Origin: a virus
Length of the DNA stretch: 40,601 nt
IMG/VR virus record: IMGVR_UViG_3300023223_000295
Span: 1-40,601 of that record
Strand: one strand, 5' to 3'
Both the position numbers and the translations under genes were made by a program. Under the pieces are notes generated by a model, which did no database searches, was not told the DNA's origin, and worked only from the letters and a program-made list of their open reading frames with translations. This document shows positions 1-40,601 of the stretch, piece after piece (the stretch's first letter is position 1; each line of letters starts with the position of its first letter).

Positions 1-939
1 CAGGATAATTCAATTGGCCAAGGCGGGATCACTCACGTAAAAGATATTGCTATGTCATGGCTTGATATTTATGAGGATCGAATTAATAACCCTGATGCCG
101 CAGGAATAAAAACAGGAATTACCGGCCTTGATGATTTATTTGGCAATCGAGGTGTTGGCAAAACCGATCTGATTGTTATAGGCGCCAGGCCGAAAATGGG
201 TAAGACCCAATTGGCACTAAAGATAACCGATCACATAGCCAATAACACCAGAAAGCCTGTAATGGTTTTCTCAATGGAAATGTCAAATGAACAAGTATTT
301 GAACGCATGCTATCTAGCAGCTCTCAAGTGTCCACTGATAACTTTTATCAACCAATGAACAATGTTGAATTTGATGCTGTTAATTGTGCAATAGCAAAGA
401 TGGCGCAAACAGATATTTACATCGATGATCACACCAATATGTCGTTGTCCTATATCCGTGGCGAGTGCCGAAAAATGAAAGCTAAAAAGGGTTCAATTGG
501 CGCAATATTCATTGATTATCTAACGTTGATGAAAGCTGAAAAGGCCGATAGAAATGACCTGGCCATTGGCGCCATAACCAAGGGACTTAAAAACATGGCC
601 AAAGATTTAAAGGTTCCAGTATTCTTGCTGGCGCAATTAAATCGTGGCCTAGAGTCTCGAACTGACAAGCGCCCAATCATGAGCGACCTACGAGAGACTG
701 GGCAAATTGAGCAGGACGCAGATCGCATAATCATGATATACCGCGAGTCTGTTTATGATGAAAATTGCGGATTAGGCGGTCTTACTGAGCTTATTGTTAG
801 GGCTAATCGACACGGCCCTACCGGAACGGCATACGTCAACATGGTCAACGGCATAATGAACAATGCTGATCAATCGGAAGTTGTATCGATGATGGCGCAA
901 AGCGAAATGTCATCTTCAAAAAAGCAGCTTAAATGGTAA
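1..939 (+). CDS. dnaB: Replicative DNA helicase, DnaB/SF4 RecA-like domain (5' partial)
   Basis: Hexameric replicative helicase that unwinds DNA at the phage fork with ATP. The frame is open back to base 1 and encodes helicase-like residues (QGGITHVKDIA) before the ATG at 52, so that ATG is internal and the gene begins outside the window. Visible motifs are Walker A GARPKMGKT, Walker B IGAIFIDYLTL, and the arginine-finger block with LAQLNRGLE and ETGQIEQDADRII, all typical of the DnaB C-terminal domain. The DnaG-interacting N-terminal domain is not seen. It is the first gene of the rightward early arm. Function is confident; only the start is unknown. Confidence 0.95.
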   Translation, partial: QDNSIGQGGITHVKDIAMSWLDIYEDRINNPDAAGIKTGITGLDDLFGNRGVGKTDLIVIGARPKMGKTQLALKITDHIANNTRKPVMVFSMEMSNEQVFERMLSSSSQVSTDNFYQPMNNVEFDAVNCAIAKMAQTDIYIDDHTNMSLSYIRGECRKMKAKKGSIGAIFIDYLTLMKAEKADRNDLAIGAITKGLKNMAKDLKVPVFLLAQLNRGLESRTDKRPIMSDLRETGQIEQDADRIIMIYRESVYDENCGLGGLTELIVRANRHGPTGTAYVNMVNGIMNNADQSEVVSMMAQSEMSSSKKQLKW

Positions 940-944
940 CAACA

Positions 945-974
945 AAGGCCAATAGATATCGTTTAACTGGCCTT
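945..974 (+). other. Intercistronic hairpin after helicase
   Basis: AAGGCCA at 945-951 pairs with TGGCCTT at 968-974 across a 16-base loop, right after the helicase stop. No U-tract follows, so it is more likely an mRNA-stabilising or processing hairpin than a terminator. Confidence 0.35.
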
Positions 975-997
975 CACATAGACACTAGGGAAATAAG

Positions 998-1315
998 ATG
1001 AAAACTGAAACACAAAAGTGGATTGAGAAATCAAACAAGAAAAACCCGAAGCTCTACAAGGGGCAGGATGGAAACTACACTATTATATTTTTCTTTAAAA
1101 ATAAAGTTCGCATCGGCCAGGTGAAAGACGGCATGCATCATCGTTACGGAATAGCGACCAAGGGCGCGATGTCTAGTAGCGATATATTGTCACTATGGCA
1201 GTCGGGGGCCGGTTCGTGTAACGCCGATGAGGTTAAGGCCATGCAAGATTATATTAATAGTGAAAGCAAATTGCCTGATTTCGACTTTGCCACTTTGAAA
1301 AACATTCAGTATTAA
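998..1315 (+). CDS. Hypothetical protein, 105 aa
   Basis: Not recognised. It is a soluble, Lys-rich protein with an aromatic stretch (YTIIFFFKNK, about residues 27-36) that could be a beta hairpin, and no membrane segment or Cys cluster. AGGGAAATAAG before the ATG is a weak ribosome binding site. It lies between the helicase and the methyltransferase in the same orientation, so an early role is likely; nothing more specific can be supported. Confidence 0.7.
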   Translation: MKTETQKWIEKSNKKNPKLYKGQDGNYTIIFFFKNKVRIGQVKDGMHHRYGIATKGAMSSSDILSLWQSGAGSCNADEVKAMQDYINSESKLPDFDFATLKNIQY

Positions 1316-1359
1316 AATTTTAACAGCCTAAACCAAGGGCTTAATGATAGGAGATAACA

Positions 1360-2115
1360 ATGATTGAATTATGGCATGGAGACTGCCTCGAGTTAATGAA
1401 AAGAATAAAAACCTGCAGTGTTGATATGCTATTTACTGACCTGCCTTATGGCACAACGCAATGTAAATGGGATTCAGTTATTGATCTGGAATTGTGGTGG
1501 AAGGAAGTAAAAAGAATATGCAAACCAACCGCTGCAGTAGTTCTTACGGCGCAAACCCCTTTCGATAAAACTTTGGGCGCAAGTAATTTAGGCGAACTAA
1601 AGTATGAGTGGATCATAGAAAAAACATCAGCAACCGGCCATTTGAACGCTAAAAAATGCCCGATGAAAGCTCATGAAAATGCATTGGTTTTTTATAAAAA
1701 ACAACCAGTGTATAACTTTCAAAAAACGACAGGTCACGCAAGAAAAGTTTCAAAAACTGGTAACACTTACGATAGCGAGTGCTATGGGAAAGAGTCAGCA
1801 AAACCGAATTATGACAGCACTGAAAGGTATCCAAGAAGTGTTTTAAAATTCAAATGGGACAAGCAAAAGAGCAATTTACACCCGACTCAAAAGCCTGAAG
1901 CTCTTGGTGAGTACATGGTAAAAACATACACAAACGAAGGTGATATCGTTGTTGACACTTGCATGGGCAGCGGTGCATTTATTATACCTGCAGTCAAACT
2001 TGGTAGAAAAGTTATCGGTATAGACAATGGCGTTTGTGAAAAAAAGAATTCTAAGTATTTCGGGTGGAATTGGAACGATGTTGTAATTGATAGATTAAGT
2101 AGCGAAAGACTATGA
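1360..2115 (+). CDS. DNA N4/N6-methyltransferase (beta-type order), orphan
   Basis: Adenine or cytosine amino-methyltransferase using S-adenosylmethionine, 251 aa. Motif IV is DLPY (family norm D/N/S-P-P-Y) near residue 27. Motif I comes late (DTCMGSGAF then VIGID, about residues 197-218), so catalytic motif IV precedes the AdoMet-binding motif, the order of the beta group. LHPTQKPEAL, typical of phage and CcrM-like enzymes, lies just before motif I. No restriction endonuclease is adjacent, so it most likely protects phage DNA from host restriction or marks it. AGGAG lies 7 bases before the ATG. Target base and site cannot be read. Confidence 0.9.
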   Translation: MIELWHGDCLELMKRIKTCSVDMLFTDLPYGTTQCKWDSVIDLELWWKEVKRICKPTAAVVLTAQTPFDKTLGASNLGELKYEWIIEKTSATGHLNAKKCPMKAHENALVFYKKQPVYNFQKTTGHARKVSKTGNTYDSECYGKESAKPNYDSTERYPRSVLKFKWDKQKSNLHPTQKPEALGEYMVKTYTNEGDIVVDTCMGSGAFIIPAVKLGRKVIGIDNGVCEKKNSKYFGWNWNDVVIDRLSSERL

Positions 2116-2228
2116 ACCTTAAATCTGACACCGAAATAAACGAGCTCATCAAATATACCAGGTGGTATGGAGGGTTTAAATCCGACAAAGCAACAATGAA
2201 CTATCTTAACCAAGCGATACCGAACTAG
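2112..2228 (+). CDS. Small protein, 38 aa, overlapping the methyltransferase stop
   Basis: Short ORF beginning MNLKSDTEINELIKYTRWYG. Its ATG overlaps the methyltransferase stop as ATGA, implying translational coupling. No family is recognised and it has no membrane segment. It ends before the early promoter at 2291. The overlap and amphipathic composition favour a real gene, but it could be a chance ORF. Confidence 0.5.
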   Translation: MNLKSDTEINELIKYTRWYGGFKSDKATMNYLNQAIPN

Positions 2229-2290
2229 CTTGAGGTTCACGATACGAAAATAACATATTCAGAGCGTATTGGGGAAGATTAAAAATAAAT

Positions 2291-2329
2291 AACAAAAGTG
2301 TTGCGTATCACATCAAAAGTGTTATTATT
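2291..2329 (+). promoter_or_regulatory. Early-type promoter with AACAAAAGTGTTGC element
   Basis: AACAAAAGTGTTGC (2291-2304) overlaps the -35 TTGCGT (2301-2306). A -10 of TATTAT (2323-2328, spacer 16) or ATTATT (spacer 17) follows. A second CAAAAGTGTT lies in the spacer (2313-2322). The same 14-base element sits at the same offset in the - strand promoters at 21606-21644 and, with two mismatches, 37406-37444. It should drive the small genes from 2369 on. Confidence 0.7.
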
Positions 2330-2368
2330 TAATGACTGAAACGAAAAGCACTAACCAAGGAAAGCCCA

Positions 2369-2584
2369 ATGAACAACTTCAAATACACAGAGCTTACAGC
2401 GCAAACAGAAACAGAATTTAATAAAGATTTCGTAAAGGTTGAAGTTGCTTATTGGGTAATCACCGATACAAGAACAAATAAAGTAATCGTGAAGGCTGCA
2501 AAAGCTAGCAAGAAAGGAAAAAGAATCGCAGCGCATAGAGAAGTACAGGAGCAGTTAATAGCGGATGCGGTAGCCTGTTGGTAA
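2369..2584 (+). CDS. Hypothetical protein, 71 aa
   Basis: Not recognised. It has a mixed beta segment (VEVAYWVITDTRTNKVIVKA) followed by a basic patch (ASKKGKRIAA) and an amphipathic C-terminal helix, suggesting a small nucleic-acid- or protein-binding domain. It is the first gene after the early promoter, with AAGGAAAG as binding site 5 bases before the ATG. An antisense ORF over the same bases has no ribosome binding site and is a shadow. Confidence 0.65.
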   Translation: MNNFKYTELTAQTETEFNKDFVKVEVAYWVITDTRTNKVIVKAAKASKKGKRIAAHREVQEQLIADAVACW

Positions 2585-2592
2585 AAATAGCA

Positions 2593-2606
2593 GCGCCTTC
2601 GGGCGC
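2593..2606 (+). other. GCGCC-UUCG-GGCGC intercistronic hairpin
   Basis: A perfect 5-bp stem closed by a UUCG tetraloop lies between two small early genes and has no U-tract. The identical 14 bases occur in the transcribed sense at 39960-39973 on the - strand, also between a stop codon and the next ribosome binding site. It is probably an mRNA-stabilising or processing element. Confidence 0.6.
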
Positions 2607-2643
2607 GAATTGATCGAAAGAATTTTAAGATGGAGTTATTCAA

Positions 2644-2895
2644 ATGATTAAAACAATGCAAACATTAATAAACAAAACAGATACTTTTTTATTGTATGGT
2701 GAAATTTTTTGTGTAATTGATATTGTGGAATATAACGATATTAAAAAGACAGATCCAATCACTGACGAAGTTTATTACGTTAGCTATGTGGATTACGTTT
2801 GTGAAAATGTTCTTGATGAAACAAACGTAATAACGTGGGGTGAATCTGATTTGCTTTGTTTGTTTAATAATCCGGAAGCGTTCGCGCATGAATAA
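2644..2895 (+). CDS. Hypothetical protein, 83 aa, acidic
   Basis: Not recognised. It is a Tyr- and Asp/Glu-rich soluble protein (VYYVSYVDYVCENV in the middle). GGAG lies 8 bases before the ATG. Its stop region overlaps the start of the Cys-rich protein at 2888, so the pair is probably co-translated. Strong acidity is common in phage DNA-mimic inhibitors, but that role is only a guess. Confidence 0.65.
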   Translation: MIKTMQTLINKTDTFLLYGEIFCVIDIVEYNDIKKTDPITDEVYYVSYVDYVCENVLDETNVITWGESDLLCLFNNPEAFAHE

Positions 2896-3169
2896 CTTAA
2901 TCAAAGTAATTAACGTGGCCGTTAACAACAAGCCTAAAATGGGCGAACCCTGTAATAGCTGTGGTTATTGCTGCCTCACTGAGGTCTGCTGTATAGGCCA
3001 AGAGTTAACAGGTTCAAGCATCGGCCCTTGTAAACTGTTAATTACAGATGGGGATAAACATACCTGTCATTTAGCAAAAAATGAAATAACACGTAAGGCT
3101 CTGGGTATCGGCACCGGTTGCTGTGCTGAAACTCAGAACGAAGCAATTCGCAAATTAACTGACGGTTAA
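2888..3169 (+). CDS. YkgJ-like cysteine-cluster protein, 93 aa
   Basis: Small metal-binding protein with CNSCGYCC (about residues 23-30), further Cys in EVCCIG and GPCK, HTCH in the middle and CC near the end. The spacing resembles the YkgJ/CxxCxxCC family, thought to bind zinc or an Fe-S cluster. I place the start at the ATG at 2888, overlapping the end of the preceding gene, not at an upstream ATG buried in that gene. Several phages carry such proteins; the role is unknown. Confidence 0.7.
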   Translation: MNNLIKVINVAVNNKPKMGEPCNSCGYCCLTEVCCIGQELTGSSIGPCKLLITDGDKHTCHLAKNEITRKALGIGTGCCAETQNEAIRKLTDG

Positions 3170-3178
3170 AGGGGGCTT

Positions 3179-3337
3179 ATGAAGAGTTCACAAAAAGAAG
3201 TAGACCAAGAACGCAGGGAGAGAGAGTTCCTTATTTATGTCGGGTTTGATATATCAAACGGTTGGTGGGATGAGGATTACCAACAACTAAGAAAAGAAAA
3301 CCCCCATGAACATTGGATGATATTTGAATATGAGTAA
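3179..3337 (+). CDS. Hypothetical protein, 52 aa
   Basis: Not recognised. It has a charged N-terminal helix (VDQERREREF) followed by a Trp-rich segment (NGWWDEDYQQ). AAAGGGGG lies 4 bases before the ATG, a strong binding site that supports expression. Its end overlaps the next start by 8 bases, so it is translationally coupled to the mini-HTH gene. Confidence 0.6.
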   Translation: MKSSQKEVDQERREREFLIYVGFDISNGWWDEDYQQLRKENPHEHWMIFEYE

Positions 3338-3485
3338 ACTAAAACGACATATCAACATCAATTTTGACGGAAACATTACAGCATTCGCTAGGTCTATCGG
3401 AACAACATACCAACAAGTGCAGCGCTGGATTAAGCTTGATTGCATTTGGCATGAAGGGCGGGTATGGGCTCCTAAAACAAAATAA
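3330..3485 (+). CDS. Mini-HTH, Cro-like DNA-binding protein, 51 aa
   Basis: Small protein with a compact helix-turn-helix: AFARSIG, a short turn, then YQQVQRWI, as in Cro/YdaS-type proteins where the second helix reads the major groove. Its C-terminal half (CIWHEGRVWAPKTK) matches the 57-aa - strand protein at 36824-36997 (CKWIDGDVWCRKTK), so the phage encodes two paralogues on opposite arms. The start overlaps the previous gene (ATGAG). A hairpin follows the stop directly. Likely an early repressor or Cro-like switch; the operator is unknown. Confidence 0.75.
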   Translation: MSKLKRHININFDGNITAFARSIGTTYQQVQRWIKLDCIWHEGRVWAPKTK

Positions 3486-3489
3486 AAAA

Positions 3490-3510
3490 CCCTTGGCTAT
3501 TAACCAAGGG
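3490..3510 (-). terminator. Terminator-like hairpin facing leftward
   Basis: CCCTTGG at 3490-3496 pairs with CCAAGGG at 3504-3510. On the - strand the stem is followed by six T, a standard intrinsic terminator. On the + strand TAAAAC follows, which has no U-tract. It lies just after the mini-HTH stop, so it may also act as a weak rightward structure; as built it would stop antisense transcription. Confidence 0.55.
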
Positions 3511-3549
3511 TAAAACAGTCGATGTCCAAATCAACGAAGGAACAATAAC

Positions 3550-3930
3550 ATGAATAATATAAAAATGAGTGACAGATTCGATTTGCCTGTAAAAATGGAT
3601 GAGCATTTCAATTTAAAAGATGGTGAGGAGTGTTTCGTTCATGTAGCTGATTTCGATTTACCGAATCAGGCTAAAGCAGCAATGGTGGCAATCAACAAAT
3701 TCGATGCCAATCAAGAGCGCATAGCAGAGCTTGAAAAGGAATTAACGCACTGGAAATGCAATCACGATAATGTTGTCAGTAAATTAAGGGGATTTACCAG
3801 CCGACCAGACCTAACAATTAACAGGCAACAAGCAGAAATTAAGACGCTTAACGGCCAGGTTGCGCTTCGAGAGCTCTCATTAAATAATGCCATCGCTGAA
3901 ATTAAAAAGCTTAAGTCAAGGTTAAGATGA
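3550..3930 (+). CDS. Coiled-coil protein, 126 aa
   Basis: Not recognised as a family. The first 50 residues are a small domain (DLPVKMDEHFNLKDGEECF); residues 55-126 are a predicted coiled coil with heptad Leu/Ile (ERIAELEKEL, then IKTLNGQVALRELSLNNAI, then IKKLKSRL). Such proteins appear in phage recombination blocks as accessory or structural linkers. It overlaps the DUF1367 gene by 4 bases (ATGA). GAAGGAACAATAAC precedes the ATG. Confidence 0.7.
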   Translation: MNNIKMSDRFDLPVKMDEHFNLKDGEECFVHVADFDLPNQAKAAMVAINKFDANQERIAELEKELTHWKCNHDNVVSKLRGFTSRPDLTINRQQAEIKTLNGQVALRELSLNNAIAEIKKLKSRLR

Positions 3931-4370
3931 AAGTTAACTTTGTAAAATGTGCCGGCGGGACAATGGCGCCGGCCGATGACTTGCAAGTTGAAAAGCTAAC
4001 CAAGCTTGCTAACGGCGAAGAATACGAAGTGGATATTAAGCTAAAGCAAAATGGCAAGCTCCATCGTAAAATTATGCTTTTCTTTTCATTCTGCACCCAA
4101 CATTATTATGGCGATAACGAGGCGCACAAAGACCAATATCAATATGATTACGTCAGAAAGAAGCTAACCATATTCGCCGGTTATCACAGGCAAATCTTTA
4201 CCCGGGATGGCGACAGATTCGAAATTGTCGCGCTGTCGCTAAGCTACGAAAAAATGTCACCAGAGGAGCGGTCTGACTTTTACAGCCGGATAATTAAAGC
4301 GGCGTTGGACAGGGTGTTTGACCGGACAACCGATGAAAACACTTTAAATCAATTGTACAATTTCTTTTAA
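3927..4370 (+). CDS. DUF1367-family recombination-region protein, 147 aa
   Basis: Resembles DUF1367, found in the nin/recombination segments of lambdoid phages. Its marks are an N-terminal beta strand ending CAGGTMAPADD, then GEEYEVDIKLKQNGKLHRKIMLFF cut across residues 30-54, and the conserved NGKLHRK. Biochemical activity is unknown; the neighbourhood (coiled coil upstream, MmcB-like nuclease and RuvC-like resolvase downstream) supports a role in DNA recombination. Family assignment is from motif memory and is fairly confident. Confidence 0.75.
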   Translation: MKVNFVKCAGGTMAPADDLQVEKLTKLANGEEYEVDIKLKQNGKLHRKIMLFFSFCTQHYYGDNEAHKDQYQYDYVRKKLTIFAGYHRQIFTRDGDRFEIVALSLSYEKMSPEERSDFYSRIIKAALDRVFDRTTDENTLNQLYNFF

Positions 4371-4375
4371 TTTAA

Positions 4376-4450
4376 GTTATGATAAAGATCACGCGCAGCA
4401 CCTTAATCTCTCCCAATAGAGATACGCCCTTTAGCCGGGGCAACAATTTA
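4376..4450 (+). promoter_or_regulatory. Leader with possible -10 and hairpin
   Basis: TATGAT near 4379 could be a -10, but the best -35 (TTGTAC) has a 19-base spacer, so it is weak. ATCTCT (4406-4411) pairs with AGAGAT (4418-4423) across CCCAAT. Together they could form a structured leader for the nuclease gene. Sequence support is limited. Confidence 0.3.
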
Positions 4451-4470
4451 ATCAATTCAAAGGGTGCGTG

Positions 4471-5235
4471 ATGAAAAATCAATTATCTCATGATCAGTTA
4501 GCCAACAACTTAGCCATCCACCTTATGAGCGATGATCGCATGGTGTGGGAAGACATCCCAGTTGGCAAGGCCGGTTCAGTGCGCCCTGATGTACTAACAA
4601 TACAAAAGAGTTTCGCCAACCCAAACCCTATTTCCTATGAAATAAAAGTAAGCGTTTCTGATTTTAGATCCGATGTAACTAAAGCCAAATGGAGAAATTA
4701 TTTAGATTTTTCTTATGGTGTTGTATTTGCTGTGCCAAAGGGCCTTATAACTAAAGCTGATATACCAAACGGATGCGGCCTAATGACATTTAACGGGCAA
4801 TCATGGAATACGGTTAAACGACCAACTCTAAACCCTTCGGAGCTTGGCGGTGAGCTTTTGTTGAAGTTGTTAATTGCCGGTAAAGAAAGGGAGACAAGTC
4901 GACCGATAATTAAAAATAGAGATTTCGATAAACACGCCCATCATGAAGCACTACGTAAGAAATTTGGCAAGGATTTTTCCAGCAAGATATCGCTAATAGA
5001 CTCGTACCCGGAAAAGAAAAAAGAATTAAACAAACTAAAAAGAGAGCTCGGTGGTTTATTTGGTGTTGATATTGACGCGTGGGGATTTGAAAGCAATATA
5101 GCCTACCATATCGATAAGCTGAAAATATTAGCAGACGAATCAGAACGAAAGAAAAGCATAGCGAAAGAGTTAAGTATGGCGAGAGACCGACTTAATTTAA
5201 GCCTTGATCGCATAATTAAAGATTACACAGAATAG
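4471..5235 (+). CDS. MmcB-like PD-(D/E)XK nuclease with C-terminal coiled coil, 254 aa
   Basis: The N-terminal half resembles the MmcB DNA-repair family: RPDVLTI about residues 33-39, then SYEIKVSVSDFRSD about residues 50-65, giving the D...E-x-K core, followed by NYLDFSYGVVFAVP. The C-terminal part (about residues 150-254) is charged and helical with coiled-coil character. It probably cuts or resolves DNA intermediates with the resolvase downstream; degradation of host DNA is also possible. A GTG at 4468 is an alternative start; the ATG at 4471 has AAAGGG at better spacing. Confidence 0.75.
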   Translation: MKNQLSHDQLANNLAIHLMSDDRMVWEDIPVGKAGSVRPDVLTIQKSFANPNPISYEIKVSVSDFRSDVTKAKWRNYLDFSYGVVFAVPKGLITKADIPNGCGLMTFNGQSWNTVKRPTLNPSELGGELLLKLLIAGKERETSRPIIKNRDFDKHAHHEALRKKFGKDFSSKISLIDSYPEKKKELNKLKRELGGLFGVDIDAWGFESNIAYHIDKLKILADESERKKSIAKELSMARDRLNLSLDRIIKDYTE

Positions 5236-5262
5236 CAAGTTTATAATTTTCTAGGTGACAAT

Positions 5263-5583
5263 ATGATTGAATTCCCGGTTAGACCTTTGCTTTACCATTG
5301 CCGCCGTGGGCAAAATGATTGCGCCTGGATAATACAGCGAATGTGGCAAATACCCGAAGGTAAGCGCCAGGAAGTGGCTAACAATTACGAGAATTTATTT
5401 TTGACCGCCAAGAATGGCCGTAAAGAAGCTAACGAGTATCTTAATGAATTCGCTTGTAGGTATCGAGTGGAGCGAAAGCTACCTAAGGTTAAGCAAGATT
5501 TAAAGCCAACTATCGCGCCGGTTAAGAATAATAAAGCGCGAGAATATAACTCAAAAGACGGATTATGGAGCAAAAACCTATGA
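5263..5583 (+). CDS. Hypothetical protein, 106 aa, basic
   Basis: Not recognised. The N-terminal part contains YHCRRGQNDCAW, the middle is an amphipathic helical region, and the last 40 residues are basic (KLPKVKQDLK, then KNNKAREYNS), suggesting nucleic acid contact. It is coupled to the next gene by an ATGA overlap at 5580. TAGGTGACAAT precedes the ATG. Confidence 0.65.
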   Translation: MIEFPVRPLLYHCRRGQNDCAWIIQRMWQIPEGKRQEVANNYENLFLTAKNGRKEANEYLNEFACRYRVERKLPKVKQDLKPTIAPVKNNKAREYNSKDGLWSKNL

Positions 5584-5777
5584 GCACTGGAATAGTCATT
5601 TGTGATGATCACCGAGGAACCGGCGCCCGGATAATATCATTGTTAGGTCGTGAGTACAGAATTATAACCGCCACCACCGCAGTGGATACGCAAATTATAT
5701 TGCCAACTTATGAGCAGACATTCACGCCACCGCACAAAAAGCAACGCCGCGGTAAATTTAAAAGGAGCGGTAAATAA
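5580..5777 (+). CDS. Hypothetical protein, 65 aa, basic C-terminus
   Basis: Begins MSTGIVICDDHRGTG and ends with a strongly basic tail (HKKQRRGKFKRSGK), so it may bind DNA or RNA. I choose the ATG at 5580 over the one at 5565 because it overlaps the preceding stop (ATGA) and has TGGAG 9 bases upstream. Its stop shares a base with the next start. No family is recognised. Confidence 0.6.
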   Translation: MSTGIVICDDHRGTGARIISLLGREYRIITATTAVDTQIILPTYEQTFTPPHKKQRRGKFKRSGK

Positions 5778-6139
5778 TGGCTAGCGCACTTCAAACAAAA
5801 TGGTTAAGCATGATAACCGATTGGTATAATGATGCCGGGTATGAAGACTACCAATTAAATCGCTGCTACAACGTCCAGAGGCATCATTGCTGCGGCCGGA
5901 AGGCGAAGCATAACAAGGTGGCTATTGGCCATTGGTTTGTCTTACCGTTGCCATTCATTTACCATGATGTCAGCAGCAACGATATTTACAACGTGACTCA
6001 CCATCGCCACAACTTCACCGGGCATTTCGGGCTTCAGTCGGAGCTGTTCAAGGAAATGATCAGCTCAATGATTTTGTTTGGCTATGAATTACCGTTCGGT
6101 CAAGATGTTATTGACGCAATAATGGATACGAGACGATGA
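5777..6139 (+). CDS. Conserved nin-region phage protein, 120 aa, His/Cys-rich
   Basis: It has the pattern RHHCCGRKAKHNKVAIGHWF followed by HDVSSNDIYNVTHHRHNFT, which I recall from lambdoid and other gammaproteobacterial prophage recombination regions. The His/Cys spacing suggests a metal-dependent, possibly HNH-like nuclease fold, but I cannot confirm the catalytic set. It starts on the last base of the preceding gene and overlaps the HNH-AP2 gene by 4 bases, between recombination genes. Confidence 0.65.
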   Translation: MASALQTKWLSMITDWYNDAGYEDYQLNRCYNVQRHHCCGRKAKHNKVAIGHWFVLPLPFIYHDVSSNDIYNVTHHRHNFTGHFGLQSELFKEMISSMILFGYELPFGQDVIDAIMDTRR

Positions 6140-6645
6140 ATAAAGTACCGGCTGACATGAATCAATCGCAGCTTAAGAAACTTTTCTCTTACGATTGCGA
6201 TACAGGGATTTTCACTAGAAAGGTGACCACTTGCGGCTCTGCGCAGAAGGGTACAGTGCCTAAAAGCATAAACAAAGATGGCTACTATCAGGTAAGGATA
6301 GACCGCAAGATGCACGTTCAACACAGGCTTGCTTGGCTTTATGTTTATGGTGAGTTCCCTGATGAAGATATAGATCACGTAAATCATATTAGAACAGACA
6401 ATAGAATAGTAAATCTTAGGTTAGTTAGTAAGGCCACAAACAACAGAAATATAACCAAGAGAAACAATAACACTAGCGGTGTCAATGGTGTTTCGTGGCA
6501 CAAACAGACTAAAAAGTGGTGCGCGGAATTAAGAATAAATGGTGTGAAAAAATATTTAGGATTATTCTCCAACATAGATGACGCAAAAAAAGCCCGTTTA
6601 GATGCTAATGAAAAATACGGTTTTCATAAAAATCATGGAGAATAA
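6136..6645 (+). CDS. HNH homing endonuclease with AP2 domain, 169 aa
   Basis: Selfish endonuclease. The HNH core is in residues 55-110: QHRLAW, DEDIDHVNHIRTDNRIVNLR (the H-N-x8-N-L pattern), then ATNNRN. A C-terminal AP2-like DNA-binding repeat follows: SGVNGVSWHKQTKKW, then KKYLGLFSNIDDAKKA. Such genes insert into phage operons without function for the host phage. It overlaps its upstream neighbour (ATGA) and lies between the nin-like gene and the resolvase. A second HNH/AP2 protein of different architecture is at 36097-36732. Confidence 0.9.
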   Translation: MNKVPADMNQSQLKKLFSYDCDTGIFTRKVTTCGSAQKGTVPKSINKDGYYQVRIDRKMHVQHRLAWLYVYGEFPDEDIDHVNHIRTDNRIVNLRLVSKATNNRNITKRNNNTSGVNGVSWHKQTKKWCAELRINGVKKYLGLFSNIDDAKKARLDANEKYGFHKNHGE

Positions 6646-6649
6646 AGCT

Positions 6650-7093
6650 ATGAGTAAAATTGTGATCGGTGTGGACCCAGATAGTGATAAACATGGCGTT
6701 GCTGAATACTGGGACGGTAAGTTAGTTAATTTATACTCAATGAGACTAATGGACCTACGCGACCTACTGGAAGATATAAAGCCAAGAGACTCGATTGAGA
6801 TTCATATTGAAGATGTCTGCGGGATTAGTAACAGCGGCTTTCACGTTAGAGCAAAAGACCCGTTGCCAGTAAAATTAAAAAAGGCCGAAAACGTTGGCAT
6901 GTGCAAACAGGCGCAACGAGAGGTTGAATACCTGGCTGAATATTTAGGTATCAAGCTGATCAAGCATCCGATATCAAAACGCTGGAAAAGCCAGCAAGAA
7001 AAAATTCAATTTGAAAAAGTAACAGGCTGGACAGGTAGAAGTAACGAAGATACAAGATCAGGTGCATACATGGGATATTTAGGATTAAAATAA
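6650..7093 (+). CDS. RuvC-like Holliday-junction resolvase, 147 aa
   Basis: RNase-H-fold nuclease: GVDPDSDKHGVA near the N-terminus gives the first catalytic Asp, HIEDV in the middle gives a Glu, and NEDTRSGAYMGYLG at the C-terminus gives the last acidic residue, the order of phage RuvC-like resolvases. It would cut branched DNA before packaging. The start is set at MSKIVIG, with GGAG 9 bases upstream; an earlier ATG at 6602 lies inside the endonuclease gene. Last gene of the rightward arm. Confidence 0.85.
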   Translation: MSKIVIGVDPDSDKHGVAEYWDGKLVNLYSMRLMDLRDLLEDIKPRDSIEIHIEDVCGISNSGFHVRAKDPLPVKLKKAENVGMCKQAQREVEYLAEYLGIKLIKHPISKRWKSQQEKIQFEKVTGWTGRSNEDTRSGAYMGYLGLK

Positions 7094-7104
7094 ATCGGTT
7101 AGAC

Positions 7105-7124
7105 GCCCCAAATCCCTATGGGGC
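7105..7124. terminator. Convergent terminator between the two arms
   Basis: GCCCC (7105-7109) pairs with GGGGC (7120-7124), followed on the + strand by TATTTC. It lies between the resolvase stop and the end of the last tail gene on the opposite strand, as expected for a shared transcription stop. The U-tract is weak in both directions. Confidence 0.6.
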
Positions 7125-7180
7125 TATTTCACGAAACAATTTTATCTTATTAGATAATTGTATCCAGATAAACGTTTACT

Positions 7181-7570
7181 TTAAAAATCTATCGAAACCA
7201 CGCCGTTATCATACGAAAGACTATTTTCAACCAGCCAATTAAACTGTTCAAGATGCCCTTCTTCTGGAAATCCACCACTACCACCACCCTGGGCAGCAAG
7301 GTATTCGTTAACCTTAGGAAGAAATAGGTTTTTCATGAATAATTTGGTCCCGCCATTTAATTCAACTTTTTGAGAATATGCGCTTTCTGTTAGCACGTTA
7401 TTTGGCGTGTATTGACCAGACGTGTTTAAATTTGGAATTGCTAGGCACGCTTTATCTATATCTGGACCGCCATCACTCAACCAAATCCAAATAAAATATT
7501 CTTGTCCGTTATGGAAAAATGAATAGTAAGGTTGATTGTCTATTCCTGTTATTTGTTTAAATTCACTCAT
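7181..7570 (-). CDS. Hypothetical tail-tip or fibre-associated protein, 129 aa
   Basis: Not recognised. It is the last gene of the tail operon, where fibre chaperones or small tip proteins usually sit. It is aromatic at the N-terminus (YYSFFHNGQEYFIWIW), with a Gly-rich linker (AAQGGGSGGF) and an acidic C-terminus. No membrane segment. It is 9 bases after the preceding gene. Confidence 0.65.
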   Translation of the reverse strand: MSEFKQITGIDNQPYYSFFHNGQEYFIWIWLSDGGPDIDKACLAIPNLNTSGQYTPNNVLTESAYSQKVELNGGTKLFMKNLFLPKVNEYLAAQGGGSGGFPEEGHLEQFNWLVENSLSYDNGVVSIDF

Positions 7571-7579
7571 GATTGTTTC

Positions 7580-7855
7580 CTACCAGGTAAATTCGTTAAC
7601 TTCTTCGATAGTTGTTTCGGATGGCAGTGCGTTTATATCTATTTTGGCTTTGTTGCTTGCTTGTCTGATGTCTTCAATTTTTTTATACGCAGCTAACTCA
7701 TCAGATACCGTTGCTAACCCTAGCTTAATCCGCTGCTGCACTCTTGGCACTTCAAATTCAATTTCTTCTATTCGACGCTTAGCTTCCGGGTTAACGCTGG
7801 CTATTTTATCAGCTTTAGCATTTGCTAATGTCGGTGTGTGGTTTAATTCAATCAT
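7580..7855 (-). CDS. Small tail-operon protein, 91 aa, helical
   Basis: Helical, charged (RRIEEIEFEVPRVQQRI, then DELAAYKKIEDIRQA) and ending in Trp, resembling the size and style of tail-fibre assembly chaperones, but no family is recognised. It overlaps its upstream neighbour by 4 bases (ATGA), so it is translated with it. Confidence 0.65.
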   Translation of the reverse strand: MIELNHTPTLANAKADKIASVNPEAKRRIEEIEFEVPRVQQRIKLGLATVSDELAAYKKIEDIRQASNKAKIDINALPSETTIEEVNEFTW

Positions 7856-8271
7856 GCTGGTTTTTCCTCACTGAAAGCTAGGCTTATCGCTGCGCTAGTT
7901 GATCCTGATGTTTTTGTTATTGTTATATCAACGTCGGGCGGGGCTACAATTCTTTGAATTGTTCCGTTTTCACCAACCTTATATGTCGTCATGGGGTTAC
8001 CAGGATCTGTATTAGTGTTTGCTAATGTGTTATTTATTACGACATTGCTGCCCATTTTTACTTCTATATTTGTTTGTCCTGCTCCGCCGCCAGGAACCGC
8101 CAAGAAATCAATAACAACATTATTGCCAACAGTTACTGGCGATATCGTCGCAAGCAATCCAGAGCCGCCACTGCTTATTGATTGGAACCCATGTGTTACG
8201 GTTGTTTTGGCTCCACCACCACCACCACCACTAATAACTATCTCACCGCATATTCCGAATTCTCTACTCAT
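7852..8271 (-). CDS. Gly/Ser/Thr-rich tail-tip protein, 139 aa
   Basis: Low-complexity beta-rich protein: ISGGGGGGAK near the N-terminus, then Thr/Val/Ser-rich strands and GGGAGQTNIE. It resembles tip or decoration subunits of tail fibres. It follows the 408-aa fibre by 9 bases and is followed by two small helical proteins. No catalytic motif is seen. Its receptor role is inferred only from position and composition. Confidence 0.7.
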   Translation of the reverse strand: MSREFGICGEIVISGGGGGGAKTTVTHGFQSISSGGSGLLATISPVTVGNNVVIDFLAVPGGGAGQTNIEVKMGSNVVINNTLANTNTDPGNPMTTYKVGENGTIQRIVAPPDVDITITKTSGSTSAAISLAFSEEKPA

Positions 8272-8280
8272 GGCAACCCC

Positions 8281-9507
8281 TTAATCATTAAGATATAAAA
8301 TTTCGTCAGTGTTGAGTACAAAATCATAAAATCTTATACCTTTAATATTTATTTTAAAATCACCGCCAAGCGCAATGTTAACAGCGCCATCAACATCCAC
8401 GGCACCATTTAAAGCCGTGGCTACAGTGGCGGTGCCATTAACTACATTACCGTCAATAAATATATTTATTACACCGATATTTGACACGGTAACAACGATG
8501 AACTGATCCAGATTTGAAACTGCGTCAATAGTCGTTGTCGCTTTGTAGTCAATCGCATCACTGCCTTTAATAACCGCTTCCCACTTGCCAGAAGCTGTTG
8601 TATTTATTTTAAATACCGTGCCGCTTATTTCGTCAGGAATCGTCAAAATATCCTGGCTAGTTGATTGCTCATTATAGTTATCAAGTCGAAGCGTAAGAGT
8701 AAATCCATCTTTCAAGAAAGGAACATTATTTAACACAGGAAAACTGTGTTTTTCTAGTACCCTAACTACCGCTACGGTAGTCGTTTCTATCCTGCTTGTA
8801 GCAAAAGATAGCTGCTCAAGTTGATTGTAATCAACCTCTATGGCATCGGCATTCGTTGTTATCCTAAAGCCAAATGACGGGTTAGCTTGTGTGCTGGTAA
8901 TTTCAAAGCGAGTATAATCAATTGAATTTATTAAACTGGTTATGTCAGTGAAAGCACTTCCGCCATCGTCAGTTATTTCAATTGTCCCGGTCCCGGTTTT
9001 ACGCCTTACATCAACCGAGTAGGTATTTTCTGCGCTGGCTTTGGTTACAGTTTGAAATGCGGTACCAAGCGCCGCGGTTGCAGTCAATGAGGATGCTACG
9101 TTAGCTATACCATCATTGCCCGTCGCATCTAAAGCTGCGGTAATATTTATTTTAACCCAGGCGGCATTTGTTAAATCACGATTATGCAATGCTTCATTTG
9201 TCGATGCTCTTTCAATCAACCACCCATCACCACCTTCACGCGGAAAATCCGCTAATTCAGTTTGAATAAGATCGTGAAAATCTTTAAATGTTCCATCAGA
9301 TGCGCGATCAATACTTATCAGCCCTGATAACACATTGGCCAATCTATTTTTCTTATATAGCCACAACGTGGGATTGTCTAAAAGCGATCGCCTTACGTTA
9401 TTAAATCCAACACCATCTGTACCCGGGGTACCATCCAAGCCGCGTGGCCCAGACTCTTTAACAATTACTGTTACCGCGTTTGTGCTCGCGCTTGCTACAG
9501 TCGTCAC
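8281..9507 (-). CDS. Tail fibre B with LamG-like domain, 408 aa (paralogue of fibre A)
   Basis: An N-terminal collagen-like stretch (GPRGLDGTPGTDGVG) would trimerise it; GWLIERASTNEALHNRDLTN follows, then beta-rich repeats, and a C-terminal concanavalin/LamG-like module (SGKWEAVI, IKGIRFYDFVLNTDEILYL). The GWLIE block and the F-Y-D-x-x-L-x-T-x-E-I-x-Y-L ending also occur in the neighbouring 551-aa protein, so the two arose by duplication. It probably binds surface glycan or protein receptors. Two bases separate it from fibre A. Confidence 0.8.
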   Translation of the reverse strand: MTTVASASTNAVTVIVKESGPRGLDGTPGTDGVGFNNVRRSLLDNPTLWLYKKNRLANVLSGLISIDRASDGTFKDFHDLIQTELADFPREGGDGWLIERASTNEALHNRDLTNAAWVKINITAALDATGNDGIANVASSLTATAALGTAFQTVTKASAENTYSVDVRRKTGTGTIEITDDGGSAFTDITSLINSIDYTRFEITSTQANPSFGFRITTNADAIEVDYNQLEQLSFATSRIETTTVAVVRVLEKHSFPVLNNVPFLKDGFTLTLRLDNYNEQSTSQDILTIPDEISGTVFKINTTASGKWEAVIKGSDAIDYKATTTIDAVSNLDQFIVVTVSNIGVINIFIDGNVVNGTATVATALNGAVDVDGAVNIALGGDFKINIKGIRFYDFVLNTDEILYLND

Positions 9508-9509
9508 AA

Positions 9510-11165
9510 TTAGGCCCCCATTAAATAAATAATTTCATTTGTCGATAATTCTACATCATAAAATAAAAAATTACTAAGATGCGCGTTTAATGCATTGGCT
9601 TTTAAGCTATCCATGCCAATAAAAAATGTTGTTGAGATAAACGTTGATGGTGTTATTGATGATTGAATTATCAATGTTGATTCGTTATAAATTTTAAGGG
9701 TAGAACCATCAAAAGTTATTGCTATTTTCTCAAATAACAATGCCGCAATGTCTACGCTAACCGAACCGTTCTTAAGCGACAAAACAGCATCAGTAAAAAA
9801 GCAGCTAAACTCATCAACCCCAGTTTTGTCATTGGTGAAAATATACTTTTTATCAGAGTTATTTAAAACTGAATTGTGCCTAAATATAAATGACCAAGCC
9901 TTACTTGGTTTAGGGATATTAAAGGCTGAATCACAAGTAACCACATCAGGTAGGCGAGTTTGAGCAAGCGATCCAGTCTTAATGTACGATGTTAAATTTC
10001 CAAGCTCAGCCTGTATGCCGGATATATTAAGATTGGCAGTTAAATTTGATGAGTTAGCTTTTATCTGTATTCCTATGCCCGATCCAGCAACAACCGCAGC
10101 AGTTATTCTCACAAATCCTATAACGCTAACTTGTGGCATCGCAACTGCGGTGCCACCGCCCAATGATACAGTGACTCCCGATAGAGATCCTCCGGATATA
10201 AAGGCCCAAAAAGATATAGTATAGGTTGCTGATTCTGTTAATGACGCTGTTTGCCCATCTAATGTAATTTCTGGTGCGGTCCCCCAAACCAATCGAATAT
10301 TTTGATTTGTATCACCGAAAGGATCTTCACCAGTAAAGGTATCGATGGTTACGTTGGTTTTGGTCCATTCTGTCTGTGATAAATCGGCGCTATAAATAAC
10401 AGCGTTTTGTTTTTCCTGCTCTATTAGCCAGCCATTATCACTTTCGCGCTCGATTTCACCATTAAACGCTACGGTTTTGGCCGCACCATCTGTTTTAATA
10501 TATTCAGTAGTGGTTAGGTTATCTTCGATTTGAACACCAAAAATACCGATTCTGGCGCCCGTTTTACCCCGGGGGTTAATTGTAAAAATAGGGCCGGCCG
10601 AAAGTACAGGAATAGAAATTGATAATCGCTGAAAGCTTGCTGTCGGTGTGTCCATTGTAAATTTAGATGAACCAAAAATTATATCTAATGCTGAAACCGT
10701 ACCCGATATAGTTTTAATCCAAAATGATACCGTAACGTAACCACCGACTACCATTGAGGGATCGGTAAAATCTTCAATTACTGGGCCCAGGCCCGCCAGG
10801 ATATCAGTATCAACATCTAAATTAATTTCTGTCGCTAAATTGCCGCCGAACGGATCGGTTATTGGGCCGATGATGGTCCATCGATTTGAGGGATCATCCC
10901 ATTGCGTAAAATCTTCAGACGCTATAATAAAATTAGTCGTGCTTGAATTTCTTGCCCATACATTTTTATGGTGGCGATTTTCATGTGACGCCAAAGAGCC
11001 ACGATCAAAATTAATCGAGCCCGATTGTGATAATTTATTTGATTTAAGCACGTCAAACACAGGAGAGTCTAACTTGTCAGTTTTAACATCGGCAGTGCCT
11101 AAGCCGTTAAGTCCGTCAACTGAACTAGCTCCTGACTTTCCGCGAGATATTATTAAAATACTCAT
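9510..11165 (-). CDS. Tail fibre A with carbohydrate-binding-like and LamG-like domains, 551 aa
   Basis: Structural adhesin. The N-terminal attachment segment has SGASSVDGLNGLG; two jelly-roll-like modules follow (one near residues 80-220, one near 240-390 opened by GWLIEQEKQNAVIYSADLSQ); the C-terminal LamG-like domain ends FLFYDVELSTNEIIYL. The two central modules look related to each other (TVSFWIKTISG versus TISFWAFISGG). It overlaps the upstream 119-aa gene by 4 bases. Likely host recognition; the ligand is unknown. Confidence 0.8.
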   Translation of the reverse strand: MSILIISRGKSGASSVDGLNGLGTADVKTDKLDSPVFDVLKSNKLSQSGSINFDRGSLASHENRHHKNVWARNSSTTNFIIASEDFTQWDDPSNRWTIIGPITDPFGGNLATEINLDVDTDILAGLGPVIEDFTDPSMVVGGYVTVSFWIKTISGTVSALDIIFGSSKFTMDTPTASFQRLSISIPVLSAGPIFTINPRGKTGARIGIFGVQIEDNLTTTEYIKTDGAAKTVAFNGEIERESDNGWLIEQEKQNAVIYSADLSQTEWTKTNVTIDTFTGEDPFGDTNQNIRLVWGTAPEITLDGQTASLTESATYTISFWAFISGGSLSGVTVSLGGGTAVAMPQVSVIGFVRITAAVVAGSGIGIQIKANSSNLTANLNISGIQAELGNLTSYIKTGSLAQTRLPDVVTCDSAFNIPKPSKAWSFIFRHNSVLNNSDKKYIFTNDKTGVDEFSCFFTDAVLSLKNGSVSVDIAALLFEKIAITFDGSTLKIYNESTLIIQSSITPSTFISTTFFIGMDSLKANALNAHLSNFLFYDVELSTNEIIYLMGA

Positions 11166-11521
11166 TCTGTTGCGGCCTGCTCGAGTTTTAATTTACCGGT
11201 TAAAATTGTTTCTTCTGATAAATCTTGATACGTTATTTTAACGCTAAAATCCCACGTCTTACTTGTTTGTGCTCGCGGTAATAACGCGGCAGTTTCAGCG
11301 TCGGTTAACGTGAACTCCATTTGACCCAATAACGGAGCTATAATTCCACCATTTAGCGATTGCGCAACAACAGGATTAGTTACAGTTTCCCGCAAATCCA
11401 TTTTTGCTGTTGCTCCGGTGAGATCTTTTGGCGTTACCTCATCATTCTCAACAAACTGCAGTGAGTAAATAAGATCATCACCGGCTACAAAACATGGATC
11501 GTCTGTTCCAGGGCAAGACAT
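11162..11521 (-). CDS. BppU/Ig-like baseplate-fibre connector, 119 aa
   Basis: Beta-sandwich style protein: CFVAGDDLIYSLQFVENDEV, DLTGATAKMDLRET, and a C-terminal ILTGKLKLEQ, the arrangement seen in BppU-type N-terminal domains that join fibres to the tail tip. Located between the Tal-like tip protein and fibre A, which fits a connector. No enzymatic motif. Assignment by fold resemblance and position. Confidence 0.65.
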   Translation of the reverse strand: MSCPGTDDPCFVAGDDLIYSLQFVENDEVTPKDLTGATAKMDLRETVTNPVVAQSLNGGIIAPLLGQMEFTLTDAETAALLPRAQTSKTWDFSVKITYQDLSEETILTGKLKLEQAATE

Positions 11522-11555
11522 AAGTTAACCTCTTAATTTTTGTTCATTATACATT

Positions 11556-13874
11556 TTAATGATCGCCTCCGCCATTGATATAGCGCGCGGGAGTATCACC
11601 AAAAAACACAACAGTTGCGCCGTTATCAACAACGCCCTTGCCTTTATCGCCACCAAAAGCATTGTTATTTGCGCCATCAACCCCCCAGTTGGGGCCAGTT
11701 TCAGAACCATTTGATCCGCTAAAACCAAACTCGCCGTCAAATTCCCCTGGAGGGCCGGCGGCCCCAATCGCTCTACCGTCGCCACCGTCGCCACCGTCGC
11801 CACCAACTTCGCCAACTCCTGGTTCTGGTGACAATAACACGGCATCAAAGCCACCATCGCCGCCGCCTGGCGCTCTTATAAACCCATCAGCAACAGGGAA
11901 TGCAGCGGAAGGAGATGCGCCACTGAAATATATATCGGTATCGATACCCTCAGCGTCATAAACTATTCCGCCGTTACTACCATTGTCAGGTGGGAAAAAG
12001 TTAATTACATCACCAACATCAGTAAACGCGTCGCCGCCTTTCCCACCATCACCGCCCTTTGCTTGTAAGTCTGCACCATTGGCAAGGACAATAATAATTT
12101 TTGATCCGACAGGGAACGCGCCAGCCCGTATTGATGGGATGTTATTTGCAGAACTGGCCGATATAGTCGCATCAAATATAAATGTTATAGTAACTGGCGA
12201 ACTGGGCGCACCTGCAAATTGAATAAATAGATTAATATCAGATACGTTTCCAGAAATAATTATTTCTGCACCATCAGCAAACACAGGCTCATAAGCAAGA
12301 GCTGTAACGTTGTAGCTCCTACCTTCTTTGCCATACTTTGGCTTAATCGATGTTATTTGTGCCCTGGCCGTTCCTGTTGGAAGCCCATTGGCACCAACGG
12401 TTAAAGATGTTGATAAATCGATAATATCGCCAATGTCAAATAATCGCTTTCGTTCCTGCGTTACCCAAATGTACGAAAACGGATCGGAATAACGATTAAC
12501 CCATCTATTAACTAATAAGTCTGCGGAATCCTTAACTAATAATGGCGTAAAATCAAATCGTTTTGTTTTCGGCTCGCCAAATAAATCATCAACCTCTAGC
12601 TCAGTGCGCTTGAATAACGATGCCTTTTTATAGTTTTCAATACTTTCAGATGTTGCCAGGGCCGGCTTGTCATAGACGACATATGCCCGGGTTGATCTTA
12701 GGTTTTCTTCGCGCTTACGGGTAATTGATTCGAAATCTATCTCATTACCTTCAGTGAGTGTTATTGTAGATTCTTTCCATACGCTAATTGCTGACAATTT
12801 TATTTCGCGCGCAACAGGATCGAACCACATATCGAGCATGAAGTAGGTCAATATTTTTTCTAATACCGAATTGGTATCATCAGATTCAAACCACAGGGTG
12901 TTAACCCTGGTCGTTGCGTGCCATTCGTCTACTTCTGCGGTCCAGTCTGATTTGGGAATAAATAATGCATCTATACCAATATCAAGCAGTATCCTTTCAA
13001 GTAAATCATCAAGACGCTCATCGTCAGAAACTTCGCAAACAAATATTTCATCACCGGCACTATGAGAATCTTTAATTGTGGTAGATAGAGTATTAGTGTA
13101 AACAATCGGGACGCCGCGAGCCGCGGTTGATATTGTCGCCGATCCAGTCCCTATGTTCGCAACTGCCGATACTTTTATAAATTCATCTCCGATGCGAACG
13201 GTATCGCCAACTAGATATGTAACATTGGCATCAACATCGACGGTTAGATCGGCATCATTAAAGCTCGTCCTGACCGTTCCTTCGAGTGGCAGAGGCCATA
13301 CACTATCGCCAATGTTGACCTTTGACAGCTCATCTTTTAATTTTAATGACCAGGTACCGCTTTTGCTACTATCAAATGACTCAATAATATAGTGTCTTGT
13401 TTCGGCCCCGGTTACTAGATCAATGCTTCCATCAGCTTCAACACGATAATTTTTTATACGACAAGGTTTGTTTGCCATAACTTGTCGCGCGTCTAGTTTA
13501 CCAAAATAAGTGCCTTGCACCTTAACTGTTTCATCAACAGCGGGAGCGTCTAAATTCGGATCGTTGGTGAAATCAACAAAAGTGATCATTGCGGTTCCGC
13601 GACTGGCCAGTCCTTTTCCTGATTGTAATTTTGTCGGCGTTTCACTTATCGAATTAATAACGCGGAAAATCCCTGACTCTGGCAATATCGGCGCATCAAC
13701 AGTTGTGAATTTATATGTCCGGGTTTCATTAGATGGCTGATCACAAGTTAACGGCGTACCAAAACCCGCCTCACCAGATATGGTGCAGACCCCCTCCACA
13801 ACGGGAAGATCAAATTCAACAACAGTAAAATGTTGTTGAGTAAATATATTTTGTGAAGTTAGAAAAGTGGTCAT
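11556..13874 (-). CDS. Tal-like tail-tip protein with glycine-rich C-terminal domain, 772 aa
   Basis: Central tail-tip (hub) protein. Residues 1-530 look like a phage hub/Tal with beta barrels and a helical region (DDERLDDLLERILLDIGIDA, ERKRLFDIGDIIDLS). From about residue 590 on it becomes Gly/Asp-rich: GDGGKGGDAF, GGDGGFDAV, GGDGGDGGDGRAIGAAGPPG and NGGGDH at the end, as in polyglycine-II sandwich receptor-binding domains such as the T-even gp38 adhesin. So hub and receptor-binding tip may be one polypeptide. An overlapping frame at 11525-11857 is a shadow of the Gly-rich codons. Confidence 0.8.
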   Translation of the reverse strand: MTTFLTSQNIFTQQHFTVVEFDLPVVEGVCTISGEAGFGTPLTCDQPSNETRTYKFTTVDAPILPESGIFRVINSISETPTKLQSGKGLASRGTAMITFVDFTNDPNLDAPAVDETVKVQGTYFGKLDARQVMANKPCRIKNYRVEADGSIDLVTGAETRHYIIESFDSSKSGTWSLKLKDELSKVNIGDSVWPLPLEGTVRTSFNDADLTVDVDANVTYLVGDTVRIGDEFIKVSAVANIGTGSATISTAARGVPIVYTNTLSTTIKDSHSAGDEIFVCEVSDDERLDDLLERILLDIGIDALFIPKSDWTAEVDEWHATTRVNTLWFESDDTNSVLEKILTYFMLDMWFDPVAREIKLSAISVWKESTITLTEGNEIDFESITRKREENLRSTRAYVVYDKPALATSESIENYKKASLFKRTELEVDDLFGEPKTKRFDFTPLLVKDSADLLVNRWVNRYSDPFSYIWVTQERKRLFDIGDIIDLSTSLTVGANGLPTGTARAQITSIKPKYGKEGRSYNVTALAYEPVFADGAEIIISGNVSDINLFIQFAGAPSSPVTITFIFDATISASSANNIPSIRAGAFPVGSKIIIVLANGADLQAKGGDGGKGGDAFTDVGDVINFFPPDNGSNGGIVYDAEGIDTDIYFSGASPSAAFPVADGFIRAPGGGDGGFDAVLLSPEPGVGEVGGDGGDGGDGRAIGAAGPPGEFDGEFGFSGSNGSETGPNWGVDGANNNAFGGDKGKGVVDNGATVVFFGDTPARYINGGGDH

Positions 13875-14648
13875 TTAGAGCCCGTTAAATACTTTAAAGC
13901 CAATAGATAAATTGTTTAATAATCGTGTTTGAGCGTGAGCCTTAACAGAATTAGCTTGCAAGTCATAACAAAGATATCCGCTTTGATCAAACGATGTGGT
14001 TAAAGGAGCTTCGACCGTACCTTGCTCTCGAATGAAGAAATTATTTTCAGCAGAAAAATCTAAAAAATCTTGCCAAGTTGTCTCGGTGAATGCTTGAGTC
14101 ATATTCGGTAGAGATAGCAATCCTTTTGCGGCTATTTTTTTCTTTAACGATGCAATGGGTGCCGCGTCTGAATTTAGAGTTGTTTTGAGCCTTATGCTTC
14201 GATTTAAAAACTGACGATTATACCCTGCTATTTCACCAGAATTAGGAATTGTAATTGCGGTACCTGCCGCTACAAAGCTTATAAAAGGATTACCATTGCC
14301 TGCAGCGTTGAACATTCCAACCCGTAAATTAGCAAAAGAACGAGGTTCGAACGTAACTACCACGCAATGATCTCTTTCAATAAAGTTAGTTGCTATTATT
14401 TCTGAACCATCGCGAATTCTAACCCGGCTAGTAAAGTCACCGCTGCCTTTTAGTTTCAACCCGGCATAAGCTACATAATTGATCTCTGTGGTGGCTCCGA
14501 AATCAAAAGTTAACCTGAACTGGTCGGTTGAAGTGTAATTAGCCGAGAAGTCAGGATCCGTTATGGCTGCTGGATCTAAATTAACATCTTCTCCGGTGAC
14601 GATGGTAGGTGTTCTTCCTAATAAGATGTTAGATGTTGTTAATATCAT
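13875..14648 (-). CDS. Distal-tail (Dit)-like protein, 257 aa
   Basis: Beta-rich protein between tape measure and hub, the position of distal tail proteins, which form the hexameric ring linking tail tube and tip. Visible features: an N-terminal jelly-roll-like region (STDQFRLTFDFGATTEINYV) and a C-terminal beta domain (YNRQFLNRSIRLKTTL). The N-terminal part also resembles discoidin-type carbohydrate-binding modules. It shares one base with the tape measure stop. Function by position. Confidence 0.7.
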   Translation of the reverse strand: MILTTSNILLGRTPTIVTGEDVNLDPAAITDPDFSANYTSTDQFRLTFDFGATTEINYVAYAGLKLKGSGDFTSRVRIRDGSEIIATNFIERDHCVVVTFEPRSFANLRVGMFNAAGNGNPFISFVAAGTAITIPNSGEIAGYNRQFLNRSIRLKTTLNSDAAPIASLKKKIAAKGLLSLPNMTQAFTETTWQDFLDFSAENNFFIREQGTVEAPLTTSFDQSGYLCYDLQANSVKAHAQTRLLNNLSIGFKVFNGL

Positions 14649-16120
14649 TACCGGCCCTGCCGTTGTCTTTCTTCAAGATTAGATGCTATACCGTCAAAAA
14701 TGTCTTGGCCATCTTCTGTTGATATAATTAAACGCTGCGTTGTAATGCCTTCTTCATCAGCTACAGTTAAATCCAAAGCGGTAGTTTCCGGGGTAAATGT
14801 TTCTTGTGGACCAATAGCAGCACCGCCGCCGCCGCCAGGGGGTGAAATAGATCCACCGCCAGGGCTAGCTGAATTTAATGCGGCTAATTGCGCGATACCA
14901 GTTGCAGCAACGACGGCGGATGTAGCAAGTGCCGCAGGAAATGGTAGATCGGCAAATTGTCTAGATATTCCAGCGGCAGTTTCGGCAACGATAAACGCCG
15001 CCTGAATTGCCTTGTTATCCTCAAAGAAGGTGTTTGCTAATATCGAACCGGCGCGCAGGAAATTCTGCTGATTTTTAAGCCTTTCGCTTTGGCTTTGCTT
15101 CTCAAACTTCGAACCGTCCTTAGCTACCTTGTTACCTTTTTTTAGCGTTATATCCAAGGCCTTATCATTTTCACCGAGCAGCTTATTTAATGCGTCTTGA
15201 GTTAATTGTGTTCTTTCGACTAATGTTTCGCCAAACGTATCTGTACCATTAACCAGGTCATTAAGCCCCGACTGCGCCAGCTCTATTAAATTGCCCCATC
15301 CTATAGAAATTAAATTAAATGAATCTATTGTTTTAACGCCTAGCGTAGTAATAGATTGAACTGCAAATATAATTTCTTCAGAATAACTCGCTATTAAAGC
15401 GCGACCCTCAGCGCTGAAGGTTTGGTTTAATTTGCTAAATTCTGCACCAACTTGTTTTAGTCTATCAATTTGCTCTTGAGATAAAGTAGTGCCTAAGTCC
15501 TGAAATTCACCTTTAAGTTTATTTAACTGTAATGCGTTATCTTTCAGTAAAGGGATTAGATCGGTTGCATCACTGGCCACACCTTCAAGAGCGAAGCTCA
15601 TTTTATTTCCAGATATACCAGCCTCTTGCATCCTTTTAACCATTTCCTGAAGAACTTGCGGTCCCGATAAGCTAGACAGCTCCGCGGCTAACTCCCTCGC
15701 TTCGTTTTTGCCAATCTTCATCACATCAACGAAATCGACAAAACCACCACCACCGGTAGTTAAGAATTCACCTATCTTTTCGTTAGTATCTTTGGAGATG
15801 TCGCCGAGCTTTTCAAGGGAAATGCCAACTGTGTTAGACGCGAACGCAAGTGCTTGCATTTCCTCAACCGTAGTGCCGGCCCTATTTGCTGCAACTTGAA
15901 TTTCTTTTGCGAATGCTGCAGCCGATACTGATAGCGCTGTTATTGCCGCCGCTGCTGCGGTTGCTGCAAATACAGCCGTCTTGCCCATGGCCGCTAATTC
16001 TTTGCCGGTTATTTTTGCCTTTGAACCAACGCCGCCGATCTTTTTATCGATTTGATTTAGCTTTTTATTTAGCTTATCGGTTTTTGCGTCAAGCTCAACG
16101 ACTAGGGTTTCTGTAGCCAT
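14648..16120 (-). CDS. Tape measure protein, 490 aa
   Basis: Sets tail length and is ejected into the host. Evidence: helical heptad N-terminus (KTDKLNKKLNQIDKKIGG), Ala-rich hydrophobic segment (TAVFAATAAAAAITALSV, about residues 48-65), long helical middle, a second Ala-rich segment (LATSAVVAATGIAQLAAL) and a Gly/Pro tail. At about 0.15 nm per residue it predicts a tail near 70-75 nm, short for a siphovirus. Its start overlaps the end of the frameshifted chaperone by 19 bases. Confidence 0.9.
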   Translation of the reverse strand: MATETLVVELDAKTDKLNKKLNQIDKKIGGVGSKAKITGKELAAMGKTAVFAATAAAAAITALSVSAAAFAKEIQVAANRAGTTVEEMQALAFASNTVGISLEKLGDISKDTNEKIGEFLTTGGGGFVDFVDVMKIGKNEARELAAELSSLSGPQVLQEMVKRMQEAGISGNKMSFALEGVASDATDLIPLLKDNALQLNKLKGEFQDLGTTLSQEQIDRLKQVGAEFSKLNQTFSAEGRALIASYSEEIIFAVQSITTLGVKTIDSFNLISIGWGNLIELAQSGLNDLVNGTDTFGETLVERTQLTQDALNKLLGENDKALDITLKKGNKVAKDGSKFEKQSQSERLKNQQNFLRAGSILANTFFEDNKAIQAAFIVAETAAGISRQFADLPFPAALATSAVVAATGIAQLAALNSASPGGGSISPPGGGGGAAIGPQETFTPETTALDLTVADEEGITTQRLIISTEDGQDIFDGIASNLEERQRQGR

Positions 16121-16730
16121 TCTTTACTAGCTCCGTTTTGAACTCTTTCAAAGTTTAGCATTAAGCTAATATCGATGTCTTTCTTGCTGCCTAAATCGAA
16201 TAAGTGATATATCTCAACAAAATCCAACGCCCAAGCTTCTGACGGTTGGATTTTGAGCTCGCTAATACAAACCTTAAACCATTGCCAGTAATCAAACTTA
16301 AATGGCTCAAACCTGCCCTGTATTACTCCTCTGTATCCTTTTTTTTTACAGGCATGTTAGTAGAGAAATACTCATTTACTTGAGTTGCGATATCAACCAT
16401 GACTAAGGGCCAAGGCTCGCTTAATTCGTCTGACCGATCGCTTGGTAACCAGCTGACTCTATACATTCCGTCTTGAACTTCTGCCAAAGGAATGCTTTTG
16501 TTTTCTGTTTGTACCAGGCAATATATTGCATAGCTGGCAGTTTCGAATTCGCAAACCTTGTGATAAAACGCCATCCTATCAATAAGATTATCAATATCCA
16601 TAGAATCTTTGCATGCCTGTAAATACATCAACAAGACGCATTGGAGATCTTTCCCGGTAGCATCAAAAAAAGCCTTACAAGCTGCAAGGCTAATTTTAAA
16701 TGGATATTCTTTGTAGCATAATTTAATCAT
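16102..16730 (-). CDS. Tail assembly chaperone, frameshifted long form (gpGT-like), about 209 aa
   Basis: The short form ends at 16323. A run of nine A on the coding strand (16347-16339) is an ideal slippery site just before its stop. A -1 slip continues for about 80 residues (starting KKGYRGVIQGRFEPF, with DYWQWFKVCISEL and a C-terminal SLMLNFERVQNGASKEWLQK) and stops at 16102, inside the tape measure start. G and GT forms chaperone the tape measure during tail assembly in most siphoviruses. The extension is open, protein-like and in the expected place. It has no start codon of its own. Confidence 0.85.
16323..16730 (-). CDS. Tail assembly chaperone, short form (gpG-like), 135 aa
   Basis: Small helical protein between tail tube and tape measure: ITLACKAF-like N-terminus (KISLAACKAFFDATGKDLQC), central DNLIDRMAFYHKVCEFETAS, ending NMPVKKKDTEE. 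Position and the A-run just before the stop identify it as the upstream half of the frameshifted chaperone pair. The start shares a base with the tail tube stop (TAATG). Confidence 0.85.
   Translation of the reverse strand: MIKLCYKEYPFKISLAACKAFFDATGKDLQCVLLMYLQACKDSMDIDNLIDRMAFYHKVCEFETASYAIYCLVQTENKSIPLAEVQDGMYRVSWLPSDRSDELSEPWPLVMVDIATQVNEYFSTNMPVKKKDTEE
16339..16347 (-). promoter_or_regulatory. Programmed -1 frameshift site (nine A)
   Basis: Homopolymeric A9 on the coding strand, within the last seven codons of the short chaperone form. P- and A-site tRNA-Lys can re-pair after slipping one base back. No clear stimulatory structure was identified downstream. Confidence 0.8.
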
Positions 16731-17143
16731 TATACCGCCGGAACGTGAGTAACAACGCCAGAGGATAAAAAGGTGATCGTAGTAGATACTTTATCACCGT
16801 GAGGTAGCGCATCGCTTAATCCATTCGGGACCATTGAAGCACTAAACGATTCATCTGTAGTGGCCGGACCAACATAAACAAGAGTATATGTATCTTGCGT
16901 GCCAGCTAATGAGTCCGCGCGAACCTTTCGATATTGAGTGTCATCGTTGTAAACAATAGTGCCTGATATTTGCAACTGTTTACCGGCTAACTCACCGTCA
17001 AGTAGCGCAACGAAATCAGCCGCTGATTTATTTGATATATCAATTGGTGTGCCGTTAAACGTTAATGTCATTTCCATTTGGCCGACAATTGTGCCTGTAC
17101 CATTTGCTATGACGACGTCTGTAGCGTTAATTTCACCACTCAT
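16730..17143 (-). CDS. Major tail tube protein, 137 aa
   Basis: Beta-rich tube subunit forming stacked hexamers. Evidence: position between tail terminator and chaperone genes, size, and beta strands such as VVIANGTGTIVGQMEMTLTF, a short acidic loop, and SASMVPNGLSD in the TP901-1/Tuc2009-like style of small tail tubes. A candidate extended -10 (GTGATAATAT) about 30 bases upstream could give the high expression it needs. Confidence 0.85.
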   Translation of the reverse strand: MSGEINATDVVIANGTGTIVGQMEMTLTFNGTPIDISNKSAADFVALLDGELAGKQLQISGTIVYNDDTQYRKVRADSLAGTQDTYTLVYVGPATTDESFSASMVPNGLSDALPHGDKVSTTITFLSSGVVTHVPAV

Positions 17144-17172
17144 AATAAAAGCCTCTAATTAGTGTTGTTTGT

Positions 17173-17182
17173 ATATTATCAC
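17173..17182 (-). promoter_or_regulatory. Candidate late promoter (GTGATAATAT) before the tail tube gene
   Basis: TGA-TAATAT on the - strand is an extended -10 of imperfect match, in the short gap between the tail terminator stop and the tail tube start. It resembles the GTGATATAAT motif seen three times elsewhere on this strand. No good -35 exists. Confidence 0.4.
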
Positions 17183-17191
17183 GCTTGGTTA

Positions 17192-17599
17192 CTAGCGTAC
17201 AATGTCGGACTTAAACACAATAGATAAGTCTATTATGTACCATCCGTTTTCGTTTCTTCCTACGTTTCTGCTGCCGCTTAGTATAAAAACAGTTTGAGCA
17301 CCATTTGTAAAAGTTTTGCCATGCCGGTAATTGGCAAGTATCGAGTCGACAGTTACCAGCGCCTGTTTAACGCTAACGCCTGATTTTGTGTAAACCGATA
17401 TCTGGTATATGCCCGGGGACTCATCAACTGAATCTTTACTGATAACGTCCTGTTCGCCAAATAACGTTGTTAAGTCTATAAACTGACTACCACCGTCAAC
17501 CTCGGGGTTAAAGTTTTCATTCTCATGAGATATCGGCAAGCCTAATGCCAAATCAATAATCGATTGGGTTAACGCCTTGTGTATTTCATGATACGCCAT
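17192..17599 (-). CDS. Tail terminator protein, 135 aa
   Basis: Caps the tail tube and joins it to the head (gpU/gp17-like). Evidence: order (after gp10-like protein, before tail tube), size, an N-terminal helix (HEIHKALTQSIIDLAL), a central QDVISKDSVDESPGIYQISV strand pair, and a C-terminal NGWYIIDLSIVFKSD, typical of tail terminators. The start shares a base with the stop of the 47-aa gene upstream (TAATG). Confidence 0.8.
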   Translation of the reverse strand: MAYHEIHKALTQSIIDLALGLPISHENENFNPEVDGGSQFIDLTTLFGEQDVISKDSVDESPGIYQISVYTKSGVSVKQALVTVDSILANYRHGKTFTNGAQTVFILSGSRNVGRNENGWYIIDLSIVFKSDIVR

Positions 17600-17742
17600 T
17601 ATTTAGCCTTATCACCACAAAGATTACTCAGGCTCTCTTTGACTTTTTCCGGCAAGTCTTCAAAGTTTTCAGCAAGAGATTCTATTAGTTCCTTAAACTC
17701 GTCTAAGTCAACTATTTTTATTTCTATAATACTTTTAGCCAT
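17599..17742 (-). CDS. Small acidic helical protein, 47 aa, in the neck operon
   Basis: Begins MAKSIIEIKIVDLDEFKELI, with ENFEDLPEKVKESLSNL after it. It fills the gap between the gp10-like and tail terminator genes, with stop and start overlapping by one base (TAATG), so it is very likely translated. Single-helix proteins of this size occur here in some siphoviruses without assigned function. Confidence 0.7.
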   Translation of the reverse strand: MAKSIIEIKIVDLDEFKELIESLAENFEDLPEKVKESLSNLCGDKAK

Positions 17743-17743
17743 G

Positions 17744-18208
17744 TTAAACCGCCTTAAATGCTTTTTGCAATGTTGTGCCCCATTTTAGCAGTGACACCCT
17801 TAGCATCCCTCTCGGAGCCTGCTTAGAGAAGCCTTGCGAGTTGGTTTTTTCTGTATCTTCCGGACCGTAGCCCCCGAATTCTAACTTTTCAATGTAAGGC
17901 AGATTGTTATATAAAAACACTTTCTGTTTGGTTAGGTCGTTAGGCAGCTCTTTTGCTATGTATCCAGGGCCTTTATTTTTGTTTGAGTCGCTAGTCTCGT
18001 CTGTAACATTTAAACCGACAAACCAACTCCCCCTAGCTCGCCCCCCGTTAACTAACGCAACGGGGGTTGCGACGATTACATCACCCCAAGTCTTAATCGC
18101 AGCTATCCTTAACGCCTTGTTGTATTGAGTCCTTGTTAGTTCCTGACTCTTATCCAGCGCCTTTCTTAGTTCTTTACCTAGATTTTCAATCTTTATTATT
18201 TTAGCCAC
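17744..18208 (-). CDS. Neck / HK97 gp10-like protein, 154 aa
   Basis: Head-tail joining region protein of the gp10 type: basic N-terminal helices (KIENLGKELRKALDKSQELT), the pattern VVATP-like DVIVATPVALVNGGRARGSW, LPYIEKLEFGGYG and a C-terminal LRVSLLKWGTTLQKA. The common start is GTG at 18208, with GGAAGG 9 bases upstream and an 8-base overlap with the stopper gene; a longer reading from 18280 overlaps that gene by 80 bases and is unlikely. Confidence 0.8.
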   Translation of the reverse strand: MAKIIKIENLGKELRKALDKSQELTRTQYNKALRIAAIKTWGDVIVATPVALVNGGRARGSWFVGLNVTDETSDSNKNKGPGYIAKELPNDLTKQKVFLYNNLPYIEKLEFGGYGPEDTEKTNSQGFSKQAPRGMLRVSLLKWGTTLQKAFKAV

Positions 18209-18554
18209 GAACGACAACCTTCCACAATTGAGTGATGCCAGCGTGGTTAATTTCATCAATCTGAACAACCTTGTGGTCAATGCCGCTAAAAGTTATTAGG
18301 TCGGTCATTAGCGGCGTAACGCCATTATCAAGCGCGATCATTTTGTCAGTTTGCTTTATGCGCTCACCATCAATTAAGCTTGCTTTTAATTTTATTACTG
18401 CGCCGACTGCATCTAAAATATTTGTTGTGGCTCCGGTTGTTTCACCCTCGACTGGATCGAATGCGCCGCCAGTTTCCCGGGTTATTTTAACGTAGGTTTC
18501 ATCGCCGAGTGATTTTAATAATTCCGTCGATACTTTTGATAAGTCTAAGCTCAT
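18201..18554 (-). CDS. Head-tail stopper, 117 aa
   Basis: Small beta-barrel connector that plugs the portal-adaptor channel after packaging. Evidence: position after the adaptor, length near the family norm, strands YVKITRETGGAFDPVEGET and the C-terminal FSGIDHKVVQIDEINHAG. It shares one base with the adaptor stop and overlaps the gp10-like start by 8 bases. Confidence 0.75.
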   Translation of the reverse strand: MSLDLSKVSTELLKSLGDETYVKITRETGGAFDPVEGETTGATTNILDAVGAVIKLKASLIDGERIKQTDKMIALDNGVTPLMTDLITFSGIDHKVVQIDEINHAGITQLWKVVVRG

Positions 18555-19054
18555 TATAACACCCTGGCCACGCGGCTAAATCCAGAGCCGCCACCAATTA
18601 ATAGCTCTCTAACCGCAGCGTTAACTCTATCCAGTCGCGCAACAGACCACGATCCACCCTCGAAGAAGCTCCGTTTAATTACATCCACCTCTTGAGATTG
18701 AACATTTAGATTTGTTTCGTTAGTTAGTAGTGATTGGCCATTGGCTGCTGAGGCTGCTTCTGCCTGGCTGTTCTTTAATTGAATTGGGATAGAGTCTTGA
18801 TCGAATAAATCGCCAAATATAATAACGTTTAGGCGCGGATAGAGTAATGACTGATCGGATTCAACTCTGGTGCCTTTGAATCTTGATTCGATCGATGTTA
18901 GATAGTCCACAGCCAGTATTAGTTCGATTTCCCTTGCCGGTGCGTCTGCGCCGATTGTAAGGCCTCTAGCCGCCGCATAGGCTACGTATTCAGCATCACT
19001 AATAAATGTGTTGGAATTGGGAATTCCTGCGCCTGTCTCGATTATTAATGTCAC
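18554..19054 (-). CDS. Head-tail adaptor (DnaT-like / gp6-like), 166 aa, GTG start
   Basis: Adaptor ring that sits under the portal. The N-terminus LIIETGAGIPNSNTFISDAE and the helical body with YLTSIESRFKGTRV match proteins often labelled DnaT-like, which act as head-tail adaptors by position. The start is a GTG directly after a T7 run. Its ribosome binding site (TAGG) lies in the 3' arm of the hairpin at 19060-19085, so read-through transcripts from the NAD cassette should be poorly translated. First gene of the neck-tail block. Confidence 0.8.
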   Translation of the reverse strand: MTLIIETGAGIPNSNTFISDAEYVAYAAARGLTIGADAPAREIELILAVDYLTSIESRFKGTRVESDQSLLYPRLNVIIFGDLFDQDSIPIQLKNSQAEAASAANGQSLLTNETNLNVQSQEVDVIKRSFFEGGSWSVARLDRVNAAVRELLIGGGSGFSRVARVL

Positions 19055-19059
19055 AAAAA

Positions 19060-19091
19060 AAGGCCTATTGATTAGAATAGGCCTTAGTTTA
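19060..19091 (-). terminator. Terminator / RBS-masking hairpin with abutting candidate -10
   Basis: AAGGCCTAT (19060-19068) pairs with ATAGGCCTT (19077-19085); on the - strand the stem is followed by seven T and then the adaptor GTG. It therefore ends the NAD cassette and masks the adaptor ribosome binding site. Directly 5' of the hairpin is TGA-TAAACT (19094-19086), a weak extended -10 whose transcript would start inside the 5' arm and so lack the stem. Confidence 0.65.
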
Positions 19092-19119
19092 TCACGAATG
19101 GTTGATTAAATGAAAAATG

Positions 19120-20586
19120 TTAGATTTGTTGATTAACTAGGTCTCGAATTTCTTTTAATGAAGTTTCTCTAACTAATTTACCATCTTCGAAAACCGTTTT
19201 TAATAAGCCAAGACTTTCTTGTTCGTTTGTTTGTTGGTCGTACATAACAAACTTTCCATCTTCGAACTCAACCCGAAGTAATCCTTTGGCTGACTTTTTC
19301 GAACTGTCAGTTTTTGGATCTTTAAATATTGGAGTGGACGCGCCATTTTTTATAACGTTTGTTGCTTTAACAGCCGATCCGTGGGTATCCCTTGTTACGT
19401 ATTGGAATGAATAAGAGCCGACACCAAGAACGGCTTGAGGGCAAAAGCCTTTAGCCATAAGTCGTTTATTTATTTCAAGTTGGCGCTCGATTGTTATCGC
19501 GTCGCCATAGATAGCGCCAATATGCGAATCTAACAGCTTGTATCCTTTATCGGTAATTGTTCCACCAAACGTATCCCATAGGCATTCAATAAGACCCTTA
19601 CCTTCAGGTGACGAATCCAAACAAGTCCCACATAAGATATCAACAGGATCGCCAGAATCAGGACGAATAACAAGCTTACCATCACGAGCCATGATTATAT
19701 CTTGAAGCTTTGGTAAATATTCGGTAACTGTTTTCCAGAAATCCCAAGTATCACTAACGACTGATAATATCCCGGTCGGCGATTGATTGGTCATAAGATG
19801 GGTAAAGAACTCGATTTCACCCTCTTCCTGCCAACTACATGTTACGCTATGTTCTGTCGCATCCACTGAGAAACCGACCAATTCATTGTCGACATTAGCG
19901 TTATAATATTTCTCAGCGAATAAAACAGCAGGGATAGTATCGGTACCGGCAAAGCCTGAGCATAGATGACCGAAGCCTGACATAGCGGCAGCCTGGCGGC
20001 CAAACATACCCCTAAAGCTAAAGTCATGACACATAAATGGCAGCAACGATTGATCCATGCCCGATTCTTCAAATGCCTTTTTAAAGTTTCGCAGATAAGC
20101 TACTGATGTAGTTGCTGAGGTTTGAATGGGCCAGTTTTCAGTGCTCAAAACCGTTTCAATCATGTTAGGTAGCCATTCGAAATCATCGACAGTATTAACG
20201 ATCGTTATCGGGGCCACTTGGTAAGGAACCAGGCTACCTTCTTTTAACGCTTTTATGCGGATAGGGAGGTAACCCAATTCGTGAAGCGACTCAAGGTATG
20301 TCACATCAACTTCATAGCCAAGCATTGCGCTTAGAATTCGCTTATGATTCGATACAGCAAGATCACGGGGAAGATTAAAAAAGCTTTCGTTCCACTCTTC
20401 AATTAAATAATCTTTAATGAAATACTGCAATCCAACAAACACAATCGATTCATTATCCTTGATATTGCAAAGCCTATTACTTCTTGATGTGTAGTTAACA
20501 TATACCTTACTAACATCTGGATGATACGCTCTTACATGAAATTCTTTGTAAACGTCTTTTTGCATTGTTGCTGCTGAAATTGTCAT
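19120..20586 (-). CDS. nadV: Nicotinamide phosphoribosyltransferase-like (NAMPT / Namat), 488 aa
   Basis: NAMPT-family enzyme. Motifs are DFSFRGM, ATEHSVTCSW (active-site His), LVIRPDSGDPVDI, GAIYGDAI and GVGSYSFQYVTRDTHGSAVK, all at family positions, and the length is normal. Known activity: nicotinamide + PRPP to NMN. In NARP1 the related Namat joins nicotinamide to ADPR-pyrophosphate, giving NAD+ directly. It follows the Prs-like gene by two bases and no NMN adenylyltransferase is in the window, which favours the NARP1 reading. It sits inside the structural operon but is bracketed by its own terminators. The NAMPT versus Namat choice cannot be made by eye. Confidence 0.93.
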   Translation of the reverse strand: MTISAATMQKDVYKEFHVRAYHPDVSKVYVNYTSRSNRLCNIKDNESIVFVGLQYFIKDYLIEEWNESFFNLPRDLAVSNHKRILSAMLGYEVDVTYLESLHELGYLPIRIKALKEGSLVPYQVAPITIVNTVDDFEWLPNMIETVLSTENWPIQTSATTSVAYLRNFKKAFEESGMDQSLLPFMCHDFSFRGMFGRQAAAMSGFGHLCSGFAGTDTIPAVLFAEKYYNANVDNELVGFSVDATEHSVTCSWQEEGEIEFFTHLMTNQSPTGILSVVSDTWDFWKTVTEYLPKLQDIIMARDGKLVIRPDSGDPVDILCGTCLDSSPEGKGLIECLWDTFGGTITDKGYKLLDSHIGAIYGDAITIERQLEINKRLMAKGFCPQAVLGVGSYSFQYVTRDTHGSAVKATNVIKNGASTPIFKDPKTDSSKKSAKGLLRVEFEDGKFVMYDQQTNEQESLGLLKTVFEDGKLVRETSLKEIRDLVNQQI

Positions 20587-20588
20587 AA

Positions 20589-21404
20589 TTATTTCTCGTA
20601 GTTGAATTTAATTAAATCACGGCTATTGATGAATTTTTCAATCAGGTTAGACGTGAAAACGTAATCGATATTACCTTTCAATGGCTCAAGGCCTTTGGAG
20701 TAAATGCCGTGTGATGTGTGAAGTATTATTTTTCCGCAATTTGCATCCTTTAAATGCTTTGACAAGTGAATAAAAGACGCTCCTCCGTCGCAAATGTCAT
20801 CGACTATTATTACATCTTTGCCTTGCAGATCTTTATCCGGAATTGAACAGGCAATAATATTTCCAGTTGAAACATCCCGAATTTTTACGGCCTGAACATA
20901 ATCGTCATGATCGATGTATTTCATAACATCAAATATCTTTTTTGATGCTCCGATATCTGGCGCGCAGAGAATGAAATCATTTGTTATTTTTTCAATCTCA
21001 GGTAGCCGCCAACCAAACCCTACCTCCTGGCGGATAACTTCGATATTATCTATCAGCGCCGATGACACGTCAGAATGAGGATCTAAAACTGTAACCTTGT
21101 TGAAATTTAATCCGTTAATGATGTTAGTAAACACTTTTAATGAAAAAGATTGGCCGGCGCCAAACCTTCTGTCTGCCCTGGCATTCGGGATGTATTTCAT
21201 AAACAAATCAACATCGTAAACACCCATAGAGTCAAGAGCGTTTTTAATCAAGCACAATCTGATCAAGTCATTACTAGCGTCAACAGCATTAATTGACAAC
21301 ACCTTCCTGCATGATTTGTCATGTATTTTTATTTCGCAAACCTCAGCGCCGTCACTGAACGTTGTAAAATCTATCGAAGCACCCGATAAATCAAAGTTAC
21401 TCAT
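20589..21404 (-). CDS. prs: Ribose-phosphate pyrophosphokinase-like (Prs / Adps), 271 aa
   Basis: Type-I phosphoribosyltransferase fold. Motifs are PNARADRRFGAGQSFSLK (Prs: Y-A-R-Q-D-R-R), VTVLDPHSDV, CAPDIGA and the PRPP loop VIIVDDICDGGAS. It is shorter than bacterial Prs (about 315 aa). Prs makes PRPP from ribose-5-P and ATP; the NARP1 enzyme Adps instead pyrophosphorylates ADP-ribose released when defence systems cleave NAD+. Co-occurrence with the NAMPT-like gene makes a two-step NAD+ pathway. AGAGGA lies 7 bases before the ATG; GTGATATAAT just upstream may be its late promoter. Confidence 0.92.
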   Translation of the reverse strand: MSNFDLSGASIDFTTFSDGAEVCEIKIHDKSCRKVLSINAVDASNDLIRLCLIKNALDSMGVYDVDLFMKYIPNARADRRFGAGQSFSLKVFTNIINGLNFNKVTVLDPHSDVSSALIDNIEVIRQEVGFGWRLPEIEKITNDFILCAPDIGASKKIFDVMKYIDHDDYVQAVKIRDVSTGNIIACSIPDKDLQGKDVIIVDDICDGGASFIHLSKHLKDANCGKIILHTSHGIYSKGLEPLKGNIDYVFTSNLIEKFINSRDLIKFNYEK

Positions 21405-21435
21405 ACCTGTTTCCTCTGATTAGTTAATAATTCAA

Positions 21436-21445
21436 ATTATATCAC
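21436..21445 (-). promoter_or_regulatory. Candidate late promoter GTGATATAAT before the Prs-like gene
   Basis: Extended -10 (TGA-TATAAT) on the - strand in the end of the RHH gene, about 25-30 bases before the Prs-like ATG. The same ten bases occur at 33676-33685 and 39668-39677. No -35 is evident. Confidence 0.5.
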
Positions 21446-21446
21446 T

Positions 21447-21575
21447 TTACTGATTCAGACCCCTTATCACTAACTGTCTAACAGCTTGAGAAAAGTTACC
21501 TTCAAAATGCTTATCAGCAAAATCTTGGATGTCTTTAATCAGTGACAGTGTTTTAAAATTAATAAGTTTCTTCAT
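21447..21575 (-). CDS. Ribbon-helix-helix regulator, 42 aa
   Basis: Arc/MetJ-type protein: a short basic beta strand (KKLINFKTLS), then two helices (LIKDIQDFADKHF and NFSQAVRQLVIRGL) with the classic turn GNFS. GAGG lies 6 bases before the ATG. It is the first gene after the early-type promoter at 21606-21644 and likely autoregulates the NAD cassette; the AT-rich ATATATCTAGTATATAT around the -10 is a candidate operator. Short but typical of the fold. Confidence 0.85.
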   Translation of the reverse strand: MKKLINFKTLSLIKDIQDFADKHFEGNFSQAVRQLVIRGLNQ

Positions 21576-21605
21576 GATTACCTCGTATACATTTAACGAA
21601 TACAA

Positions 21606-21644
21606 AATATATACTAGATATATTGCGCGTGCAACACTTTTGTT
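21606..21644 (-). promoter_or_regulatory. Early-type promoter of the NAD cassette
   Basis: AACAAAAGTGTTGC (21644-21631) overlaps -35 TTGCAC (21634-21629). The spacer is 17 and the -10 is TATATT (21611-21606). An ATATAT-CTAG-TATATAT tract overlaps the -10. The 14-base element is identical to that at 2291-2304. Confidence 0.8.
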
Positions 21645-21662
21645 ATAATAAACGCAATAAAA

Positions 21663-21680
21663 AGCCCGAGTTACCGGGCT
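21663..21680 (-). terminator. Intrinsic terminator after the 493-aa structural gene
   Basis: AGCCCG (21663-21668) pairs with CGGGCT (21675-21680); on the - strand the stem is followed by TTTTTATT. It ends the head transcript before the NAD cassette promoter. Confidence 0.8.
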
Positions 21681-21709
21681 CTTGTTTTGTGATTTAACTC
21701 AGGTTTAAT

Positions 21710-23191
21710 TTATAAGTCTTCTTGCCACGTTCCTGTTGCTTGGCAATCCGCCGCTGCCGCCGTTGGTATCGCTGCCGCTATGGTAAACGTCTGTCCAGGT
21801 AGCGCTATAAAGTCTAAATCAACTCGCTCATTAAACTCGATTGATTCAGATGATCCAGCAACAACCGTTACAGACGCAACTTTAATGCCACCAGAAACCG
21901 TCACATTATCTGTAGCAAATTCCATTATGGAAGATGTTTTATCGATATACTGGAAGTTTAGATCGCCACCAAATGTAGGGTTTGCTCTTATTTCGAAAAA
22001 TGCGAATTTGTTAGCCTGGGTTGAAAACGATGCAAGTAACGGAAATATTTCAGCTCTGTTAACTCTTCCACCAAAAGTGACTCTATTTCTGAATGTAATT
22101 ATATTAGTTAATGCCGTGCCAACGTTCAATTGACCGTTATCTTCAGATCTTGGTGGCGTAGACCTTTTAATTATACCCTCAACAAACGAGCCAGCAGAGC
22201 CGCCAGATAGTGTTATGTTTGATGTATTGCCAAGATTCCTAGTGAGCCATCCAATTCTAAATGTTGGATTTGTTACGCTGGTTGTTGTTGATGTGTTCGC
22301 GAATTGTATTACGTGAACAAGTATAAAATCACCAGTGGCGCTATCTTCAATAAAAAACTTTATGGCACCAAATCCCAAGTATTGATATTGGATTTGATAA
22401 ACATTACCTTTCTGATGGTTTAAGTTTATTTTAGGGTCGGAATTAATTCTAGTGTCGACGTTCCAGTTTTCTTGCTTTGTAAAGTCAACCACCGGCTCGA
22501 GCCCTGCTGTTACCTGAATCCATGAGGCGACAGCTGTTGAGCTGGTAAATGCAAATGTTGATTGCGGCCCCGGTATTACGGCTTGAGCAATAACCTGGTC
22601 ATCATTTGATGCGAATATGTAGTTTGGAACCTGAGCGGTTAAGCTTATCGAAATTTCAAAAGCATTATGTTGCACGGTTCCAGCAGTTAAAGGGACAGTA
22701 AAACCAACCCCATCAATTGTTATTGTTGCATTTTCAGCGCCGCCGGCAGGTGTTGTTATAGTTAACTCTTGAGATTCACCCTCCCCATCATGGGCGTATA
22801 CTATTCCAAAATCTTCGTTTAAATAACCAAATGCAAAGACATTTTCACCAGTGATCAATCCAGCAATTTGTTGGCTGCTTGGTGTACCAACATCAAAAAC
22901 AGCAGTTAGCCTGCCCAAAGCGCCTTGTCCTGGCCTGTATTTAAGTTGTCTTAGGCTTAATATGCTAGCAAGGCCGGCCGCATCAGTACCAGTTTGGCAT
23001 GTAAACTTATTATCGACAATGCTAGATGCCCCGCTAGCACCGCTATCAATAACTGTTAAAACCTGATTTAACAGTCCGTACTCAGCACTAATTTGCGTTA
23101 CCGGAGTCATTGACTCCGCTTTGACCTCGCCAAACGCGGTTTTTTGTAATGGTTGGCTTTCTTTTGTTATTGCCGGCGGTAAAGTTCTCAT
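21710..23191 (-). CDS. Virion structural protein, conserved AFGE family, 493 aa
   Basis: Beta-rich protein with the N-terminal pattern KTAFGEVKAESMTPVTQISAEYG and LKYRPGQGALGRLTAVFDVG, which I recall from a widespread phage structural or adhesin family (also in large algal viruses). Its C-terminus is Gly/Thr-rich beta with FIALPGQTFTIAAAIPT. It follows the head genes, so head fibre or decoration is plausible; a long adhesin used on the capsid is another option. The last gene before the terminator at 21663-21680. Confidence 0.7.
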   Translation of the reverse strand: MRTLPPAITKESQPLQKTAFGEVKAESMTPVTQISAEYGLLNQVLTVIDSGASGASSIVDNKFTCQTGTDAAGLASILSLRQLKYRPGQGALGRLTAVFDVGTPSSQQIAGLITGENVFAFGYLNEDFGIVYAHDGEGESQELTITTPAGGAENATITIDGVGFTVPLTAGTVQHNAFEISISLTAQVPNYIFASNDDQVIAQAVIPGPQSTFAFTSSTAVASWIQVTAGLEPVVDFTKQENWNVDTRINSDPKINLNHQKGNVYQIQYQYLGFGAIKFFIEDSATGDFILVHVIQFANTSTTTSVTNPTFRIGWLTRNLGNTSNITLSGGSAGSFVEGIIKRSTPPRSEDNGQLNVGTALTNIITFRNRVTFGGRVNRAEIFPLLASFSTQANKFAFFEIRANPTFGGDLNFQYIDKTSSIMEFATDNVTVSGGIKVASVTVVAGSSESIEFNERVDLDFIALPGQTFTIAAAIPTAAAADCQATGTWQEDL

Positions 23192-23193
23192 AA

Positions 23194-23541
23194 TTAACCC
23201 GCAAAGCTAGAAACTAGCATTTTGTAATGAGTTGCGCCGACCACAGTGTTAAACGTTGCCTTCGCTGTATTGTAGGAGCCCGACGCATTAGGCCTGCTAT
23301 ATTGTGACGTTCCCAGGGTTAATGTGCCGTCTGACATAGTAGCAAATTCATCACCGCCCTCTGATAGTTCAAAGGTAACACCCCCTGTCATGGTTGCCTT
23401 ATCGACAATTACCGTCTGGGTTGCATCTGTAAAGAATAATATTGAAATAAAGTGCGATAATAGATTTGCGTCTATTCCTTGGATCGCTGGCCCATCAGAT
23501 ATAGCGCCTGACTTTTCGAATCGTTGTGAATTGGTAGACAT
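23194..23541 (-). CDS. Small virion-associated protein, 115 aa
   Basis: Beta-rich, Thr/Ser-rich protein (TVIVDKATMTGGVTFELSEG) between coat-associated genes and the 493-aa structural protein, two bases from the latter. It may be a decoration or head-fibre base protein. No family is recognised. Its leader carries the GC-rich structured stretch at 23590-23632. Confidence 0.65.
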   Translation of the reverse strand: MSTNSQRFEKSGAISDGPAIQGIDANLLSHFISILFFTDATQTVIVDKATMTGGVTFELSEGGDEFATMSDGTLTLGTSQYSRPNASGSYNTAKATFNTVVGATHYKMLVSSFAG

Positions 23542-23589
23542 AATTACGCCTTATTAAGTTAATAATATAGGCTGCGGATGTTTAATGGC

Positions 23590-23632
23590 GGGCGCGGTGC
23601 CCACCCCGAAAGGCGAGCGGGTTCCGCAACCC
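23590..23632 (-). other. GC-rich structured leader RNA
   Basis: About 45 bases far richer in G+C than their surroundings. GGGC (23590-23593) pairs with GCCC (23599-23602), and GGGTT (23619-23623) pairs with AACCC (23628-23632), with CCCCGAAAGG between. No ORF explains it and no U-tract follows. On the - strand TATAAT with GTGT before it lies just upstream (23641-23636). It would be the 5' leader of the 115-aa gene. Confidence 0.5.
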
Positions 23633-23648
23633 ATGAAATTATAACACC

Positions 23649-23876
23649 TTAGTCTTCAGTATTGCTATCGTACAGCGCTTTGAGGTCTGCTTTTTTGTCT
23701 GAATCTGAATATTCAACATTCATTCCGTCGAGTTGTTGCTTGTACCAGGCGGTGGAACCTTTCTTTTCTTCTTTGACGGATCCAAATAATTCGTGCTTAT
23801 CTTCGTCAAAATCCGATTCATTAATTACATAAAAACCGTCGTTCGCGTCTTTAACTTTTACTGTTGGGATGCGCAT
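23649..23876 (-). CDS. Small head-associated protein with HeH/LEM-like C-terminus, 75 aa
   Basis: Acidic, Lys/Asp-rich. The last 35 residues (WYKQQLDGMNVEYSDSDKK, then LKALYDSN) resemble the HeH/LEM-type short helical domain found in small phage head proteins such as lambda FI relatives, which assist packaging or head completion. It lies just after the coat gene. Role by resemblance and position. Confidence 0.65.
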   Translation of the reverse strand: MRIPTVKVKDANDGFYVINESDFDEDKHELFGSVKEEKKGSTAWYKQQLDGMNVEYSDSDKKADLKALYDSNTED

Positions 23877-23902
23877 GATATTTACCTTTTACGTTTAAAA
23901 AT

Positions 23903-23958
23903 AAGGGGCAATTAAGCCCCTTGAAAGTTAACCAACAATACCGATTTGATTCGGTATT
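23903..23958 (-). terminator. Double hairpin after the coat gene
   Basis: AATACCGA (23937-23944) pairs with TCGGTATT (23951-23958), and AAGGGGC (23903-23909) pairs with GCCCCTT (23916-23922), the latter followed on the - strand by ATTTTTAAA. A terminator or partial attenuator directly after the major capsid gene would raise coat mRNA over downstream genes. Confidence 0.7.
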
Positions 23959-23969
23959 GATAAGTTTAA

Positions 23970-25109
23970 CTACCCAAGCAGAATCGATGTGTGCTGAGAT
24001 TTTATGTTCTCAAATCCCCAGGCGATAGCAATTTCATAACGAACCTTACGGTAGCCAGGATAGATTGACACCTCAAATGTTAAACCTGAACGGTCATCAG
24101 TAATCAACATCCGATCAATCGCCATGTCACCTTCTTCTGGCAACGCTGGTGCGCGGGTTACTAGCTGTAGTGCGCTGCGAGAGAACGCCATGTTAGCAAC
24201 AAAGTCACCGCCGATAGTCATTGCAACAGCAGATGCCGCGATAGCTTCACGAAGACCAGGGGCCGCGAGTGTAATCGCGCCAGGGGCCGCAACACCTACG
24301 TCGACAACATACTTATTGGTGTCGCCTGCGAATGTGACAACGTCACCAGCTAATACAGTGCCGGAGCCGGTAATCAGCGTGATAACTGTTGCGCCTACAG
24401 CGTAACCGGCCGTATCGGTTGTATACGCTGTTCCAGTGCCTTTTGTTACATTGGCGTTCTGGGCAGACTCACGAATAGCAAAGCCATGAACATCAAGTAA
24501 CACACCTTGACGTAACAATGATTCGTCATTTGCTTCATTGGCCTTGGTTAAATTCGTCAAAGTACGCATGTTAGCGCCGGCGGTGGAATCAATAACTAAT
24601 TGAAGATCACCTAATGGTGCGCCGTTGTCAGATAGAATTTTACGGATCTGCGCGGTGTCTTGAAGCGTTGACGCAAACGGAGTTACACCAGCCGTACCGA
24701 ATGCGCGAGAGGTTGCTTTGTATAGGCTTGCAATGTCTGTTTCGATCTCGTTGGTTAGGCTTCGCATTGCTTGGGCCATTTGACCGGCGCGAACCGTTAA
24801 GTAACCCGGGCCGTTATTTAAGCCTTTCTGTTCCTCGCCAACCCAGCCGAATTCTGCTGCTCGAGATTTGGTGATGATAATAGGCACATTATCAACCACT
24901 TGATCTGTTGGCTCAGGAGTCACCATTGCCGGTGTAATATCAACAACATTAGCTGCTCGTGTTACAGCAACTCGAACGCTCTCACCAACAGCCGCTCGGC
25001 CGTCCGTTGCGTTCATGGTTACGGCAGGAATAAAACCAACCTGCTCGCGTGATACAACGTCAAGCGCTGCATATAAATCAGGGACTAGATCCGTTAATGT
25101 ATTAGCCAT
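23970..25109 (-). CDS. Major capsid protein, P22 coat-like, 379 aa
   Basis: HK97-fold coat of the P22 gp5 group. Recognised by ANTLTDLVPDLYAALDVVSR at the N-terminus (EQVGFIPAV next), the VVDNVPIIITKSRAAEFGWV strand, GQMAQAMRSLTNEIETDIA and a C-terminal RVRYEIAIAWGF-like end. An Ig-like insertion near residues 215-290 (GAVTLITGSGTVLAG-type sequence) matches the accessory I-domain position. Scaffold-assisted assembly without a prohead protease is usual for this group and fits the scaffold gene upstream. Confidence 0.92.
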   Translation of the reverse strand: MANTLTDLVPDLYAALDVVSREQVGFIPAVTMNATDGRAAVGESVRVAVTRAANVVDITPAMVTPEPTDQVVDNVPIIITKSRAAEFGWVGEEQKGLNNGPGYLTVRAGQMAQAMRSLTNEIETDIASLYKATSRAFGTAGVTPFASTLQDTAQIRKILSDNGAPLGDLQLVIDSTAGANMRTLTNLTKANEANDESLLRQGVLLDVHGFAIRESAQNANVTKGTGTAYTTDTAGYAVGATVITLITGSGTVLAGDVVTFAGDTNKYVVDVGVAAPGAITLAAPGLREAIAASAVAMTIGGDFVANMAFSRSALQLVTRAPALPEEGDMAIDRMLITDDRSGLTFEVSIYPGYRKVRYEIAIAWGFENIKSQHTSILLG

Positions 25110-25120
25110 TGTCTTTTACC

Positions 25121-25876
25121 TTAATCAATTAATTTAATGCCTGCTCGCATGGCTTTACTTCTTTCGTGGGCAGAGAGTTGATTAAATGCACCGCGAGACA
25201 TTGTTTTACCATTGCCGCTTACGTCGCCACCCTTGCCACCAAAACCACCCTTTGAGCCGGGGAATTTAGCAAAATGCTTTAAATTTGGGTCTTGATTTAA
25301 TACTTCAATAACCCGATCTATGTCATTATCTACCGCGTCGCCACTGGCATTAGTAAAAACTGACTTTCCATCAACATTTTTAATGTGAGTCATTATTAGC
25401 AACTTGCTGAATGAGTCAACCATTTCTGATGGGACGTACTGACTAGCAATTTTTGTAGCTAGAGTTTTATTGCTATTCTCTACTAGAGAATTCTGCAAAC
25501 CTGTATAACTTTCCTGTAACTCAGCGTTAGAATCAACCAGCGACTTATATTTATCAGTGGCCTGCTGCATCTCCAACACATGTAATTCTGATGTTTTACC
25601 ATCGGTTTTGAGCTTGTCCATTTGCTCTTGTAATGCTTTTTCAGTGGCTAGCCTTGCCGCCGCCTCTTGCTCTCCCTGCTTCACAGTGATACCGCTTTTG
25701 AACGTTTCGAAATCTTTAGTTAATGTGCTTAACTGTCCTTGATGACGAAATGCTGTTTTTTTAGATTCAGCCAAATCTTTATGCATAAATACTTGTTTAC
25801 CATCTTGCTCAAATGGTACAAAGCTGTCTTTTGATTCCACTGGAATGTCAGACTCGTTCTCAAATTGTAATAGCAT
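25121..25876 (-). CDS. Scaffolding protein, 251 aa
   Basis: Mostly helical and charged: residues 35-130 form a coiled coil (LSTLTKDFETFKSGITVKQG, LQEQMDKLKTDGKT), then a compact domain and a Gly-rich linker (GSKGGFGGKGGD) before a short basic C-terminal helix (LSAHERSKAMRAGIKL) as used by scaffolds to bind coat. Directly upstream of the coat gene, the usual order. A candidate extended -10 (CTGATACAAT) lies upstream. Confidence 0.85.
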   Translation of the reverse strand: MLLQFENESDIPVESKDSFVPFEQDGKQVFMHKDLAESKKTAFRHQGQLSTLTKDFETFKSGITVKQGEQEAAARLATEKALQEQMDKLKTDGKTSELHVLEMQQATDKYKSLVDSNAELQESYTGLQNSLVENSNKTLATKIASQYVPSEMVDSFSKLLIMTHIKNVDGKSVFTNASGDAVDNDIDRVIEVLNQDPNLKHFAKFPGSKGGFGGKGGDVSGNGKTMSRGAFNQLSAHERSKAMRAGIKLID

Positions 25877-25918
25877 TTATCGGACCCCGATTTTAGTTGC
25901 TGTTGTTAAATCAAATAC

Positions 25919-25927
25919 ATTGTATCA
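25919..25927 (-). promoter_or_regulatory. Candidate promoter before the scaffold gene
   Basis: TGA-TACAAT on the - strand, about 43 bases before the scaffold ATG. An extended -10 resembling the recurrent GTGATATAAT motif; no -35 is seen. Confidence 0.4.
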
Positions 25928-25953
25928 GTTTAGCTATTTAATGGCGAATTTGA

Positions 25954-27435
25954 CTATACACCGTTAGTCTCTGACCGATTAAGTAAGTCATCAGCATCAG
26001 TCGTTAGAACTCCGCCTTTCTCTAATTGCTCAAGAGCCTCTTGTCTATCAATTAATCCCATGGTGAAGTTATTAAGGATTGCCGCTTGCTCTTGGGCTGT
26101 CAATTTGACCTTGTTGAATTCTTTATTTAGGTTAATTTCGATATTAGGCTCGGCGGTACTAGTCGACATAAAACTAAAGCACCAGCCTAAAACTCGAATG
26201 TATGACTCCCTGATTGATGACTGAATGTTCATTAATGCGCTCAACTCTTCAGCGCTTCGAATCTTAGCAACGCCAACCGCCTCGTCTTTTGGATCTGATG
26301 TGTCGAACCTGGCACCAAGTGCCTTGGCTTCTTTCTGGTTCCCTTCAAGGTATTTAAACATTGCATTGCTGTCGGCGTTCCATTCTAGGTAACCTATTTC
26401 AGAGCCTTTTGGTATTGGGATATGCGCGCCGGATCCTGTTGCTATATGTTCGTGCCCGGTTAAATCTGTATATATTTTAAAAGATCGTTCGTCCCAGCCG
26501 CTTGACCACATGGTAGGTTGTGCGCTTCTGTGTATGGCTTCTTTTAAATCAGCATTAACTTGATATCTAGCGATCGCTTTCAGGCAAATAGGGTAGAGAA
26601 TGCCAAGCTGCTTAGGTATTGATGATGACTTTTGCTTTTGATCAATAACAATTTCGAATGGAATTAAATTTAATCGGCCACTGTTGTTTTCAGGATAAAG
26701 CCGCTCGCTTATTTGATCTTTACCTTCTGCTGTCTTTGTTATTTGCTGTTGGTAGTATTCGCCGTTTTCGTCAAGCGCTAACACTAATTGATTTTCAACT
26801 TCTACGCGCTGCAGTGTCTCGCGATTAATTTCACTAACCTTTTCCATTAGTTTAACAAACGTTAATTGGTTCTGATTGTTAACAACGCCATAATCCCAGT
26901 CAACGATAGATTCCCTTGGATAGTGCTTAATGGTTGCCTTTAAGTCTAACTCTTTGGCCTGGGCATTTGTTAGCTGCGGTGAGTCATCGTTAATATCGAT
27001 TTGAGTAAGACCGTTAAAATCAACAAGCAAACCGTGAAATTTAACCTCAAGCAAATTAGCCTGGGTTATTTCAATTGATTCTGACAAAGTAAGATTATCG
27101 CCGTCAGAGTCCGTTAATAGATAATCAATCTCTGGTGGTATTTCAGCGAAGTCAGGCGGCGTTGACTTTAAAGCGCCAACATATCCGCTTTCTGTTCTGC
27201 CTGGGAACGCATCATATTCAGCACGGTTTTTATATCTATTGTAACGATTTCTTGATTCCACCAAATCCTGGCCTAGCAGAATATCCGTATCAGTCGGGTT
27301 TGGAAGGTAAATTTTAGACCTGTCACCGTTCTTAATGGCGTTCGACCCTTCAATCGCGTCTCTGACGGTTTTAACCTCGTCGATAGTATCAACGTAATCG
27401 GGGTGTCTGATATTCATCAAATCGTTGTGAGGCAT
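25954..27435 (-). CDS. Portal protein, DUF4055-like, 493 aa
   Basis: Dodecameric DNA entry portal. N-terminal MPHNDLMNIRHPDYVDTIDE followed by the YLPNPTDTDI stretch and RNRYNRYKNRAEYDAFPGRT matches DUF4055 proteins; the C-terminal part has helices with IRSAEELSALMNIQSSIRES, QEQAAILNNF and a terminal acidic tail. Size is normal. Position next to the MuF-like and scaffold genes supports it. Family recalled from motif; portal role is confident. Confidence 0.85.
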   Translation of the reverse strand: MPHNDLMNIRHPDYVDTIDEVKTVRDAIEGSNAIKNGDRSKIYLPNPTDTDILLGQDLVESRNRYNRYKNRAEYDAFPGRTESGYVGALKSTPPDFAEIPPEIDYLLTDSDGDNLTLSESIEITQANLLEVKFHGLLVDFNGLTQIDINDDSPQLTNAQAKELDLKATIKHYPRESIVDWDYGVVNNQNQLTFVKLMEKVSEINRETLQRVEVENQLVLALDENGEYYQQQITKTAEGKDQISERLYPENNSGRLNLIPFEIVIDQKQKSSSIPKQLGILYPICLKAIARYQVNADLKEAIHRSAQPTMWSSGWDERSFKIYTDLTGHEHIATGSGAHIPIPKGSEIGYLEWNADSNAMFKYLEGNQKEAKALGARFDTSDPKDEAVGVAKIRSAEELSALMNIQSSIRESYIRVLGWCFSFMSTSTAEPNIEINLNKEFNKVKLTAQEQAAILNNFTMGLIDRQEALEQLEKGGVLTTDADDLLNRSETNGV

Positions 27436-27461
27436 TGGCTATTCTCGTTAAATTTTGGTTA

Positions 27462-27470
27462 ATTGTACCA
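27462..27470 (-). promoter_or_regulatory. Candidate promoter before the portal gene
   Basis: TGG-TACAAT on the - strand (TATGGTACAAT), about 27 bases before the portal ATG, in the short gap after the MuF-like gene. Extended -10 without a clear -35. Confidence 0.4.
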
Positions 27471-27478
27471 TAAGGCTG

Positions 27479-28636
27479 TTATTCTGTAAGTCCAGCTTTT
27501 TTGAATGCTTGCGCGTCCAATGCTTTTAATTGCTTAAGGGTTAAAGTTCTTCCGGTGGCGTCAGTAAATCGCTTAACGTCAAATCCGCCCTTTAGGAACA
27601 ATTCAGTGCGAGCCTTGCCGAGCGTTGATTGAATAAATGCCTTTGGTTGCCTACGAAGGAATGCGTCCGTTGATGTGTCGGCGGCGACCTGTTTAACATC
27701 AAATATATCAGTGCCTTTTCTTCCTTTAAATTTCCGCTGAAAATCTGACACCTCTTTACCAGGCTTGCCACCAACAGCGGGCTTAACCCCATCAAGAGGG
27801 TCTATGCCGGTCAGCCTTACAATGTAAACGCTTCGTTCATTAAAATGGAATGGTAATCGTGGATATGAATTATCGTCTATATCCCACTCTTGCAAATTAC
27901 GGCGCATGCAAATAAATGTAGTTCGGTTGTCTAGTGTGGCAATAAGTATTCGTGATTGAATGATATCTTTATTGGCAGCGTAAGTCCTGTCCCTGGCGCC
28001 GTTAGAGAAATGGCTTGTGCCGGTCCTAACTAATGATTCTGATTGCGCCCTAACTGAACCTTGCAATATGCCGCCTTGGTACATCTTGGTTGAGCGGTTA
28101 AACGTACCGCGTATGGTTTTGGCTATTTGCTGATTGGTTTGCCCTGACGTGTATCCGTTCCATATCGCGCCGTTAATTGATTGTGTTGCTGTGCTGGTAT
28201 TATCTCGGATGAATTTAGACCACACCCCGGCGTTAGTTTTCTTGCCGGATGTTAAAACCATCACCGAATTAGCTATATGGCCCAATAGAACCGAGTCAGC
28301 GGGAACTTGTAACGATACCCCCACAAGATGTTCATAAACACCAGCAACGTGAGCGGCATCCATTACGGCCATCTCGTCTAATTGCTCTGTGATGTCATCC
28401 CACATATCAACCCACATACTAGACATTTCTACTGTAGTCGATCTGGTTACCGCCCTGCGTTCACCCATCGTTAGGTCTTCGGCATCACCGAATTCATTTA
28501 GTAACGATGGGAGTTTTCGAGCGAATTCTTGAATTGTGCCGTCGACATTGTCGTTAACGAGAGAAGACGCGAATCTTTGTAAGAAAAATTCACGTCTCAA
28601 TATTGCATCAGGAATAGTGTCGCCAGCGTGACTCAA
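27479..28636 (-). CDS. MuF-like head morphogenesis protein, 385 aa, TTG start
   Basis: SPP1 gp7/Mu F family minor head protein: SESLVRTGTSHFSNGARDRT, then ILIATLDNRTTFICMRRNLQ and LPFHFNERSVYIVRLTG, the conserved core of the domain. It helps head assembly and is often ejected with DNA. The first codon is TTG; the AGGG binding site 8 bases before it is in the 3' arm of the hairpin at 28643-28665. In this phage it precedes the portal gene, while the reverse order is usual. Confidence 0.85.
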   Translation of the reverse strand: MSHAGDTIPDAILRREFFLQRFASSLVNDNVDGTIQEFARKLPSLLNEFGDAEDLTMGERRAVTRSTTVEMSSMWVDMWDDITEQLDEMAVMDAAHVAGVYEHLVGVSLQVPADSVLLGHIANSVMVLTSGKKTNAGVWSKFIRDNTSTATQSINGAIWNGYTSGQTNQQIAKTIRGTFNRSTKMYQGGILQGSVRAQSESLVRTGTSHFSNGARDRTYAANKDIIQSRILIATLDNRTTFICMRRNLQEWDIDDNSYPRLPFHFNERSVYIVRLTGIDPLDGVKPAVGGKPGKEVSDFQRKFKGRKGTDIFDVKQVAADTSTDAFLRRQPKAFIQSTLGKARTELFLKGGFDVKRFTDATGRTLTLKQLKALDAQAFKKAGLTE

Positions 28637-28642
28637 AATAAA

Positions 28643-28674
28643 GCCCTAAATTTAATTAATAGGGCATTATAGCA
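28643..28674 (-). promoter_or_regulatory. RBS-masking hairpin with abutting TGC-TATAAT promoter
   Basis: GCCCTA (28643-28648) pairs with TAGGGC (28660-28665); on the - strand the stem is followed by TTTATTTT and contains the AGGG of the MuF gene. An extended -10, TGC-TATAAT (28674-28666), abuts the 5' arm. A transcript from it starts about 28659, inside the arm, so only read-through mRNA from the upstream cassette can form the stem. It may also act as terminator for that cassette. Confidence 0.65.
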
Positions 28675-28716
28675 TAGGGTTTTATAAGAGCTAACACTAA
28701 CGTGACGGGCAGATAT

Positions 28717-28893
28717 TTAGCACCTATCCACTAGCCAATTAACGCTGAAAACAAAGCACGCTGCAAATGCGGTTATTGCATGTAAAATAGCTGCGCCCTG
28801 AAAAATATCACCAGCAAACCACGGGAAAACCCAAAACATTAACACGTAAGTTGCTAGTAACAATACCGCTAATAATACTCTGTATATATTCAT
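28717..28893 (-). CDS. Two-TM small membrane protein, 58 aa
   Basis: Two hydrophobic segments (VLLAVLLLATYVLMFWVF and GAAILHAITAFAACFVF) separated by PWFAGDIFQ, with a short C-terminal tail ending RC. AGGGATC precedes the ATG. It is the last gene of the eight-gene small operon. Possible inner-membrane roles include superinfection exclusion or holin-like action; none is shown. Confidence 0.6.
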   Translation of the reverse strand: MNIYRVLLAVLLLATYVLMFWVFPWFAGDIFQGAAILHAITAFAACFVFSVNWLVDRC

Positions 28894-28914
28894 TTGTTTT
28901 GATCCCTGTTAGTT

Positions 28915-29319
28915 TTAAATGATTGCTATTAACGAGCCCACGAATGCAATAGCCATTATCAATTTTAGCGTATCGGACAGTATAGTTTTGCGGTTGGTAA
29001 TTCTGCTAAGCCTAAACGCTTCTACATTATGTTCGTGACCATGACCTTTGTCTCTTCCGGGTATGCGCTTGTACCCCAAATCTGGGTTGTCAACGCCACT
29101 AAATAAAACATCACCATCTAGTGGATCAAGCAGGTAAAACTCAGCGTAGTCAGGTGCGTTAGCTAATTGCTCTGCCAGCGGCTTAGCTTCCCTACCGGGT
29201 ACAGGCTTGTAGTCAGCCATCAGAAAGGAGATAAAGTTAACATCATCATCCCATGCAACTCTGTAAAAGCGACCATATTCAGGCGCGTCATCAATTTCTT
29301 GTTGTGTTAGATTTCTCAT
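28915..29319 (-). CDS. Duplicated-domain protein with C-terminal TM, 134 aa
   Basis: Two related units: APEYGRFYRVAWDDDVNF with YKPVPGREA, and APDYAEFYLLDPLDGDVLF with YKRIPGRDK, each about 40 residues. A C-terminal membrane segment (LIMAIAFVGSLIAII) follows, so the repeats probably face the cytoplasm. The start is set at the ATG at 29319 (GAGG 8 bases upstream), just after the 37-aa protein's stop. No family is recognised. Confidence 0.65.
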   Translation of the reverse strand: MRNLTQQEIDDAPEYGRFYRVAWDDDVNFISFLMADYKPVPGREAKPLAEQLANAPDYAEFYLLDPLDGDVLFSGVDNPDLGYKRIPGRDKGHGHEHNVEAFRLSRITNRKTILSDTLKLIMAIAFVGSLIAII

Positions 29320-29324
29320 TTTAA

Positions 29325-29438
29325 TTACCTCATAAAGCATCTAAAAAATTCAAACCCAATATACGCAAACAAGCAAAAAACTGCAGCGCAAGGAATGCCA
29401 ATAACCCACAATAGCCAATCTGGTATGTTTATAATCAT
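29325..29438 (-). CDS. Single-TM microprotein, 37 aa
   Basis: Hydrophobic MIINIPDWLLWVIGIPCAAV then FCLFAYIGFEFF, ending in a basic tail. GGGGA lies before the ATG and the stop lies 5 bases before the next start, so it is coupled to the repeat protein. It could be a membrane partner of that protein. Confidence 0.55.
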   Translation of the reverse strand: MIINIPDWLLWVIGIPCAAVFCLFAYIGFEFFRCFMR

Positions 29439-29450
29439 TTGCTTCCCCAA

Positions 29451-29747
29451 TTAGTAATACATGTTCTTGTTTGTGTATTCCTGCCAGTCGGGATGGATTT
29501 CAACGCCAAATATTGTATCCATGTTGAGAATCAATTCGCGTAAAGGCTTAAATATTCCATCTTCTGCCATTTGAATACAAAAATCAGGATCCGGACTTGA
29601 GAATGTAACACGTGTAAATTCTTTGGATATATATCTGGCAAACTCAATTGCCTCGTCTTTACCCACTCTGTAAACCATGTTTTCGACGCGCTTTCCTGCT
29701 AATTGCTTTTCTTTTCTGAACTTTAATATTTTTTGTTGAATGTTCAT
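29451..29747 (-). CDS. Hypothetical protein, 98 aa
   Basis: Not recognised. Basic N-terminus (QQKILKFRKEKQL), a mixed alpha-beta middle (DEAIEFARYISKEFTRVTF) and an aromatic C-terminus. No membrane segment. Member of the small-gene operon; the next gene starts 13 bases after its stop. Confidence 0.6.
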   Translation of the reverse strand: MNIQQKILKFRKEKQLAGKRVENMVYRVGKDEAIEFARYISKEFTRVTFSSPDPDFCIQMAEDGIFKPLRELILNMDTIFGVEIHPDWQEYTNKNMYY

Positions 29748-29766
29748 TACTTATCCTCGCTGTTAA

Positions 29767-29970
29767 TTATAGCCAGATGCCGTCATTACAAGTGCCTATG
29801 TCACAGTCAGAACCGGCGACACCATCACCGGGGAATGGCTCGTTTTGCTTGTTTAATTTTTTCTCTATCGCGTCAATTAAAGCCACCGTACAATCTCGGC
29901 AGTCTGCCGGGTTATACAATCCGCAAGAGCAACCATTTCGCCATTCACTTATCATTTCAAGTATCGTCAT
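29767..29970 (-). CDS. Cysteine-rich small protein, 67 aa
   Basis: Contains CSCGLYNPADCRDC (about residues 14-27) and GSDCDIGTC near the end, so it probably binds zinc. An amphipathic helix (VALIDAIEKKLNKQ) separates them. Its ATG overlaps the stop of the 58-aa gene upstream (ATGA). No family is recognised. Confidence 0.65.
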   Translation of the reverse strand: MTILEMISEWRNGCSCGLYNPADCRDCTVALIDAIEKKLNKQNEPFPGDGVAGSDCDIGTCNDGIWL

Positions 29971-30143
29971 AACTCACTCCAATTAACCGTCATAATAAAA
30001 GCATGAACACCCATGCTTTCAACTGAAAATCCGTATATTGGTCGCATACCTACAGCTCGAGAATTAAATGAATAACCAATTACTTCATACCTAATGATTG
30101 TTAACGATCCGTGCTCCACCGACTGATGGTGTGTTATTTCCAT
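29967..30143 (-). CDS. Hypothetical protein, 58 aa
   Basis: Begins MEITHHQSVEHGSLTIIRYE; beta-rich, Ser/Val-rich (GYSFNSRAVGMRPIYGFSVE). ACGGAG lies about 8 bases before the ATG, inside the end of the previous gene. It overlaps the next gene by 4 bases (ATGA). Not recognised. Confidence 0.6.
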   Translation of the reverse strand: MEITHHQSVEHGSLTIIRYEVIGYSFNSRAVGMRPIYGFSVESMGVHAFIMTVNWSEL

Positions 30144-30146
30144 GGC

Positions 30147-30398
30147 TTAATCTCCGTCATGAAAAGTTATTTTAGTTTTACTGTCGAAATCTGGCATGGT
30201 AAAACCTTCGGATTCCGCTTCGTTTTTCATTTCTTGGTAAATGGCCATCATCCAGATAGCATCTTTGTTTGTGGTTTTGAATAGCAACTCACTAAGGCCT
30301 GATTCCTTTAGTTTTTTATCCCATTCCACCCTAAACTCTGCCACGCTTTTATCGATTTGTGCTTGAGTTTCTTCGTGTAGCTTTATTAATTTATTCAT
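30147..30398 (-). CDS. Hypothetical protein, 83 aa, helical
   Basis: Mostly helical and charged (LHEETQAQIDKSVAEFRVEW, then LSELLFKTTNKDAIW), with an acidic tail. Its ATG overlaps the stop of the HTH gene (ATGA), so it is translated with the regulator. Not recognised; an HTH partner or antagonist is possible. Confidence 0.6.
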   Translation of the reverse strand: MNKLIKLHEETQAQIDKSVAEFRVEWDKKLKESGLSELLFKTTNKDAIWMMAIYQEMKNEAESEGFTMPDFDSKTKITFHDGD

Positions 30399-30559
30399 GA
30401 TTTATTCTTCAATTCATCAATCCAACAAATCAAGTTGCCATGCTGTGGATGATCTTGTTTCTCGTACTTCCTATAAGTGCTTAGCGATAACCCGAGAGCC
30501 CTAACCCCTTCCGCTAATGTGTAACCCCTAGCCTTAATCTTACGTGTTAGCTCGTTCAT
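30395..30559 (-). CDS. HTH regulator heading the small-gene operon, 54 aa
   Basis: Compact HTH: YTLAEGVRALGLSLSTYRKY, where a first helix and turn (ALGLS) lead into a recognition helix, as in Cro/C1-type proteins; only a short C-terminal helix follows. I choose the ATG at 30559 (GAGG 4 bases upstream) over a TTG at 30583. It is the first gene after a promoter that interleaves with an opposite promoter and lies next to two near-identical 14-base direct repeats (30573-30586, 30603-30616), likely its operators. Confidence 0.75.
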   Translation of the reverse strand: MNELTRKIKARGYTLAEGVRALGLSLSTYRKYEKQDHPQHGNLICWIDELKNKS

Positions 30560-30572
30560 ATATCCTCGCAAA

Positions 30573-30632
30573 TTTAACATCAATTGAATTCATTATATAT
30601 CGTTTGACATCATTTGCAAGGTGTATTATTGT
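30573..30632. promoter_or_regulatory. Overlapping divergent promoters with direct-repeat operators
   Basis: Rightward: TTGACA (30604-30609), spacer 17, TATTGT (30627-30632). Leftward: TTGCAA (30619-30614), spacer 16, TATAAT (30597-30592). The -35 regions cross, so the two should exclude each other. TTTAACATCAATTG (30573-30586) and TTTGACATCATTTG (30603-30616) are direct repeats, 12 of 14 identical and 30 bases apart; one covers the leader of the HTH gene and the other covers both -35 boxes. Confidence 0.75.
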
Positions 30633-30656
30633 TGGTTTTTAACTGAGGGGATGAAG

Positions 30657-31073
30657 ATGAAAAGAGTAAAGCTAATAAAATTCAAAGGTGAAGATGTTGT
30701 CATAGATGACATGGTTAATTGTTACCAACAAGCAACGGCTCACCATAAGTTGCCCCAAGCGATATCAAATAGCGATGAATACATCCCTGATTATTATCAC
30801 GTAGAAGATATACCAATTAGAAGAATAGTCGATCACAATGTTGAGCATTACATAGCTGTTGAAGATAAGATTTGGGAATATCTTTATTTAATAGAAAACC
30901 CAGTAACCGCAAAGTCGCAAGAGCTAAGAATCAAAAAGCTATCTGAGGCCTGGCAGTCTTGGAAAAATGAAGCGTGTCGCACCGCTGAGTCTTATAAAAA
31001 ATTCAGAGAAACGGTATTTAACGCATCACTACTAACGCGCATCAAGTGGGTATTCACTGGCGTTAAATTTTAA
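30657..31073 (+). CDS. Hypothetical protein, 138 aa
   Basis: First gene of the rightward cassette branch. The start is the ATG at 30657, 6 bases after GAGGGG; an upstream GTG lies inside the promoter. Alpha-beta protein with VKLIKFKGEDVVIDDMVNCY at the N-terminus and a helical Lys/Glu-rich C-terminus (ELRIKKLSEAWQSWKNEA). No membrane segment or known domain. Confidence 0.65.
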   Translation: MKRVKLIKFKGEDVVIDDMVNCYQQATAHHKLPQAISNSDEYIPDYYHVEDIPIRRIVDHNVEHYIAVEDKIWEYLYLIENPVTAKSQELRIKKLSEAWQSWKNEACRTAESYKKFRETVFNASLLTRIKWVFTGVKF

Positions 31074-31105
31074 CAACCAGCCCTAACAGGCTAAGGAGTG
31101 AAATA

Positions 31106-31303
31106 GTGAAAGATTTTAAATCTGATATATTTGGCAGCGTAATAATGGAATGCACTGACAGGGGCGGCGGTACGATGTCATCGACAACAGTAGAAGCCAA
31201 CCTTCTACTGGCCATACTTGAGAAACTAACCGAGATATCAGAAACCAACAAGAAGATACTTGCTGAGACTTCTGATATAAACAGTGAATTTCCACCAAGT
31301 TAG
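31106..31303 (+). CDS. Hypothetical protein, 65 aa, GTG start
   Basis: GTG at 31106 with AAGGAG 7 bases upstream. The second half is a coiled-coil-like helix (LLLAILEKLTEISETNKKIL); the first half has CTDRGGGTMSS. Second gene of the rightward branch. Not recognised. Confidence 0.6.
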   Translation: MKDFKSDIFGSVIMECTDRGGGTMSSTTVEANLLLAILEKLTEISETNKKILAETSDINSEFPPS

Positions 31304-31333
31304 AAATTTCGCATTAATGGCAGGAGTGAGAGA

Positions 31334-31483
31334 GTGACCAATAAACAAATAGATTTGAAAGTTAAAATATATTCTGAGATTCCAATTAATCATAATCGAC
31401 ATATCGTTGCTTACCCATCAATAAAGCAGTGTTTGGAATACAAACAAAAACTCATTGAGCAATCTAAAAGTGACGAATCCTAG
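31334..31483 (+). CDS. Hypothetical protein, 49 aa, GTG start
   Basis: GTG at 31334 with AGGAG 7-9 bases upstream. Basic protein (KQIDLKVKIYSEIPINHNRH, later LEYKQKLIEQSK). Its end runs 20 bases into the 3' end of terL on the opposite strand, with no U-tract terminator between. Not recognised. Confidence 0.55.
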   Translation: MTNKQIDLKVKIYSEIPINHNRHIVAYPSIKQCLEYKQKLIEQSKSDES

Positions 31484-33023
31484 GCGGTAGACTAGGCTGG
31501 CGAGTTAGTGACGTTGCTCTATATCGTAGCGCGTCATAGTCGTGGTCCTCTGCATCTGTATCAATGTCTTCTGGGTTTTTGCTGTCTCTTGGCAGTATCG
31601 GGAATCTAGCAATAATACCTCTGCAGTGCTCCATAAAATATAATGCCGGCCTTTCGCCTACGCCACTTTGAGACTCTTTGGCCTCCAATGCAGCCTCTAA
31701 CATTTCGCATAATAACGAAGCGCCGGCAACACGACTACCAGGCTTTTTATCTGACTTTTCCCACGTTACGCCCTGGGCTTCCATTTTATCGGCCAATGAT
31801 ATTTGTTCGTCATCGTCGTTATTAATTGAGTTATCTGCCGGCCCAGGCCATACCCTGCCTTTTACCATGCCCGGGATAATGTTTAACTCGCCTTTGATAT
31901 CCAATGGCTCGTCGACTTCTTTACCCTCAATCCGCTGGTCAACCCATTTAACCACCTTGGCAACGTTTGACGCTGACATTTTTAGCCCGGTGTTAACCTG
32001 GTCAACTTCGCAGCCGTAGTATTCGCCTATGCAAATAACTGAGCCTCGAGCTGGTGTCCATTGCTTGCCATCTATTTCAACCGTTGTTCCGTCTGCCTCT
32101 GCAAACCATAAGTTACTAAACGGTTTTGATTCACCCCAATCGTGAGAGCGATCAACGTGCCAGCTCTTAGGTATCTGAAATGATTTAACAACGTGAACTA
32201 GTGCATTCCATAGGTGATCGAACCGGCCACCGCTTGTTACGTCCCAAGATCCGTCAATCCATGCCTTACGCTTGTTAGGGTCGCGTATTTTCATTAGGTT
32301 GGCGATGTATTTAGTGTCTAAGAATTTATTTTCTCGCCATGATCCGTGTATTGCAACCCGGGTCAACACAACAACTTCATCCTCTTTTGTTGCCGGGTTA
32401 AACACTGTCATACTTGTTCTGTTTACAGCTCCTCTTGGTACAGGGTCTATGAATCTTTTTTTAACCCAGTTATGACCGACACCAAAAGGGTTTGTTGTAC
32501 TGAAGCACATTAGCGGTATTGGTGGCAATAACGAACCGTCTGGCTTTGGGTAATCTTGCGGCCTGAATGATGATCGTATACACGAAAACATGCTTTCATA
32601 AAATACATCATCGTGTCTTTTGGTTAATTCGTTATATCCTACAAATGGAATTTCCGAACCGTGATAGCCCCAATAGTCATCCGATTTAGCAGCGTATCTA
32701 AATAGCAATTCCTCACCAGTAGGCCACGCCCATTTTAATGATGTATTAGAAGAGTGGAATTTTGCGCCGTCATCGAATAGGTTAAATAGCTTTTTTGATT
32801 GGGCGATTATGTCACTTAGGTTTTTAAATTCTAAATCGAATATTACACCTTTCCAAAACGCACCATAGCCTAGGCCAACATATGACCTGAATTTCATCAG
32901 CTGAGTCGCCGTCTTCATGCTTCCGCGAGTGCCTTCGAACAGGATTTCATCACACGGACATGATAGAGCCAAGCATTGACCGCCAGGTTGAGGCTCTATT
33001 ACTACATTGTACTTAACTGGCAT
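31464..33023 (-). CDS. terL: Terminase large subunit, 519 aa
   Basis: Packaging motor and nuclease. Walker A-like EGTRGSMKT (residues 30-38), Walker B-like IPFVGYNEL (about 127-135), a coupling STTNPFG motif, and a C-terminal RNase-H-like nuclease with HDWGESKPF and later Asp-rich segments (DAEDHDYDALRY near the end). Length is normal. Its start overlaps terS by 11 bases. Its 3' end overlaps a + strand ORF, marking the boundary with the accessory cassette. Confidence 0.93.
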   Translation of the reverse strand: MPVKYNVVIEPQPGGQCLALSCPCDEILFEGTRGSMKTATQLMKFRSYVGLGYGAFWKGVIFDLEFKNLSDIIAQSKKLFNLFDDGAKFHSSNTSLKWAWPTGEELLFRYAAKSDDYWGYHGSEIPFVGYNELTKRHDDVFYESMFSCIRSSFRPQDYPKPDGSLLPPIPLMCFSTTNPFGVGHNWVKKRFIDPVPRGAVNRTSMTVFNPATKEDEVVVLTRVAIHGSWRENKFLDTKYIANLMKIRDPNKRKAWIDGSWDVTSGGRFDHLWNALVHVVKSFQIPKSWHVDRSHDWGESKPFSNLWFAEADGTTVEIDGKQWTPARGSVICIGEYYGCEVDQVNTGLKMSASNVAKVVKWVDQRIEGKEVDEPLDIKGELNIIPGMVKGRVWPGPADNSINNDDDEQISLADKMEAQGVTWEKSDKKPGSRVAGASLLCEMLEAALEAKESQSGVGERPALYFMEHCRGIIARFPILPRDSKNPEDIDTDAEDHDYDALRYRATSLTRQPSLPPRIRHF

Positions 33024-33633
33024 TTAATATTGCTTCTTGTTGCGCTTTTGCTGCAGCTTCCCAATCGTCTATGTTGTCAGCCGATGGTACAGGCATTATG
33101 TTTTGAATATTATTTACTACCGTCTCGTCTTTATCCCACGCTTTAACGGTAACGTGTCGACCAATCATGTCGAGGTTTTTAGCTTTGTCCGGCCATTTAA
33201 CTTTCTCGATAATTGTATCTAATGTTTCTTCGTCTGCAATCGTGGTTATCATGCGCTTCATGTCTAATGCGCTTATTGAAATGCGCCAAGACTTAGGCCA
33301 CTGGTCAAGGGGCCTAAAACCGCTTAGGTCGGGCTTTATTATATCTAGGACATCGAGGTTATCTATTTCGTGTAAACGCCTTAAAACATAGTTAGAATCT
33401 ATTTTAAAGTCATCGTTAGCCGTGTCTCTATGGGATTTTTGTAATTCTAGGATTCTTAGGTTTATCTTAGGGTGATTGTATTTCTTGTCTGCCTGGACCC
33501 CTAAAGCGTTTTTTGTGTAATTTTTCCATGTCCAACCGGATACCTTAAATGCTGCCACCTTGTCGCCACCATTCAAAACAACCTCTTGAGCAAACCTCTC
33601 TTGTTTCAAGTTTAATATATTCTTGCTTGACAT
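33013..33633 (-). CDS. terS: Terminase small subunit (Terminase_2-type), 206 aa
   Basis: DNA-recognition subunit. N-terminal HTH region (NLKQERFAQEVVLNGGDKVA, then AAFKVSGW), followed by ILELQKSH, VLRRLHEIDNLDVLDI and AKNLDMIGRHV, typical of Terminase_2. The acidic C-terminus would contact TerL. A cos or pac site is expected in or near this gene but cannot be identified. An extended -10 (TGA-TATAAT) lies upstream. Confidence 0.88.
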   Translation of the reverse strand: MSSKNILNLKQERFAQEVVLNGGDKVAAFKVSGWTWKNYTKNALGVQADKKYNHPKINLRILELQKSHRDTANDDFKIDSNYVLRRLHEIDNLDVLDIIKPDLSGFRPLDQWPKSWRISISALDMKRMITTIADEETLDTIIEKVKWPDKAKNLDMIGRHVTVKAWDKDETVVNNIQNIMPVPSADNIDDWEAAAKAQQEAILNAS

Positions 33634-33656
33634 ATGTGACTCACATTTATTGTCTG

Positions 33657-33684
33657 CCCCACTGGGGAATGATTCATTATATCA
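33657..33684 (-). promoter_or_regulatory. Late-type promoter of the terminase operon and 5' hairpin
   Basis: Extended -10 TGA-TATAAT (33684-33676) in the GTGATATAAT motif. Transcription would start near 33669, so CCCC-ACT-GGGG (33657-33667) forms the very 5' end of the mRNA, a typical stabiliser. The -35 is poor (TTTTGC at spacer 17). Confidence 0.65.
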
Positions 33685-33704
33685 CATTGCGATAGATAGC
33701 AAAA

Positions 33705-33722
33705 AGCCGCGGTTAAACGGCT
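33705..33722 (-). terminator. Intrinsic terminator before terS
   Basis: AGCCG (33705-33709) pairs with CGGCT (33718-33722); on the - strand TTTTTGC follows. It ends the accessory operon just upstream of the terminase promoter. Confidence 0.7.
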
Positions 33723-33743
33723 AATGATAATGCTTTTTAGTTT

Positions 33744-33959
33744 CTATTTCGCTTCGGTAAAGTCCACGTAGAAAGCTTGGCCTGGTTTAAATTTGCCGGA
33801 CAATTCCGGATTGGTGATGGTGAGCTCTACTGACCCGGCGGGTGTAAATTTTGAAAAAGTATTATCTTCTGCCGTACCGTTAGTTACCGCTGACATTTTT
33901 AATACTTCGCCGTACTCAGTTAAACATACCGAATCGACTCTCATTTTTGCTTTCATCAT
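33744..33959 (-). CDS. Conserved phage hypothetical protein, 71 aa
   Basis: Beta-rich: MRVDSVCLTEYGEVLKMSAV, then NTFSKFTPAGSVELTI and the C-terminal GKFKPGQAFYVDFTEA. I recall this ending in many phage small proteins without known function. Two adjacent ATG codons (33959, 33956) serve as start. Last gene before the terminator. Confidence 0.75.
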   Translation of the reverse strand: MMKAKMRVDSVCLTEYGEVLKMSAVTNGTAEDNTFSKFTPAGSVELTITNPELSGKFKPGQAFYVDFTEAK

Positions 33960-33997
33960 TTTAATTTGCCTTTTTGTTGGTTAAATTATTTTACCTG

Positions 33998-34099
33998 TTA
34001 CTTCCTTTTTCCGCGGGGCTTTCTCGCAATCTTGCGGGCTTCCTCTGTGCGCTTCCTTGCCTGGTTCTTTTTGCGTTCTGATTCGTTGTGTTTTGGCAT
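33998..34099 (-). CDS. Basic microprotein, 33 aa
   Basis: Begins MPKHNESERKKNQARKRTEE; 16 of 33 residues are Lys or Arg. CGGAG lies 8 bases before the ATG. No hydrophobic core, so it is probably disordered or a single helix binding nucleic acid or an acidic partner. It lies between the HslV-like gene and the 71-aa gene. Confidence 0.65.
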   Translation of the reverse strand: MPKHNESERKKNQARKRTEEARKIARKPRGKRK

Positions 34100-34124
34100 T
34101 GTGATTACTCCGGTTAAATATTTA

Positions 34125-34565
34125 CTATATCACATTACCTGTTTCAACATCGAAAACCTGAATTTTTCCGCCGGTATAGACGTCGCGTGTCATGGCGTAC
34201 TCGACAGCCTCTTTCGCTGATTTGCCGAAATCCATAGCTGATGTAGCAAAGTCCGCTCCACTTCCATGCGTATCATCATAAGTTAATTCGTCTTCGCAAT
34301 AATGACAATCTTTATTTTGATAAACAGAGAATGCTTTTTTATCTCGGATTAGAATTGCAGAAACTTCAAGCTGCACGTCAATTACATCTAAAGGCTTGAG
34401 TGTTACAAATCTCTCATAGTCGCATGTAACGCCGCAAATTACCCACACCCCTAGCTCGTTAGTGATTATCTTGTTGAATTTATCGGTTGTTACCCTTCCG
34501 CCCTGCGTAACAAGACTATCAACTGCTATTTGTTTGTCTTTATGGTGATAAGCGATTGTCGTCAT
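34125..34565 (-). CDS. HslV-like (20S proteasome-type) Ntn hydrolase, 146 aa
   Basis: N-terminal-nucleophile protease fold: MTTIAYHHKDKQIAVDSLVT supplies Thr2 as nucleophile after Met removal, with Asp16 and Lys32 (TDKFNKI) as partner residues, and HGSGADFA (100-107) matches the GSG region of HslV and proteasome beta subunits. VWVICGVTCDYERF is the next strand. HslV is about 175 aa; this is shorter. No HslU-like ATPase is in the window. Substrate is unknown; a head-maturation, defence-evasion or peptide role are options. Confidence 0.75.
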   Translation of the reverse strand: MTTIAYHHKDKQIAVDSLVTQGGRVTTDKFNKIITNELGVWVICGVTCDYERFVTLKPLDVIDVQLEVSAILIRDKKAFSVYQNKDCHYCEDELTYDDTHGSGADFATSAMDFGKSAKEAVEYAMTRDVYTGGKIQVFDVETGNVI

Positions 34566-34578
34566 ATCTCTACCCTCG

Positions 34579-34821
34579 TTAGTTTAATGCCACTAATTTG
34601 TTATCAAAAAATTCAATAGGTACCGGATCAAAAAATGTCGGCATTGTCACTGCTGAATATTCATCTAAACACCCAGTTAAATTTATGACGTTCGGTTTTT
34701 TAAGTTTTGGGGCGCAACCAATAACTTGCATTAGCGACATACCAAGGTTTTTGTCATTTATCACAACATAACTGATACGCTGGGCGCTAGTGGTTAGATG
34801 CTTCTTAAATGCTTTATTCAT
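34579..34821 (-). CDS. Hypothetical protein, 80 aa
   Basis: Not recognised. Lys-rich N-terminus (MNKAFKKHLTTSAQRISYVV) and mixed strands (CAPKLKKPNVINLTGCLDEY). Its ATG overlaps the preceding gene's stop by 4 bases. No TM. Confidence 0.6.
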   Translation of the reverse strand: MNKAFKKHLTTSAQRISYVVINDKNLGMSLMQVIGCAPKLKKPNVINLTGCLDEYSAVTMPTFFDPVPIEFFDNKLVALN

Positions 34822-35141
34822 TTTTTCCCTTGCTCCTTAATCGTGATAATTGGCTTCATGCTCGTATGCCTTGGGTGAGGTCGATAATCAATATAGTTTC
34901 CGGTTGACACGTACATGCATCCACCGAACCATCTATGGAATATGGCGCGCTTAAACTTTCCTTTGGTTATCGCATGACAAATATAAACCGTATCGCCTGC
35001 CTTTGGGTGCCAATCTTTTTTTCGAAGTCGAACATCTTTTATCCCAATTTTATACAAATTCCAAAATTCAACCGCTATAGCTACCAATAAAATGAAGATT
35101 AGGGCTGATATAGCGGAATATGAATAACATTGAGCGGGCAT
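34818..35141 (-). CDS. N-terminal TM protein, 107 aa
   Basis: One hydrophobic segment (SALIFILLVAIAVEFW) at residues 11-26, then a basic, aromatic cytoplasmic domain (KDWHPKAGDTVYICHAITKG, RWFGGCMYVSTGNYIDY). Shares one base with the preceding gene's stop. Possibly an inner-membrane anchored protein acting on incoming DNA or lysis; not recognised. Confidence 0.65.
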   Translation of the reverse strand: MPAQCYSYSAISALIFILLVAIAVEFWNLYKIGIKDVRLRKKDWHPKAGDTVYICHAITKGKFKRAIFHRWFGGCMYVSTGNYIDYRPHPRHTSMKPIITIKEQGKK

Positions 35142-36100
35142 TATTTATCGCCGTTTAATTTGATTGTGAATTTGTCGGATTCCAATATATTCTTTGCTAG
35201 ACACTTAATCCCGCCGTTGAAATTGGACACCATAAACTTAGACATCTCATCCCGAAGATTTTGTTCGTCTGTATTGACCGGGCCGAATAGTAATGTATTT
35301 ATTTTAACTAACGGCGAGCTTCCCGTTGTGAGGTTTTCAATCCACGCATGATTTTTGTGGTAATGGATAACCCTACAATCAAACCAGTTTACTCCTCCCT
35401 TTAACTTGTAGCGACAATCAACGCCAACGTAAGGGAGCCCGCCATTATCAGCCATCGCCTGAGTAAACACCGGCTTGTCATCGGAGATAGATTCGACAGA
35501 GTTTACCGTTTCGCTAGGAATAACAGAATCGCTAGGAGTTTTTACTTTGTCAAAATCGATTTTGCCTTTTAGTTGGTTTAACTCAATAAAGCTCGCTACC
35601 ATGTCGGCCGCTGGTGTGGCCCAATGTTTTTCACTAAATGTCAAAGGCTCTTTCAGTGAGGTCAACCATCCAGCAAAAGCATACAGAGCTGTTGCCGCGT
35701 TAATTTCCGGCTTATCATCGGCCTGAGCGTAACATTCAGGTTTTGGTGCTGGCTTTTGCATGGCGGTTTCCTTTGTGTAAATGTCGTAAAGGGCGTCGAA
35801 GTTTGGGTGGTATGATTCGATATCGGTAGACCAATCCAGAAATTTTGCTGGCTGTGGTTTTATATCACAAACGCGATTAGCAATCGTGTAGTCAACAATC
35901 ACGTCATCACCCACAGGCTGCTTGCCGGTGTTTGGGCGGTCGGCGAATGAGGTTAAAAAACAATTCTCAGGCTCGTAGCTAGGATTATCGATATCATCAA
36001 AAGTTATGCTGTAATTATTCCATTGGCAATAATTAACAACATCACCAACCGCCAATTCAATGCCTTTCGCTTTTAGCCAGCTCACTGAAATTTTCTTCAT
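35141..36100 (-). CDS. Conserved phage hypothetical protein, 319 aa
   Basis: Multi-segment soluble protein: LAVGDVVNYCQWNNYSITFD at the start, an acidic middle with repeated Asp/Glu-Pro, FAGWLTSLKEPLTFSE, and a C-terminal PYVGVDCRYKLKGGVNWFDC that I recall in phage proteins of variable middle. No enzymatic motif. Starts in an ATGA overlap with the HNH gene upstream. Confidence 0.6.
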   Translation of the reverse strand: MKKISVSWLKAKGIELAVGDVVNYCQWNNYSITFDDIDNPSYEPENCFLTSFADRPNTGKQPVGDDVIVDYTIANRVCDIKPQPAKFLDWSTDIESYHPNFDALYDIYTKETAMQKPAPKPECYAQADDKPEINAATALYAFAGWLTSLKEPLTFSEKHWATPAADMVASFIELNQLKGKIDFDKVKTPSDSVIPSETVNSVESISDDKPVFTQAMADNGGLPYVGVDCRYKLKGGVNWFDCRVIHYHKNHAWIENLTTGSSPLVKINTLLFGPVNTDEQNLRDEMSKFMVSNFNGGIKCLAKNILESDKFTIKLNGDK

Positions 36101-36732
36101 TTGATGTTACTCCTTAGTTGCTGTGCGTGTAATCGTAAGCCAGATGAAATACGCTCATCACTTTGCTCGCCTGCGGCCCGTAAGATTATTTTTATTTTAG
36201 CTTTGACATAAGCCTTTGATGCGTCGTCGACATTTAAAAAACAACCAATGAACTTTCTTTTGTCTCCATCATTAACTCTTGCTACATATTTTCCCGAGCG
36301 TACGCTCCAGGTAACTCCTTGCGGGCATTCTCCCTGAGTAGCACCACAACCGTTCAGTAGTAAATTTAACGGCTTTGTAACGAAACAACACGTTTCAGGT
36401 GAATAGAGTTTATTCCCGGGTTTAATAATGTCTTTGTCTATCTCTTTGCTGTTCCAGTCTTGGGTTTTCATCCACGACTTAAAGGATACAAAGTAAAGCC
36501 ACCCTTCGCAGACCGTGCAATTTCTGTACGTCGGATGTTTTCGATCATGTTTTTCGCTGAAGCACCTCTGTATCATGCTATGCCATTTTCTGTAAAACGG
36601 ACACCTTATGTACTTTCCGTCTATTTTAATAATAGTTAGGTAGCTAGCATCATTGATACCATGACCATAAACTAAACCTCTTTTTGATAGGGATAATTTA
36701 TTAGCAGGTATTTCTACGAATTTATTTTTCAT
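36097..36732 (-). CDS. HNH-type endonuclease with AP2-like C-terminus, 211 aa
   Basis: Selfish-type endonuclease. Pattern YRKWHSMIQRCF, then HPTYRNCTVCEGW, FKSWM and IDKDIIKPGNKLYSPETCCF, as in phage HNH proteins; the C-terminal 70 residues (QGVTWSVRSGKYVARV, RKFIGCFLNVDDASKA) are AP2-like and resemble the end of the + strand HNH at 6136-6645. The architecture of the N-terminal part differs, so the two AP2 tails may be related. AGAGG precedes the ATG. Confidence 0.8.
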   Translation of the reverse strand: MKNKFVEIPANKLSLSKRGLVYGHGINDASYLTIIKIDGKYIRCPFYRKWHSMIQRCFSEKHDRKHPTYRNCTVCEGWLYFVSFKSWMKTQDWNSKEIDKDIIKPGNKLYSPETCCFVTKPLNLLLNGCGATQGECPQGVTWSVRSGKYVARVNDGDKRKFIGCFLNVDDASKAYVKAKIKIILRAAGEQSDERISSGLRLHAQQLRSNIK

Positions 36733-36758
36733 GTGAACCTCTCATAGCTAGGTTAGCA

Positions 36759-36818
36759 TCAGTAAAATCTTGCTAAACAAGCCAATGCGACTATTGCAAC
36801 AACGCCGTATTCAACCAT
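36759..36818 (-). CDS. TM micro-ORF, 19 aa
   Basis: MVEYGVVAIVALACLARFY, a single hydrophobic helix. It resembles the start of the 35-aa protein at 36988-37095 (MAEYGAIVIGTLIYLIY) in sequence and in upstream DNA (GAGCG before a T-rich stretch and the ATG). Short and weakly supported alone; the resemblance is the main argument. Confidence 0.35.
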   Translation of the reverse strand: MVEYGVVAIVALACLARFY

Positions 36819-36823
36819 GTAAA

Positions 36824-36997
36824 CTAAGCGCTCGAATTTGTGGTTAACTTTGTTTTACGGCACCAGACATCGCCGTCAATCCATTTACAGCCCATTTCGA
36901 TATAGCGATAGACCTGAGTCCTATCTTTACCAATTGACTTAGCAAATGCTCGCTTGCTGCCGTTGTGGTTTTCTTTTATGTGTTGCTCTAAATCCAT
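36824..36997 (-). CDS. Mini-HTH, Cro-like DNA-binding protein, 57 aa
   Basis: Helix-turn-helix AFAKSIG then RTQVYRYI, followed by CKWIDGDVWCRKTK. It matches the 51-aa + strand protein at 3330-3485 along its length (FA-SIG, QV-R-I, C-W--G-VW---TK). So it is probably the paralogous Cro-like regulator of the leftward arm. AAGG precedes the ATG; the start overlaps the end of the 35-aa TM protein. Confidence 0.75.
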   Translation of the reverse strand: MDLEQHIKENHNGSKRAFAKSIGKDRTQVYRYIEMGCKWIDGDVWCRKTKLTTNSSA

Positions 36998-37095
36998 GTT
37001 GCCGCCTTATAAATTAGATAGATTAATGTGCCTATTACAATTGCGCCATATTCGGCCATTACAAAGTAACGCTCTGTTTTTTGGGGATCGTCCAT
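36988..37095 (-). CDS. Single-TM microprotein, 35 aa
   Basis: Begins MDDPQKTERYFVMAEYGAIV, then IGTLIYLIYKAATWI: a short charged N-terminus and one hydrophobic helix. The ATG at 37095 is preceded by a poor binding site; an inner ATG at 37059 is possible. Its 3' end overlaps the mini-HTH start. Its resemblance to the 19-aa ORF at 36759-36818 suggests a local duplication. Confidence 0.45.
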   Translation of the reverse strand: MDDPQKTERYFVMAEYGAIVIGTLIYLIYKAATWI

Positions 37096-37140
37096 CCTGG
37101 TCGTGATTTATTCCTTTGACCCCGAAGGGACGATTAATTG

Positions 37141-37365
37141 TTAAGCCAAAGATAGCTTTCTATCTATTACTTGCCCTGTAGTTACGTTGATTACGTTCAC
37201 AACGCGTATGTCGCGCATTTCAGGGGTTAGTCGCTTAAGATACTCGGAGAACTCAACAGTGCTTGATAACACAGTCTTATGGTCTAAAAGATTGTTACCA
37301 TGATTCACACTCACAACAAATGAATAATAGTCTTTGCTGTTTAGGTTCTTAAGATATGCTTTCAT
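37141..37365 (-). CDS. Hypothetical protein, 74 aa
   Basis: First gene after the early-type promoter at 37406-37444. Alpha-beta, with YLKNLNSKDYYSFVVSVNHG, then RDIRVVNVINVTTGQVIDRK. The ATG follows AAGGCAGACACC. No family is recognised. It begins the unit that contains the small TM proteins, mini-HTH and HNH genes. Confidence 0.65.
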   Translation of the reverse strand: MKAYLKNLNSKDYYSFVVSVNHGNNLLDHKTVLSSTVEFSEYLKRLTPEMRDIRVVNVINVTTGQVIDRKLSLA

Positions 37366-37405
37366 GGTGTCTGCCTTTTTTGTTGTTCGCCTTGTCTATG
37401 TACTA

Positions 37406-37444
37406 ATAATAATACACAATTATGACACATGCAACTGTTTTGTT
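37406..37444 (-). promoter_or_regulatory. Early-type promoter with AACAAAACAGTTGC element
   Basis: AACAAAACAGTTGC (37444-37431) overlaps -35 TTGCAT (37434-37429); spacer 17; -10 TATTAT (37411-37406). Two of 14 bases differ from the elements at 2291 and 21631. Transcription would begin about 37400 and run through the accessory genes to the terminator at 33705-33722. Confidence 0.8.
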
Positions 37445-37457
37445 GAATTCAAAGCAT

Positions 37458-37482
37458 AAAAAAACCACCCCGAAGGATGGTT
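37458..37482 (-). terminator. Intrinsic terminator of the lysis block
   Basis: AACCACCC (37463-37470) pairs with GGATGGTT (37475-37482) around a UUCG-type loop, with one G-U pair; on the - strand seven T follow. It ends the lysis transcript just before the early-type promoter at 37444. The 140 bases between it and the holin-like stop hold no recognised gene or RNA. Confidence 0.85.
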
Positions 37483-37623
37483 AGTTATTTGTATTGATGT
37501 CATAGCCCTACGATATTAATACAATTGGTGCGCCACACCTAGACGTTATCACCCCCTTGTTATTGAGAGTTCAGGTAGCGATTCCTGTCGGTCTAATTCT
37601 TTATGCGCCTGTAAATCCGTTAT

Positions 37624-37866
37624 TCATGATTCGTTCTCTGTCTTTTGTTTTCGTCTGTCAGACCATTTATAAGCGATAGTCTGCGCCCTTTCCAATATCA
37701 GTACAGCTATTGATATCATTGTTAACGCCAATGCGTAATCGGTAGGAAGCCATGTAGCAACATCCATAGTTGTTTCGGGAATAACATCAGCAGCCTGGGC
37801 CGTTGTTAGGCTTGTGGTTGTGGCTATCGATCCCAGCAATATCTTATCAGCTAACGATTTAGTCAT
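37624..37866 (-). CDS. Holin-like protein, 80 aa
   Basis: Start at 37866 chosen because AAGGAGGAG lies 9 bases upstream; a longer frame from 37914 has no binding site and overlaps the previous gene. Features: a first hydrophobic stretch (LLGSIATTTSLTTAQAADVI), the block WLPTDYALALTMISIAVLIL ending in ER, and a charged tail (KWSDRRKQKTENES), typical of small phage holins. It would form the membrane lesion for lysis. An in-frame extension lies beyond its TGA stop. Confidence 0.7.
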   Translation of the reverse strand: MTKSLADKILLGSIATTTSLTTAQAADVIPETTMDVATWLPTDYALALTMISIAVLILERAQTIAYKWSDRRKQKTENES

Positions 37867-37895
37867 TTCGTTTAGCTCCTCCTTGATTATTTCGA

Positions 37896-38372
37896 CTATC
37901 GCTTGTAGTGGCATTCTTGTGTCTCTTTATCATCTTGCCAGCTATCATCGTTATCAAAAATATGAAAATCGTTAAAAGTACTAGGCCAACATACATCATC
38001 TAAGCGTCCTAGTATCTTCTGAGGGATAACGGAGACCAAAAATAACAACAGACTGGCGATTAGGCTTACATATTGATAAAGGAATTGCATAAAGAAATAG
38101 CCTTCGCTAAATTCCCCTACGACGCCGTAATGACGAAGATATGTAACTATGGTAAATGCGCCACCATATACAATAGAGCAAAATAAAACGATGCCCATCC
38201 AATGCGCTCTGATGTAATTTATTCGACTGTTAGTGATGTAGACTATAAACAAAAAGTCAACAATCAATAACGTCGATAGGCACTGCCAGGTTGTAAACTC
38301 ATAAGATAAGCTTACTATGCAGCTGGTAGCCCATGACAAGCAAGCAACGAATGGCGCAAGTTTGTTTTTCAT
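37896..38372 (-). CDS. Four-TM membrane protein, 158 aa
   Basis: Hydrophobic segments LSTLLIVDFLFIVYI, MGIVLFCSIVYGGAFTIV, and YVSLIASLLLFLVSVI, preceded by FVACLSWATSCIVSL, then an Asp/Trp-rich cytoplasmic tail (DNDDSWQDDKETQE). It adjoins the holin-like gene and may be a second membrane effector or an antiholin; not recognised. Confidence 0.65.
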   Translation of the reverse strand: MKNKLAPFVACLSWATSCIVSLSYEFTTWQCLSTLLIVDFLFIVYITNSRINYIRAHWMGIVLFCSIVYGGAFTIVTYLRHYGVVGEFSEGYFFMQFLYQYVSLIASLLLFLVSVIPQKILGRLDDVCWPSTFNDFHIFDNDDSWQDDKETQECHYKR

Positions 38373-38386
38373 TGTTAAGGCCCTAA

Positions 38387-38464
38387 TTATCCGCCTTCGC
38401 CGTCTGATTCTCCGTCCCCACCTACCGGTGGTGTCTTTGGGTCTGTTCCGCCATTTCCAGCCAT
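38387..38464 (-). CDS. Gly/Pro-rich microprotein, 25 aa
   Basis: MAGNGGTDPKTPPVGGDGES then DGEGG. AGAGGA lies 6 bases before the ATG, a strong binding site, and it fits exactly between two genes, so it is likely translated. Disordered. No function can be given. Confidence 0.5.
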   Translation of the reverse strand: MAGNGGTDPKTPPVGGDGESDGEGG

Positions 38465-38500
38465 GATAATTCCTCTATTTAATGAATCGAATCTTAAAAT

Positions 38501-38617
38501 TTAATTGTACCCGAATATTACATAATAAACAAAACAGCAATTTAGCACTAATGAAATTACAACCACCACGTTCTCATAGCGGTTGTATGGCTCGGGTGGT
38601 GCGTGGCGTGGTAGCAT
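38501..38617 (-). CDS. Single-TM microprotein with Pro-rich N-terminus, 38 aa
   Basis: MLPRHAPPEPYNRYENVVVV, then hydrophobic ISLVLNCCFVYYVIFGY. It fills the gap between the lipoprotein and the 25-aa gene; the binding site is poor. Membrane microproteins are common in lysis blocks. A promoter-like pair (TTGTTT 38532-38527, spacer 17, TACAAT 38509-38504) lies in its 3' end. Confidence 0.5.
   Translation of the reverse strand: MLPRHAPPEPYNRYENVVVVISLVLNCCFVYYVIFGYN
38504..38532 (-). promoter_or_regulatory. Candidate promoter upstream of the 25-aa and holin genes
   Basis: TTGTTT (38532-38527), spacer 17, TACAAT (38509-38504) on the - strand, about 40 bases before the 25-aa gene. It would allow separate expression of the membrane and holin-like genes. 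AT-rich context makes chance matches likely. Confidence 0.45.
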
Positions 38618-38628
38618 TTATCTAGGGA

Positions 38629-38952
38629 TCACGGTTTAACCATTGGAATAATACTAGTTACAGCTTCAAGCAACTTAGCATTGTTTTCAGCTTGAACCAT
38701 TGCCGGATCAGAAGCGCTGACACCTTCTTCGTCAAGTGTAACTTCGATTTCACCATTGGCGGTTTTCTTAAACTTGAACTTTAGTTTCTTGTAATCCTTG
38801 GTGTTGTATACGTGAGCTTTACAGCACAAAATAGAGCCATCACTTGTTTTTATTGGCTCAATGCTATATTCGGTTTTGCCGCCATTTGAGATACACCCAG
38901 TAAGCATTAATGAAACCAATATTGATAATGCAAAAATTTTTAGATTAAACAT
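38629..38952 (-). CDS. Lipoprotein, 107 aa
   Basis: N-terminal signal with lipobox LTGC (LSILVSLMLTGCISNGG), so it is exported and lipid-anchored. The mature part is Lys/Glu-rich with a strand region (KKLKFKFKKTANGEIEVTL) and an ending AVTSIIPMVKP. Position in the lysis block suggests an outer-membrane spanin role, but it lacks a Pro-rich Rz1-like part and no i-spanin is recognised. Alternatively a superinfection or surface-exclusion lipoprotein. Confidence 0.75.
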   Translation of the reverse strand: MFNLKIFALSILVSLMLTGCISNGGKTEYSIEPIKTSDGSILCCKAHVYNTKDYKKLKFKFKKTANGEIEVTLDEEGVSASDPAMVQAENNAKLLEAVTSIIPMVKP

Positions 38953-38954
38953 AA

Positions 38955-39248
38955 TTATTCCTCATCAACTTTATCGTAAGTGGCTTCCCATATATCGGGC
39001 TTGCATGGATAAAGCTCACCCTGAACGCCGCGCATAATGAAATCACCAATACTTGCGTTCATAACGCCCTCTAGAGTGTATATCTTGAGACCTTCATCTT
39101 TGACTAGATTTTGGTACGTTTCCCATCCGTCCATTGCCACCATGTGGTTTAGTTCAGGCTTCTTGTCGGTGAAGGTGATAACATCAAAAAGATTGTCACC
39201 CGTCCATTGTATATAATCTACTAAAATTGGTTTTTTTCTGCATTTCAT
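38955..39248 (-). CDS. Conserved phage protein (YPCKPDI type), 97 aa
   Basis: Contains KCRKKPILVDYIQWTGDN at the N-terminus and IGDFIMRGVQGELYPCKPDI before EATY. I recall this ending as a widespread small phage protein, probably a beta barrel. Function unknown. Overlaps the DUF5675 gene stop by 4 bases. Confidence 0.8.
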   Translation of the reverse strand: MKCRKKPILVDYIQWTGDNLFDVITFTDKKPELNHMVAMDGWETYQNLVKDEGLKIYTLEGVMNASIGDFIMRGVQGELYPCKPDIWEATYDKVDEE

Positions 39249-39643
39249 ATTCCGATCTCCATTGAAAAATTATCAGGCAATACATTCATCAACCCGGTAA
39301 ATGCCTTAGCGCTGGCCCCAACATCGGGAACGCTATCACCGTCGATAAATTGAATTGATGTTCCGACTAGAATACAGCCCTTTATCTGCCGGGTAAAATT
39401 GCCTTTGTGAATTCTGATAAACGTTCTACCAGCTATGTTTTCAACTTCGACGCACTCACCTAATGACGGGCTGATTATTTTTTTACATTTATAAGTGCCA
39501 GGAGGAATGCAGCTTATATTCTTCGCGTTATTAAGCCATGGCAACTCAAGCGTGAAGCATTGGTAATCACCATAAGATAATCGGCCAAGCGTGCAATCTG
39601 GATGGTGCGCCCTGCCAGTTATTCTTAATTTTAAATCACTCAT
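39245..39643 (-). CDS. DUF5675-family protein, candidate lytic enzyme, 132 aa
   Basis: Pattern CTLGRLSYGDYQCFTLELPW, NISCIPPGTYKC, then FIRIHKGNFTRQIKGCILVG matches DUF5675. The I-H-x-G-N ... G-C-I core resembles the His/Cys catalytic pair of L,D-transpeptidase-like enzymes, so a peptidoglycan target is plausible; that is inference. It lies near the holin-like and lipoprotein genes and no other muralytic enzyme is in the window. GTGATATAAT lies upstream. Confidence 0.8.
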   Translation of the reverse strand: MSDLKLRITGRAHHPDCTLGRLSYGDYQCFTLELPWLNNAKNISCIPPGTYKCKKIISPSLGECVEVENIAGRTFIRIHKGNFTRQIKGCILVGTSIQFIDGDSVPDVGASAKAFTGLMNVLPDNFSMEIGI

Positions 39644-39651
39644 ATTTACCT

Positions 39652-39948
39652 CTATAGTTTATCGTTAATTATATCACTTAACTGATTACCACTCGGCCAC
39701 TTAGGTAAATGTGCCCAATCAATATCTTTGATTTTCTCAACAATACCGGCTATTTCATTTAACCTAGATATTGCCCGGTTGAAATTCGACTGGGAGACAT
39801 CATTAAGAAACGCGGCTTCGGTATCGCTGCGACCCTTAACCAAGTGGTCAATGATAGCCTGTTTTTGAGTCTCGCTGCTCATCCTGGTTAAACTGATGAG
39901 TAGTTCGACTCGTTTTTGTTTCTCCAGGCCGCGAACTAGCATTTTCAT
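39652..39948 (-). CDS. PapB-like transcriptional regulator, 98 aa
   Basis: Resembles PapB/FocB-type regulators: LISLTRMSSETQKQAIIDHL then VKGRSDTEAAFLNDVSQSNF and NRAISRLNEI, matching the S-S-E ... H-L-V-x-G ... N-x-x-F-x-R layout and HTH. PapB proteins control pili operons in enterobacteria; in phages they may control adsorption targets or lysis genes. Ends just upstream of the DUF5675 gene. AGGTGA precedes the ATG. Confidence 0.7.
   Translation of the reverse strand: MKMLVRGLEKQKRVELLISLTRMSSETQKQAIIDHLVKGRSDTEAAFLNDVSQSNFNRAISRLNEIAGIVEKIKDIDWAHLPKWPSGNQLSDIINDKL
39668..39677 (-). promoter_or_regulatory. Candidate late promoter GTGATATAAT before the DUF5675 gene
   Basis: TGA-TATAAT on the - strand in the end of the PapB-like gene, about 25-30 bases before the DUF5675 ATG. 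It matches the same ten bases at 21436-21445 and 33676-33685, and shares AAGTGATATAATT with the first. It could time lysis. Confidence 0.5.
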
Positions 39949-39959
39949 TTAGTCACCTT

Positions 39960-39973
39960 GCGCCCGAAGGCGC
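39960..39973 (-). other. GCGCC-UUCG-GGCGC intercistronic hairpin
   Basis: Same 14 bases in the transcribed sense as at 2593-2606, between the 89-aa lipoprotein stop and the PapB-like binding site. No U-tract. mRNA stabiliser or processing signal by inference. Confidence 0.6.
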
Positions 39974-39980
39974 GGTTAGT

Positions 39981-40250
39981 TTATTTACTGCTGGATGCCG
40001 CGCCACCGCCTAAACTTCCGACGCCCATAAAGAAACCGAAATCATACCAACCGCCATTATTATAAATTGCATAGATGGCGATATCATCAGAGAATAACGA
40101 ACCAATAAAAGCGAATGGCAACGTCATGCCGTGCCAGAGACCATACCAAAAACCTACTTTAGTTAATTGATCCGCTTGCTCAAAACTTACCGTATCAGCG
40201 CAACCTGTCAAAAACGTTAATAATAATGCTGCAACAATTAATTTCTTCAT
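39981..40250 (-). CDS. Lipoprotein, 89 aa, host-like family
   Basis: Signal and lipobox LLLTFLTGCADTV, then GFWYGLWHGMTLPFAFIGSL and YNNGGWYDFGFFMGVGSLGG, a pattern I recall from a small chromosomal lipoprotein family of bacteria. So it may have been taken from a host. It would sit in the inner or outer membrane with a hydrophobic middle. Possible superinfection-exclusion protein; unproven. Confidence 0.75.
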   Translation of the reverse strand: MKKLIVAALLLTFLTGCADTVSFEQADQLTKVGFWYGLWHGMTLPFAFIGSLFSDDIAIYAIYNNGGWYDFGFFMGVGSLGGGAASSSK

Positions 40251-40268
40251 TTTTCTATTCTCCGTTAA

Positions 40269-40454
40269 TTAAAAATAATTCTTCAAAATATCCTCGAGGT
40301 TCCGCAGAGCCTCAATACTGATATCGTGTTCCCTCTTCCACTTGAATAGCTCTGCCAACAAATCATCCGGGATCAGCCCTTTAATCATTGGCGATGAGCT
40401 ATCGAGTTCACTTTGAATTCTGTCAGCCTGGGCTTCTTGTTGTGTATTGTTCAT
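40269..40454 (-). CDS. Hypothetical protein, 61 aa
   Basis: Start at 40454 chosen because it overlaps the preceding stop (ATGA); a frame from 40493 has no binding site. Acidic helical protein: EAQADRIQSELDSSSP, then GLIPDDLLAELFKWKREHDI. Not recognised; coupled to the zinc-ribbon gene. Confidence 0.65.
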   Translation of the reverse strand: MNNTQQEAQADRIQSELDSSSPMIKGLIPDDLLAELFKWKREHDISIEALRNLEDILKNYF

Positions 40455-40600
40455 GGTTTTCTCTGATTCTTCCTTGTGCAAAACCTGCACCATGCGGACA
40501 GTCCGATTCTTGAGCTTTTATCGATATTGAAACTCTCTGTGTCGGCACCTTTCCATTGTTTGCAACATGGGCATATTTTAACCCTCACGCCTCCCTTTAG
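40451..40600 (-). CDS. Zinc-ribbon-like protein (5' partial at window edge)
   Basis: The frame enters from the right edge and reads LKGGVRVKICPCCKQWKGAD, then SRIGLSAWCRFCTRKNQRKP. The CPCC and CRFC pairs about 28 residues apart suggest a zinc ribbon, as in small phage proteins that contact DNA. A GTG at 40588 could be a start but has poor spacing, so the true start is probably outside. It ends in an ATGA overlap with the next gene. Confidence 0.7.
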   Translation of the reverse strand, partial: LKGGVRVKICPCCKQWKGADTESFNIDKSSRIGLSAWCRFCTRKNQRKP

Positions 40601-40601
40601 C

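Follow-up and report, generated by a model that had tools for sequence, protein, structure and literature searches.

A predicted NARP1 operon headed by a ribbon-helix-helix-type gene at a cargo site among phage virion genes

Layout of the locus and the two enzymes

The stretch of DNA analysed here, called the window, is a complete IMG/VR record of 40,601 bases. It is linear and possibly incomplete. Its 5' edge lies inside dnaB, and the genomes of three relatives are 48.6–49.8 kb, i.e. 8–9 kb longer than the window. On its minus strand, to which all the features below belong, three genes lie in the order of a 42-aa gene, adps (271 aa) and namat (488 aa), flanked by terminators. The 42-aa gene (21447–21575) starts with an ATG with GAGGT in front and encodes a predicted ribbon-helix-helix (RHH)-type regulator. 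The next gene, adps (20589–21404), is predicted to encode a Prs-like ADP-ribose pyrophosphate synthetase of the Adps/NrsA family (PHROG_619, E 2e-74). The last gene, namat (19120–20586), is predicted to encode a nicotinamide ADP-ribose transferase of the Namat/NrsB family (PRK09198, 494 bits with a cut-off of 405; PHROG_448). The first-pass annotation of this DNA had described a Prs-like and a NAMPT-like gene, adjacent and 2 bases apart, with the gene content of NARP1. The coordinates and families agree with that description: the two genes lie directly side by side on the same strand with a gap of 2 bp (20587–20588), in one operon. By direct reading of the sequence, all three genes of the cassette have plausible ribosome-binding sites.

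The promoter P1 (21606–21634) lies upstream of the 42-aa gene and is composed of a TTGCAC –35 element (21634–21629), 17 nt and a TATATT –10 element (21611–21606). ATATAT/GTATAT-like repeats overlap it and are a putative RHH operator. A second promoter- or operator-like element, P2 (AATCAGTAAAGTGATATAAT, 21436–21455), with the extended –10 TGATATAAT, is placed between the RHH-type gene and adps. Upstream of the cassette, an intrinsic terminator (21660–21683) with the hairpin AAGAGCCCGGTAACTCGGGCTTTT and a T-rich tail closes the transcript of the upstream virion genes (–13.6 kcal/mol, z –3.0). Another one (19060–19085) lies between namat and Ad1 (–18.8 kcal/mol, z –5.9). The major head protein and a virion structural protein of 493 aa (21710–23191, PHROG_1645) are encoded on one flank of the cassette, and the head-tail adaptor Ad1 (18554–19054, PHROG_477, PF20557) is encoded on the other.

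The signature and the selectivity clamp of Namat have been defined for the SPbetaL1 enzyme (PMC12774641). PDB entries 9w5w and 9w5x were taken as this enzyme by matching their residues to the published numbering. The NAMPT-like protein of the window scored 455 bits against the solved SPbetaL1 Namat, compared with about 200 bits against human or Xanthomonas Nampt. In SPbetaL1 numbering, D13, Y15, R40, F189, S190, R192, D215, A242, R306, D308, G360, D361, A362, G390, S391, Y396, T398, R399 and D400 are identical, and they include the whole Nampt-like catalytic centre (F189, R192, D215, R306 and D308). The catalytic His in ATEHS is also retained. F392 of SPbetaL1 is replaced by Y, which is also found in ICP1 NrsB. 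The published Namat signature is present as GSYSFQYVTRD, with Y at both adenine-stacking positions. Its Nampt counterparts are GGALLQKVDRD or GGGLLQKLTRD, and the adenine-stacking positions of the four Nampt compared hold G or A, and Q, E or K. For the stacking residue of the clamp loop, where Arg, Lys or Tyr is expected, the window has an Arg aligned with SPbetaL1 R40; the loop is shorter in Xcc and phage Nampt. The motif GSYSFQYVTRD and R38 are the residues that set Namat apart from Nampt. In the maximum-likelihood tree, Nampt stood apart as a group of its own (100/100). The window protein was placed among marine phage enzymes including ICP1 NrsB, to which it is 62% identical. Since the NAMPT-like protein has all the residues by which the solved SPbetaL1 Namat differs from Nampt, it is assigned to Namat on its sequence.

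The Prs-like protein scored 90.5 bits against TIGR01251, under the curated Prs cut-off of 113. Its phosphate-binding loop reads VDDICDGGASF, against VDDMIDTGGTL in Prs, with a CDGG loop in place of DTGG, and it has DPHSD where Prs has DLHAEQIQGFF. In the tree, it was grouped with ICP1 NrsA (98/98; 47% identity), and bacterial Prs formed a separate group (100/100). The protein is accordingly classified as a predicted Adps, apart from canonical Prs. No Adps structure was found for comparison, and the residues selecting ADP-ribose rather than ribose-5-phosphate are defined by no solved Adps structure.

The pair is identified as NARP1 by residues and trees, because of the Namat-specific residues, the Adps loop together with the score under the Prs cut-off, and the grouping with ICP1 NrsA and NrsB. 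The two enzymes are thus a new NARP1 member, and we infer their activities from those of ICP1 and SPbetaL1. NARP1 activity is on record for SPbetaL1 and bacterial systems (PMC12774641), and in infected cells ICP1 NrsAB increases the NAD+ level and overcomes Nezha (SIR2-HerA) (PMC11559045). Alternatively, the genes could encode an ordinary Prs and NAMPT, which would make PRPP and NMN and boost NAD+ or nucleotides through host salvage with a host NMN adenylyltransferase. The family models do name a ribose-phosphate pyrophosphokinase and a nicotinate or nicotinamide phosphoribosyltransferase, and Namat retains some NMN formation from PRPP in vitro (PMC12774641). However, the full set of adenine-clamp residues, which Nampt is without, the separate tree group of Nampt, and the low Prs score and altered loop of Adps all speak against it. 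An NMN adenylyltransferase (CTP_transf-like domain, PF01467) was also absent from the window, an incomplete contig, and from four relatives, and the positive control of the search worked. We therefore regard the Prs and NAMPT alternative as highly unlikely. The first-pass annotation had preferred Adps and Namat, a choice with which the clamp residues, the trees and the pairing of the genes agree; the outcome that it had named as refuting, a firm placement of the proteins with Prs and NAMPT, did not occur. Its statement that NMN adenylyltransferase is lacking holds for the window and also for the four relatives. It does not extend to the whole genome, since the contig is linear and starts in dnaB.

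Several minor observations were made on the enzyme families. The solved protein of PDB 9ke8 is named as a nicotinamide phosphoribosyltransferase. It falls into the Namat group although its two adenine-stacking positions are Q and R, and knowing which substrate it prefers would put the clamp rule to the test. Namat relatives at 64–68% identity (L137–L145 and L160) occur in Enterovibrio, Shewanella, Pseudoalteromonas, Cognaticolwellia, Photobacterium and Reinekea genomes and are prophage or chromosomal. In the enzyme trees, namat of the locus L003 (4162–6692) falls with the window namat, whereas its adps falls elsewhere. The two genes would thus seem to be exchanged separately in some cases.

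The insertion site

Four relatives were found by their major capsid proteins (96, 92, 91 and 71% identity), and no NAMPT-like gene is present anywhere in their records. The same site holds small proteins, HNH-type endonuclease-like genes and a DNA-methyltransferase-like gene in L006, L007 and L009, as named from their sequences, and only one gene, of about 100 aa, in L008. Because relatives with 91–96% identical capsid proteins are without NARP1 and have other genes at the same site, the cassette is read from these comparisons as a moron at a cargo site among virion genes.

The terminator on the Ad1 side is present at a conserved position in L006 and L007, both without NARP1. Its stem shows paired changes between the window and these two relatives (AAGGCC/GGCCTT against AAGCCC/GGGCTT). 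It is therefore an element of the phage backbone. An arrival of both terminators with the cassette was rejected, since the downstream one is common to relatives lacking NARP1. A moron between head and neck genes with terminators at both ends had been proposed earlier. The moron is borne out by the content of the site in the relatives and both hairpins fold, but the downstream terminator does not belong to the cassette.

In two contigs of another sample (L002 and L004), adps-namat or namat was found at 87–91% identity in different contexts, beside portal genes and beside RecT-, exonuclease- and SSB-like genes. The DNA similarity between the window and L002 spans exactly from the adps start codon to the namat stop codon. 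Therefore, the unit that they have in common is the two enzymes alone. NARP1 is seen here in small phages (about 40–50 kb) as mobile cargo at virion-gene sites.

The 42-aa gene and its promoter family

The AlphaFold2 model of the 42-aa protein has two helices (7–23 and 28–40) with a pLDDT of 75, and the strand is not formed in the monomer. The best PDB match of the model by Foldseek was ArtA (3gxq; prob 0.98, TM 0.74, with a weak E of 0.15), a DNA-binding RHH regulator. The Pfam RHH models gave no match to the window protein. As judged from the model, the gene fits an RHH protein. The earlier call of a 42-aa RHH regulator gene is strengthened by the ArtA-like model and by a family with a conserved promoter, and the regulator role is a predicted one.

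Homologues of the 42-aa protein are found in Vibrio phage 1.090.B and Pseudoalteromonas phage XCL1123, without adjacent NARP1. A profile of these three proteins was searched against all ORFs of about 180 NARP1-type loci and gave one match, L061 (E 7e-12). In L061, a 40-aa RHH gene (3044–3166) and adps share 4 bp, and a gap of 1 bp separates adps from namat. The enzymes are 55% (adps) and about 60% (namat) identical to those of the window. The L061 cassette runs opposite to its neighbours, a tape-measure-like gene (open over 970 aa) on one side and tail and neck genes on the other. By gene content and order, the RHH-adps-namat arrangement recurs in a distant phage at a different virion-gene site, the tail module. 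The first survey of NARP1 loci had indicated that RHH is unlinked to NARP1, and this view was partly reversed by L061 in the wider survey. A 47-aa gene in L002 (2830–2970, minus strand), which is divergent from adps and RHH-like by eye, was not counted, as its model was without a convincing fold match.

A four-homologue alignment search of viral contigs yielded 25 RHH loci, including the L061 contig. This family (L217–L241) consists of RHH-like phage proteins of 40–47 aa whose genes head operons and are preceded by a conserved sigma70-type promoter, TTGACT-GTATATACT. Most of the 26 loci compared have TTGACT-like –35 and TATACT-like –10 hexamers at a near-constant distance of 55–60 nt upstream of the RHH start. 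The promoter pattern was present in 20 of the 26 loci compared with 0.55 in shuffles, and exact GTATAT/ATATAC words numbered 33 compared with 6.8; the shuffles keep composition and not relatedness, so both comparisons overstate the independence of the loci. When a matrix was built from the sequences upstream of the RHH genes in 14 other loci, the top site of the window was P1 (11.9 bits at 21640), followed by a site of 6.4 bits. A scan of the window with the generic sigma70 consensus did not detect P1, and a 7-bp inverted repeat at P1 is not significant by itself (22% of shuffles). The first-pass annotation had given the cassette an early-type promoter of its own. P1 was recovered blind by the family matrix, and the early timing is a prediction.

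The cargo behind the family RHH genes is varied: an anti-repressor and replication genes, RecT, a PDDEXK nuclease, a PAPS-reductase-like moron, an HNH-like gene and uncharacterised proteins. The locus L217 and the window have the promoter and the RHH gene in common (82% over 147 bp), and the genes after that differ. The promoter and RHH gene thus appear as a unit joined to varied cargo. Because the RHH family heads varied operons and the same adps-namat occurs without RHH, the sequence comparisons identify NARP1 as cargo captured under a general RHH regulator rather than the regulator as a component specific to NARP1. The putative regulator of about 40 aa precedes NARP1 in two unrelated phages and different cargo in about two dozen loci, which makes the control of NARP1 directly testable. 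The conserved operator of the family can also serve as a sequence bait for more accessory operons.

Regulation of the operon and known systems

P2 has a second exact copy in the window (39668–39687), in front of a leftward gene; two exact copies compare with 0.02 expected. Within two mismatches, 10 copies were found in five related genomes, compared with 0.5 expected. Several of the copies lie just upstream of gene starts, including those of cargo genes that L007 and L009 carry at the insertion site. In relatives, a palindromic form of P2, ATCACTTAAGTGAT, leads into the extended –10. Therefore adps-namat may also be transcribed from a second promoter, one of the phage group, that has its own operator, and P2 could uncouple the two enzymes from the RHH promoter.

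P2 is relevant to the alternative that the RHH gene is a mere neighbour, an unrelated small phage gene, and that adps-namat is driven by P2. This promoter-like element of the phage group is located right before adps, the nearest adps-namat (L002) is without RHH of this family, and L061 is the only one among about 180 NARP1 loci, besides the window, to have it. On the other hand, the overlap in L061 leaves no intergenic room for a separate promoter, no terminator was found in the 42-bp gap between RHH and adps in the window, and RHH is promoter-proximal across its family. A mere neighbour is thus unlikely. Another alternative is an addiction module in which RHH would be the antitoxin-like half and the enzymes the costly partner. 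RHH folds are frequent in type II antitoxins. In addition, intact nrsAB resisted cloning. However, a protein of about 42 aa has no spare toxin-binding tail and the family heads many unrelated operons, which makes an addiction module hardly credible.

RHH proteins commonly bind repeats about one helical turn apart over promoters. From its position and the GTATAT repeats, the RHH protein of the window probably autorepresses its own operon. The reading that we consider probable is an accessory RHH-adps-namat operon with NARP1 enzymes at a cargo site, in which NAD+ is rebuilt and RHH turns the operon down. The host sigma70 RNA polymerase would read the operon from P1 soon after infection, and adps-namat would also be read from P2. 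Adps would convert ADP-ribose and ATP to ADPR-PP, and Namat would join ADPR-PP and nicotinamide to NAD+, so that NAD+ could be remade after destruction by TIR, SIR2 or SEFIR effectors. The RHH protein would then bind the GTATAT repeats over its own promoter, lower the expression of the operon and so limit the cost of the enzymes. In ICP1, nrsAB costs fitness, is counter-selected where Nezha is absent and tends to be lost when the host is without NADase defence. This cost and the resistance of intact nrsAB to cloning give a reason for regulating the operon.

The closest characterised pair is nrsAB of ICP1 (orf228–orf229; PMC11559045), by the identities given above. Unlike the window genes, it is located at one end of a genome of 126 kb, and no RHH gene was detected by the profile within 2 kb upstream of it. 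The NARP1 of the Bacillus phage SPbetaL1 (PMC12774641) also has adps and namat in one operon, and its catalytic centre and clamp are kept in the window, identical or conservative (Y for F392). The window differs from it in its RHH-type lead gene, its own promoter-operator, its location among virion genes and its phage of about 40–50 kb. DyoEdafos NARP1 with RyDEP (PMC13232231) is likewise a NARP1 operon with an extra accessory gene. However, the extra gene encodes a cADPR glycosidase feeding the pathway in DyoEdafos and a putative regulator in the window. The NARP1 literature found, whose coverage is incomplete, mentions no such RHH regulator or arrangement and does not describe the control of NARP1 by phages. 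The RHH-led NARP1 is therefore presented as a new form.

By analogy, the anti-CRISPR-associated (Aca) autorepressors are the closest working analogue of the RHH-led operon. An Aca is a small phage DNA-binding protein that is encoded with a counter-defence gene, and repeats lie over the promoter common to both. Those Aca proteins that are characterised are of the helix-turn-helix type, whereas the window protein has an RHH-like two-helix model and is encoded by the first gene of its operon, and its repression is predicted. It is conceivable, although we hold it rather doubtful, that the RHH family is a phage-wide, Aca-like autoregulator of early accessory operons and that RHH-adps-namat is its first recognised counter-defence cargo. 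If this is true, the RHH gene and the TTGACT-GTATATACT promoter would serve as bait for counter-defence genes. In archaeal viruses, conserved early promoters have been used in finding counter-defence genes (PMC11065993), and the same logic applies to the RHH family.

Two further observations concern the elements and genes described here. The P2 palindrome, ATCA(C/G)TTAAGTGAT, leads into a –10-like TATAA before genes of the phage group (window 39668–39687 and 21436–21455; G001 6829, 16216 and 35395; G002 11872; G004 12597 and 42168). L230 and L231 each have a second, divergent RHH-like gene (MKKGIKFEAELIKLVQDYADLHYGGNFTLAVNKLLHKGLLS, 6842–6967) further downstream of their first one.
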